DNA of 64,000 bases from positions 930,001-994,000 of the forward strand of contig WIUZ02000014.1 of the NCBI GenBank assembly GCA_015956445.1, read 5' to 3'. Positions within the stretch are counted from its first letter, which is position 1. Every line of letters begins with the position of its first letter. Source of the DNA: Thelephora terrestris. Lineage: Eukaryota; Basidiomycota; Agaricomycetes; Thelephorales; Thelephoraceae. The translations under genes and the position numbers were made by a program. The notes below the pieces were generated by a model, which was given only the letters and a program-made list of their open reading frames with translations, was not told the DNA's origin and did not search any database. Below, in pieces: positions 1 to 64,000 of this stretch.

Positions 1-3000
1 CAACCATGACCCAACGACCTTTTCCCTGAGTTGGGTGAAGAACGATCTGGTAAATTCGGCAGGACTTCGCTGTTTCCCCGGAACCAGCCCCAACCCTCCA
101 ACTTTTGAGCAGCATTCCGAAGCGAAGATCCCAGAGTGACAAGACCCCATTCGCTGTCCCTACAATCAGCCACACCCGTTTTCGGTCAACGCATAAGCAA
201 GTGATGGCTCCGTAATGTCTAGGATTTTCCATTGTTTCCAGGACGTGCATCGTCCGCAGGTCCAATACCGAAATGAAACAATGGGTCGTGGCGTAGATGA
301 GATTGGATGCAGAGTCTTATCAAGTTGTAGGATCACAGTTACACACAGCACGCCACAAACGTGTGCGAACGTCCACAAGGTAAACAAAAAAAATTTCATC
401 AGTCCCCGGGAAAAAATACAGTTGCAGCTGCACGTGAAACAAAGGGGCAAAACATACCAGAGTTAAAATGCATCATGCACGTCACATATTCACCTACTTG
501 TTCAAGCCGATACTCCCTCACTGCCTGGAGCTTTCCGTACTTCGGCAGGGTCCCGGTTTGGCTGACGTTGACCCTAACGACGTGGATGCTCCCGTCCTCG
601 GCTGCGCTTGCAAAACAATGGACTCCTTCCAACATGCAAACGCATTTCACCTTCGCGTGATGCTGTGAATAGCTGTGCCTCGGTTTACTTGTGACGTTTC
701 GCTCCAATCGCGCAGTGTCCCACACTTTGACAGTCTTGTCATCAGATGCCGAGACGAAGAACATATGGTCGGGGGATACGGCGAGTCCCGTGATCGCATC
801 TGTGTGAGGGCTGAGATGCGCAATAAGATTTGCCTCCGGGCGCTTATGCGTCGCGTCGCGAGAAACGAAGCTGTGTCGGCCAGTGGCGCGGCGGCGGATC
901 GGCCCCTCGTGAACTTTCGGCCCGAAGTCGCCTTGCAGATCCTTGCTTCCGTCAAGGTACATGTGTTCCAGTAAGTGGATGACGCCGGGATCCATTCCAT
1001 CTATGGACGAAATTCAATAAAAAATCAAATGGGGATGAGCACAAATTTCTCTGCGCACCATAAGAGGAGATGGGTAATAAGCTGAGAGCCCGGGGTCTAG
1101 GCGGTATCCCTCTCAAAGTCCCACCGCCAGATATCGAAGTCGGGGAAGACCTTCCCGATCTTTCGGGGGAACCCTCAGACCTCATCTTTGACGCAGGCTC
1201 CAACAGACCGGTCGCATTCATTTTCGAGCTCCCAACCGCCGGCGCGGCTTTCTGATCGAAACTTCCCATGTGTATCCCGCGGACGGTGGTCCTTAGAACG
1301 GTAGAACCAGACGTTGAGAGAACGGACTCGGTAGGGCTTCCTGGTCTCTGCTGTAAACCTGCAACTTTTGGAGACACAATCGGCACTTTGTTGAGCTGGG
1401 AAGAAACCGGCGGCGTGGGCCGAGGATCTCGTAAGGCAGCATTCGTGGGAGGCATGACCAATGAATTCGCTGATCCATTTATCGTGGCCAATCTCCTACG
1501 CAGGTCTTCAAAGGGTGCGCCGCCGCCGGGTCCGTTGTCCACACTGGAAGCCCTGTGTGATCTTGGGGTTCCTGGGACTGGAGATTTCCCCGGATAACCC
1601 AGCGCTGACATGCGGCGACTACCATGTTGGGGCCTGGAACCGTCGGAACGGTGCCGGAGGAAAACCGTCTGTGGGACAATGCCTAGCTTTTGCAATTCAA
1701 TACCTATTACTGATTTCAACTGCTCTGATTCCGATTCAGTACTTGTACGGCTGGGGAAGCTAAGAAAAATTTCAGCGAAAACGAGAGAATCCCGATGCCG
1801 AACCAACTACCTCGAGATGGCTTGAGATAATTTCCAAATATAATCTCGCATTGCCAATAGTTTTGCCTCTTCATTCGGCGTCATCCCGAGTTGCTGTAGC
1901 TTCGCAAGTTGTACCTCATCCCTACGAAATTATTCACGTAAGATAGATGGGACACGGACATTCCTCTGTGACACGTACTCCTCAGACTTGCGTTGGATGA
2001 CGCCAGTAGACTTCTTCACTGCGGCGACACTATCCTTCGGTGATTGGGTGTCGCCTTTGTTGACACCTCGGCGATGTCCTTTCCAGAAAGTTGATTTGTC
2101 GGCTTTCATTGCCCATGTAACTGCGGCACTAAAAATGTGCCTTGGCATCTGCGGGGCGCCCGTCAACAAATAGCCATCCGCTTGCAAGTGGGATGATACA
2201 AACGGGGGGTTTCATGGTGGTTAGTAAAGTCACTTCGTCTATTTCCCGTATTTCTGACCGGAGTAAGTGCCGCAGGGAGGGGTACAAGATACACCACACG
2301 TCGCTGGGTGGAAGGCGTTTGCTTGCAGAAGCTAGAAACGCCGCTGCACCTACAAGCAAATGAGGCAAGTTGAGGCGTCAGGGTAACGTCTTGATGGAGG
2401 GACGCACTCTGTCTAATCCATATGTTCGGATGGTACAAAAACCCAAGGGTTGCCCCCATCAACTCCCAGAGCCGCATCTTCTGGAACAACCCCAGCTCGC
2501 AAAGGCTAGTCAATGATGACAGCACCTTCGCAACTGCGGATTCTTCGACATCTAAGAGGGACAGGTTTGGAATCAGTCTAAGAGTGTGGCCCAATTTTGC
2601 CTTACCGGAGAGCGCTTGTATCATTAGAGGCAAAATGTACTCTTCAAGACTCCTGCCACCAACACAGGCTGCCACATCCACGACGCTCTCGAAAAAAGCG
2701 TATCTTAATAGCCAGTCTCGGTGATTCATGTACGTGATCATATGGCTTAGGAGGACATCATTTGTCTTTTGCCGCCCGAGGAAGATACATAGCGAAGAGA
2801 TATTGTGCAGGACCGCTCGTTTGACGACTGGCGATGGATCTACCAGTAGCGTTGACAGATGATCCTCGACGCTCTCTTGAAGGTATTGAAGGCTGGTGTC
2901 ATAGGATATCTGTAAACAGAATAAACCTTTCGCCGAAACCGGAGTAAACCTGGACAAACCTCCACCTGTGCCTCATCGTAGTCTTGCGCGTCTGCGGAGA

Positions 3001-5105
3001 GCTTGAAAGCGCCATGGGCCTTTAACGCTTGTCCCATCTCCAAATACCGCAATGCAGTATCTGCAAAGGGGGCCATGCATTGCGCGTATATGCACCTCAC
3101 GGAGACCTCTGGGTCCCTCACGAGGTGTTCGATACTTGGGATGATATACTCCGGGAAAATCGCAGCGTTCGAAGGTGTTATAACTTTTACAAGCATGAGC
3201 TAGGAGGTGGGGTGAGCAAAATTGTTCAGGATGATCGCCTTCAATGGCACTTACAACTTGGAAAAGCGTCCGCAAGGCCGCAATTCGTACTATCGCGGCC
3301 TCATCGTATAATAAGTCGATGATGTATGGCACCATTCGATCCAGCTTCGCTTCGTCCGTCAGCCTTGGACAGAGTGCCAAGAATACGTCCAAAGCTCGGA
3401 CTTTTGAACTCGGCAACTGGCAATTTCTTATGTTCGCGGATACGAGTGAAAGCATAATGAGTGCTGGACCATCCTCTGATGATGCCCTTCGGCCCATCGG
3501 CAACTTTGGGTCATGGTTAGGTATGTTCAATTCCACAGGGAACACGTCCTGAATATTGCTTTAGAAGCCAGAAGTGCACGGACCGATGGTCTAGAGGTTA
3601 GGGGAACTGACCTGTGGGGGTACAGAGGGAGCAGGGGTAGATTCCACTTTGCTTTCAACGGACGAGCCCCCATTTGGATCCTGTTCCAGATACGTCTCTA
3701 CACTCTCGAAGTCCGACCAGATCCTCTCCATCCTATGATCTGAGTCACTTGGAAGGTTATTTTCTCCCTGGAGCTCTTGGGACATCGGTAGAGGGGCCCT
3801 ATGGGCTGGTTTAGGCACCTGTGAGATTTGGGTGGTGGTTGGGGTACCCGTAGCAGGAGGGGGAGGGGTAAGGAAAGGGCTTTTCTCTAACGACTCGCAC
3901 ACGGAATGAACGTAGTTGTGGAGAAAGGAGTAGAAACATTCTGGGAAAACGGTTTCTCGTGAAGTGTGGAGCAGCGCCTCAAACGTTGGCCGTGCAGTGT
4001 GGTCCAGAGAGATCATCTGTTTGATCAGCGTCTGTTGAATAACGATTAGACTCCAGTCGAACGCCAGCGAATTGTGCGACTGACCCGGACCCCCTCATCC
4101 TCTATTGGCACAAGGCTATGATCCACGTTGAACTCCGATTCGCGGTACTGAAAGAGTTGACTAAGTTTGAAAAGGGGCGCGCCTTCGAGAAAGAGCTCTG
4201 CGATGACACATCCCGCACTGAAGACATCCATAGCTTCAGTCACCCTACCATCCTTCTTGCCTTCAATATCCTCGCCTGCGCCGGCCAGTTTGTTCTTCTT
4301 GGCGCTAATCTCGGGGTTCTCACTTGCCGTGTAGAACCGTTCAGGTGCGATATAACAAGTTCGGCTTCCGGACGTGTCAAAGTAAAAGGAGAAATCGGAA
4401 GGGTCGTCGAGCGGAAGGTAAGTCGGTTTATAAGAAGCGAAGTCGGAGATGTACACCCAATTCCAAGAGGTAACAAGGACGTTTTCGCATTTAATATCTC
4501 CATGGGGTACCTTGCGGTTGCGAGTGTCACGAAGAGCTGTGAGTATTTGAAATGCGATCCATTTCTTCTCGATCGTTGAAAGGAAAGGTCGAGTGCTGTG
4601 TCGAGCCGTGAGTGATTGATTTGGATACTCTAAATGAGGTCCCACGTACCTGATGCGGTCATAAAGACTACTCGCAACCCACTGTCGGATCAGATAGCCA
4701 GCCTTCTCGGTCTCCACAAAGTTCTGATAACTGTACACATTCGCGATGTCCCCAAGAGACTCTCGCTCAACTTGATAACGCGCTCAATAACAGCGAAAGT
4801 CAGAAGCAATGTACGGTGGCTTACTCACTCTTCAATCTACGGTGAAACTTGCGTAGACTAACGCCAGGGTCTGGCTTGATGAATATCTTGACAACTAGTG
4901 GTCCGTTCCGATGTTGGCATCGCACCGTCTTGAGAAACCTGGCTGAACTCAAGCTAAGATCGAATGAAGATGTTAACGTTGTCTCAAGTGTAATGATACA
5001 AGCCCAAGCCGCCGACCTTCTCTCGTAAAGAATATCTGCCCCGAGATCACTCACGAAGGAGTCCAGAGCTCCACCTGTCCTCGTCAACGACTGAGCATTC
5101 CCCAT
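1..5105 (-). CDS. vps15: VPS15-type regulatory kinase of the class III PI3-kinase complex (3' end outside window)
   Basis: Scaffold pseudo-kinase that anchors and activates VPS34 for autophagy and endosomal sorting. Reading exons 5017-5105, 4829-4953, 4650-4770, 4085-4595, 3612-4031, 3255-3548, 2960-3199, 2408-2909, 2204-2349, 1979-2148, 1811-1921, 1059-1759, 458-1000 and <1-315 keeps one frame. The start MGNAQS is the family's N-myristoylation sequence. The kinase domain carries HGDIKCEN in place of HRD, DFA in place of DFG, and APERF; these departures are usual for VPS15. HEAT-like repeats follow, then a low-complexity Ser/Pro linker, then WD40 blades (SASDDKTVKVWD near 780). The last visible exon still reads as WD40 (GVLSLWDLRFG), so the C-terminus lies left of base 1. 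The intron at 316-457 is about twice the usual length here. Divergent from the secreted gene at 5525. Confidence 0.95.
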
Positions 5106-5524
5106 CTTCTTCCAGTTTAGGCTCAGCCGTGTGTTCGGCTATAAATGAGGGAGGTCCGAAGTCGTCTAGTATCCCATGAAGGTGGACGTGCGGGAAAGGC
5201 GTGTAGCTGCAATTCAGTTAACCGAATAAGTGCGGCCCGGCTCTATTCGGTGGCTGCGGCAAAACATTTCCCACGGATACTCCTCTGCGGGAAGACTCAG
5301 GCGCGACAGAATCAGACTCCATCGAGCAAAAGTACATGGGAAACGCCCGGATGGTCTTCAACCAGGAGGACGAACTGGATACAGCACCCGAAAAGCTTAC
5401 TTGTTCCACGTGATAAGTCGGTGAGTGGTTGAAAAGCCTGAAAGCCAACCGCAATCGCTCTTCGTCTTCTCCATCCACTTCCACAAGACTGACGACTGGA
5501 ACACCCTATTTCCTGCTTCTAATC
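5106..5524. promoter_or_regulatory. Shared divergent intergenic region, vps15 / secreted cysteine protein
   Basis: A 419-nt gap between two divergent start codons must hold both promoters. I see no clear TATA box or other recognisable site in it; the call rests only on gene arrangement. Confidence 0.5.
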
Positions 5525-6643
5525 ATGACATTCAGCGCGAGACATCTTGCTTCGGCGACTCTGGTAGTCATCTCCGCTGGTTCTGTTCTTGCCTCTCATC
5601 GTAACCTTCGATCCCATTCCTCTCACCGCCGCCCGCCCTTCCTCGCAGACAACCAGAACTACCGCACCGAAACCAAGCTCACCTTCCCTGAGCACAACTC
5701 GTTTTGGTGGCCGTCCAACACCGGCGATTGCCTTCGCTACGAGGCCCATCTCACCCCCGAGGATACTGCTTGGTACCTCCGCGATGGCCAGGTCTACGAT
5801 AAACGATGCCTCAAAACTCTGGTGTTTCTAGTCGAGCCCGAGGAGCGGGCGATCTGTCGGAGACAGGACGACTGTAAAAGCTCTCGAGGCTACGACAACG
5901 ACTGCCTTATCCAGTTGTCCTTTGATCAAGGTTTCAATTTCGACTTCCATGAAGTAAAGCGACTGGAATTGGAATGGAAAAAGAGTATGTGTCGCGGAAA
6001 GACTCTTGAAGGATGCGGGCGCGATCACTCTCTCTGGTGGAGAAGTCTTTTCCCATCCTCTCGCGATGATTGCCGTATCCGCGGACGGGTTGGCAAGGAG
6101 AGGGAGGACGTCTCGGGTGATCGCTGGGTTCAGTGGTCTATCGGACCCAACAGAATGTTGTACGACAACGATTGCCTCTCACGCTTCGCAAACCGCCTTG
6201 GAATGGAGAACCCCGGGAACTGCACCCAGACAAACACCCACAACGTTCGAGGAATCTTTCCCACAGAAATCCCGAGAACAGTACTTCATGCCACGAACCC
6301 CTCCGGACTTCAGCCTGACCTCGAGTTCCCTACTAGCGTCACCAGCCTGAGCTACTTGACCACTTCCCCAGTCGCTACAGTCATTTCATCGCCCAAAAAT
6401 TCGACCACGGATGGAATACCTACACCTCCTGCTGCCGATATGCCTGATCTTCGAAAGGGAAAGAGGAGCGACATCCACCCATCACCAGTCCCTACGCTTG
6501 TGAAGACCGCAGATGAACCCATACCCACTTCTTTGTCGCTTGTCGCTGACGAATGGTCATGCATGTGGGATGTCAATGTCACCCTGTCCGACCATATCCC
6601 GCAGATGTTTGACTTTGCTTTTGGTAACGCAACCGTCGAATAG
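5525..6643 (+). CDS. Secreted protein of a two-unit cysteine family (member A)
   Basis: Single-exon frame giving 372 residues. The frame is open further upstream, but the ATG at 5525 puts a hydrophobic signal peptide (about residues 1-24, ending near SVLASH) at the N-terminus, so I chose it. The mature part has two related units. Unit 1 has WWPSNTGDC, YDKRCL, ERAICRRQDDC and RGYDNDC. Unit 2 has WWRSLFPSSRDDC, YDNDCLSRF and GNC. A Ser/Thr/Pro-rich tail of about 130 residues follows with no anchor that I can recognise. The same arrangement of cysteines and motifs occurs in the gene at 17561-18380, so these are paralogues. I do not recognise a named family. Extracellular location is inferred from the signal peptide; function is unknown. 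Tail-to-tail with the F-box gene. Confidence 0.8.
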   Translation: MTFSARHLASATLVVISAGSVLASHRNLRSHSSHRRPPFLADNQNYRTETKLTFPEHNSFWWPSNTGDCLRYEAHLTPEDTAWYLRDGQVYDKRCLKTLVFLVEPEERAICRRQDDCKSSRGYDNDCLIQLSFDQGFNFDFHEVKRLELEWKKSMCRGKTLEGCGRDHSLWWRSLFPSSRDDCRIRGRVGKEREDVSGDRWVQWSIGPNRMLYDNDCLSRFANRLGMENPGNCTQTNTHNVRGIFPTEIPRTVLHATNPSGLQPDLEFPTSVTSLSYLTTSPVATVISSPKNSTTDGIPTPPAADMPDLRKGKRSDIHPSPVPTLVKTADEPIPTSLSLVADEWSCMWDVNVTLSDHIPQMFDFAFGNATVE

Positions 6644-6814
6644 ATACCGCTAGTCGCCCAGAGGATGCCTGAGGGAGAATTGGAAGATCTCAGCGAGTGC
6701 GGGGACGCCTCAGGAGAGGGCATATGGGACAGTCGAATCGATTGATCATTAACCTCATACTCCTCTGTCACCATACATTTTTTAATCCATTGCATGAAAT
6801 AGGATCTACAAGAA

Positions 6815-8534
6815 CTAGAAGAACATGTAAGGTTGCGTGATTCCTATCTCAGGATCGAATCCCAACGGAGATTGTCCTAACTGACCCTGATCAACCTGCA
6901 CGTACTCGAGGGCGCCTACCGCATGTTCTAACCTCGTCATGTCCTCCCGTTTGAACGTCAACTTGATCCACTCGATGTTCGAGTGGACGATCCGGACACT
7001 ATCCAACCCTATACCCGCCGCCTTCCTAGTCTCTGCCATTGTAGCAAGGCCACGTGTCTGTCGGTATAGTTCCGCGCAATGCGACAGGACCAGAAACTTG
7101 AGATACCTGCACACGCCCGTAGAATGTAACACCAACAGGAAGTAATCAACCTGTTCCGCGCCAAAGCAGGAGAGTTCTAGCTTTTGCAGTCGCTCCATTT
7201 CACAGACGATGCGAGAGACCCTGGGCTGTGAAATCGAGGGTTTCGCTTGGGACTGTTGCCAAGGAGGGGAGTATATTTCGTATGTTGCGTCCGTGACTTC
7301 CCTCAATGGTATGCCACCATACGTTTCCGCACCGAACGGACGGTAGTGGGACATACAGTAAGTTACGGACCCTTTATCCCCTTCTAGCTTCACGTAGACC
7401 TCCCCTTGATCCATGACACGTAGTTTTCGCAAATCCCGGAGGTTTGTAAAAGATGCCGGTATCGGAAAAGTGGCGGTGTAGGATCCCCTCGCGTGGCTGT
7501 CGAAAATAGCTCCGCGAGGAAAGCCAGAGAATATGCGTGCACCATACGGGGGAGATAATGCCTCAAGGTGAACCAGTGGGATGCTCTCCGACAATAGAAC
7601 TTCGAGATGGGGTAGGTTTATACTACCAGGGGGATACCTGGTGATGACCTCTGCATGCCCAAAAAGTTGTATCACCTTGAGGAATGGGTTTGTGGAGAGG
7701 AGATCCAAAGGAGCCTTCAGGGTGGCTAGGCTGACATCGAGACTGACGAAGGTGAGAGTCCTGAGTTGAGCGAGTTGCGGGGTAATGGGGAAACCAACCA
7801 ACTGCAAATGGTGCAGCGAAGCGATAGGTTCGACGACTCCCGGAGTGAATCCGAGATGGCCAGAGACCGGAGTCCCCTCACACCCGATTTCCAAGCGACG
7901 TAACTTCGGCGCGGCGTGCAGGTCACGAAGGGTCGTCAATTGACTGGCGTCGTCGAAAGTGAGGTCAAGCTTTATGCTTCTCAGACGGTTCACGTGAGGA
8001 TTGATGCATGCGACTATTTCCTCGACCCGGTATGAAACGATATAGACGTCGAGCTGAGCGTTTTTCGAACGATCCAAGAGGCAGGGGATGAGACCAGGGT
8101 GTGATCCGTCGATTAGAGACCACAGGGATGGCTGGGATACCACAGCCTCCCTCCAGATCCTGCATATTTGGCTCGCGTAAAGCAATGTCCTGTATCCGTT
8201 ATTGCACGCGCGGGGGTCTAGGTACTTGGATATCTCGACGATGATGTCAGGATGCAATCTGTGGAATGGACGGAGGGAATTTTCCAGCAATCTGGCATTG
8301 GCAGCTGTGTGGCACAGCTGTTTGCGAAGATAGCTTATCTAGAAAGCCAGAACGGAGGCATCGTCGTCAATCCGCCGGAGTTTGGCCGTCGTCGACTGCT
8401 GAAATACTCACCCAATGTTCTTGATCTCGTTCGGGAGTAGAGGAACGGTAGAGTTGGGTTCGTTCGAGGATCTTCGCGTTTAGAGCGTGGAAGAGCTGTT
8501 CGATGGAAAGTTCTTGCCCAGCGTATTCCGACAT
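6815..8534 (-). CDS. F-box-like protein with degenerate LRR-type C-terminus
   Basis: Two exons, 8412-8534 and 6815-8338, joined in phase 0 across a 73-nt intron, give 548 residues. The N-terminus has a short predicted helix (residues 10-50), then an F-box-like segment with HRLHPDIIVEISKYLDP and the downstream CRIWREAVVSQPSLWS, the usual pattern of Agaricomycete F-box proteins. The remainder has repeated leucine-rich stretches (LRSIKLDLTF, LRRLEIGC, LHHLQLVG) consistent with irregular LRRs that would bind a substrate. Such proteins are normally SCF ubiquitin-ligase adaptors; the substrate cannot be inferred. The family is heavily expanded in mushrooms, so no orthologue is named. Divergent from the EST1-like gene across 466 nt. 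Confidence 0.82.
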
Positions 8535-9000
8535 CGATGTAGTGAGTTGGATGGTGGTGGAAGCGGATAACAAAGCACTTCTGTACCTGAAATTACGGTG
8601 AAGTGCGGGTAACCCACAAAGGCCCCCTCTATCCCTCTTTTGAGCCTCGCTGTGTATCAACAATGTCCTTGGCCCTAAAATTACATCTGTAAGACGAAGA
8701 AAGATGATAGAAGAAAAGCGTCTTGTGGTGTCCCGAAAAGCAGAGGCCAAAAGCACTTTCACGACCTGATATCTGACTATATAGCCGTGGAAGCTGCATC
8801 AGTAAACGCGTTATTCATAGACACAGGCAACCCAAGCAGGTATTCATAGCAGTACTTGGGTCGTATGGGGATATGGGCTGCGTGGCTGCGAGGCGGTGTG
8901 ATGATGATCCTGCGGCACACCGGCTTGCCTTTGGACCGCATCTGGCCTCGACCATGATGTATGTTTGAACACACCCTGCCACAACCGACCACCAGCCAGC
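8535..9000. other. Divergent intergenic region, F-box gene / EST1-like gene
   Basis: This 466-nt stretch separates two divergent start codons. Open frames in it are short and overlap on both strands; I see no conserved protein, RNA gene or repeat. Confidence 0.5.
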
Positions 9001-12000
9001 ATGCCGGAAAACCCATCTGAAGTCATTAGGTGAGCTTGCTTCGTCCTTATCCTCTCTCGCTTGCGCCAATTCTGACTGAAATGCAGGAAGGCGAAGGCGC
9101 AGAACGCCACCCTCCAAGAAGAATTGTCGAGGCTGGAGCCCTGGGATAAAAATGTAGAGAATCGGCGCAAGACGTACGGCCAATCTTGCGCCTCTCTCCA
9201 CCCTGTTTGTACTGACTTACAATTTTCAGCCTGCGGAAACAGTATCTCGAACTTTTGATCTCCCATCCGTTTGCGAAGGAATCCAAGGACGCAGAGCTCA
9301 GCCTATGGAGGAACACCTCTTACGCGTTCATCCACGCCTACAAACAATGCATCGCCAATCTCAGTACTCCCCAGCCCCCGCAGCGAGGTGCACGCCAGGC
9401 TGCTCCGCGCGAACCCCCCAATGCCCCCGTAGAACGCAGGAAACTACTCTCAAGGTTCCGGCAATTCCTCTCCGAGGAGGAAAAATTCTGGATTTCCCTC
9501 GTTACGTGGTCACGGAAAGCTTTCGACCTCCATGAAGTCCAGCTGATCCTCGTTTCTCTTGAGATGGCCCCCGAAGATAACCCCGAAACGGCCCCGGATG
9601 GGAGGAACAGAAGCTATCTCCTACCTCACAACCCCGATACTGTGTTCCGATGTACCCCCGAGCAGCATCAGAGTAAATTGTCGAGTGTCAGCAAGGCCCT
9701 GATCTTTCTCGGCGATATCGCACGGTATAAGGAGCAATACAACGAATCAGGAGGGCGCCCGAAGGCCGGCGTCGAGACTGGGCCGCCCGCACGGACCAGT
9801 GGAAAGAACAAGAAGTCCCCAATTCCTCGTGCCCGAGACTACGAGAAGGCACGCCATCGATATGAACAAGCCCGATTTCTTGTTCCACACGAAGGGAATC
9901 CGTCCAATCAACTCGCCATTCTCTCCTCTTACCAAACGGACACCTTCAATGCCATTGTCCACTACTATCGGGCTATCTGCGTACAGCAACCATACGACGG
10001 CGCCGCAGAAAACATGGGCAGAACGCTACAGAAGTCGCTCGACTTCTGGATCACCAAGGGGAAGACGAAAGAACAGGGAGCCGCCGTTCCCCGACTCAGG
10101 ATAGAAACATTCAAGGAACAAATCATCGCGCTTCATGCATATTGGGGGCAATACCAGGGGACAGAGACTGTGGACCCTGAATCCCTTCAGGCCTCGGAAG
10201 AGCTGTGCAAATCTTCAGCCCCCCTGTTCCACGAGTTGATCGCCAACCTTCTTCTTCAATCCGATGTCATCTCCAAGATTGTCATCCTCGGCCTCGGCGC
10301 ACTTTGGAAACACCGAATGCTTCGATCACCTGGTGTGAAGCGCCGGCCACGCTCCAACCCCCGAGTTGAGGGTCAGATTTCGGGCCACCTATTGGCAGTT
10401 TTCCGCTCGCTACTCGAGGTTGGCTTACAAGAGCTCGCCGATGATCCTGCAGGAGATACGGACGACATCGCCCAAAAGATATCCGCCACACTTCGGAGGA
10501 TGTTACCGGCGTTGCGGATGGCCAACAAGTGGTTACGTACAAATTACCGGTTTTATGCCAGCGATGAAAAGAAGCAGCCCGTGGAGGGTGTCGCGGAGTT
10601 CTGGAAGGTATACACGAGGTTTTTCACCACCCTTGGCCAGAAGTTTCCGATCGAGCAGTTGAGCCGACTTGAGACGCCGTTGGACGAGGACATTGATATC
10701 CGCGGATTCTTACCTCTTACCAAACTCATGATCACCGAAAATCCTGGGGAAGGCTTTGACAGAGCACAGGTCCATCCAAATGAGGAGCAGCTCATGCGGA
10801 TATGGGACCTCCTCAGCGATGCGAAGGCGTTGGCTCAAACGAAGGTGAGTTTTTTCTTTTTTTCTTTTTTTCGGAATGCTCTTACACTTTATCAGGATAC
10901 TCCGATAACGTATGAGAACCGCGTTCTCTCTATCAAGGGTCAAGCAAACCCTGCCCCAGTGGCCCCGATCCCAGTCCCTTTCCGCCGCCCGATCCCACAA
11001 CCTACCGCCGAGGTCGAGTCTGACGCGATGGAAACTGACGACGATCTCGTCGCTGAAGTCATTCGTACCGTGATAGATGGCGATACAGACGAAGAAGTAG
11101 TTTATCCTCGGTTAGTGCGAGTGGTCCACTTACCAAAGGTCTTTGTGGTTAATTCTGTCCCTTGTCTTTCTTGAACTTCTAGGGCATCACCCCCAGCCAA
11201 ACTTACTAGCGATCTGCCTGGACAGATGATCCATCAGCATGTCACGCCACCCCACCCAATTCGCCAATTCTTCGTTCCACCAGATGACTTAGTTCCTCAA
11301 CTGCCGTCCCCCGACAGGTACCCCCTACCTATCTCCCCTCCAAGGATCCCTCCCCATCTTTCCCCTCCACGCCCTCGACCAGGCTCTGACATATTCGCGA
11401 ACATGGTTCCCACCCACGTGGATGTTAGGGCTCGGGCTTTGTCGCTATCCCAACCGAAACCAACTGGCACGACCGCCCAGGATCTATTGAATGGTGTATT
11501 GGGCCTAAACACGTCCACCAACGATCCAGCACCTGCCGCTTCCCCACTTTTCAGCGGCTTAGGTGGATTGGCACCCTCAGCTTGGTCCCTGCAAAATGAT
11601 ATCAGGCACCCTCCCATCGGGCAACAAAGGCATCAGCGGAGTGTTTCTCAAATTAATCCACCGGGAACGAGGCCAGGAAATGGGCTTGGGCTGATAATTG
11701 GTTCCTCCCCCTTCCTACCGACTTCCAGTCTACCCCAGTCATCTTCCCAACTCTCCTGGCAATCGGACCAACCACCCCAGCCTCACACCGATTTTACCCT
11801 TCACCATCGACCCAACCCGATCGGCCACCATCGGGTTCCCTCTTCAGGAGTACCCCATCTAATGTCCCCCAGCTCCCTGACCAGTACCCCTATAAACGTC
11901 AGGCCTGCGCAGCCTGTCCCCAGCGCACCCTTCAATCTTAACGCGATTGACACGTCGGGAGGGCTTGGTGGGGAGTCATCCAATGATTTCCTGCTTCGGC

Positions 12001-12089
12001 GGGGGTTGCCACCGACCTCGCAGCCTCTGTTGTACAATCTTCCGTTTGGCAACTCTTTGGGAATCCAGGACCACGGCTGGGAGAGGTGA
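9001..12089 (+). CDS. EST1/SMG7-like protein (telomerase-associated / nonsense-mediated decay factor)
   Basis: Exons 9001-9029, 9087-9173, 9230-10844, 10896-11110 and 11183-12089 give 950 residues in one frame. The N-terminal part (about residues 45-200, WRNTSYAFIHAYK, FRQFLSEEEKFW) matches the 14-3-3-like TPR domain of Est1/SMG5-7. Around residue 240 the hallmark of the EST1 central domain appears: YEKARHRYEQARFLVP, NQLAILSSYQTD and IVHYYRAICVQQPY. The C-terminal third is Pro/Ser-rich and unstructured, with no PIN nuclease domain, so it resembles SMG7/EST1 more than SMG6. Such proteins bind phosphorylated UPF1 or telomerase. The intron at 10845-10895 is 51 nt, a multiple of three, so it also reads through. 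The C-terminus is uncertain: see the possible extra exon at 12161-12323. Confidence 0.88.
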
Positions 12090-12160
12090 TGCAGATCCGG
12101 GAAACAATCTGGTACTCCTCTACCTATTCCTCCTTCCACGATCTGGAATATTGAGCGCAG

Positions 12161-12323
12161 GCATGTCGTTGCCGGACTAGACCTACGTTGCCCGTTAGCG
12201 AGCTCGCCTAGGCTTCATCGGCCTCCTATGGTTCCACGCTTTGTGTTCCCGAGCAGCTTTGTTTACAGGAAGCTCCGCGAGTGTATTATTAATTGCACGG
12301 ACTCATCACCTCCCTACGATTGA
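12161..12323 (+). other. Possible alternative last exon of the EST1-like gene
   Basis: The stop at 12087-12089 lies inside a GT donor context (GAG|GTGATG at 12086). A 75-nt GT-AG intron 12086-12160 would remove it and continue in the same frame to a stop at 12321-12323. The same frame is also open between the two stops. Whether the 950-residue or the longer form is made cannot be settled from sequence. Confidence 0.35.
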
Positions 12324-13021
12324 TGGAGGGGCCCTGAGTCCGAAAGTGACTAGGGATGTGCGGGTTTACGACGGCACCTTGGCCCACAACCTTATTCCGG
12401 ACTTTGATGGCCACAAGTTGGCTCTCCATTCTGCCTTCCATTGTTTCCGCCGCTCGCAGTACGAACCAAAGTTGTTCTGTTACTTATTGCAGATTCTTGT
12501 GCTTGTTCGATCCCTGTCTCCTACTTACGAACTTTCTTCATGTTTCCCAAAAAGGTGTTTCCACTCCTCTACCCACTTGTTTGCTACGTACGACCATGAT
12601 GTATCGATTTATGACCTTTCGAATGTTTTGAAAATTTCTGTTACCCCGTTCGTAGCACAAATGGTCGAAATGGTGGATGCACCCGCCGAGGATGCAATAT
12701 TCATGAGTGATCGAAATGGGCTCAGATGTTACTTGAGGCCGATACTTGAGCCGAGGCTGAAGTTACCATCTCATTCTCGCGCAGGAACAAGGGACGGCGG
12801 GCTCAACTCTTCTCCGACTGGTATTTATACCACGCGGTCGCGCATTGCTGAGGAGGACGGCAATACCGACGACCGTAGCCAGAACATCTCTCGTCAAGCT
12901 CATCCACACTCACCAGATCTCTTCCACCACCACAATTCCTTCCACCACGGCGACGATTACCAACACCACGGCTTTTGCTACGGCCGCTGCAACTCTGTCT
13001 CTGTTGCCGACGGGTTGCTTT
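12324..13021. other. Intergenic region with an unassigned open frame
   Basis: An open frame on the plus strand runs through 12241-13029, but it begins with TTG; its first ATG codons are at 12661 and 12670 and would give at most about 122 residues, with a His-rich end. It shows no signal peptide, domain or family likeness and overlaps the FAD synthase start. I treat it as probably non-coding, holding the FAD synthase promoter and 5' leader. Confidence 0.4.
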
Positions 13022-14070
13022 ATGGATAATCAGAAGGCGAACAAGGTTTACGACCTCGCACATTCGGGCGAACGCATCGCCCCGAGGGTCAAGGAAGCCT
13101 TGGAGGTCATCGACCGGGCTTTGGATGACTTCAAGTGAGTGCGTCTCTTTCGCGTGGAGTGGGTCATGCTCATTGGGCTTGGGGGTTTAAGGTACGAACA
13201 TCTGGCGTTGAGCTTCAATGGGGGCAAAGATTGTGCGTCACCGAGGTTCTCAGCCTCTCTTCACAGCTTGTAACTGATCGGTACAACGCAGGCACCGTGC
13301 TATTACACCTCTACGCCGCAGCTCTCTTCCGAAGGTTCCAGAAACGGACCGCGATACCCTCATTGTATATCCCTCTCCCATCTCCATTTCCCGAGCTCGA
13401 ATCTTTCATCCGCGAATCTATCGAGACATACGAGCTCGATCTTTTCCATTGTCTGCCAACACAGACCAAGGATGGCGTGCAACTTGCTGTGGAAACTGTG
13501 TCGACTCCGGGGTCAGGCATACCTTCTCAGCCCAGCAAAGGTGGAGGAGAGGGAATGAAGAAGGCGCTGGAGACATACAAGAGTAAATACCCGCGTGTCA
13601 AGGGTATTTTGATCGGGACAAGGAGAACGGACCCTTACTGTGGTACGTTTTGTGTTTGGATGGCCAACAGACAGTGCCACTGACCGTGCCCCAGATAAAC
13701 TGTCATTCAGAAGTCCGACTGATCCTGGCTGGCCTGAATTCGTGAGAGTCAACCCCATCATCGAATGGTCCTTCTCGGATGTTTGGGTGTTCCTGAAAAG
13801 ATTAGACGTTCCGTATTGTCCCCTCTACGACCAAGGGTGAGTCCACGTCGACCAACGCCATACGGCGAACTCGACTGATGGCTTCCGTGTAGGTACACCT
13901 CGATTGGGTCAACTTACAACACGTTCAAAAACCCTGCGCTGGCGATCCAATCAACATGCAATGGGGACGGGGCCCCTCATTTTAATGGTGTCCAGCCTCA
14001 ACAGAGGTATCGTCCTGCTTGTGAACTCGTTGACGGTACATTGGAACGAGCGGGGAGAGGAAGTTCGTAG
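13022..14070 (+). CDS. fad1: FAD synthase (FMN adenylyltransferase, PAPS-reductase fold)
   Basis: Converts FMN and ATP to FAD. Exons 13022-13134, 13192-13232, 13292-13642, 13695-13836 and 13893-14070 give 274 residues in one frame, close to the size of yeast Fad1. The PP-loop for ATP reads [15 protein letters not shown] across the second and third exons. Further family signatures are [42 protein letters not shown] and YNTFKNPAL. There is no MoCF-like domain, so it is the fungal single-domain type. The frame upstream of ATG 13022 stays open for about 85 codons and would encode a Ser/Thr/Arg-rich, acid-poor leader, but it contains no ATG, so 13022 is taken as the start. Next plus-strand gene is the threonyl-tRNA synthetase. 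Confidence 0.95.
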
Positions 14071-14443
14071 AATTGCACCCACACATTAGACACACCTACA
14101 AAATCTTGAGATGTATTTTTACCTATCCTTATTGGAATTGCAATCATCTTGGACTGTTGAGAAAACGACCTGTCGGTTGTCGAGGATAGGCTTAACGTTC
14201 CGTGACCCCACAGGCGGTTTCCGGCGCTCTATAACTCCGTCTTCCCGGATCCGTTCCGTCTGAACAGACGAAAACGCCTCTGGTATATCCTACGTGGCCA
14301 TACATGCTACCCTCCTCATAAAACATCCTCTAAACACTCAATCCGGGACGAAGACAAGTTGCGGAAAAACAAACGCGTCGTGTGTCATTCGAACGCGTTG
14401 AGGTCACCTGCTTCTGCGTTGTCAATTGGGCCGAGTCACCTGG
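14071..14443. other. Intergenic region, FAD synthase / threonyl-tRNA synthetase
   Basis: A 373-nt gap between two head-to-tail genes. It should contain the FAD synthase 3' UTR and the next promoter. I see no TATA box, RNA gene or repeat. Confidence 0.45.
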
Positions 14444-17400
14444 ATGTTAGGCTTTGGCCGTGTCCGTTTCCCATATCGCCGATTCCTCGCTGCATCCCAC
14501 AACACACCCGCTCGATATCGACCGCCGCTCTCCCTCTACCCCTGCCGCACTAGACTCATGTCCACCGTTTCACCAACTCATCCCGTGGAAACCTCCCAGC
14601 AGAGATCTGCGACCGCCCTAGATAAACCTCACGCCGATATCGATATCACCAAGAATGGGGGGCCACAGAAGGTGAAGGAGAAGAAACCCAAAGAGCAGAC
14701 TGGGACAGCATACCCCCTAGAAGTGCGTCGATTTTTCCTACTTCCTCCGGATCATATGTCTGATACGGGGCCGATTCGCGGTTTTGTTTTGCAGCTTAGC
14801 CCAAAACCCGAGTTCTTCGATCACAGGATCCAGATGTTTGAGCAACTAAAAGCCGAATATGAGGCCTGGGTTAAAGGTGAGCACGTCGAGGTTGTTGGAG
14901 GGGTGGACCTGATTACGAGCAGTTTGGTTGTGCCCGCTTCAGATCAACCGCGACAGGAGATCACTATCACCTTGCCGGATGGTACAGAGAAGAAGGGGAC
15001 TAGTTGGGAGACGAGTCCGATGGATATCGCCAAGGAGATCTCGAAAGGTCTCTCTGAGCGGATCGTCATCGCGAAAGTAGACGGTGAACTGTGGGATCTT
15101 GAACGGCCGCTCGAAGGCAGCGTGGGCCTCGAATTGCTCGACTTTGAACATCCAGACGGTTGAAATGCTTCCCTTGCCCCTTTGTTCATGATACTGATGC
15201 CTCTTACAAACCCAGGCAAGCGCGTGTTCTGGCATTCATCGGCCCACGTCCTCGGTGAATCGGCTGAGAAGCACTACGGGTGTCACCTGTGCATCGGACC
15301 TCCAACCGATGACGGATTTTTCTACGAGATGGCCATTGATGGACGTGCGGTCACCAATACCGACTACCCGGCTCTCGAAAAGCTCTCCGAGGGTGCCATC
15401 AAGGAGAAGCAAAAGTTTGAGCGAATCACGGTCCCAAAGGAGACGCTCTTGAAGATGTTTGGAGTAAGCTCTTGAGAGCGAGCACGAAACATTGGTTCTC
15501 ACGTCAGCATTTTGCAGTACAACAAATACAAGAAGCACCTCATCGAAAGCAAGATACCCGACGGCACGTCCACCACCGTCTACCGCTGTGGTCCCATGAT
15601 CGACTTGTGTGTTGGACCTCACATCCCCCACACGGGCAAGATCAAGGCCTTCATGGTCACAAAGGTGCTCCCCTCAATATGCGGCCAGAGAGGAGCGAGA
15701 ATTTGACCCTGAGCTGATCACAGAATTCTGCTTCGTACTTCCTCGGTGATCAAAACAACGATTCCCTCCAAAGAATCTACGGTATCTCGTTCCCCGATAA
15801 GAAGCAGCTCACGGAGTACAAGGCCTTCCTCGCTGAGGCTGCCAGACGGGACCACAGAAAAATCGGCAAGGTGCGCTAACCACAGAATTGAGGTTTGGGT
15901 TGAAATTGAATGAGGTTCCCTAGGAGCAAGAACTGTTCTTTTTCAATGAGCTCAGTCCTGGGAGTTGCTTCTGGTTGCCGCATGGAACGAGGATTTATAA
16001 TGCGCTTGTTGAGCTCCTGAGGGTATGCACCAAAGTCCTATAGAAAGTCAGCAGATTAACCGTTTGACGCGCCTTCAGGGTGAATACTACAAGCGAGGAT
16101 ACCAAGAAGGTATACGACCCGCATATCCCTATCTCTGAATGCAACTGATCAAATCCGCAGTGATCTCTCCCAACATGTACAACAGCAAACTCTGGGAAAC
16201 TTCTGGACACTGGCAAAATTACAAAGACGACATGTTCACGCTCGACATCGAGAAGGAGAAGTGGGCGTTGAAACCGATGAACTGTCCGGGGCATTGCATC
16301 ATCTTTGATTCTCGGGATCGAAGCTACAAGGAACTGCCGATCCGAATGGCGGAGTTTGGGATCATCCACAGGAACGAGGCGTCTGGCGCGTTGACTGGGT
16401 TGACGAGGGTCAGGAGGTTCGTTCAAGACGACACACACGTGTTCTGCATGCCATCACAGGTATGTGCTCTCTGAAGACTCTGATGGAGAGTTCTGAGAAC
16501 GTTATCAGGTGGAAGACGAAATTTCGAGATTGTTCAATTTCATGGAGTTCACTTACGGGCTGTTCGGATTCGAATTCTCGCTCGAACTGTCTACCAGACC
16601 TGACAATTACCTTGGTCAAATCGAGACCTGGAACGAGGCCGAGGCTGTGAGTGACTTTCCCCACACATTTCCCCGCGCTCCACTGACTGCCGATCGCGCA
16701 TCAACGCACCTCCCAAAAAAAAACGTAAACAGCAACTGACGAAAGCGCTGGAGAAACATCACCCGGGCAGGTGGCAAGTGAACCCCGGGGACGGAGCTTT
16801 CTACGGACCAAAGATAGACATCACGATCAAGGACGCCCTAAAGCGATCGTTCCAATGCGCGACCATCCAATTGGATTTCCAGCTTCCGGAGCGGTTCAAC
16901 CTGAAGTATCGTGGGCCGGAGGAGACGTCGGCGGGGGACGCCAACAAGCCTCCGACGAGACCGGTGATGATCCACCGGGCGATCTTGGGGAGTTTGGAGA
17001 GGTTCATCGCGATCATCACCGAGCATTTCGCGGGGAAGTGGCCGTTCTGGCTGAGTCCTAGGCAGGTTCTCGTGATTCCGGTGGCGCCCCCGTTCGTGAG
17101 TCCCTATCGCCGTCCTACATGTTATGCTTGTGTTCTGATCCGAATGGGATGCAGAAAGAGTACGCTTCTGAAGTGCAGCAGAAACTCTCTGCGGAGAGGC
17201 TCTGGGCGGATGTCGACAATGGTGAGAACACGCTCCAGAAGAAGATTCGGAACGGAGAACTGGCGCAATACAACTTTATCCTTGTCGTTGGGCAGGAGGA
17301 GTTGGATGGCAAGGCGGTCAACGTTAGGAATCGTGACGACGTTGGGGAGAAGAAGACGCGTGCTGCTACGGTTCCCCTTGATACCCTCATCGGACAACTC

Positions 17401-17448
17401 GTCGCTCTCGAGAAGTCGAGGAGCCTTTCGAACAAGATCGATATCTGA
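14444..17448 (+). CDS. Threonyl-tRNA synthetase, with probable mitochondrial presequence
   Basis: Charges tRNA-Thr. Eleven exons (14444-14722, 14795-15158, 15216-15463, 15518-15664, 15724-15870, 15924-16022, 16079-16109, 16161-16459, 16509-16646, 16733-17095, 17155-17448) give 802 residues. Domains in order: TGS-like ([13 protein letters not shown]), editing domain with the HxxxH site ([11 protein letters not shown]), class II core with motif 2 ([20 protein letters not shown]) and motif 3 ([13 protein letters not shown]), and the C-terminal anticodon-binding domain. The first ATG (14444) adds about 38 residues rich in Arg, aromatic and hydroxyl residues and free of acidic ones ([20 protein letters not shown]), typical of a mitochondrial presequence. 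A second in-frame ATG at 14558 (MSTVSPTHP) would give the cytosolic enzyme. Intron 14723-14794 is in frame and has no stop. Confidence 0.96.
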
Positions 17449-17560
17449 GCCGGCTGTTGTCTTTTACATACGTGCAAATTTTCATCACTCGTGCGAGTAC
17501 GCGTTCGTTGTAAGATTGAGATTAGAAATGGGAACTACACCACGAAGATACAGATCTGTA

Positions 17561-18380
17561 TTATAAGTTCGGGTCGGGTACACTCGGGCCCAAGGGGAAA
17601 CCATCAACAGGAGGAACATCTAGAGGGACGCCGGGTGCAGCTGGGTTCTCGACCGTGTTCCCGAGTTCCAAGGCACGGTCAATCATGCATGCGTTGTCGT
17701 TGGGGAGACAGGAGGCCGTGGGGGAAAGGGAGTTGAGGTATAAGCGAGTGAGGCAGTCATTGTCAAAGGTGTTGGCGCCAGCAAGGGTGAAGGGAGACCA
17801 GTTTCCAGAGGGAGTAGGGAGAGATTCTTCCGGAGGGGCGACACAATTTTCGCGGTCAGTTGGAGTCATTCGAGTGGTCTGTTGGGGAGAGGAGGGTCAA
17901 TGTAAAGTTGCGCAGCGTGAGAGTCTTATTTACCGGTTGTCGAACATCCCTGAATTGGTTGAGATCGCCTTCGGCTGAACGTTGGAGCACCCGTTCCGCG
18001 ATACAGGGCATGTCGTAACCTCGAGCAGAGAGGCAAGTCGGACACTCGGTACGGCAGTCAGTCCTCTCCTCAGGGACCATCGCGAATCCGGCCCGGTCGA
18101 GACAAAGTTGAGAATAGCGAGTGCCCTCAAAGACGAACTCTTGGTCTCCCTTGGCGGGGAGTTCTCCAGGAGACAATTCGCAGGGAACAACAGAGGCAAG
18201 CGTATTCGAGTTCTGGTGTTTGGGAGAACTTTCGGAGTGATAATCCTTATAGGGATAGTGGGCCTTGCGAACAGAACTGCCTTGGGGTGCGGCTAGGGCT
18301 GGAGACACGGAGAAAACTGCGAGAAACGCCAGGAAGATGGAGCCGATAGATGATCCGATCATGGTGGATAGTAATGTCAA
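17561..18380 (-). CDS. Secreted protein of the two-unit cysteine family (member B)
   Basis: Exons 17934-18380 and 17561-17878, joined in phase 0 over a 55-nt intron, give 254 residues. The N-terminus is a strong signal peptide ([16 protein letters not shown], cleavage near AAP). A second ATG six codons in would serve equally well. Unit 1: [33 protein letters not shown]. Unit 2: [25 protein letters not shown]. These match member A (5525-6643) in order and spacing, notably VPEERTDC against [17 protein letters not shown] against SSRGYDNDC, and FDNDCLTRL against YDNDCLSRF. Member B lacks the long Ser/Thr tail. No known enzyme motif is visible; it could be a wall, effector or adhesion protein. It is tail-to-tail with the threonyl-tRNA synthetase, 112 nt away. 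Confidence 0.8.
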
Positions 18381-21170
18381 GAGAGAGCAGGACGTGAGGT
18401 AGTTGTGTGCGCGAGATGGTGGTGGTCAGAGAGAAAGAGGGGTCGAAGCTGGTTTCGAGGCTTTGAAGGTTCCAACGAACGGTGGTTCAACGAATTTTGT
18501 GGTTTTACGCTTATCGGACATATGTTCTGCTTCGAATCCAACATCCAATAACGCGGGTGGTTCTCAGATCTTAGAGTTCAAAGTTCAAACTGGTTTGTCG
18601 GAGAACGAGTGTTTGATTCCGGCATCAAATTGCATTATGTCGATCCTTTCGGAACGGAAACGCCCGCATCGGGAAGGGGGAGTCATTGATTTCCTGTTGA
18701 GCTGTCACCGCCTTCATCGCCCGTTGCTACTCCACCCGACGCCACAATATTCACATATAATTGGCACCTCCAGATCAGATTATCTACGTATCCACCCTGG
18801 CGCGATCCCACAAAGCATATGGGGTTCCTACATATACCGAGCGTACCCTCAACGCAATCGTTGGAATTTGGAACCCTCCCATTCTGCGCATTGATCGATG
18901 CACGCAGGTCGCTCCACCCTTCGTTCAATTCGATCAATCTTCAACATAAACTGGGGCTGTGAAGAGAGGGGGTGGAGGACCCCACGTGGCGGGCGTCGAG
19001 CAACGTTCAGGGGGAACAGATTACAAGAAACCTTGGTAACGAACCCATCTCGTTTTTGCACAATGCCGCAGCAAATTTTGGGGGTCTAGCTAGGAGGAGG
19101 AGCGGGAAGCTGTGAAAAACCAGAAGCCTCCTCCTGTTTCCAACCTACAGTTTTTCGTTCATCAGTATCCACGATACGTCACACCTCCAAACTTAAGTTC
19201 ATCTACAGGCTTCAGGGCCAATGAAAACTTGTTTCCTTGCATATAACGCCCATACTTCCGGTCAACGGGTGCCGATCATGGACGACAAGTCTCTCAAGAC
19301 TTCTCACCACCGCCCTCCTGGCGACTAGAAGATTTACGGTAACTACTGTAAGCCGTCTTCCGGGATCCTCCCATCCGCGGAGATGAAGTGTCAGATTTCA
19401 AAGGCTGGGAAGAAACGACGTAGTATGGAAGTTACCGCATTGGCGATCGAGGAACCGTTGAGATCTGAGACCCGAAACATGCTCCGGGGCGACATAGTAT
19501 ATATGCTGTGCTGCCACAAGCTGATCGGAGGACGGGAAATTTTCGCGCGACGGCTCTCGGGAGTGCTTAAACGCATTCAGAATGATTTACGGCGTTCTCG
19601 TCTCACAAATCCAGGGCCCAGGGGCGTCTTGGTGAGTAAACTAGCGTCCTCTCGTTGTTTAATTTGCCCGGATGAACCATAGAGGCTGGGATCCGTCCCG
19701 TTCAAAATTTTCACACATTCTCACACGCACACATATAACATAACATAGCATGTACCACATTCTCACACATCCTCCATGAGGTTCCGGGGGTAGAAACATG
19801 TGTTCAACGCGGTTACGAGGGGTTACCGGTGTCCCAAGATCAACACGAACTCTGAAAATAACATGAAAGATGCCAGCTCCCACATGGACCACGATTCCCA
19901 TAAATTGAACTGCGCGAAGGTGTTCCATGCGGTAGCATGCTGTCACCTGTGAGAAGCAGTCATATGGATTCTAGAAACCGGTGTGCCTAGCGTCGAAGAT
20001 TTGGAACGTTCCACACCACACTCGACGAGTCGAAACCGGCCCAGTTCATCTTCCGCGTCCACTTTTTTGATCCGGGGCACTGGTAGTCACGGTCACGCCC
20101 ATTCGGCACTCTCGGCCCTGGCCCCTCGGGCGGCTTTTTTATGAAGTGAGGCTCCGGAACCCGGAACCAGCCCCCATCCTAGACTGGTCGGAGGGCCCTT
20201 CTCGACCCAATCTAAGTAATCCTTCGTCGTATCCTCGGAGCGCCCTTTCCTCCCGAAATTGATCTTATAGAAGGTTAATGTAAAGCATACTACTGCATAT
20301 GCTCCCTACGCTCTCGAATATCATTCATTGCTTGGGGTGGTTTTTTCTCACACCGCAGCAGCCGTTCACGCCCCGGATAGTCAGCATGGCTGATTATGAA
20401 TCCCGAATCCCGTGGCCCGTAAAGAAAGGGGATGGCACACAGGTATTGCTGAGTACAGCGGCGCAATCACGGTGGGTCAAAAAAGCCTACTACGGAATTG
20501 TTCGAACCCGGGCGATGGTTCCAGACGCTGACACGTGACGATCGGGCCATGTCGTGTGCACTGTGACTTTCCACGCCGATTACGTAGGATTACGCGTGCA
20601 TAGTTTGAATTAGAAATCGCAAAAAGTCTCAACTCAAATTCTCGATTACCCGCGAGCATCTGCACGCGCGGATGACCAACTCCACCTCAAATTTCTGACC
20701 ACAGTCATCCGGCGCAAAGAAAGATCTGATCGAAATGGAATCCCCTTCATCAGCGCCTGGAGGGCGAAACACGCTTGCGTGCGCTACTCAGACTGTGGCG
20801 CCGCCCCACTCAAAGCTAGCCAAGAACGCGTTCGCTCTCCTATGCTCCTGATGGTCTATCCTACCTATTCACAAAGCGCAGAACGATCTTATTCATAATA
20901 CAGCAAGACCACGCACACCGCTCGCTCTTTGATGTTTCACCACGTATCAGCAGTAACTATCACCATCAGACGATGCCGTGCGAGCTCATTGGAATTTACG
21001 GCAAACCAGCAAGAAAACTAGCTACAAATGGATTATCAGAGATCGACAGAACAAGCCACAAAGGGTGAGGTAGCAACGCGCAGATAGACATGGACCAGGT
21101 GTGAGTCATGTAAACCCCAAAAGCTGCCAAGGCCACAGCGATCGAGACGCCCAATGGTCTGATTGACCCA
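18381..21170. other. Long region without a recognisable gene
   Basis: About 2.8 kb. Open frames are short, mostly begin with TTG or CTG, and have no family likeness; the longest on the plus strand (18403-18894) has no signal peptide or domain. A TTCGAACCCG at about 20500 looks like a tRNA T-loop but the rest of a tRNA is absent. A CA/CACA-rich stretch lies at about 19710-19770. I see no transposon ends or long repeats. It may hold promoter sequence for the gene at 18380 and non-coding RNA that I cannot recognise. Confidence 0.5.
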
Positions 21171-22745
21171 TCAAGTGGTGATACTGCTTCCCATGAACTG
21201 ACTCCTCTTCAAGGCACAAAAGCCGGAACCGGGCGGTCAAAAGATCAAAGAAACAAAGGAAGGGAGAGTCAGCCTTCCAAACGTGGCAGACAACGTGAAT
21301 CACCGAAGGACAGAAACCTACCAACTGTTGGATCGCGTCCCGTTCGGCAGGCGGCAACGCGTTGATCTGTTCAGGCGTTAGCTGGAGAACCTGGTACAGC
21401 ATTTGCTGGATTGAAATTGGTGAGTCGAGAACCGGGTACAATGCGCAATGTGTGGCTCGTCACCAACCTGATGGGTAGAATCAATCCCCAGGTCCTTGAC
21501 CTGAGGTGGCACGTTTTGGGGCGGGGCCTGCGGCGCAGGGCCACGATAGTAAGGTTGTGGCGGTGGGGGTTGTTGGACAGGCGGTTGTCCGTACATGCCT
21601 TGCGGGGGAGGCATGTGTTGATGCTGCATTGGTGGCTGTTGATAGCTCGAAACCGGCGGAGCAGAATATGATGTCTGAGCGTTTGGTTGCGATGTTGTCG
21701 CACCCAGCATTCGCTACGGACGCGCACATGAGCCATTTATCATCAACTCTACAACTCCGGGACGTGATCAAACCTGGAGCACTGCAGGGTCGACGATGTT
21801 ATTCAGCAACAACGCCTGGAAAAGGGCATAAGCCAATTGGGGATGGGCCACAAGCAATGCTTTGGCCTGTTCAGGGTGGATTATAATAAACGCCTATCAC
21901 ACGGTAAGGAGAGAGCACAATCGGAGGTCGGGTCTCAGCATAATTCGGGACGTTTCACGCGACGCGTGGGGAGGTTCGTTTCGGGCACACCTTCATCTGG
22001 GCAAGGACTTCAATTAGTTGAGAGGGTTCCATTGTTGCAAGGCTTTGACTGATTGTATCCAAGGCTGTTGAGCCCGGCGGAACTTGGACACCTGGAGGAA
22101 GGTTTGCAAGGAAGGTAGGTCCACTTGAGCTTGAGCCTTGTCTTCTGTCTTCGTGATAATCCTTTTGCCACTTGTTGTCCGGACCACCGGAGTCTATCAA
22201 TTCACCACGCACGGTGGTCTTGCCTTCTAGGAATGGATCAGAATCGGCGAGATCTATTCGCAACGGACGTCCCCCGACGTCAGCTCCGTTGAGGTTGCGA
22301 ACGGCAGACATTGCGGTGTCATGGTCTTTGAGGAGCCAATTAATCAGGCGGATGTGAGTCAGAGAATGAACGAATCGATTGGCATGATGAAGGAGGAAAC
22401 ATAGGATGTACCCGCAAACTCGCAGAAGCCATAACCCTTCGGTTTACCGGTTTCACGGTCAAACACGAGACTGCGAGGAGTATGAGCGAGGCTCTGCAAA
22501 GTGCGTGCGTGATTCAGAAACACACCGAAAGCCGACGACCTGCCCGACGGATTTGAAAACGTCAATGAGCTGATCCTGTGCGGGTGGCGGGTGAGCAGGG
22601 TAGGGCATCCCGGGTGAATTATTGGTGATGGAAACGTGCCTCGCCCATGTTGTATGGGACATTCCCGACTAACGAGGAATGATGAGTTGGATACGGAAAA
22701 GGGACGAGTAGATGGGAAATAATGACCGAAAACGACCTTGCTCAT
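21171..22745 (-). CDS. Cleavage stimulation factor subunit 2 / RNA15-like RRM protein
   Basis: Binds U/GU-rich RNA in pre-mRNA 3'-end cleavage and polyadenylation, in the nucleus. Nine exons (22727-22745, 22640-22668, 22526-22575, 22412-22470, 21991-22325, 21774-21893, 21468-21713, 21322-21405, 21171-21206) give 325 residues. RRM at residues 4-85: RNP2 VFVGNVPYN, RNP1 KPKGYGFCEF. A hinge follows (TISQSLATMEPSQLIEVLAQMK, then HPEQAKALLVAHPQLAYAL), then a Pro/Gln-rich linker, then the C-terminal helical domain (QMLYQVLQLTPEQINALPPA) ending QFMGSSITT, as in fungal orthologues. Intron 2 (22576-22639) has a GC donor, GAG|GCACGT, needed to join MGE to DQLIDVF; intron 1 uses the weak donor GTCATT. 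First exon is only 19 nt. Confidence 0.93.
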
Positions 22746-23055
22746 CGCGTCTGTGGTTTTGGAGGACGTTCCGGAAAAGAGGGTCGATCTGTGTGACAGA
22801 CTGACAGCGTGACAATTTCGTAGTTTGAGCACAGCCTCGCGTTCCCGGATAGCCCCGCCTCGAGCTCCGCAGCCAGACTACCCTAGAATTGTTTTAGGCC
22901 GGTTCACTGAGATCTCTTACCGGAGATCGATGACTCAATCGACCGTCGATTTTTCCGACTCCGAGTCAGCACCACCGGGATGTCAAGATGGGGTCGCATC
23001 CTCCGCATATATAAAGACACACCTTTCGCCAGAATCTGCAATACGCTCCCTCCTC
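22746..23055. promoter_or_regulatory. Divergent promoter region, CSTF2-like gene / small heat-shock gene
   Basis: A 310-nt gap between divergent starts. TATATAAAG at 23008-23016 lies 40-48 nt upstream of the heat-shock ATG and is a good TATA box. TTCCGGAA at 22769-22776 is a perfect two-unit heat-shock element core, preceded by GGACG that would be a third, imperfect unit; it sits just upstream of the CSTF2 start, so its target is uncertain. Confidence 0.55.
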
Positions 23056-23730
23056 ATGAAAGCTGCCTCTTCGTCCCCATCCTCCTCCTCGAATAGGCCG
23101 ATGCCACACAACCCACAACACAAACTACCCTACCCAAACAACCTACTCAACCCAGAATCTTTCAAACGCTTCGAACGAGCCCTCGCTCAACAGTATGCTC
23201 GGGAGTACCTCTCACGGCATACTCCCAACAGGTCGCAAAATCAGGTGTTCAAGCCAAGGTCTCTATCTGAACTGTGCTTTGCTCCCCCTAATTCTCACAG
23301 CCTCGCGAATTCTCTAGAATGGACCTTTGTGAAGATCCGGACTCGCAGACCATCACAGCCTGCCTTGAGCTCCCAGGGATCAAACCTGCGGATGTCGAGA
23401 TTCAATTGCATGACGACAAGCTCATCATTTCCGGAAGACGTCCGGCGCCCCAGCTTTCTGGGCCGAGCGCCACCTACCCGGTCCAAGAACTCAAATATGG
23501 CTCCTTTCAAAGGACCATCAATCTGCCGATAGGCATTCAGGTGGGTCTTTTTTAGTAGACTCATCACAACTAATCTCAAGTCAACTGAACGAATTTGGAT
23601 TTATCAGCAACACCAGATGTCGGTCTCCATGTCCGATGGTATTCTCATGCTCTCGTGGCCGAAGGACCCTCAGAGGCTGCCACCTCTCAGGCTCTTGGGC
23701 GACGGGAGCTCTCAGTTAAAAACTGGTTGA
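23056..23730 (+). CDS. Small heat-shock protein (Hsp20 / alpha-crystallin family)
   Basis: ATP-independent holdase chaperone. Exons 23056-23244, 23301-23540 and 23608-23730 give 183 residues. The first exon is a low-complexity N-terminal arm with Ser runs and a helix (FKRFERALAQQYAREYL). The alpha-crystallin domain starts near residue 73: ITACLELPGIKPADVEIQL, KLIISGRRP, then YGSFQRTINLPIGIQ and SMSDGILMLSWPK, the usual last strands. The acceptor at 23607 was preferred over one nine bases later because it gives the normal seven residues between GIQ and MSDG. The ATG at 23056 is favoured over upstream in-frame codons because a TATA box lies at 23008-23016. Heat induction is likely from family and promoter, not shown. 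Confidence 0.93.
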
Positions 23731-24275
23731 ATGGGTCATATACGTTAAACCCCATCTTGTGTGTATGCCTCCCTTAGAATGTACCAGCATGATTTCAGCG
23801 GACTGGACCCTCTAGCGCGTAGAATATTGTAAGAGCCCTAATTCACCTGTACACTTCGTACAGCTCGTTCCAATATCTGTAGCTATATTCGACTGTACCA
23901 TGCGCCCGGTCCCACTTACTATGTATCATACCAAGTAGTTCGATAATCTGACATGTTCTCCCGCGATTTCGCACGGCGACAACCTGGTGGCAAACTTGCA
24001 CTCGATCCACATGATTCACTCGCTCCTTTGTCCCAGCCGATTTTCTTTCCTCACCCTCCTTTAAACTCGTTATCGCGCCCATATCCTTTCTAATATTCTT
24101 CGCAATCACCGGCCCGGCGTCGACACTACAACTCAACTCTTCCGATAGTACTGAGAATACCGCAGCGACCACCATTCTCTCCGCAACTTTCACTGATGCT
24201 GGGTATGTCTAGTGGAGCATCGCTCTTTTGTATTCGAGCTTTGTCCATTGATTTCTTCTAGGTCCGCAGCCCTTA
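23731..24275. other. Intergenic region before the transporter gene
   Basis: Holds the heat-shock gene 3' UTR and the next promoter. An alternative first exon for the transporter could start at ATG 24196 and splice across 24203-24262, adding about seven residues (MLGPQPL). Nothing else is seen. Confidence 0.4.
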
Positions 24276-25949
24276 ATGCCGTTAGTGAAAGGGCTGGATG
24301 GTGATAGACGCACACAGCTGGCATACTCTTCAATGTGGAATCCGAAGCGACAGGACGTGAGTGTGGTCATGTTACATTCGGAAAGTGACGATAGGGAACC
24401 TTCTACGTTACTACGAAGTAACCCTGCGAGATCCTACACGCCTAGAAGCCGACCGTTGGACACGCTTGAGCAACATCAATTCCATTCCACCTTTCCGTTT
24501 GACAACAACCCCCGAGATATTTTCACTTCACGGAGAACCCCCTTATCTCTTAGCGGGGCCACTACGCAGAGCTATTCTGGTGTGTCTGGCTCGACCAACG
24601 CTTCTCGTCCGCAGAGCCTTCATCAACTCTCCCCTCGACAACGACATGCGCCACTCAAGCGCCCCCCATCACTCTCACTTCCCACAGTGGCTCCCACTGC
24701 TCTAGCCTCGTGCAAAAACCTCCGAACTGAGTCGGTCCCGACAGCAGGCTTCTGGGGTGACTTGGCGGAAAACAGTTACATCAACACTCAAGAGTTTTGG
24801 CTTGCATTGTATTTCTTCTTCAACCTATCTTTGACCCTGTACAACAAAGTGGTGTTGGTGCATTTCCCCTACCCGTATACTGTGACAGCCCTGCACGCGT
24901 TGTGCGGGTCCGTTGGTGGGTGGAGCTTGTTAGTTCAAGGCTTCTTTGTCCAGAAGCGGCTGTCCACGTCCGATACAATGGCCTTGGTCATGTTCAGCGT
25001 TCTGTATGCTATGAATATCGCGATCAGCAATGCCTCTCTGAACCTCGTTACCGTCCCCGTCGGTCCCATTTCTCCGTTTCCGTCGGTGTACAGCGACTGA
25101 CAGGCGTCCATTCTACTACTAGTTTCATCAAGTTGTACGAGCAGCCACCCCAATTTTCACTATTATCCTGTCCTCCACAATGTTCGGAAGCACCTTTACC
25201 ACTCGCAAGGTGTTGAGCCTCATACCTGTCATACTCGGTGTGGCGCTTGCGTCAGTGCTCCGCCTAGTCATCGCCAACTCGGTAATTCTGACATTGAGTC
25301 ATTCCGCAGCACATATGGAGATTACTATTTCACACTTTGGGGCCTCGTGCTCACACTCTTCGGGACGTTCCTGGCAGCTCTCAAAACCATCTATACGAAC
25401 GTCCTCCAATCGAATTCCCCTTCGGCAACAACGCTCAGCAATTCGAAACCCAAATCAATGTTGGCCACGTTGCGCCTGATCCCGCCACGGTTGGCGATGC
25501 ACCCCTTGGACCTGTTGATGCGGATGTGTCCGCTAGCATTCGTTCAGTGCGTGTTCTACGCATGGATAAGTGGGGAGCTGAAGAGCGTGCGAGATTGGAG
25601 CGTGCACGAGATGAATTGGGTCAGCGCAGCTGGCTTGGTCATGAATGGGTGTATCGCATTTGGGTTGAATATCGTCAGTTTCACTGCGAACAAGAAGGCC
25701 GGAGCTTTGAGTATGACTGTGGCCGGTACGTTTCACACACCGCCTCCTCCGCATTTTACGGGGCACTGACGCGGCGGGGGTGTAGCCAATATCAAGCAGG
25801 TGTTGACCATCCTGTTCGCCGTGTTCATGTTCGATCTGAATATCACGACCACCAACGCGGCCGGAATCCTGTTCACGCTTGTTGGAGGAGCGTGGTATGG
25901 GTACGTGGGTTACCAAGAAAAGAAGAGGCGGACCTTGAGCAGCGCATAA
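24276..25949 (+). CDS. Triose-phosphate-transporter family (SLC35/DMT) membrane protein
   Basis: Exons 24276-25058, 25123-25250, 25310-25725 and 25786-25949 give 496 residues. About 165 N-terminal residues are Ser/Pro/Arg-rich and disordered. From FWLALYFFFNLSLTLYNKVVL onward come roughly ten membrane segments of the TPT fold: NKVVLVHFPYPYTVTALHA, LYAMNIAISNASLNLVTVPF, HQVVRAATPIFT, LSLIPVILGVALATYGDYYF, GLVLTLFGTFLAALKTIYT, and near the end NIKQVLTILFAVFMF and GILFTLVGGAWYGYVGY with a KKRR-rich tail. Related fungal proteins sit in Golgi or ER membranes and carry nucleotide-sugars or phosphorylated compounds; the substrate here cannot be inferred. The start is uncertain: ATG 24196 through a small intron is an alternative. 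Confidence 0.88.
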
Positions 25950-28061
25950 CTGTTTTTCGGTTTCTTCATTCGTTCGTCCCCTCGTCTGCTGATAGGTCAT
26001 CCATTCCCTGTAACTGCCTCTCCTTGCCTGTCACTTGACTCATCCTAGTATCTGTCCGCGCTCTCCCTTTCGTTTCACTTATCCCTCGCCCCTCCCTAAT
26101 ATCCTCGTGATACCGGTCATCTGTTTTTCGCCCGGTGTGCATACACATTGTCCGATCCGGATATGTTTGTTTCCTGTTGCTCTTTGGCATTTGTCTCCTT
26201 CATTCGCATGTCCTTTTTCGCCCCTGTCACGCTCACCCCAACCTCCGAACACTCGTTTAGCATGTTCATCGCTTCTTTAGAGTCTGTGGATCTCTTATTG
26301 TACACGTAGTATACATAATTCTCGTAGCCTTTAACCTTAACTTTTTCACCTGTTTACTGCGCACTGAAAATTAGCCCAGCACAAGGGTTCTGCCCAGGTT
26401 TTTGGCTTGTGTTTATGACTTGGTCTAGTTGATGGTCGGTTGTGTCGTAGGGCATGGGTCAAGGATTTTAGGTCAGTTTAGGTCACGCCTTGAGGTAGAT
26501 GCGTGCCCTGCCACGCGGAAAATGACAGGCAATCTCGATCAAGCAGGTCAATCTACTCCTTCCGTAAGTCACCCAGGGCTTTAAAAATTTCTGCGCGTCC
26601 TAGAATGTTTGCGTGGGATACACGCATATTGCGTTGACAAACTGCTGAGCGCTGTTTCGTGCTGTTGTAAAGGGCTCGGCTGTCTTGGGTAATCCTTTCT
26701 TGGGTTTCGCCCAGCATTGCGCTGGGAATCAAACTTGCGATGTGTGGGGGGCTGGTTTGCGCGTGCAGTGGTAGGTTTTGATACCGCTAACCCGTGTTCG
26801 TTAGCTGGGGCTTTTGCCCTGCTTTGGTTTGGTTGTGGGGGGTGTGTTGACTCGGTGAGGCTCAGGACCGCCCGACTTGGGACGTTCCAGGGTTCAGCGT
26901 TCTCCTCTCTCCGGGCGCATTGGGTTCTGGGCGTGGCGTAAGAGAGGAACTCTACTGGGGCTATCTGGCTGCAATATCTTGGACCGTCTGACGCTGTGAC
27001 GGTCTGTGGCGGTTCGTAAAGCCAGACCTATCGGCTTTCTCTCTCCCGACCCGACCCACCCTCAGAACCGTTACCCACCCTGAGGGATGATGATTCAGCT
27101 CGGGGGCTATACTGTGGGCCTGCGGTCTTTCCCCACACGCAAACCCCGGTTATGTCACACTCCCGGATCTTACCCACAAGTGCGGGCGGGGGTGTGAGCG
27201 CGGGGGGATCACTGCCCGATGACCGATGTTCCGACGATCCTTAGGGGCCCGTTGATTTCCGGTGCTGAGGGAGAGAGGACCTATCGCAGTTGATGTCGGG
27301 TCTCGCTCTCTGGAGGTTGGCGTTGTGGTACGTTCAGCGTTCAGTGTTTTCTGAGGCGTTTCGTTGTGACCTTCGTGGACCGGGAGTCAGTGGCCGGTTA
27401 CCGGTGGGAGATTTATGGCACATAACCCCGTACGGATCCCTTTCAACGCTTACTATTCCGGCTGTTGATTCGAAAACGAAAAACTGTCACGGTTACCTCT
27501 GGTATATCCTGTGAGTCACTTCCCCCAGGCTCTCGTTTCACCACTGCGCCACTGATGCACATTTGGATTCTTTATCAGATGTGGTTAAATTCTCCTTGCG
27601 AGTAATGCCTCGTGCATATGTGGTCTCTAGTACCGCTGTAATCTGCCGTGAACGTTGCAGGTTCAGTTCCAGGAGGCTATCCCGGATTTGGGCAGGACAT
27701 GCCGCTAGCTCTCGCAGTCGCCCCCTCTCAATCATTGACGGGATCCCGCACCTATACACCACGGACATGCCAGCGGTACCCACATGTAAAACAAGCCAGA
27801 CCTTCCCTCATCCTGGGCACTGAAGACACCATCCGATTCCTGTCATCGAGTGTCATTACTGGGCAACCAACATGGCCTCCTTCCAAGCCACCGCCTCACA
27901 GATTATAGGCGTCCTAGGGACCCTGCTCGTCCGAGATTCCAAATTGGGAAAACAGTTTACATGCGAAAGGCATTACGGGCTAGCGAGGTCGAGTGTACAA
28001 TGGGTTGAACCAATAATGTGTAGCCATATTACAGAAAAGGCCCAGTGTTAGATAAATATCT
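25950..28061. other. Long region without a recognisable gene
   Basis: About 2.1 kb. The first 400 nt are T/C-rich and are probably the transporter 3' UTR. From about 26400 to 27550 the plus strand is G/T-rich with many GGG and TTG words and has no frame longer than about 86 codons. I looked for snRNA, SRP, RNase P and snoRNA signatures and did not find convincing ones. No inverted-repeat ends or internal duplication are evident by eye. Confidence 0.45.
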
Positions 28062-29692
28062 TCACAAGTACCCATAGAAGCCACGATCGTCATCGTCGGG
28101 ATCGCCGTCAGACCCGGGCCAATACTCGTTTTCGGTCTGGCCGTCAGAGTCGGAATGAGCGTCATGGAATTCGCGGTGTTCGTCTCGGGATCGATCATGG
28201 TCTCCATAAGCATCGGCGTCGGTGTAATCGCCCTCCTCATCAGAGGAGATTACAATAGTTGAGGCTTGGCGGGGTCGGTGGCGCACCACGGGCAGGGGTT
28301 CGACTTCGGTTACCTCGTCCTCCTCGTCGTCTTCATCTTCCATGTCAAATAAGGGAACTGGCGCAACATCCAAATCCGAATCTGGACCGTTTCCAACCCC
28401 CTCCACATCATCAATGAAACTACCTTCGTATTCCTCTTCAAATTCCTCCTCCTCGCTATCATCATCCCCCCACAAGGCACTGCGGATAAGGTGAATCAGT
28501 ACTGACGCAGCGAACATGAATGCTCGATACTTACTCTCCATATCCACCGAAAAGGCCGCCTAGCAGTGGCGGCACGCCCCACTCTTGCTGATACTCCCTT
28601 TCGCATAGAGTGCAAAACCCGTCTACAACCTCGTTCATACAGCCGCGGCACCGGTAAACGTCGTCCTCTTCGTCGTAGATTGCTAGATCTCCCTCCTCAA
28701 GATCATGGTCGTCGTCGTCGTCGTCGAACATAGGAAAGGGAAGACCGTCGAAGTTATTCTCCATGACTGGATATTTGAGAAAAATCCCTGCCCAAGGATC
28801 CGCAGAAGCGGCGGACACAGCGCCCATGGCGCTGAGATCTCCTGTGACATCCTCGAGAACACCAGAATTGACGAGGGAGTGAACCATTTCCTTGATGACG
28901 AAGTTTTCGATGGGACGGTCACGAACTGTGGACCGACAGTGGGGACAAGTTTTCTTTCGGTGGACCGGCTCGGGAGCAAATTCGTCTTCGGGCACGTTGG
29001 ACTTGAACCAGCCCACGAGGCACGAGTAACAGGCGATGTGACCGCAGGGTGCGAGGGTGAAAGGTTTGTACATCAGATCGACGCATATTTGACAGGTGAG
29101 GGAATCCTTGAAAGAGGAAATTAAGGTAGAGTGGAGAGTCAACTTTGTCGTCTGAACGTCGAGTTTTTGACTCAAAGCTTCCGTCTCCTTCGAAAGGTCT
29201 TCAGCGCTTGAAGTCTTTACGATGGGTACGGGCTCTACTTCCCACTCTTTGCCTTTGAGAGAAGGAGAAGAGGAAGTAGAAGCGATGCTCGCTCGCGACT
29301 AAGAGATATCAGTGTTGAAAAGCAGTACAAGCGATGTTACAGCACACCTTAGAGGCCGTCCACGGATGGGGCGTCGGCCCAGGTATTGTACTGATGTCCT
29401 CCTCGTCGCTCTCTACTGCTCGCCTGGACTTCCCGCGATGACCGCCGCGGCGCTGGAGCTCGAGATTCATCATTTCGGCTCCGCCGTCGTGACTCCTGGT
29501 CGAGCTTGGTCCAGCGATGTCATCAACCACGGGTGCGGTCCTCTTCTTCTTCCCCCGCCTTTTCTTTCCCTTTGGAGGTGCCTCAGACGAGACTCGAGGT
29601 TTCTTCGCGTTGATATCAGGACCGACACGTTCGCCTCCTTGCTCAAGAGAATGTGTCCTCTTCCTGTTGATCGATGTCGCGCCAGAGGACAT
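28062..29692 (-). CDS. RING-finger protein with acidic C-terminus (putative E3 ubiquitin ligase)
   Basis: Exons 29348-29692, 28535-29298 and 28062-28479 give 508 residues. Residues 1-115 are basic and disordered with several Lys/Arg clusters (KKRRGKKKR) that look nuclear. A short helix precedes a C3HC4 RING: CQICVDLMYKPFTLAPCGHI, CYSC, then KTCPHCRS. A second small zinc-binding-like cluster follows (YRCRGCMNEVVDGFCTLCE). The rest is extremely acidic (runs of Asp and Glu) and ends GFYGYL. The RING predicts E2 binding and ubiquitin transfer; the layout is somewhat like CHFR but I see no FHA domain, so no orthologue is named. It is divergent from the secreted gene, with only 180 nt between starts. 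Confidence 0.87.
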
Positions 29693-29872
29693 TGTAGCTG
29701 AAAGAAAGGGCTAAGCCACGATCACATGACAGCGTGACGAGTCCTTTGCCTCCGCGTCCCCACAGTCACGTGCGACTCAATATTTAAGTTGAACTTTTGG
29801 TTTGGGTATCGACAGTTCCCTCTTTTCCTTCCCCATAATTTCCACTCTCTTTTCTCTCTCTCAGAACACACA
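29693..29872. promoter_or_regulatory. Compact divergent promoter, RING gene / secreted Ser-rich gene
   Basis: The 180 nt between two divergent starts contain an E-box-type CACGTG at 29767-29772 and an AT-rich TATTTAA at 29781-29787 placed about 90 nt before the plus-strand ATG. Confidence 0.5.
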
Positions 29873-30948
29873 ATGTCCTTCCTTTTACCTCTCGCGATAC
29901 TCTCCCTCTCTGCTATCGCAGCACCTGTCACCGGCTGGGTACGTCACTCAGAACTCGCTTCACATCAATGTCAATGCTCATCTTATATCAGGCGCCCCGC
30001 TCTAACGGCAGCGGCGATCTTGAGGCCCCGATCCATTTGGGAGCATCTGGGTCATCAGCCCCCCGTGGACTTGGAACCACTTCCTTGGCATCCAGTACCT
30101 CTGTGGACGATTCCACCTCCCTCACGGAGACCAATCTCGATACAGAACTCTCGTCAATTCTCAAAAGTCTCGGATCATCCACTGATACGTCCCTTGGCAC
30201 TTGGGTCTACTCTGATGACCTTTCATCCTACCTTGGCACCGGCACTACGAACCAGCTTTTTACGGCGACCAGTCTTGTCATCCACGCGGGTGAAGATCCC
30301 GAAGCCTGGGCATGCATCCCCGATGGCGAAACGGGCTCTCAAACCATAGCTGGTCTGGAGTCTTCGTCTTGGATTCTACTGGATGATCTCGCTTGCAGCC
30401 TGAATAAAGACGCCTCGGTCCCCATTACAGCAATCCTTGTCTATCGGTTGGATGGGTCCTCGGACGCTGTGGTCTACGTTTCCCTGACGGACCCTCAATC
30501 TACTATGAGCACTCTATCCCTTGATCACCCTATCGATACGTTCCTCTGCACAGACATTCCCGGGATTTCTTCTGATCTCGGTCTCGGCTACGACCTGGAT
30601 ACCGCTACCTCTTACCACGAAAATCTCTCTTCGGACCCCCGTCTGGATACCTCTACTCGTGTGGGGTATGAAACCGATCTCTCGGCGCTGGGAACGAATA
30701 CGAACATCGCTGCGGACAGCACATCTGACCTATCCACCTCTACCCCCTCGTCACTCTACCTCGCAACTGACACTAACTACGGCGTTAAAAGCCCATCTAA
30801 CTTATACACCTCTACCTCCTCGTCGCTCGGCTTGGCCACCGACTCCGACACCGTTGACAGCTCTCTGAACTCTTCCCTTGACGCCGATCTCGCTTCTGGT
30901 CCGAGCGACTTTAACGGTCTTGGAGTGTCTCCGAGTCCATGTCCATAA
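29873..30948 (+). CDS. Secreted Ser/Thr/Asp-rich protein, unknown function
   Basis: A 66-nt first exon (29873-29938) encodes only the signal peptide (MSFLLPLAILSLSAIAAPV), joined in phase 0 to 29992-30948; total about 340 residues. The mature protein starts with a low-complexity Ser/Thr/Leu region, then a more ordered stretch (about residues 105-205, with ACIPDGETGSQTIAGLESSS and ITAILVYRLDGSSDAVVYV) that has only a few cysteines, then a tail with imperfect repeats of the form LSTSTPSSLYLATD / LYTSTSSSLGLATD. It ends with Pro-Cys-Pro and has no obvious GPI signal. I do not recognise the family. High Ser/Thr content suggests O-glycosylation and a wall or extracellular location (inference). Confidence 0.72.
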
Positions 30949-31270
30949 GAAGGAAACGGGTAACCGGGTGGAGTAAGTGCCGGATTACGTAATGTGATGG
31001 TTCGCTGCTCGGCGATTCTCTCCTAAATAACAGACTTCCAAGTTCCAACATGTTTTTTCTTCGTGCAAATCGTGTTGCTCGCATTGCTACTCTTCGTACC
31101 GAATCAATTGAAAATGCATTTCTTACCGTGCCGTTTACACGCGCTCGACGTGTTCGGATCTCCATATTTCTGATTGGCCCCCTCTTCGGGCCTAGAGTAA
31201 CCGGAAAGGTGGGTCTGCGTGCAATATAAGAACAAGCTTGCTGCACATACCCCTTGGATTGAAGCACGCC
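30949..31270. promoter_or_regulatory. Intergenic region with TATA box of the first dehydrogenase gene
   Basis: A 322-nt gap between head-to-tail genes. AATATAAG at 31223-31230, about 41 nt before the ATG at 31271, is a plausible TATA box. Confidence 0.5.
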
Positions 31271-32673
31271 ATGACTACCATCCCCGACTCCCAGTTGTAC
31301 GCGCACAGCAAGAGACTCCACGGCAAAGTCGTTCTCATTACCGGTGAGACAGGTTTACCGTGGCCCGCCCTTTCGTTTTCTCATCCCCTTCACCGTTGCA
31401 CAGGCGGTGCGGCAGGTATTGGGAGAGAAACCGCTCTACAGTATGCAAGGTCGAAGTGCGTCCTCGCCTTTGGCTTTGGGCCTCGTGCGGTGACTGATCA
31501 CACTGAACGTTGATTAATTCGCAGAGCAAAACTCGTGCTAGGCGACCTCAACGAGCCTGGGCTGCAAAACGTCGTATCAGAGATTAGGAAGGCAGGAGGG
31601 TATGTCTGGCTGGACCACTCGCAATTGATCAGCCTTTAATGTGTGTTCCTTCGACAGGGAAGCCATCGGCCTGAGATGCGATGTTACCTCATGGGATGAC
31701 CAACTGAAGCTGTTCGAGGCAGCTATCGAGGCATACCACTCAGTAGACATTGTCGTGAGTCCCAACCCGTCGTTACGACTTAGATCTCCCTGATTTATTG
31801 CTCCTCAGGTTGCCAACGCCGGTGTAAACGAGATTGGGTCCTTCTGGAAACCAAAGCTTGAGAACGGCAAGCCGGTAAAGCCTTCCACTGAGACTGTTGA
31901 TATCAACCTTGTGGGAACGATATACAGTATGTGAAAGGCGTCCACGGCAGTTCGGGGAGTAACTCACGCAAATTCGGCAACTCTCCATCAGCCGCCCATT
32001 TGGCGCTCCATTACTTGGACGTGAATAGGACGCCGGAATGCCCGCTCAAGTCGATCGTGCTGTTAGGCTCAATGGGTAGGCCTCTGTTTACCGACACTGT
32101 TCCCCGGCTGTTCCTGAAAATTTGTCACCGACAGCCTCATGGCAAGCCTCTGCACAAGGTGTCGTGTATTCCGCGAGTAAACATGCGGTGCTCGGGCTCG
32201 CCCGCGCAATGTACGCGCCGCTATCCGCGAGGGGCATCAGGATGGCCGTTGTACACCCTTTCTTCACCGACACCGGCCTGATGACAACCATGAACCGCAT
32301 CGCAGTCGCTGGCATCCCATTACTCCCGATCGAGCGGGTCGCCGGAACAATCATATTTTCTTCAACCGATCCTGACATCGCTTCAACGGGTGCGGTCTGG
32401 TTATTGCCGGACGATGGGCCATTACTCCGTTTGGAAAAAGAGATTGTAAAGGGCGGGGTTTACGACGTTATCGCAGAACGGAACAGGAAGTTTATCTGGT
32501 GAGCACTTCAGCACAAGTTCCTGGGGTTGCGGCTGCTGATCGGCGATTACAGGACGGTAACTCGTCTCCGGATTGCTGCTGATCTCCTGCGTACGCTGTG
32601 GCCTAAGATTGCTTGTGGGGTGGTCTCTGCCGTCGCCGCAGGAACTCTGATTTACGTGGGGTCTGGATCATGA
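31271..32673 (+). CDS. Short-chain dehydrogenase/reductase, tandem copy 1
   Basis: NAD(P)-dependent oxidoreductase of the classical SDR type. Exons 31271-31343, 31404-31455, 31525-31599, 31658-31754, 31809-31926, 31992-32075, 32135-32498 and 32553-32673 give 327 residues. Cofactor motif TGGAAGIG, acidic KLVLGDLN after strand 2, DVTSW, VANAG, catalytic Ser in VLLGSMASW and YxxxK in VVYSASKHAV. The last about 25 residues include a hydrophobic segment (CGVVSAVAAGTLIYVG) that may act as a tail anchor. Substrate unknown; the C-terminal segment with HPFFTDTGLMTTMNR resembles 15-hydroxyprostaglandin-dehydrogenase-like fungal SDRs. The first six exons have the same lengths as in the copy at 34902, showing recent-to-moderate tandem duplication. 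Confidence 0.93.
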
Positions 32674-33598
32674 CGGGATTAGTATGGACACGACACGGAC
32701 TCTTTCACTCGGACAGGGGGTTAAAATATATGATGACTTGATGCCTCACCTTATCCACGCATTTTGTAAATACTTGGACATCTCAATGTGTATTTTTTTT
32801 GACTGGGGTTTGCCGCCTTGGCTTGAAAAGTTGAGGGGGGTGGGATCGTAGCTTCGCACTAAGCCCTGGTTCCTTTCGTCGAGGCGGCGTTTCAGCCTCG
32901 GGAGTCGGGATCCGGTCAAGTGCCGAGGCCCGAGGGTCGTTGCAACTTCCCGGTTCCCTTCGATCAAACGATCGGTTCTCCGAACGACCTTGCTGGTCGG
33001 ATTTGCAATTTGCGCCCACGACCATCATACCTGAGCTCGCGTTTGTTCAAACTGTGTTCTGCCGCGAAACCCAATCACGAGCGCTGTTCTGTACCGCGCC
33101 GGCAAGACAAGCGGAGTTCTGGCGGCTATTGATCATGTGCGGTGACATCCTTGATATCGCATCAGTTCATCGTGTTGAGGAGATGTTGTGGGTTAGGAGA
33201 ACGTGAGTCACCTGAATTCATTTCTGAGCCAATGGACTCCGAATTAACCAAAGTCAGCTGTGAAGGGTTTATGCCGTTGTCCGTCTGGTGAAGTACGCGG
33301 TAAAGCTGCTTTCGCCCACGCGGAAAAGGGATGGTGTGAGTTCGCCTCTTTACGTGTACCACTCATTAAGACTGGGCGCACCACGGAGATCACTTCTCTA
33401 GGACGCCGGGTCGAGGGATGGTGGGAAGATCTGAAGTGTATTAAGTTAGTGTGGTCTTCAAATGATGAGTTCCTGGTCAACACCCTAGGACATCCATTAT
33501 CATGACGGGCAAAAAAGATGTCGCCACTGGTCATACAAGGGAAGCGGTACCAGTCAAGGTTGGTCTCCTACTTCCTCTTCCTTTTCCCTCCGGAAGGG
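32674..33598. other. Intergenic region after dehydrogenase copy 1
   Basis: Short frames only, of which one (33260-33505, plus) encodes 81 residues rich in Trp and charged residues without a recognisable domain. No RNA gene or repeat seen. Confidence 0.4.
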
Positions 33599-34285
33599 AT
33601 GTTGAACGCTATGCGGCGACGACCAGATGTTCTGAACTTCACTCTCGGACGCCTGAGGCGATTCATCCGAAAACCGGTGGTCCTCTGGTTCGCGGAAATC
33701 GTGTTCTCCCTCCTGGTAACCATGATGCTTATGATACTCCTACTTAACACCGATGTGAAGGTCGTAGACGACCTGCTTGCTGATTTCCCGCTCGACACCA
33801 CCGGCGCACGCAACATTTCGGGTTTCTTTCGGTTGACTTGGCCACAGATTGCGATCATTGGACACATTTACAACCTTGACCTGGATATGCGGAGCTTGGC
33901 GAAGGCGTACTGCTTCTTCCCATTGCTGTCGTCCTCACCATCTCAGCGTTGAGACGGCTTTATGTTGGCTCCCCACCGTTCGGTGTGTACTCGCTCAAAG
34001 AATCTGACAGGTGTCTGCCGCGCTGACTGTCCCTCTCAGGAATTCTGATAGGTAAATTATCTCAGATTTGTGTTGCAGGGCGATTGGCAACTGACGCATC
34101 GGAAAGATGTTTGCGGGTTTTTCTTCCAGATCATTATTGTCTCGCTGTGTTCGCTCGCCCTCCTCGCCCGGATAGCTCATGGTCGAGGGAAGGCCGTCAA
34201 ACGTGGGAAACGGTTAACTCGAGAGGAAGAAGGGCCGTTTCGGTGCGCTTCAATTCCTCAGGAGGAAGAGGAAGAGGTCGATTGA
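33599..34285 (+). CDS. Tentative small membrane protein, unrecognised
   Basis: Three possible exons, 33599-33821, 33905-33984 and 34079-34285, keep one frame and give 169 residues. Each would carry one hydrophobic segment: VVLWFAEIVFSLLVTMMLM, GVLLLPIAVVLTISAL and FFFQIIIVSLCSLALLARIA, with a charged tail ending in a run of Glu and Asp. The borders are GT-AG and the phases agree, which is why I list it, but the donors are weak and I know no matching family. Open frames upstream (33135-33505) could be further exons or noise. It lies between the two tandem dehydrogenases. Confidence 0.33.
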
Positions 34286-34901
34286 GGGCCCCTGTCGCGA
34301 TTGTGGCAGGAATGCGCACATCTCCCTTAGATGGTTGGCAATCCAACGACCACAACACTCTTGTCCCCACGACCGCAAGGCAAGGGAGGGGGGCCTTGTA
34401 CCATCAATGTATTCGTCCGGCTCGTTTATCTAACTTTGTGTCTAATGCATAGCATGTAGGGCAAACCCTTCGCGCAGTGACCGACTGGACTTTGGGCGTC
34501 TATCACTGGCGTCTGAAAACGCAATGGGCCGTCGGAAAAATCTCTGATCATTGATGCGTAAGGATCACAAGCCATGGAATTGCAAACGTCCCTGCTCAAC
34601 CAGCAGGGTATACCTTCCGACTTCGTGGGGGAATGACCTTGAGGCGACGGATCCCTCTGAATTTTGAAGCTTGACCCGCGTTGTCCACCACCCAGTGTCT
34701 CTTTGCTGGACTATTACTGGTTTTCTTTGTTTTTTCTTCTGCTTGGAGCTCTCTCGATATTCGTGTAATTATCTAGAATATATTTTGCCCTGGTTACACG
34801 AGGGCCACGTCTACGTCATTGGCCGGAATGAGCTCGAACTTGAGCGCTTAAGCCCCTACGTGGCGAACTGAGCGCGCTCGCTTTCTGTCGCTAAAACCAT
34901 T
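34286..34901. other. Promoter region of dehydrogenase copy 2
   Basis: About 0.6 kb with no coding frame of note. AT-rich sequence near 34760-34785 includes AGAATATATTTT, a possible but distant TATA-like element. Confidence 0.35.
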
Positions 34902-36343
34902 ATGACTTCTCTGAACGACGAACAGCTGGTTCAGTATGGCGAAAGATCAAGAGGAAAGGTCGTCCTCATCACCGGTACGTGTCAGTGCGTCAACGTGTTG
35001 CCACATCCAGCTGATTAGAAGCGCATGCGCCGCGCCCTAGGTGCTGCAGCTGGGATCGGTAAAGAAACCGCGTTGGTCTTCGCGCAGTTCGAGTGAGTTC
35101 TCTATAAAAGTAGATCCATCGAACGTGCGTCGAGTGCATCTACGACAGGGCAAAGCTCGTGTTGGGTGACCTCAACGGTGCCGGCATCGATGAAGTGGTG
35201 GCGCAAATCAAAAAGTCTGGAGGGTACGTGGTTGACGTCGCCCGAAAATTTTCCGGTGCAGGTTTGTGCGTGGTCCCTTGACACGAACGTTTGCAAACAG
35301 ACAGGCGGTTGGCCAGAAGTGTGACGTCACGAATTGGGATAGCCAACTGGCGTTGTTTGAACTCGGGATATCGACGTTTGGTGCTATAGACGTGGTGGTA
35401 TGTTCTTCCGTTTGGGTTGACGCGTTGTTAATGACACGTGGTCATGCAATAGGTGGCAAACGCTGGTATTACTGAGAACGGTGTTTTTTACAGCTCTCAG
35501 GTGGTAGACGGCAAACCCCAAAAGCCATCTACCGCGACCCTCGACGTTAATATCAATGGTGTCATCTACTGTGCGTGTGATCCTAGCTTCCTTCCGTTGT
35601 GCGGCATTTTGATGAGCCTTAAGCAATATCCTTGGCCCTTCACTACCTGGATCTTAACAGGGCATCACCGTCTGACCTCAAGGCGATCGTTGTAATGGGT
35701 TCCATGGGTGAGAAGTTTATTTCGACGTATTATCGGTGGCGTCTAATTCTCTGAGTCCGTGTAGCGTCTTGGATGTCCATCCCCACTGCCCCCATGTACA
35801 GTGCCAGCAAACACGCCGTACTCGGTTTTGCTCGCTCTGTCGCCGTAACGGTGAAGAGCAGGAATATACGGGTCAACGTTATCCACCCCTTCTTCAGCGG
35901 TAAGTGCCCTGAAATTCCACTGATATCAAAACAGGGAGCCCTGAAAAGTGTACAGCGACTGGCATCTTGAACACGGTTAACAGGCTTTTCCTTGCAGGTC
36001 TTCCCATGGTCCCAGTACACCGAATCGCGATCACAACGTTGTATGCGGCAACCCACCCAGACCTTGAAACCACCGGGTCGGTGTTTACGTTGATTGATGA
36101 TGGGCCTATTTTGCACCTCGAAAACGAAATCATCAAGGGGGGAGTTTATGATATCGTGAGCAACAGAGCCGCACAGCTCTCTGGGTGAGCACGTCTCTTT
36201 TGTAGTCCCTGGCTTTTCTAATGGACCACAGCACCATCACGTACCTGCGTGTTGGCGTCGATGTCGCAAAGATTTTGGCCCCGAAGGTACTAAAAGTTGC
36301 GGTCCCTGTGGGGCTTGCAGCGTTGGCTTATTCGTTCACATAA
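34902..36343 (+). CDS. Short-chain dehydrogenase/reductase, tandem copy 2
   Basis: Exons 34902-34974, 35041-35092, 35149-35223, 35301-35397, 35453-35570, 35624-35707, 35765-35899, 35956-36184 and 36232-36343 give 324 residues. Cofactor motif TGGAAAGIG, KLVLGDLNGAG, CDVTNWDSQLALFE, VVANAGIT, VVMGSMASW and catalytic YSASKHAVLG. The first six exons are 73, 52, 75, 97, 118 and 84 nt, exactly as in the copy at 31271; copy 2 has one additional intron (35900-35955) after HPFFS. The C-terminus again carries a hydrophobic segment (VAVPVGLAALAYSF), supporting a shared membrane-associated location. Substrate unknown. A tRNA gene follows 109 nt downstream. Confidence 0.93.
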
Positions 36344-36452
36344 ATAGAATGTAGTTGTACCTTTTCAAACTTCTGCGGCAGGAATTTGGGTGATCAGGTT
36401 ATCGGCAGCGGGGCTTGAGCACGTGGGAGCCTATTGCTATTCAATCACAACA

Positions 36453-36539
36453 GCCCGCGTAGCTCAATCGGATAGAGCGTCAGACTCTTAGCTTACGCCG
36501 GCGATCTGAAGGCTGCGAGTTCGACCCTCGCCGTGGGCT
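36453..36539 (+). tRNA. tRNA-Lys (CTT anticodon) with 13-nt intron
   Basis: The seven-pair acceptor stem joins 36453-36459 to 36532-36538 (one G-T pair). D arm TAGCTCAATCGGATAGAGC, T arm with GAGTTCGACCCTC. The anticodon stem pairs TCAGA (36480-36484) with TCTGA (36505-36509); the loop reads CT-CTT-A then a 13-nt intron 36491-36503 at the canonical position after base 37, giving anticodon CTT (36487-36489). A T-run at 36543-36548 is a normal RNA polymerase III terminator. The discriminator base appears to be T, which is unusual for tRNA-Lys. Confidence 0.9.
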
Positions 36540-37559
36540 AGTCTTTTTTCACATTCTCGGCCCTGTGAACTTCTTGTATTGTAACCGCTGAGAGGTATTC
36601 ATCGGCCACCCGTTCCGGGATGATAGATTTTCTTATCTGTTATGTATACTTGGTGTGTATATGAATATAGGAATTGTACACAGCCAGGTAACCATGGGAT
36701 GTCAACGGTTTGGCAACCGAAAGCCTCCGAACGCCCGTGAAAATTAGATTGAGCTCCGCGGCGTCAACGTCAAATACGCATAAGCGATACAAGACGGCCC
36801 ACGGATACTGGAGAGATGTATCCGGAACTGAGTAGGGTGTATTGCGTCCCATAAATTGAGAAGGATCTTCCAATATGAAATCATCGACGGCCCTATGGTA
36901 AGCGGTTTGGTGAGCCACGCCTGTGGAACCGACGCTGTAGAAGGCAGAAACGGACACGGATGCCCGTTCGAAGGTCAGTCTCCGGCCACCGGCCAGTGTC
37001 TTAGCAAACAGGAGCCGCGGGATCTTGCTTTTTTTTCACGGATGAACGTGAGCGTTGAGAGACGCACGCATACGTTGAACGTTGACGGCTATGGGTGAAA
37101 TTTTCGTAAGTATCGCCTGGCACTCTGACCAGCTGGTCGTTTCCCCCCCTCAGGACGTCGATGTCCTCGTGCGTATGTCTTGTGACTGGGGAGGTCGTGT
37201 GAGCGCGACAATCCTATTCGGATACATCCGATGCTAAGCTACGACTCACACGAGGACGTTCAATGCCACGTTCTAAGCAAAAGCACAGACGGTTCTTAGA
37301 CAAAACGTTTATGCGACTTGCTTTTCGCAACTGATTTTTGTGAGGTTACCGCCGAGTTAACCTCACCCTTGTCCCATGTGCGTCCTCGAGCCCAAAGTAA
37401 CTACTCCCGATCGACGCACGTTCGTCCCAATCTGCAACTCAATCCACTTCCTCTGACCGCTTTTATTGGAAAGTATGACCTCTGTCCGGTCCCATCTCTC
37501 CCCTCTTTCGTTTTCAAACCTACCTCACAGCTACTCACCACATCTCCCCATTATTCCCC
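36540..37559. other. Intergenic region, tRNA / bHLH gene
   Basis: About 1 kb. After the polymerase III terminator only short, overlapping frames on both strands are seen. The 150 nt before the bHLH ATG are C/T-rich, as in many fungal promoters and leaders. Confidence 0.45.
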
Positions 37560-38516
37560 ATGTCTGCTGCTGCTTTCGATTCTCCCCCCCACAGGCACAA
37601 ACGTGCGAAAACCGCCGCTTCGCCCCCAGAGGCAACGCACACGACAAGGAGACGCAGTGCGGACGAAGAACACGTCCCCTCAGAGTCGGACGAGCTCGAG
37701 GGCGACAACGATTCTGACTACCATGAGGCTACTATTCCCCCTTCCTCGGCCCAGACAAAGGGTCGACCTAAGAAATCTGGAAAAATCTCCAGGTCGGCAC
37801 GCGACTCCCTTCGGAGGCAGAACCACTCTCGCATCGAAAAGGCCCGTCGGACCAAGATAAACGAGGCCCTCGACACTCTTCGCGCTCTTGTCCCCCCGAC
37901 CGTCCATGAGGATGAGAACGATGAGGATGAAGAAGGCGCAGAAGGGAGGAAGCGCGGCCAGCAGAAGGAATTCAAACTCGAGATCTTAGTCAGGACGGTC
38001 ACCTACATGAAGCAGCTTATCTCTCGGGTCGAGGAACTCGAGGCAAAGAAATGTCAATCTCGACCATCGGTATCACAACCTCGAGGTCTCAAAAGGAAGC
38101 GGGACGAAATCTTCCAGCAGATTCTCGACGAGGAGCCCGTTCCTGTCCCCACTTCGAGAGGCCGAGGTGATTCTGCCTCGCGCGCTTCCACGACGTCCCC
38201 TCTTCTTCCCCCTATCTCCACCTTATTCCAACGCCAGAACACGAGCCTGACTTCGTTGCCGAGTCCGGATCAGCTGCCATCCCCGCCTGCCACCGCAGAA
38301 TTTCGACCGAGATCGGATTCCCTTGAGCATTCTTACTCAGCCCGGCTCCCTTCCTTGACCCTCCCCTCTCCAAGAAGCGACAGGTCACAGCCCTCCCAGG
38401 ATGATGAGTCTGCCGCGACTCTGTTGTTGCATATGAAAGGCCGTTCTCCTTCTTTAACCTCCCCGACGACGAATCCTCTTATTCAGACCCCCGGTTCTGC
38501 GCTTGGTTTATCATAG
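37560..38516 (+). CDS. Basic helix-loop-helix transcription factor
   Basis: Intronless, 318 residues. Residues 1-75 are disordered and acidic with a basic patch; residues 78-170 form the bHLH: basic region RRQNHSRIEKARRTKINEAL, helix 1 ALDTLRALVP, an unusually long acidic loop (DENDEDEEGAEG), then helix 2 LEILVRTVTYMKQLISRVEEL. The basic region has the His-Glu-Arg type spacing (H-x3-E-x2-R), so binding to an E-box is expected. The C-terminal half is Ser/Pro-rich with several SP and SPP sites that could be phosphorylated. The KRKRDE segment at about residue 180 may be a nuclear signal. The specific regulator cannot be named from sequence. Confidence 0.9.
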   Translation: MSAAAFDSPPHRHKRAKTAASPPEATHTTRRRSADEEHVPSESDELEGDNDSDYHEATIPPSSAQTKGRPKKSGKISRSARDSLRRQNHSRIEKARRTKINEALDTLRALVPPTVHEDENDEDEEGAEGRKRGQQKEFKLEILVRTVTYMKQLISRVEELEAKKCQSRPSVSQPRGLKRKRDEIFQQILDEEPVPVPTSRGRGDSASRASTTSPLLPPISTLFQRQNTSLTSLPSPDQLPSPPATAEFRPRSDSLEHSYSARLPSLTLPSPRSDRSQPSQDDESAATLLLHMKGRSPSLTSPTTNPLIQTPGSALGLS

Positions 38517-38883
38517 ACTTAGATTGGGCGTGCCCAGACGATCTTATCATTATTCCTTTGTTATCATCATTGTAATTCAGTACCCTCTTGTGGCCACAAA
38601 AATGATTGTAGATGTATTAAAAGAGCCACGCTCTCTCCGTTGCTGGGCGCGCGCGTCGCTTTGGCTATCAGAGGATTATTTTCTGAATATCGCGTGCGTA
38701 TATAGCGTGCGTATATAGACCCAGTCCAAGACGATGGCTGGCAGCACTAATCATCGGGTTGCGGATCCGGAGGCAAACACCGTGGGATCCCAACGACGCG
38801 CACCACGTCACGATTTCGTTCCCGCTGTCGTGACGGGTAATTCCAATTCCTCAACCCCGTCGTTCTCCTCTTACCCTTTCCCA
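38517..38883. other. Intergenic region, bHLH gene / SEC11
   Basis: A 367-nt gap. It contains an exact tandem duplication of 13 nt (GCGTGCGTATATA) at 38692-38704 and 38705-38717, giving two TATATA-like sites 13 nt apart upstream of SEC11. Confidence 0.5.
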
Positions 38884-39773
38884 ATGTTTGCTGAAGAGCT
38901 GAAGACGATGCAACGCCTTGGCTGGCGACATGTACTACTCCCTCTTCCTCTTTATCGTGACGATGAACTGACCACGCATGATCGACTTGCAATATCTAGA
39001 TCCTGCTACAAGTACTCAACTTTGCATCAGTCATGGCTTCCGGTCTCATGATCTGGAAAGGTCTCGGACTCTTGACCAACACAGAGTCTCCAATTGTCGT
39101 AGTTCTGAGGTATCTTCTCCACATACACTTTTGCCCGGCGAAGGACACGGAGAGTTGACTGTATCGTTTCGGACCTTGTCAGTGGATCTATGGAGCCCGC
39201 GTTCTACCGCGGAGACTTGCTCTTCCTCACGAATCCTCCTCAACAACGGTACAATATTGGTGACATCACGGTATACAAGATTCCTGGGGCGGATATACCG
39301 ATCGTGCATCGAGTGTTGGAGACTCATGATGTCGTGCCAAGGAAATCCAAGTGAGCTGAATGCCATTGGATCTTCCAAGCAATTAATTCACGCATGTCTA
39401 TTGAGCAGCAGGAACAAGAAGGCGGTCGTACCGAACCCGGAGGATCAACTCGTGTTAACAAAGGGAGACAACAACCCGGTGGACGACATCGCTCTGTACC
39501 GCGGTCTCAAACACTTGGAGAGGAAGCACGTCGTTGGGAAAGTTAGAGGGTACGTCCCCGCGCTTGTCGTCCTTGGCTAGATTCCATTTCTCAGCCGGAT
39601 ATGTTCAGGTTCTTGCCATATGTGGGCTACATCACCATCGCCATGGTGAGTTTGGCTACGCTCTGGTGTTACTCCCGCGACGCTGACTGTACAATACACA
39701 GAACGATTTCCCTCAGCTCAAATATGCCCTGATCGGCGGTCTGGGCCTGCTGGCGCTCGTGCAGAGAGAGTGA
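38884..39773 (+). CDS. sec11: Signal peptidase complex catalytic subunit SEC11
   Basis: ER membrane serine protease removing signal peptides. Exons 38884-38931, 39000-39109, 39183-39350, 39412-39549, 39609-39645 and 39702-39773 give 190 residues, near the normal size. N-terminal membrane segment [19 protein letters not shown]; catalytic Ser in [20 protein letters not shown]; catalytic His in [11 protein letters not shown]; Asp-containing [11 protein letters not shown]-terminal [18 protein letters not shown]. The frame continues upstream to 38734 with a further ATG, but MFAEEL at 38884 is where the family normally starts. The secreted proteins in this window would be its substrates only in the general sense that all secretory proteins are. 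Confidence 0.96.
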
Positions 39774-40550
39774 TACTACTACTGTGTAATGTCATACTAA
39801 TACTATTGCTTTCATTTTCCGAACCCCAGCTCCGCTCCTACTTAACAACGACTGTTATCCGCGTTGATCCCCTTGTCGAGCGCCCCTACCCCCGAAAATT
39901 TCCTCAACGCGAGTGGCCCAGGGGGTATGATCAGCTGACCCTGTGCACGGCCTTGCACCCTGTTCCCATAACCAAGGGATCCATCGCTAACACCTTCACA
40001 GTCGGATGTCGCTAGAGATAGCACCTTGACTAGGTTGGGGGAGCTACCAACACGCGACGCCTCGCCTTTTGTGTGCGTTGATCGTGTGGCTGAATTCCAG
40101 CCCTCTCTTTCCGCCATCGGCAGTGTAAGTTGCAACATATCCTCTCTGTATCCTCATATTGAGGTCGTGATAATCGAAGAGAATCTCGTTATCCGTATTC
40201 CATTGGCCCTGACGTGGCCGCGTAAACAGTGCGTATCGCTCACCATACGTCACCCGGGAGCCCCTGTTTGAAACATGGCCTAGGTTCACTCTTCATTTCC
40301 CGGTATTGGGTTCTCCAACGATTGGGCAGGGCCCCTGCGGTTTCCGGGAGTGGCACATCAGGTGAGGCAGCCAACCAGGTTTGCGGGCCGCGTTATCAGT
40401 CTAGAACACCGGCTTTTGGGGTGTTTCATGACACGCCGATTCCATGAACCCGCTCACCTAAGTATATGTGCTGCACCTGCCCCCCGCTTTGATTCTTCCA
40501 CCTACCACCATTCGTCCTCCCTCACCGCCGCTTCCGTGCTACCGTGCAAC
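39774..40550. other. Intergenic region, SEC11 / WH1-domain gene
   Basis: About 0.8 kb with only short frames. A frame open upstream of the next gene from 40350 begins with a non-ATG codon and is not taken as coding. No RNA gene or repeat seen. Confidence 0.45.
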
Positions 40551-41664
40551 ATGCCACACTACGCAACAACCACCCTCACCGCCGATGACAAACGCCGGGT
40601 CATATCCGCACTCCCACCTTCGACCAGCCATATCTTCGCGATGGCTCGAGGACAGATCTATCATGCACCATTTACTGCTACCTCTCCTTCCGAGTGGGAG
40701 CCCCTCGATTTGCGTGGGGCGATCGTGTTCGGGAGGGAAGCAAGGGAATATGAGATTCGAGATGACGCGTCCTCGGAAAAATCGTCGCTCGGCTCGTTCA
40801 AGTCTGCCGGAACGTCTGGGACGTCTCGCAGTTCCATGATGGTCGCTGGCGCTGTGAGTGAGGAACCCGAGTCTATGCCTGGGATGGGAGAGGGTGATGG
40901 GGTCACAGACCTCGCTGGAGGCTTGAAGGTCAGGGACGACGACGATTTGTGGTTTAGGCTTGTGGAGATCGGCCCGCATCAGAAGAAACTCGCCAAGGTC
41001 GTGTGGAGGCAACCCGTGTTACCCGCAAGTTCGGATTACAGGGTGTTGGTTCCGTTCTTCCACGGGTTTTCGGGAAACGTGAGTGCGGAATGTTCATTTC
41101 GGTTATGCGCTGGTGCGATTGAGCGGTCGGTCTGATTACGTCGTGGTTTTGTAGAGCCGGCTGTTTGGATTCAAGTTTGAGGATGACGATGAGGCGCACC
41201 AGTTCTATGAAGCTGTGATGGTTCGTACTAGGGCAAGACGTAAGTCTACTTTACGTCCCATCTCGCTCCACTTTCGTCTCGTATCTCACCCTTCTTTGAT
41301 CATGTGCACTTCCTAGCTCTCGTAAAACCAAGCTCGGGTCCACTTTCATGGGGCAAATCCGTCCGCCGACGAAAGACGAAGACCTTCACTCCAACCTTGA
41401 ATCAGATCACAGACCCTGAGCCAGGGAGCTTCCAACATAAAGCCCACGTGGGACTCGATGAGAGTGGCAATGTCGTGGCTGAGGGTGGAGTGGATAGGAG
41501 GTGGACCGATGTTTTGGGCGGACCCGCACGGCCGAAGGTCAGTTGTATCTATGTTGAGGCGTTCGGATCGACGCTGACGTTGATCCTTACGCGGTGTTAT
41601 ATAGCCTCAACGATCTTCCACCATTCTCGGCTCGAGCAGGTTGAGAAAATATCTACTGGACTGA
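40551..41664 (+). CDS. WH1 (EVH1) domain protein, WASP N-terminus-like
   Basis: Exons 40551-41078, 41155-41239, 41317-41537 and 41605-41664 give 297 residues. Residues about 15-210 form a WH1 domain interrupted by a Ser-rich insert: IFAMARGQIYHA, DLWFRLVEIG, KVVWRQPVLP, then FFHGFSGNSRLFGFKFEDDD and AHQFYEAVMVRTRA. A downstream FQHKAHVGLDESGN resembles a CRIB motif (HxxHVG), which binds Rho GTPases in WASP. There is no proline-rich or VCA actin-nucleating region, so it is not a full WASP. A role in actin regulation is inferred. The last intron (41538-41604) has a good branch-site word CTGACG; reading through instead would give another tail to 41759. Confidence 0.85.
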
Positions 41665-42311
41665 TAACGATGCCGATGTCTGACCCTTCCCTACCTCCCT
41701 TATCGGTCTTCTACTTCCCCCCTTCTATGGACGATTGTTCGAACTTTGGAGATCTGTGATCTTTTTGTGCCATCGCGTCGATCTCGGTGTTCGCATGCGG
41801 ATCGCCGCTGGCGAACGGTTTAGCTTGTATATGTATTATGTATGTATGCGGATTTTGGAGAATGGAACGCGGAATTTGCAGGTTTCGCGGGGCTAAGGCT
41901 CAGCACTAGAAATGTACGATTTCGGAATCCCATCCGATCAGCTCCGTTAGGGTTGGCGATGCCAGACAGTCACGGTGGCGAGGCTTGACTTGCTTTGTTG
42001 GCTTGTGCCTGTGACCCACTTCTGAATCAGTGATGGTCGAAGGTGGAATGGGTCATGTGTACCACCGAAATCGGTATCGTGAGCCATTCGAAGACTAAAG
42101 TGTGGTGTACCGCATGGTATCTATCAGCTTTCTAATAAAGCATGCCGTCCCACACTCCCGTGGAGGGCGCTCCGCGGGCTGAGTCGTGCAATAGAGTAAA
42201 GGCAAGGTACGTATTCGCAAGCTATAAGAGGATCGAACCGGGGAGAGATGAGTCAAGCCTAGGAGACGAAGTCTTCTGCACCCCGCAAAGTAGAACAGCG
42301 AGCCATCGACC
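41665..42311. other. Intergenic region, WH1 gene / PLP enzyme gene
   Basis: About 0.65 kb; TATGTATTATGTATGTATG at about 41827-41846 may be part of the 3' UTR. No coding frame of note. Confidence 0.4.
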
Positions 42312-44044
<1,733 letters not shown>

Positions 44045-45468
44045 TTTCCGAACGTTGTACTAAGAAAAACAAAACATATGTATGCGAGATCAAATCGAGA
44101 GGGAAACGTGAAAAGTTCCGAAAGAGGTGAGAGGTCTATGAGTGCGCCAACTCTTGGTGGCGCCGTCAGAAAAACTGAAGGTAGACAAATGGCGCTGGTT
44201 ACTTCGTCGACGTTAGAATGTCTCCTTCTTTGCGGTTCCGCTACAATCACGGACACGGGAGCCCAAATGGACGACTTCGTCACAACTCTCGTCTCCGCCC
44301 ATGGGTCGCGCCTGAGGTACTTTTTTCACCGCTTGTTGATCTAGCCGCAGGCATTGGGTGATGTATGGGTTGGGATCAAAAGATTAGAACGGCATGTCAT
44401 CTGGATCAGACTTATGCACCTGGTGAGTTCTTGGCCAAAGATCAGTTCTGCAGTGAATTTACGAGTTCCAGGATTTGATCGGGGACTCGTTAACTGTCTA
44501 AAGCCACAGAACTGAATTTGCTCTACGTCACCCCCCTGGTAATTCGATTCGGAGAGTTCGAGTCTTTCCCACCCACCACGGCGGGAGTGATGAGGGTCGC
44601 GAACAAATGTAGTCCCACCCTGAGTCACAAAAATAAAATTTGTTGAGGATGTCTGGTGCGTGATTCAGATATCAAACACCCTGGGCGAATCTCACGAGGG
44701 ATCAGGTTGAAAGACAGGTCATCAAAGTGGGAGAAATGCGGAGAACGAGGGTAGAACTGGCACCATACGATTATACTTGATAAATTCCACGTTGGCGCAG
44801 GAAATGGCTTGCCCGTTTCTCGTTGCACCATAACTCCGCCGAATAAGACAAATCGACAAATTTCCTCGATTCGATGAGGGGCGAAGAGAGTTGAGGGTGC
44901 GGGAGACGTGATCAGATGGGACCCCAATGCCGCGGTTACTTCGGGGACATCGATCCGCGATGGCTACCTCTGGGGTGCCCGCGATCGCTGCTTCTAGAGC
45001 ACCCACATCTTACAAAGGGTGCGGCCTACAGAGGGAGCGGTACTAGTGTGAGTCACTAGGACGCACATTCGTGTAAGAGAAAGGCCAAGGAGGCGGCTTC
45101 GAAAGACCTGAACCCTCAGCGGGCGTCTAGCGTATCGCGTTCTGCGAGGAGTGCGGTGGCGTGTGGATAGGTACCGCACGATGACCAACTTCAGGATGCG
45201 TCTGGAGACCTTCCCCCTTCAACGATCTCCGCACCCGTTCGCTTACGACGACCACACGGCCGTCAACGTTCAGAGAAGTGGCGGTCGCATCCGCGAGACG
45301 TCGTTGAAGGACACGCCCAGCGACCCTCAGAAAATGGAGGCAAGGAAACTGCAGACGGGTGTTTTCCGCGCTTAGCGTTTGTTGGCCGAAGAAGCGAAAA
45401 ACGGCACGAGTCCCACGTGTCCGTCTTATCTGCTGCCACCACATCATCTACAACGAATCAACGACAAG
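44045..45468. other. Intergenic region before the NLR-type gene
   Basis: About 1.4 kb. Frames up to about 106 codons occur on both strands but overlap and have no recognisable family. I see no terminal repeats or RNA genes. Confidence 0.45.
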
Positions 45469-48400
45469 ATGGGTTTGCGAGATTTCCTCAGTATACCGAA
45501 AGGCCGTCGAGAGCGGAGCACAGCTAGGAGCGAGATGAGCCCCACCGAGGGCACAGGAGAAGTTGATCTGGCCCTGCCAAGTCTCACGACGGAATCAACT
45601 CCAGATCTTGAGATCGATGCCTCGTTTTCGACGGCTCCTGGTCCCTCTGCTGCTCGCGACCAGCGATCAAACGGTATGCAAACGACCTCTTCATAAATCG
45701 TCTATCTGACCGCTCTTCTCTGCTCGGTGCAGACCGCCGTTCCATTCCCGATCGATTTCGATCCATTCTCAACAGGGGATACAGCAAAGTCACAAAGTCC
45801 TTCAATGACACCGCATATCCCACGACAAAATTACTCCTCCGTGGGGTCAGAGACTGCGCAGATGCCTTTCCTCCGCTCAAGTCTGTCGCGGGAGGGCTCT
45901 GTTTCATCCTCGAAAATTGCGAGGTACGCACCTCCCCCTGCATCTGCTATTTACGTCTCTCAGAAACGCGCCAGAAAACAACAGCAAATAAGCAATCAAT
46001 AGAATCATTAGAGCCCCGAATCCGTGCGCTCGCTGGGTCACTCTGTGCGCCTGCTCTCAAGGGTGACACTGAAGAGCAATCAAGGAGAAATGATCTCGAA
46101 CGGTTAGACCATGCCCTACAATACCAGGTGCCAGCTCCTCTGACATGCGCTCACTAGGAAACTACGAGCCGTTAGTCAAGGTCTGGACCAGATGGCAAAA
46201 CAAGGGAACATCGAAGGCTTTTTTAGCAACCTCGAGAACGCCGAGAGGCTTAACGGACTGGTTGAGGACATCCGCAATGCAATGTTGGATTATCAGGTAT
46301 GTCTTGAAGATGCACCACCCGCACCTCTGACGTTTGCTTTAGACTTCTCTACAGCAAGATATCTATAACAAGAATTGTCAGCTTATTGTGCGCCCCACCC
46401 CCATGCTTTTACCCCCACAGACTAACCAATGGATAGGAATCTGCAGACCTTGCCATTCTTGACAGGATGTATCACACCCCAGATGCTGGATACCGCTATG
46501 GAAACAGGCAGGGATGCTTGAGGGGGACAAGGCAGGATGTCCTTGGGGAAATTGAACATTGGTTGATAAACAACAAAGACCAACGTGTTTTTTGGCTGAG
46601 CGGCTTGGCCGGAACCGGAAAATCTACCATCGCACAAACGTTCGCTGAAACAAGTTTTGCGGATGGAAAGCTTGGGGCAAGCTTCTTCTGTTCACGAGAC
46701 TTTGTGGACCGGAGCAATCTTCAGATGATCCTCCCGACCCTTGCTTTCCAGCTTGCCTACAAGTACCCCCATTTCCGTCAGCAGTTGCTACGGGTCTTGA
46801 AGGCAACACCCCATGTTGGACAGGAGTCCCTCTGCTCACAGATGGAGAACCTCATTGTCAGTCCACTCAAGGCTGCCTCCATCTCAATCCTCATCATCAT
46901 TGATGCCCTTGACGAGTGCAAGGATACAGAACCTGCATCTGCCATCCTTTCCATGCTCTCACGCTACACTGATAAAATACCCAATGTCAAATTCTTCATC
47001 ACTGGACGTCCTGAACCCCCCATCCGCTCTGGGTTCCGTCTCAAACCACTCCGCCCTATCACAGAAGTCCTCAGGCTCCATGATGTAGAACGATCATCTG
47101 TTGATGCAGATATCAAACTGTATCTCAGGAGTCAGTTAGCCAAGATTGTTGGGGCAAGGAGCGACTGCAACTTGACAAAGGAATGGCCAAGTTCAGATGA
47201 CCTCGATATTCTCTGCAAGAAGGCTGCTGGCCTGTTCATCTATGCCTCAACAGTTGTCAAATTTGTTGAATCCCCAAAACACCTTCCCACTCAGAGGCTT
47301 ACCCTCATCGTCTCCTCCCCACAAAATACTTCCCAGGAAGGAAAGTCAGGTGTTGACCGCCTCTACACCCAAATCCTGGAGCAAGCTTCCCATGGTGTAG
47401 ATCCAAGTGAGGAGGATTTCTACTCTGGTTTCAAGACTGTCCTTGGAACAGTGGTGCTGGTGTTCAACCCTCTCTCAGTGGGAGCACTTTCAGACCTCCT
47501 CCAAATGTCCAACATCCCTACTACCCTCCGCTCCCTCCACTCCCTCCTCCTTGTACCAGACCCAGAGAAGACATCAGACCCGGTCCAAGCCTTTCACAAG
47601 TCATTTCCTGACTTCCTCACAGATACCAACCGGTGTGGGGACAAATGGTTTTTTGTGAAGCCAAAGGTCCACCATGCAAAAATTTTGCTGTCATGCCTGA
47701 GGTTGATGAAGAAAAGGTTAAAGAGAAACATCTGTGATCTTGAAGACCATATGGTTTTTAATAAGGTGGAGGACTTTTCCACCCAAAAAAGCAATAAAAT
47801 TGGAGATGCCCTAGAATATGCCTGCCACTTTTGGACCAAGCACCTTCTGGAGATCCCTGGAAGCAGCCCCCACGCCAAGGAAATAGCAGAGGGTATAGAT
47901 GGATTCTCTACAACAAGCTTGTTGTATTGGATTGAGGTCCTTGCGCTTACAGGAAAACTTGGTGTTGGAGTTTATGCCATGAATGATGTTGAGCAATGGT
48001 GTGCTTTGGTGAGTGCTACTTAAACCAATTACTGAGACCCATAATAATGGTTGTTTAGGCAGGAGTTATGTGCAAGTGGACAAATGACACCCAACGCTTC
48101 CTGTTGGAACACTTTGATGCAATCAATGACTCTCCTTCCAATATATACCATTATGCCCTCCCATTTTCTCCTCCCTCATCATGGCTTCAAAAGTGCTACA
48201 GTGCAGAACTCTCAAATGAAGTCAAGGTGGTCAGAGGAGTTCCACTTGGGTGGGGAACATGTTCTCGAACTGTTGCTTTTGTTAGTAACCCACGGTCCAT
48301 CTCGCACTGGAACAACACTGTTGCAGTTGGCCTAGCATCTGGGGATATCATTATCTTGGATGCAGTTACTGGCAGCCAAACTGCTGTTCTTTCTGGTCAC

Positions 48401-49885
48401 ACTGATTGGGTTGGAACTTCCACCTTCTCATCAGATGGGATGTTTTTTGTCTCTGGAAGTAATGACAAAACTGTCAAACTCTGGGATGTGCAAACTGGTG
48501 GAGTCATCAAGACATTTCATGGTCACAAATCTTATGTCATGTCTGTTTCCATCTCAAAAAACTCTGCTATGATTGCCTCAGGGGATCGTTTGGGAACAAT
48601 CTTCTTGTGGAACAATCAGACAGGGGAACACACCTGTATCTTTGAGCAAGAATATAGTATAAACTGTGTCACCTTCTCTCCAACAACCCCCCAACACCTC
48701 ATATCTGTATCAGGAGGCAAGATCTGGCAGTGGGACATCAATGACCATCAAATTGGCCCAGCATATGATGGTTCTTGCATCACATTCTCCCCAGATGGTG
48801 TTCAATCTGTTTTGTGCAATGGAGATGCAGTCACAGTCCAACACTCTGATACTAGAGTGACTGTAGCTGAATTCTCTGTGGCTAGTGGAAACATTCAAAG
48901 ATGCTGTTTCTCCCCTGACAGCAGGCTTGTTGCAGTTGCTACTTGGCGTATGATCTATGTCTGGAGTACCACCAGCCCAGATTCTCACCCCATTGAACAA
49001 TTCACCACACCATCTGAGATTTGGGGCATTGTATTCTGTTCTCCCTCCACTGTGATCTCAGCATCCTCGGATAAATCAGTCAGGTTTTGGCAGATTGGTG
49101 TTCCACAAACAGACCCAGTAGTCTCTGATCAAAAGTCCACTCCACCTGCTTCAGCTTCAATCAAGTCTATCAGTCTGAACCCAGGGAATGGGATTGTTAT
49201 CTCAAGTGAAGATGATGGGGTAGTAAAGACCTGGGATATCTTGACTGGCCTCTGCAAAGCATCCTTCCAGACCCCAGCTAGTGATAACTTGAGAGATGTC
49301 CAGCTGACAGATGGGAAGCTAATCATGGTTTGGCATGAGAGTGGGAAGATTCACATCTGGGAAACTGAGAAAGCTGAACTCCTACAAACAGTAGAGGTCC
49401 CAAGGTGCAACAGCCTCAGGATATCAGGGGATGGGTCAAAGGTCCTTTGTCTGAGTAATCACACTGTCATTGAAGTGTGGTCAATATGGACAGGAGAGGG
49501 CATGGGCAAAGTTGAGTTGGAAGAGTGGGCATATGGAAATTTCTTCTATTTGGATGGCTCAAAAATCTGGATTGAACTTTGGGGTTCTTCCATCCAAGGG
49601 TGGGACTTTGAAATCTCAGGCTCCTCCCCAGCCCCACTGCCCAACACACCCATAGAGGACTCTTGTCTGCAATTCACCAGAAACCCCCCTCGGATTACAA
49701 ACAAAATCACTGGAAAAGTGGTTTTCCAACTGTTTGGGAGGTATGCAAAACCTAGGGTGGCACAGTGGGATGGACAATATCTGGTTGCTGGCTATGAAAC
49801 TGGAGAGGTTTTGATCTTGGAGTTCTGTCATCTGTATCCTCAGAAAGAATCTATAGTGTATTGTCTCTGTGACCGGTGTCTATAG
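45469..49885 (+). CDS. NACHT-WD40 NLR-like STAND protein
   Basis: Exons 45469-45673, 45733-45923, 45975-46102, 46158-46296, 46343-46387, 46437-48008 and 48059-49885 give 1368 residues. Residues 1-236 are an N-terminal helical domain with AFPPLKSVAGGLCFILENC and NIEGFFSNLENAERLNGLVE, found on many Agaricomycete STAND proteins. The NACHT ATPase follows: Walker A GLAGTGKST (about residue 292), Walker B LIIIDALDECKD (about 385), FFITGRPEPPIR sensor. The C-terminus (from about 770) is a series of about ten WD40 blades (SGSNDKTVKLWDVQTG, SASSDKSVRFWQ, SSEDDGVVKTWDILTG). Such proteins are candidate sensors for non-self recognition and cell death in fungi. The 3' part is strikingly poor in CpG while the 5' exons are not. 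Exon 3's donor (GTTAGA) is weak but alone restores the frame. Confidence 0.88.
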
Positions 49886-50548
49886 CTTTGTCTTCCTCTC
49901 TGGTATGAATGTGTCTTACACAGGAAGGGGTGCAAATGCAATGTGGTCTAACTGTCATCTTTGTCAGTCTGGGAAAGACTAAATAAACCATAAGTTTAGT
50001 GTTATCATGGCCAGCCAAATTCATCACATTGGACAAGGGGTAAGATGGTCGAGGATTGGCACCCTGAACCATATTCCATTCAGCCCCGCTTGACAAACTG
50101 GTGATATGTATCTTGATATCTATCAACCCTTATGGCACACCCAACGTCCCTCCCAGGAACTAATCACAATGACTTGAGGAGCTTGGTTGTTCAATACAGT
50201 TGATCAGATATGCCCTGTGGATTTTAGGCTCATTCCATTGAGACACCCTTTGAAAGAAAGGGAAATTATTCACCTTAATTTTGGAACAAACAGATCCATG
50301 TGTCTGAGGTATTATATCAACACGACACACTTTAGTCCACCAAGGAAACTGCCTGCCGCGTTCAGAATGACCTCACTCATCACTTCCAGCAAGATTGGTC
50401 GGTCTTGGCTACCTGCTCCACTGGGAGTCATCAAAACCCAAGGCACCCCGCTCAACTGAAGCCTGTGAACTGGTAACTTATGCTTGGAATTCTCATGTAG
50501 GCCAACAGTACGGTCATCGAACACAAGGCTCAAATAATTGTGTTAGAT
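49886..50548. other. Intergenic region, convergent ends of NLR-type gene and UVE1
   Basis: About 0.66 kb. The AT-rich, CpG-poor composition of the NLR 3' half continues to about 50330 and then returns to the window norm near 50350. No gene seen. Confidence 0.5.
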
Positions 50549-52882
50549 CTAGGAGTCCGTCTTTCTCCTTTTCCTCCCCTTCTTCACTTGAAATGAATCG
50601 GTTTCCCCGCTCGCCTGAACGCCCGCAGCGGGTTTCTTCCCCTTCCGCGAGACTTCCGATCCGCCAAATTCCACATCTTTGACCGGCTCTTTCTTCTTCC
50701 TTCGATTCCTCCTTGCAGGCATCATCTGCTGCTGTTCTTCAGCGCCACCATCTGGTGCGGGGCTTAGAGCGTTCGGCTCGAGCAACAGGTTACCCCTGTC
50801 ACCCTCAGTCTCCACGACGTGTCCCGTCTCGGCAACCGCGAGTTCTGTTGACTCAATGACATCCTTTTTGACCTTCTTTCGCCTTGGTTTTTTCGTCTCG
50901 TACTCAGCACCCCCCGGGGCTTCGTCGTGGTCGGGATCCAGTTTATATGACTTCCTCTTGCCGCCCAACTTTTGAGTTTCTTGACTCTTCTCCGGCCTTA
51001 GGTTCTCGTGGGCCACTTCCTCGAGTTGATAGATCCTATACAGATGGAGCACGGCCTGTTCCTTATCCTTCGCCTCGAGTATCTCAGTTAATCGTGCGAC
51101 ACTCATAACATTTACAAACTTCGACCAACCTCGATCATGAGATCCATATCTTCAGGAAGCTCCTGTGGTAATTCGTAGCATCTGTCTGCGTGAGCACGTT
51201 TTTCCATAATTGTCTCTGCGCCAGGACGTGGGGAACTGAGATGTTGTTTGGGTTTGATGCCCTTGCGGTCCCAGATTGCATTGATGCGGGGAATGAGCTC
51301 GCGCAGCGGTAGGATCGAAGGCTGCACGGCGAGAACGTTAGTTATCCGCAACCCTCTGGAATGTTTAGCATACTTTTATCCAATTGTGGTGATAATCAAA
51401 CTTGCGTTCGTTTCAGTAACGCTCACGTGTGCAGCTCGGTAGAGTGCTCACGACTAGGGGAATATCAAGTTCCTCACAAACCGGCAGTAGGTCGTCAGCG
51501 CTGTAACACATCTCATCATATTGTGAATGTGGAAAGCGGTGATCTCTGAAGAGAGCTCACTTCATCGTTCTCCAAGACCAATCGTTCTCGGATCTCGCCT
51601 GTCAGTTTCATCTGATAATTTTCCCTGAATCGTTCAAGCGTCGCGGCTTTATTACCATACATACCCTGAGCGGAACATTTGAGCATCTGTTTCGAGCGAA
51701 GTATAGGTCCGTACCCCCATGTGAATTATCATCACGCTATCCTTCCCCATCCCCATGTATTGTAGCATGGAACAGTGGTCTGCGCGGGTTAGGTTGAGTT
51801 TAGTAAGCGGAAAACACTCGGTAATGGAATATAAATGTAGCATACAATGCAATTCCCGGACAGAGGCCTCGACGACGTTCTCCTTGGGGCTCCCGATTTG
51901 GGTGAACTGCCCAGGGTGGAGCGTGATCCGGTGACCATATCGATTAGCAAGATCTCCCGCCGCCTTGACGGAGGAGTCAGTACATGATGCCGCTTGGGTG
52001 GCACCCTGACCTTCAACTCAGTAGCCGCATAATCAAGGGAATATCCGTATTTCGCGTGGGAGGCAAAAGGAAACATCTCCGAGGAGAGGCGCAAGAAACG
52101 AATCCTGGTGGTGATCACATAAGGGAATGTAATTCAACGGAATGCGAGATCGTACTTGTTTTCTTCGTTCCACTGCATGACAAAGATCAGTACAACTCAA
52201 CTGGGGGATCAGGCCGTTGAACGCACTTGTATAAGCTTACACAAATCTCGAGCGTTCTGAAGGCCGAGATTCTTTGCGAAATCCAAGCCGTTCTTCTCGA
52301 TCGTATCAATGCGGCAGGTTCTGTAGCAGCATTGTCAAAGAAAATACGTAGCACGAGACCACGTATGGCCTACCTGCTACAGAATATGGGGTTCGGTTTC
52401 GCGGTGCGCAAAATGGTATTTAGGCAGGCCTAAAGTTTGAACGGTCAAATGGCGGGGCGAGTAACTTGAACCTTGTGGAACGTACGTATCCCAAGCGGCC
52501 TGGGCAATTACTTGTGAACTCGTGATCAGATTCGTATTGAGACTCAATCCATACCTTTGAACGTGGCCGTCTTCGTTTCCACGGGCGGAATATCGTATAC
52601 AACAGGTTCTATAACTTTCACCGTCCTTTTCCGCTTCTTCTTCGGCGCAGGCTCAGCCATTTCCTCGGGTTCGAGGTCAGTTAATGGGCTTTCAGTGCCC
52701 AAGTCCGCGGGTTCTTCATGTTCCTCGATAGTCACTTGGCTAGAGTAGTTCACGACGGTTCGCGTGCGGCTAGATCTCCTTGGCGCAACCTCGAACTTCC
52801 CCGTAGTGGCTCTCGCGAAATGCGGCATGCAAAATAGAAACGTCGATGGGACACGTAGGCGTAGGAGAGAAAGGGGCAACAT
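50549..52882 (-). CDS. uve1: UV-damage endonuclease UVE1/UvdE
   Basis: Nicks DNA 5' of UV photoproducts and other lesions, starting alternative excision repair. Thirteen exons (52555-52882, 52486-52499, 52374-52429, 52227-52320, 52156-52172, 52011-52104, 51846-51963, 51715-51779, 51561-51665, 51452-51511, 51374-51400, 51130-51321, 50549-51073) give 564 residues. Catalytic TIM-barrel signatures: RLGYACLNTILR, RFLRLSSEMFPFASHAKYGY, HRITLHPGQFTQIGSP, YHCSMLQYMGMGKDSVMIIH, GGMYGNKAATLERFRENY, RLVLENDE, FDYHHNWIK, HLSSPRPGAE and HADRCYELP. The N-terminus MLPLSLLRLRVPSTFLFCMP resembles a mitochondrial presequence. The C-terminal 130 residues are Lys/Arg-rich with nuclear-signal-like KKGRKRRK. Exons 2 (14 nt) and 5 (17 nt) are microexons. 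Confidence 0.95.
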
Positions 52883-53454
52883 GGCCCATGACTCCCGAAC
52901 CCGCTCCGGGGACAAGTCCCCCGATCGTCAACCCCCTTAGGTGAGGATCACAGCGGCCCAAGGGCCACGACGTCATCGCGAGGGCACGTGATCGACGGCA
53001 ACTCTCCCGGTGCCAGCGCCAGCACGACCCTCATTTCTCACAAGCAGTCAAATGGCTCAAAAATTATCGCTGCAAGCGCGACGATGGAGGACTATCATCG
53101 TAACCCTACCAGTGATGGCTGCTACTTCAAGTTCGTGATTTTCTTGCTGTCGTTCACCGTGGGCGTTAGTTGATCGCGTGAGCAGTTGTGTTGTATGACC
53201 GCCTTGCGCTCGGGAAACCGCAGCGTCATATACCAAGGGGGGACGAGGAGGGAGCTTCAAACCGCATTGTGTCCATTAAGCCGGACGAGCTGACCACGGC
53301 GGAGAAGCAACAGCAGCAGTAAAACCACGCGTCAAGGGAGATGTAATGAAGGATTTTGTATATTACGATGCTAGTCGCGTCTCCTCTCCAATACGAAATC
53401 GTGTCCACGCCGAAAAACCAGAGAAGTAACCTCCGGGGGACGGCAGTCGACGTT
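52883..53454. other. Intergenic region, UVE1 / MIC10
   Basis: About 0.57 kb between head-to-tail minus-strand genes; should contain the UVE1 promoter and MIC10 3' UTR. No coding frame or known site recognised. Confidence 0.4.
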
Positions 53455-53956
53455 CTATTGCTTGTGTTGTTCTGAAGCCGGGAGAATCCGGGTGCCAGGC
53501 ATCCTGGCGGGGTTGAAGGAACGGTCGCAGTCAGCATAGGCAGCACCGGCTCCAAATCCCGTGGTGAGGGCGAGTGGCCATGTTCGTCCTGTCAACAGGT
53601 GACATATTCTCAACGTTCATCATCCGGACACGAACGAGATGGTGTGAAACGTACGCTTGAAGAGGATGACCGATGCAACAACGCCAATTCCGAAGCCGAT
53701 TCCTCTGTGTGAAACGGGTCAACAGAGCACAAGGGGATAGAGTACGCGTCGAGTCTGTACTCACGCCTTAACCACCAGCTCGGTCACTTTAAAACCCAAA
53801 TTATATGCGAGACTCCCCAGAAGGTGCGGGGAAAAACCTACCACAGCGGTCGTACTGAGTGCAGTCAGAATCCCATACACACCAACACCGGCAGGCCACA
53901 CACCTTTGGCTGATGATGTCCTCACTGGACGCAGGCTTAGGAGATGGAGATGACAT
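53455..53956 (-). CDS. mic10: MICOS complex subunit MIC10
   Basis: Small inner-mitochondrial-membrane protein that bends cristae junctions. Exons 53900-53956, 53842-53854, 53765-53786, 53655-53704 and 53455-53588 give 91 residues, the normal size. N-terminus MSSPSPKPASSEDIIS and YDRC match the family; two hairpin membrane segments carry the glycine motifs, GIGFGIGVVASVILFKRR and WPLALTTGFGAGAAYADC, followed by RSFNPARMPGTRILP. Two exons are very short (13 and 22 nt). The first donor is ambiguous because of a GTGTGTG run; the phase-0 choice (GTGGCC) is the only one that keeps YDRC in frame. Confidence 0.9.
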
Positions 53957-56207
53957 GGATAAAACCTTTCGGTAAACAAACGCAAACACCAGCTTGACGC
54001 CGCTCATCCATGCATGATGCGTTCGCTTGAGCTTCCCCAGGTACCGTTTCCTTCTCAATCGCGTCCGCCCAGCCTAGAGCCTACCCCACTTTGTCGCCAC
54101 TGGGTCTGGGTTCCATTGTTCGTTTTTCCAGAGCTATGGCACCATAAATGTACCCGATTTAATTCGCCTTAGAACGGCCAGCTCCGACGCAGTCGCTGAT
54201 GGCACAACCGCTTGCCCGTCGCAAACGTTCAGAGGCTCTCGGAACCAATTCACGCACGGTTATCATGTCTGGATAGAACCCTGCAGTTGAACGACTTGTC
54301 TTACTCCAGCTAATGCTACCCGTTGCTGAACCTGTGAAGCACCCGTGGCCCGGAGCACCCCCGTATGAGGATATTCTCTATCGATTCACCGAAAAACCGG
54401 TCTTCTCTGGCTCCTGTATTACGATGGGTCATTCGTATCCATCGTGATTTCCTCACTCACGCCCCTCCTGGTCAGATGGTCAAAACAGTGCGACGTCTCC
54501 ACCCCGAATCATTCCCGAAGCCTGCATGACTTGGCAGTTTGACCCTACATTTCTCCCGGCGCTGCCTTTGTGAGATGAAAATACGAGCGTTTCCGCTCTT
54601 CTATTCACCTTCACCTAATGTTGGTAATCTAAGACCTTTATCTCAAGTCCTAAACTTTGGCACCCTTGTTCCGTTGACCATTCTAACATTCGAGACATCA
54701 CCATGGTGCTCAACAGCCCACCATCCGGGTCTGGCCTTCTCCCACTCCATTCAAAGGTCGACGCCTTCCTCCGATTTGACAGTGCAAGCCCCAATACACT
54801 CTTGGAACGGGATGAGAGAGATGTGCCAAGGGTGCACATCCTTGAGAGGGAGAGAGTGGATCCCGCCTCGCTCAGATCGCCGTACCGGCTAGATAACAGT
54901 TCCCGCATACACCGATGCGACACAACCCACCTGAACGTTAACGGCGGTTGGTGTTCTACGGTCGGGATCATGATCGAACATGTGGGTCACACCAATTGCT
55001 CGTTTTAGCAGGGGAAACTTGGAGGTGAATTGTCCGGGGAAACTTTGCAAATGCAGGAACGATCCAAATGGGCGCGGGGTCGTTGCGATTGTGAGTGCGC
55101 AAACCGTTTGATAACAGAAGCCACGAAAACACACAACCATGCCTAGAGACTCTGAGAGGCAGGCGATGCGGTATATACCAACGGGGTTCCGGTGACGAGG
55201 TTGGCAGGCCGGAACAAATCTACTGGTAGGATTCGTACAATTCTCTTGGGAGGGAGCCAGCACATCCGAGCAGGCTCTTATTGTTGTGGTATTTTAGAAT
55301 TATCTCGTCGTTTCAAGTCGACCCACTCCGTTCCGATCCACTCTCGGTAGACCCGATTTGTGTTCACTGTTACTTCGTTACTTCCGCGCCTTATTTTACT
55401 TGCAATTGTCATCCTTGTCCTGGCGTAGTTTTTTGTCTCTATGTTTGAGACACGCTCATCTTATCTTCATCCCGCCCTTGTCTTCATTCATTCTATATAA
55501 GATGTAGCTGGTAGCACTTCATCTCCCTCAGTGTTCGCCTTGACACTTCGCGCACTGAGGTCAGTATCACTCATTTTATTTCACACACGACGCACATATT
55601 TACTTCTAAATAGCTCGCCTATTTGCTCGCTCTTTAGCGCAACTCGTGGATTTTCCCTTTCGCTCACTCACACGTCCGGCTCAAGACTTATCTCGACCGC
55701 GAATCACCCAGCCGGGGCATCCAACTATGCATCATTTGGCTAAGTGGGTCCGTTATCTCTTGCAGCTGGTCACTCGTAGATACGTACCCCAGATTGTTTA
55801 CGTCCTGTGGAATATTTGGTTCCCTGGGTGATAGATATGACTACCGAATTTCCAAGAGAGACCACATGAAGACCGGATGGCCCGCAAAGAGCCCCGGAAG
55901 TTTCCACAGATGGCTTCGGGCGTCTCGTGGTTTACGGGCCTCCCGCGATTAAAACGAGCAAAATCATTCGTAACCGACCAAACACTACCTAGTAGCGCGG
56001 CGCACGTTAACCCTCTGGATAGTTGACACGCCCCAACCTCCAGAAACGTGGAGACCGAGCGAATTCTAGAGGGTTGATGCATGCGTATGTGGATGGCGCA
56101 TGGAATATCCGACAAGACCCTGGCACGCACTGGGAGGTTTGCTGATGTCCCCTGCAGTGCGGAATCAAACTTTCGCGAATGATTGATCGTCAACCTCCTC
56201 CACCGTG
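53957..56207. other. Long region without a recognisable gene
   Basis: About 2.25 kb. Short overlapping frames only. A pyrimidine-rich stretch of about 450 nt (55280-55735) contains TCTATATAAG at 55492-55501 followed by C/T-rich sequence, so it looks like a promoter and leader without a following long frame; the first ATG downstream (55727) would give only about 34 hydrophobic residues. Confidence 0.45.
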
Positions 56208-58544
56208 ATGTCCGCATCCACCTCCCACCAATCCTCCTCTGAACAAACAGTGTCCGACCAACTCTCAATTCAAGGCGTCATCGAGGAAGAGATCGTTGAC
56301 CAAACTTTCCTTTTCTCCTCCTCCGAACTTGCCCGCATACTCTCTCCTAAAAAGCCAAAAACAAACGCCGTTCTTTCCGATGGATTCTTCGGCATAGACG
56401 ATTACGACTGTACGGTGGATGGGTCGGCTTTTGGCGACGCTCTCGACGATCTCGTTGGACAACTCCCATCCTTCTCCACTATTGGCACCGCTGAGCAAGG
56501 AGGCTATAAAAGCTTGGCCAATTTCCTCACCGAATCCGTCACGGCGTGCTACAATGTCCTCGACAAACGGAACGAGTTCCCAAAACGTCCGGAACGGTGG
56601 TATAGCGACCTCGAGTTCGTTGTTGGAATATCAATGGCGGATGGAACTGAAGATGCAGCCGTACTCAGGGACATCATGGGAGGCAACGGGATATCGAAAC
56701 TCGATGAACGTCTTTTTTGCAAGCCACCAGCCGACCAATTTGCCTATCAGACTATGCTGCCCGTCGAGGTGAACAATTGCTGGAGGGCGATGGTCGCCCA
56801 GGCGGCTACCTACGCACGTAGTTTGTTCGGTGCAAACCCAATGCGGGTGTTCGCTCTTATCTTGGGTTTCAATCACGACGACAACCAGCTCAGGTTTCTG
56901 GTCTTCCATCGCGGTGGTCTCGCTGCTTCCCATCCGTACGATCTTACCCAGGAGGACGGGTTGAAAGAGGTGGCCCGTCTTTTTCTCACGTTGGTATCAT
57001 GGCGTACAGCGGCGGAGGCAGGGTTTATCGCTTGTGGCAATGAAACCACCCATTTACTCCCCGTGGACAAGGAAGGTGAGCAGCACGTGCGTGCAAAGGT
57101 GACACACATCTTCCTCCTTCTTCTCCCAACGGACGCTCCACCCGCGTGCCCGAAGGCTCCAGAGAAGCAACAACCGAGGCCCGAGCAGACGAAAGGTGGG
57201 AGTTCGTCGATTGCGCGATCTTGGAGTGAGCTGACTACCGGGTAGGTGAACAGATTCAAACTGATCCCGACGCGCCCCTCAAGTGCTTCAGGCCGTTGAA
57301 TTTCCAGAGTTCGGCTGGCAGCCCAGTCTTGTCAGATCTGACAGGAACCGTTGTCCTCAAGGCCAGTTGGCCAAGTATTGACCGTCGGAGGAACGAGGCA
57401 GACATGCTCAAGGACTGCGGCGATCAGTACGGGGTAACGCCCCACGTGTCCTCGTATGAGGTTACGGGTGAACACGGAGAAGCGATCTCAAACATCTTGT
57501 TCTTCCCGAAGGAGCATGAAATCAAAGATCGCCACTGGTCGCTGTTCACTTCCATACCTCCCAAGACGCGAGATATCAGGACGTATCAGCAGTTCATCTC
57601 CAACTGCCATGGGAAATCGTTAACAACGGCGGAGAACCCTCGTCAACTGTCCCGCGGATTGCGCGACTGCTTATTGGGTGCGCCCCCGCTATGCTTCCGC
57701 ATCTCCTAGACTGATTAGACTCTCTTTCAAGGGTGGCTGTCCGTCTACATGCGCGGGTACTTACACATGGATCCTAGCATGGGAAATATTATGTTGGCAC
57801 CTGTGGGGCATAAGGAGGGGTTCAAGATCCCGGATGTGTTCCTTGATTGTGTATCTTCGTTGACCGACAGTACGGCGGCGGAGGAGATTAAGGAGCAGTA
57901 CCGCAAATTGAAGAGCTCGTGGCCAAGCTGGGGGTTTCAACCAAAGCTTCCGCGGTGATCACCGACGGTGACCTCGCTATTCCCTGGGAAAAGTTCTTGG
58001 ATTTGGACTGTCGAGCAGTCAAATCGGTGAGCGAGTTTTTGATCACCTAGAAGGTAGAGTTTAATGAGGTTTACAGGGTACGCCCGAGTTCATGTCCCGG
58101 GTACTCTTAGATGCCACAGGAGATTACCTGCATTCACCTGTGGACGACTTGGAGTCTCTGTTCTGGGTTGCGCTCTGGAGCGTGGTTTTTAACGAGAAGA
58201 GTGGAGAAAAGTGGGAGGCAGAACGGTGGGTAAGGGAAGCCCTCATCGACCACAAAAAGGGTCTTGCCATCGATAGATTTCGTTATCTCGAGATCGATAA
58301 AGGGCGCAACGAAGTCACGCAGCGCTTTCAGGCTGTCATTCGAGATTGGTGGAAGAAGTTGCCACTCCTGCGCGAGCATTGGATTGACCAGGTTTTGGTT
58401 GAAAAACCGAGGGTCGCGGACCCCAAATACTATCTGCCACATTTCCATCGATTTGCCCTGCGAGGTGTCCTGGATGTTTTGGGGGTTCTTCACAAACACT
58501 GGGACGGTGAAATTAGCTGGGAGAGCTGGAGTAGGCCTGAGTAG
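56208..58544 (+). pseudogene. FunK1-type protein kinase, apparently frameshifted
   Basis: Basidiomycete-expanded kinase family. Exons 56208-57195, 57246-57677, 57732-58026 and 58077-58544 join cleanly. N-terminal region (DGFFGIDDYDCTVDG, WRAMVAQAATYARSLF, LRFLVFHRGGLAAS), then kinase core with GTVVLKASWPSI, the HMDPSMGNIM catalytic loop (HRD replaced by HMD), VITDGDLAIPWE and GTPEFMSRVLL, DDLESLFWVALW and a C-terminal HFHRFALRG. Within exon 3 the frame of HMDPS reaches a stop at 57955-57957, while VITDGDLAIPW and exon 4 lie in another frame. One extra A in the AAA at 57905-57907 would explain both; no plausible intron restores it. Either a loss-of-function change or a sequence error. Confidence 0.75.
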
Positions 58545-59408
58545 ATACACTGCTTGTGACGCTAGAGCCTATCCGAGTTTGAGTTAAAGACAGACAAATG
58601 TGATATTTGAATCCGTTGCGGATGCAAATGCCGAGGAAGGCGTGCCGCTCCCCGATGATACGTTTCAAGGAAATATCATGGGCACGCTTTTTCAAATTTG
58701 GCTGGTGAAACCGAGCGCTCGCTCGGTAGGACGCGTAGCGGCCAAGGAACCGCTCAATGGGAAGGTGGGATCCTGGTCCGCGATCGCTACTGCAGAAAAA
58801 CTATATCCGGTAGTGACTAAGGTACACCGACGGGGGGAGGGGGGGTGGGAGGGAACAAAAAATCAAATTGGTAGGCCAATGGAGAAATGTATGAGAGCTG
58901 ATGACGGCCACTACGAGTGACTGGGAGGTGAGCAAAGGAGAACAAGAGGGCAAGTGTACTTTACTAGTAGCTAAGTCAAGGATTTGTAATCTCCACTGTG
59001 ATCCAACGCATTCCACACTTAGCCACGACATGATCCGACTGACTTCAAAGGTTTATTAATAGCAAGCGTAGGATTCGCGGGGCCCCGATGCCCCCAGATG
59101 AATAAAACGGGGGGTAAGGTAGGGCAAGGTTCACCGACTGTCGTTGCGGCATTTCGGAATGACGCGAGTCGTATGCATCAAGACAATTCTCGGCAGTCAG
59201 AAGGACGTCCAGAATTCAAATCGCCTCGTTGTGGCAGAAAAACTTTGAGATGACTTGCCCGGCAACTTTCAACGTCCTAAGTACGTGACCGCCAGGCCTG
59301 GCAGAGGCGGTGATTTCCCACCTTACAAGATGGTTCCGTTCGATGTTCCGTATTACTGCTTCAAGAAGTCCGGGTTGTACAGTAGCAAAGAGCTCGCGAG
59401 AATAAAAA
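58545..59408. other. Intergenic region, convergent ends of FunK1-like gene and PIF1
   Basis: About 0.86 kb. A G-rich run (GGGGGGAGGGGGGGTGGGAGGG) lies near 58834-58854. No coding frame or RNA gene recognised. Confidence 0.45.
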
Positions 59409-61574
59409 TTAACATTCAGCACCTTTCGCGTCTTGTTCTGCCTGCAGCTGCAATGTCCGATGCCAGTCGATGACTTTCGCGTGTGCTTTTACCTGGCAGG
59501 GTTCGTCAAACACGCTCCACCGGTAGTCTCCACAGCAATGAAAAAGCGGCTTACCTTCATCGGATTGAAATGAGTGACTTGCAAGCCCTCTAATGCGGAT
59601 GCCCGTGACAAAGCCACGTAACTTTGGCCTTGTGATCCAAAGTCAGTCGGTGCCTTCACAAGAAAGCCAAGGAGGGAGATCTCACCCTTCTCAAAAACTT
59701 TGGCAAGATCGATCTTCACGTACTGGAGGGTCTGGCCTTGGCTTTTATGTATTGACATCGCCCAGGCGAGGACTAATGGAATCTACAGTACATAGTCAGC
59801 ACACATGATCTCGGACTCGGTCACAATGGAGGCACTCCACCTGAACACGCCTAGCAGCGACGGTCCCATCATTCTCCTCGACCTTAAACTCGTCCCTCCC
59901 CACAAGCACAACCTCCTTACCCAACGGGGTCCGAAACTCCACCAGAGGGAACGTCTCATTGGACTCCGGTGGGCTGCTCTTCGACCTCGGTTTCACATCA
60001 TGATTCTCGTTCTCCCTCTCCGCCACCTTCCGTTCTACCGGTGTTTTCCCGTCATCCCCAAGCAACACCCTCCTGATGAACCCATTCCCGCCTTTAGAGG
60101 ATATCTCTCCCCCGGATCCGCAAACTTCAGAGACCATGTAAAACCCCAGTACCTTGCCGATGGACCCGTTGACGAGGTTCTCATCCACGTTCTTGATAAG
60201 CATGACCTGAGCGTCGACTTTGATCTCCAGAACGCGTTGAACAACCATGTTCTTCAAGATCGTCGCCCTGCGCTCCTCGGTTGCCGACCCGGTGTCCCGT
60301 GATTCATATATTTGTGATTCTGTCTTCAGCGCGTCCAACCTCATCTTGTTCGCGTTTTCAACTTCGTTCCTTAGCGGAAATAACTCTGTTGGGACGATTC
60401 CGTCGATTGCCGGAAGAGGTCTTCTTAGGTTGTTGAACGTCGCAACCGCAGTCTGCGAAGCCACACCCATCCTGAGGGAGTTTAGGAGGTCGACAAACTC
60501 TGGGGCAGCATATGAGGGACTCGAAGAAGGCTAAAGGAGAAACGTTGACGGACTGTGATCTTTTTGCCGAAATACATGTGTGAGGGTAACCGTATGCTCG
60601 ATTGACTTCTTCCACTCCGCACTTTCGAAGGCGAAGAACGGTTCGGCGTTGCCTTTAGTGATCGGGGGCAATTGAAAAAAGTCCCCTGTAACGACCAACT
60701 GTCGAGTATATGCGTTGAGTCTACACCACAGTTCCGAGGACGGTCGTAGAACGCGCCTGTATGCCGCCAAACGGCCGTTCCGTATTCTTCCGCAGACTTT
60801 GGGCAATCGAAGACAGGGTGTCAAATAAATGCCCATCCACCATGGAAACTATACTCCGGGTCATTCATACGTTGTCGGGCAGAATCGGGAGTTGAGCCGC
60901 TCACCCTCATCGATGACCAACACTTTAGTTGTTTTCCACCGATTTAACGCCGGTTTACACGTCCGTATGCACCTGATCTGCTTATCGAGATCGGTTTGTC
61001 CTGGCGTGACCGCTCCCCAAGAATGGATAGTCATCCCTGCCGAGCATGATGCAACCGAGTCAGAGTGCCGATCCACACGAGGTCACCGATGCCGTAAAAG
61101 GCTCGAATAGCCTGAGTAGGGAGAGTAACACACCGCCAATATTTGAAGCAGCCATTCCGGTGCTAGCTGTGACGGAAATCACAGCAGGTTTCTTTGCGTG
61201 TTTCTTTCTTAGGGCGGAGATAATAGCCCGGAGCAGCAGTGATTTTCCGGTCCCTGGTCAACCAAAAACACAGAATCAACGACAGAAAACTGGGTGGTGG
61301 CGTGACTGTGGATGAATCGCGTACCTGCAGCTCCAGTGAAAAAGACATTCTTCCCTTCGTCCACCACCATCTCCAACACCCTCTTCTGTTCGTCATTAAG
61401 CGGAACCGGTCGACTTTCGCCCTCTTTCGGGCTCGAAGATACGTGGTACAGTGGTGGGAAATAGCTGCTGATCTTCTTTGACTGTTTCGTTGGCCTGTTG
61501 GAATCACTCGCATCCGATTTGCGCTTCTTTGAGGACGAAGGCTTCGACGCCTTGGATTGTGGCGTCGCGGGCAT
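59409..61574 (-). CDS. pif1: PIF1-family DNA helicase
   Basis: 5'-3' DNA helicase acting at telomeres, G-quadruplexes and mitochondrial DNA in fungi. Nine exons (61325-61574, 61134-61253, 60905-61036, 60757-60848, 60554-60698, 59841-60499, 59686-59782, 59555-59628, 59409-59492) give 550 residues. The first 60 residues are basic and Ser-rich. Helicase motifs: Walker A GAAGTGKS (split by intron 1), [14 protein letters not shown], Walker [62 protein letters not shown] and [17 protein letters not shown]. The C-terminus KVIDWHRTL fits the family. Intron 4 (60699-60756) has a GC donor, CAG|GCGCGT. No helitron-type Rep domain is attached, so this is the cellular gene. Confidence 0.94.
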
Positions 61575-64000
61575 GTCGGAATGCCCTTAGGTTAGGCAGG
61601 TTGTGGACGCGAAGGGGAGGGCAAGCGCCCGCTCGGGATATCGGTTAGTGGGTCCAGCGTAACTTTGGGGCAGAGTGGAGGATGTCGCGAGTCGCCTGAT
61701 TTGAGTCACACCCGGTTGAACTTGATGCACGTGACAGACACGCTCCCAACCCTGTTTAAAATTTTTTTCTGGCCGTGCACGCAGAAACCACTCGTGTTTC
61801 CGAAACAGTCCCGGGCATTCCTCACGTATTTCGCGACCCGTCTAACTCGGCCCCTACATCGCTATGCTTGATAGCACTGCTCACAATCGAATGTAAACGA
61901 CGCGATCAAGGTACCGCGAACGGAGGGCGTGGATTCTTTACCAAGTTTACCTCGTGTAGGTAGAACTGTGACTGCACATCGCAGGGGCCTCACCCATCCT
62001 CCATCTTTCTGATGGTGCAGATTTGCTTGCGCTCATATTTCTGAGGGGAACTCCGGAAGGAGCAATAACAAGACACGTTCAAGTGAGCACGTCTTTCGAG
62101 GCCAGGCTTGGGCCAGGCTGCATGGTTCGGGCCCCCAAGATCAAGGGACCAGTCACTGACACTCAACAGGCAATCGGTGATTTTGATCGAACGAGATGAT
62201 AGTAGACATCAATCGCACCATCGGACCCGTCTCATAGGTAAAGGCAAAAAATCTGCCACACCTGACCGAGGGCCTCGGAGTAACCGTCTGTCATGTGTCC
62301 CACACTCGTGCGTGATGAATGAACCCTGGTGACATCCACGTTCAGCAGAAGGCCATGTAAGGCAGCCGAAACGACATTTCCGGCATACCACAGCACGTCA
62401 ACCTTACATGGACGAGTGCTCGTGCATCAACAACGGATTACAGGGTGAGCACCTTCTCGGGCAGTTTCTGGGAAGGTATCACTGTAAGTGCGGCTCGGCC
62501 ACTGCATCTCGGGGATAACCTCAGCTACAATGGACACTGTTCGTTCATATATTCTCAATTGGAGACATTTTATTTTGACGACCCCGGTTTTGTTTCGCCC
62601 ACGCTTGAGCTTCCTTTTTGTCAGGCAAGACCCCAATTAAGGCGATGAAAAGCGAACTCCGACGTGGGAGTGACGGGGCGAGCTTAAGGCTTTGAAGCTG
62701 GTGTAGGGACAGTCGTGGACCAGTCAGACCGCGCGTGTATGACTTTAATGTCGTAGTTATGCATTTGATTTTAATTTCGGCACTCCCAAAATCATTGGAG
62801 GCAAGAGACCCTGATCGTGGATAATCAAACAGGGCACCTCTCACTTCCTGCTGTGCAGATAACGCTAGTGGCAGCTTACAAATACCAAGTTTTTCCTCAA
62901 CTTGGACCTGGAGTTGCTTGGGGATAATATCAACATAGCTAGTTTGATCAACCTGGAGGTCGACTTAATGGACAGACACTGAGAATACACACGCGGACAG
63001 TAATTGCCAAGCACCGCTCCTCAGCGGTTCGCCCAAGATATGAAGGATGATGCTGCCACGGTTATCCATTCACCCCTCGTTTCTGCCGTGGTTGGAGTGC
63101 ATACATCAGCCTTGAGGCAGTCACCTGGAAGAGCGCCTCTCTCTTATCAGTTAGTGAGGTTGAGATGAAATCTGATGGGATGGGCTTACTTGAAACCTAT
63201 CGCAGGAACCCATGTCGCCAGCGGTGTCGCCTGCCTTTCCGCCAAGTTGCAACACGCAGTGATGAGGGATTTGAAGACGATGGAGCAACCCAACGGGAGG
63301 ATTCGCGAATGTGATGTCGAGAATGGAAGCAGTGCTGCCATATATTACAGGCGAACTTTTGGTGGTGACAGGTATACTGCACCAAGCTCCATTCATGAAA
63401 GTAGAGAGGGAAGGACCGCCAGTCGAACCGGAGCAATCTACCGCGGCGCGCCACCGATATGAAATTCTCGCGCGGAATTTTGGACTTTTGGGGGCGCGAC
63501 AGCCGTGGAAGGGGGTCGGAGCCAAGCGCTCAGGTGCAATCCCCGCGCGAGGGAGCCTAGCCGGCGGGAGATGAGATGAAGATCCGGAAGACATACGCCA
63601 TCGCACCACTAAGCGAATCCGTGCGGGAGTTTCCTGGTGGCCGAACGCCCTGGGTGACCTGGGAACATTACAAAGGGGGGCATTCAATCTAGACAAGTCA
63701 GGATATTTTCCACTCGACTGCGGACAAAGGACGGGCGCGGATGGTTAGAATGGTGCAGTTGAGTTGGCTACAAAATGGTAGGGATGGGAACAACAAGTTT
63801 ATGTTCAGATGTCGGCGTCCGGCTCTCAAGCAATAGTTGCCCAAGCTTGGCCGATCGCTTGCTTGAGTAAGCTGACGGACACCACGGGACGGAGACACAG
63901 AGCAGGGAAAACGTCAGGGTGAATCCAGTCGCGGTGAAGCAACCTAGCAACAAGGAAGGATGGGCTGATATGATCCCAGAGTACGCGAGACCGCTCCGCG
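61575..64000. other. Long region without a recognisable gene
   Basis: About 2.4 kb at the right edge. The longest frame is 181 codons on the minus strand (63151-63696), overlapped by frames of 95 and 87 codons on the plus strand; none has a recognisable domain, and composition does not clearly favour one. PIF1's promoter must lie at its left end. No RNA genes, terminal repeats or tandem repeats seen. Confidence 0.45.

Follow-up and report, generated by a model that had tools for sequence, protein, structure and literature searches.

CpG depletion in an NLR-type gene of Thelephora terrestris is real and strong, and we consider it probable, at roughly 0.7, that it records persistent, symmetric CpG methylation of gene-body type along the body of the gene, linked to the gene and not to its repetition. 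The gene lies in the window, the 64,000-nucleotide stretch of contig WIUZ02000014.1 (assembly GCA_015956445.1, positions 930,001 to 994,000 of the forward strand) that was analysed here and to which all coordinates refer.

Extent of the CpG desert

The segment 47250-50340 contains 20 CpGs, compared with a mean of 160.6 and a minimum of 123 in 2000 mononucleotide shuffles, and the lowest count in any equal-sized segment of the 64-kb window starting outside 44-51 kb is 178. In 500-base bins, CpG observed/expected (o/e) is 1.04-1.28 over 43.0-46.0 kb, takes the values 0.64, 0.49, 0.29, 0.19, 0.16, 0.08, 0.04, 0.08 and 0.31 in the nine bins from 46.0 kb, and is back to 1.04 from 50.5 kb; all other bins of the window have at least 0.58. 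GpC o/e in the same nine bins is 0.54-1.06 against a window mean of 0.86, and thus falls modestly. The sequence-only reading that first described this region had counted by eye three CG in 48361-49680 and six in 50581-50640, and a recount gives exactly those numbers; the TG/CA enrichment that it reported is also present (TpG+CpA 1.21-1.64 in the depleted bins, window mean 1.07), and the computed profile across 46-51 kb is far from flat, running from 0.64 to 0.04 to 1.04.

The probable first coding exon (45470-45673, + strand), with a putative start codon at the ATG at 45470 and a putative splice site at the GT at 45674, has normal CpG, and the ordinary CpG content ascribed earlier to the 5' exons is borne out by an o/e of 1.14 at 45400-45835. 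The onset of the loss is gradual, with a gradient from 0.64 to about 0.3 at 46001-47100, which recurs at the homologous place in those copies that reach it, and the floor begins at 47.1 kb. The change had been placed near 47.2 kb, inside the NACHT exon; loss within that exon is confirmed, but the starting point is not, the gradient being evident already from about 46.0 kb. The NACHT exon (46437-48008, + strand) is open over 524 codons and matches Pfam NPHP3_N (E 2.2e-29) and NACHT (E 6.1e-8), both above the Pfam cut-offs; a search of it against solved structures gave no match. The desert proper (47101-50322; 0-0.25 per bin in the window copy) takes in a GT-AG intron read from the sequence (48009-48058, + strand), with 0 CpG columns at 48010-48058 in the aligned copies, the WD40 exon including the stop codon (48059-49885, + strand; Pfam WD40, E 1.1e-29), which forms the sensor half, and a CpG-poor 3' noncoding end (49886-50322). 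That it covers the WD40 exon and continues past the stop to about 50.33 kb had been correctly seen: its end falls between the CpGs at 50145 and 50323. This 3' edge is sharp, at about 50.32 kb, with CpGs at 50087 and 50145 and then at 50323, 50357, 50359 and 50400. Homology of the window to other copies ends at about 50310.

Median pairwise dN/dS among the copies is 0.16 at 46437-47099 and 0.33 at 47100-48008. The model of the WD40 part has a propeller-like strand order and a mean pLDDT of 71.4; among 28 ten-residue blocks covering 71-350, 24 score 80-97. When the open frame 45612-46154, which runs on across introns, was searched for an N-terminal Pfam domain, 0 families were returned. As judged from its frames and domain matches, the window gene is an intact, open NACHT-WD40 (NLR/STAND) receptor gene.

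Footprint of the mutations

Where one of 14 copies has CG in the desert, another copy keeps it in 28-30% of comparisons, while GC is kept in 78-82%; in the CpG-normal 5' parts the figures are 60-63% for CG and 68-81% for GC. Within the WD40 exon of these copies CG is replaced by TG at 0.24 and by CA at 0.19, so that both strands have been hit. All four NCG contexts are down to 0.07-0.11 of expected in 18 sequences. In C/T-ending codons of the WD40 exon, pooled over the copies, C is found in 60% before a base other than G and in 3.0% before G; in the window copy it is found before G in 0 of 95 codons. CpG loss also extends to the intron and the 3' noncoding DNA. Methyl-CpG deamination, past or continuing, is a well-supported reading of this footprint. 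By the same comparisons the loss appears largely specific to CpG, and to be neither the work of RIP nor the mark of an imported cassette.

Copies of the gene

The CpG-poor region is multicopy, being found, window included, in at least 19 places with an identity of 80% or above across 2.4 kb or more. A further 20 copies were fetched from nine contigs; each has a CpG profile like that of the window copy in the parts that it holds, and the desert occupies homologous positions in copies of 74-92% identity. Frames are open, again in the parts held, in 18 of the 20, the other two being contig-end fragments, and decay, as suggested earlier, is wrong for the coding sequence. The codon mapping printed four in-frame stops, three of which sit one or two codons before the stop of the window copy; the fourth (in L028) is missing from the tblastn alignment and probably arose from a gap in the mapping.

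Several copies share flanks of more than 2.5 kb, in which CpG is normal from about +0.4-0.5 kb. The idea that the repeat simply ends at the 3' CpG edge agrees with the window copy but was rejected, as it fails for most other close copies, with their normal-CpG shared flanks. Of the 19 close copies, 17 are no more than 200 kb from the end of a contig. A telomere-repeat search found no array on C6, C25 or C34, which carry 13 of the 19, so that a link to chromosome ends is not established and the copies cannot be called subtelomeric.

DNA methyltransferase genes

The genome encodes enzymes for CpG maintenance. A DNMT5 gene is present (matches to 7r76_A, E 7.5e-76 and 6e-85), and the gene on C1 has methylase and DNMT1-RFD matches. 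The C1 and C15 methylase fragments had been considered decayed, which was abandoned: their reading frames contain what we take to be DNMT1 motifs, split by apparent introns. From these motifs and one RFD match, both are probably whole, working DNMT1 genes, and their exact ends are likewise provisional. Both are CpG-depleted. In the C1 gene, which has one match in the genome, CpG o/e starts at 0.95-1.34 in the 5' part, drops to 0.00-0.36 over the body as sampled and is 0.80-1.06 past the end (988081-988699, 619 bases, lie outside the sample). A TET/JBP search gave no match, and its controls were equally silent.

Origin of the CpG loss

If repetition itself were the trigger, near-identical paralogues would be recognised, methylated and silenced, and CpG loss would be a by-product, as in the MIP-like process proposed for mushroom multicopy genes. 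The many close copies speak for this, as do another NLR family of 11 places at 83-100% identity, with 0 CpG in 601 bases, and the NLR L042, which has normal CpG and a nearest paralogue only 77% alike. Against it, the C1 DNMT1-type gene is depleted, and so is L036, with no paralogue above 75%; L041 and L048 are normal despite paralogues 79-84% alike; and the flanks common to several copies are normal beyond the first half-kilobase. Repetition is not required for CpG loss, since the single-match DNMT1-type gene is depleted, nor is it enough, since two sampled NLRs have 79-84% paralogues and normal CpG; a simple 80%-identity threshold was dropped on the same grounds, and we regard repeat-triggered methylation as unlikely. 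Deamination of a methylated repeat, one of two origins suggested by the sequence-only reading, is thus well supported as to methylation and deamination, in view of the CpG-specific loss, and right as to the multicopy state, but not supported as to the tie to repetition. Eight NLRs were sampled from outside the 80% group; four of them lack CpG depletion, which speaks against the methylation reading, and no predictor was found of which these are. Also against it, CpG is normal (0.93-1.17) in seven and at 0.42-0.64 in three of the ten reverse-transcriptase stretches, so that little footprint is left where fungal methylation would chiefly be expected; this may only reflect the young age of most of these stretches.

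RIP-type premeiotic hypermutation of duplicated DNA would suit a multicopy region, and two NWD pseudogenes in Podospora are described in the relevant passage of PMC1805685 as inactivated by RIP. It is nevertheless highly improbable here, given the absence of stops and frame breaks from 18 of 20 copies, ratios in the window desert that are the opposite of those of RIP (TpA/ApT 0.52, (CpA+TpG)/(ApC+GpT) 1.55), no preference for TCG and loss in a gene with a single match in the genome; among the PF00145 matches none was recognised as RID-type, an assignment made partly from sequence motifs. The other suggested origin, a WD40/NACHT cassette from a differently composed source, draws on the lower G+C inside (0.45-0.47 at 47.5-50.5 kb, 0.52 in the whole window) and the somewhat lower GpC. 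It deserves scarcely any credence: the 5' edge is a gradient within an exon, copies 74-92% identical have the same gradient at the homologous position, the loss is largely confined to CpG, and the unrelated C1 DNMT1-type gene has a profile of the same shape. Selection on codon or dinucleotide use would act on just such open, constrained coding sequence, yet the WD40 exon holds 9 CpGs where synonymous-codon shuffles give a mean of 53.6 and a minimum of 40 in 1000, the effect spans codon boundaries, noncoding DNA is depleted too and the 5' exons of the same gene are normal, which makes selection in place of mutation very improbable.

Under gene-linked methylation, the reading we prefer, the body of the window NLR gene would long have been methylated symmetrically at CpG. 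The mark would spare the 5' end, about the first 0.5 kb fully and with an effect fading out by about 1.6 kb, cover the remaining gene through its 3' noncoding end, and stop there. Methylated CpG on either strand would turn into TpG or CpA until few remained, while selection on the protein would hold the frame open by way of CpG-free codons (third-position T before G, NCA, AGR). The mark would be tied to certain genes and not to repeats as such: this NLR group on nine contigs, some other NLRs and both DNMT1-type genes. Internal CpG loss, a spared 5' end and independence of repeats occur together in the window NLR gene and in the C1 DNMT1-type gene. CpG-empty bodies are presumably methylated now, or were formerly; the DNMT1-RFD and DNMT5 enzymes may maintain the mark, and its role would most likely be conditional silencing. 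Also in favour of this reading, about 890 genes are given as highly CG-methylated in Coprinopsis cinerea in the part of PMC8889193 that treats them.

Exchange between copies affects the same half of the gene that is empty of CpG, and 35 hypervariable codons placed on its predicted propeller fall 27 times in loops of one face and once in loops of the other; no internal repeat array was found in the WD40 exon. Residual in-codon CpGs occur in 15 of 44 hypervariable WD40 codons and in 17 of 563 others (p 1.6e-10, codons present in 10 or more of 16 copies), an excess much of which arises because arginine is common on that face. At arginine-holding sites only, the figures are 14 of 25 and 8 of 35 (p 0.014; p 0.065 and 0.41 at looser thresholds). 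For the residual in-codon CpGs, the products of transition co-occur in 17 of 27 cases, the figure for other C/G transitions being 71 of 197 (p 0.011). Sites and copies are related by descent, so that all these p values are rough. A fuller scheme would have mosaic gene-body methylation, on intact genes that include NLR sensors and the DNMT1 genes writing the mark, act also as a targeted mutator, converting CGN arginine codons that re-emerge on the recognition face to Trp, Gln, Cys or His, with the products spread through the repertoire by exchange between copies. We hold this combined scheme to be rather improbable; its mutator step is suggestive only.

Comparison with known systems

Gene-body methylation has been argued in a review to be largely lost in fungi, burdening as it does coding sequence with mutations (PMC13297926, in the passage concerned). 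Here the cost seems to have been borne nearly completely, with CpG near zero over about 3 kb in genes that are open and under selection, and what holds such a mark on a gene in the long term, and why, can thus be tested directly. An inherited DNA mark would also be linked to the exchanged, diversified half of an immune receptor family.

The nearest likeness in methylated genes is to C. cinerea and Laccaria bicolor, in which, according to the sections of PMC8889193 on these species, a minority class of CpG-methylated genes includes multicopy genes, over-represented there, and orphan genes, alongside a DNMT1 plus DNMT5 set as here. The same sections deal with modification and expression, whereas the present case adds near-total CpG loss, open and selected genes, a spared 5' end and a single-match DNMT1-type gene. 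CpG-methylated basidiomycete genes with low expression are described too in Puccinia striiformis, as gene-body methylation of lower-expressed alleles (PMC12129025), and in Pleurotus (PMC5974365); there methylation was measured and the passages concerned describe no CpG desert, and in P. striiformis the largest difference is seen near the start codon, in the stretch that is spared here. The mosaic type of gene-body methylation known from invertebrates and plants, as outlined in parts of PMC6336885 and PMC7862722, shares a subset of affected genes, a spared start-proximal part, an affected body and a readout in CpG o/e; fungi are classed there as ultra-low to weak, whereas the present pattern, with methylation deduced from CpG loss alone, is in a fungus.

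The closest known family is HNWD/NWD of Podospora anserina (PMC1805685, PMC2873952, in the portions on these genes). Unlike there, the copies here are without near-identical internal repeats, the mutation is of CpG type and not RIP, frames are open in nearly all fetched copies, and no N-terminal Pfam domain was found for the frame searched. Common to both are many NACHT-WD40 copies with an exchanged WD40 part, diversity on the top face in two pairs of codons per repeat that are spaced by about 18, and the proposal of an extra source of mutation.

CpG depletion of the window gene

The CpG-poor stretch spans most of a single NACHT-WD40 receptor gene, comprising an open NACHT exon (46437-48008), an intron of 50 bases and an open WD40 exon that extends to 49885; on direct reading of the sequence, the first exon probably starts at the ATG at 45470. 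Positions 47250-50340 contain 20 CpGs, against a mean of 160.6 and a minimum of 123 in 2000 shuffles, and no stretch of that length with its start outside 44-51 kb contains fewer than 178. The CG counts given in the sequence-only reading were exact (3 in 48361-49680, 6 in 50581-50640), and the CpG ratio is not flat across 46-51 kb, which that reading had named as evidence against itself, but forms a deep trough. In 500-base bins the observed/expected ratio (o/e) is 1.05 at 45.5-46.0 kb, declines to 0.64, 0.49 and 0.29 and then to 0.04-0.19, and returns to 1.04 at 50.5 kb; none of the other bins of the 64 kb lies below 0.58. In the depleted bins GpC o/e lies between 0.54 and 1.06, against 0.86 for the window as a whole, and TpG+CpA reaches 1.21-1.64, the enrichment previously claimed. 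The 5' exons do have ordinary CpG, as does the promoter side, and the low CpG remarked on past the stop extends through the 3' noncoding end.

Copies and their pattern of mutation

Searching the genome (40.6 Mb, 60 contigs) with 47300-50300 gave at least 44 matches, a lower bound with 40 of 62 candidates scored, and at least 19 places, the window included, show ≥80% identity over ≥2.4 kb. Twenty further copies were fetched: the 18 others of this 80% group and two at 74%. In all 21 sequences the bins homologous to 47.7-49.8 kb have CpG o/e ≤0.41, and o/e at 45835-46200 is 0.76-1.13 in the 17 of them reaching there; copies L021 and L025 are without the homologous 5' part. The NACHT and WD40 exons are stop-free in 18 of the 20; the remaining two, L023 and L024, nearly duplicate L014 and are truncated where their contigs end. 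Pairwise dN/dS has medians of 0.16 and 0.33 in the first and second part of the NACHT exon and of 0.63 in the WD40 exon (132, 168 and 171 pairs).

Pair counts were made on 14 copies, leaving out L010 and L019 (long insertions), L023 and L024 (duplicates) and the remoter L026-L028. In the desert a CG in one copy is retained by another in 28-30% of comparisons (GC, 78-82%), and in the CpG-normal 5' parts in 60-63% (GC, 68-81%). CG in the WD40 exon is replaced by TG at 0.24 and by CA at 0.19, so both strands are affected. In 49 of 76 CpG-bearing WD40 columns the CpG occurs in one copy alone (17 copies), which implies that CpGs newly arise and vanish. Depletion is about equal in all four NCG contexts, and a RIP signature is absent. 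Third-position C makes up 3.0% before G and 60% otherwise in the pooled copies; before G the window copy has 0 of 95. Read from sequence, this pattern bears the marks of methyl-CpG deamination with selection for protein.

Copies L010 and L019 carry insertions soon after the stop codon, of about 2.3 kb (6258-8566; at 50102-50105 of the window unit) and about 2.9 kb (raw 539-3465; at 49986-49990) respectively; overlaps of 4 and 5 bases at their joints may be target-site duplications. In the remoter L026 (6300-8700) and L028 (6000-8250, oriented coordinates), low CpG continues about 2.3 kb farther beyond the 3' end without long frames, perhaps as relics of older units.

Depletion and repetition

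Sampling was extended to eight NLRs that fall outside the 80% group, with only 601 bases covered in four of them. Four are depleted (L035, L036, L047, L049; CpG o/e ≤0.36 past the transition) and four are not (L041, L042, L046, L048; 0.72-1.35). The second outcome that the sequence-only reading had named against itself, low CpG in all other NLRs, is not seen in this sample. Remote relatives of the window gene, at about 66%, occur on both sides (L035, L042). Among the depleted genes, L049 is accompanied by ten other copies at 83-98%, and no paralogue above 75% was found in the genome search for L036; for L041 and L048, both undepleted, there are paralogues at 79-84%. Of ten reverse-transcriptase stretches, seven have CpG o/e 0.93-1.17 and three 0.42-0.64. 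CpG depletion does not appear to depend on repetition. The methylation-driven deamination of a repeat proposed earlier is well supported as regards deamination, given the mutation pattern, and is not supported as regards repetition, since a gene with a single genome match is also depleted, as described below.

At 13 places in the genome (for example C1:3383656/3385319, C2:468281/469895 and C60:1504699/1506359) a (CCCTAA)n array is followed by a (TTAGGG)n array, making an inverted pair of telomere type. The two arrays lie 0.9-1.9 kb apart at 10 of these places and 4.0-8.9 kb apart at three, as though a mobile element were bounded by telomere repeats.

DNA methyltransferase genes

Searching for PF00145 brought up seven matches, which fall at four loci: a DNMT5 locus (CpG o/e 1.04), one that a motif suggests is DNMT2-like (0.91), and DNMT1-like genes on contigs C1 (984.1-988.1 and 988.7-989.7 kb; stretches L034, L030, L053) and C15 (289.4-293.7 kb; L031, L033), with sampled bodies at 0-0.38. 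When 2.4 kb of the C1 gene was used as query, it matched only itself in the genome. A DNMT1-RFD match is found upstream of the gene's methylase stretch, in the same orientation, with CpG at 0.95-1.34 toward the 5' end and 0.00 inward; beyond the methylase domain o/e is again 0.80-1.06. We infer that the RFD and methylase stretches, with 988081-988699 unread between them, are one gene. Normal, empty and normal again, this unrelated single-match gene would have the same CpG anatomy as the window gene. The presumed writer appears to carry the mark, both sampled DNMT1-type bodies being emptied of CpG and the DNMT5 and DNMT2-like loci normal.

The best account of these observations is a long-lived CpG methylation of gene-body type that spares the 5' end; such methylation, if persistent, would empty the body of CpG.

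Exchange and diversity in the WD40 half

Two clades of copies are 69-83% alike at 45.8-47.0 kb and 86-94% beyond, where likeness between them equals that within them; a third is distinct until about 47.6 kb. Between copies L017 and L020, the 5' half shows 1 difference in 1158 sites and the WD40 exon 206 in 1826. Across ten close pairs, 58-82% of the differences in the WD40 part involve states that other copies also have; four-gamete conflict grows with distance in the WD40 exon, from 0.26 to about 0.5, and is flat in the 5' part, at 0.24-0.28 (14 copies in each case). The clade likeness, close-pair and four-gamete patterns together point to sequence exchange between copies. Median dS among close copies declines along the gene (0.63, 0.33, 0.16; 46437-49882), as would follow if 5' halves particular to each clade were combined with 3' halves drawn from one shared pool.

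Forty-five WD40 codons have at least five amino acids among 16 copies. Without the last three, these hypervariable codons show WD40-period spacing, with 70 pairs 17-22 or 39-43 apart (mean 43.1 in gap shuffles; as high in 23 of 5000). In a predicted propeller (mean pLDDT 71.4, weaker past residue 350; strands lettered by us), the 35 within 74-516 fall 27 in loops of one face, one in loops of the other and seven in strands, six of these seven at the same end as the 27. Given this one-face diversity and the WD40 exchange, the copies have the look of functional recognition receptors rather than relics.

Comparison with other fungi

No report of CpG-emptied fungal NLR or DNMT1 bodies was found in the literature searched, which held few subscription papers. 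In the kind of position that varies, the copies resemble the Podospora HNWD genes (PMC2873952). The enzyme set of T. terrestris (two DNMT1, one DNMT5, one DNMT2) is the same as that tabulated for Coprinopsis, Laccaria and Agaricus in PMC7862722.
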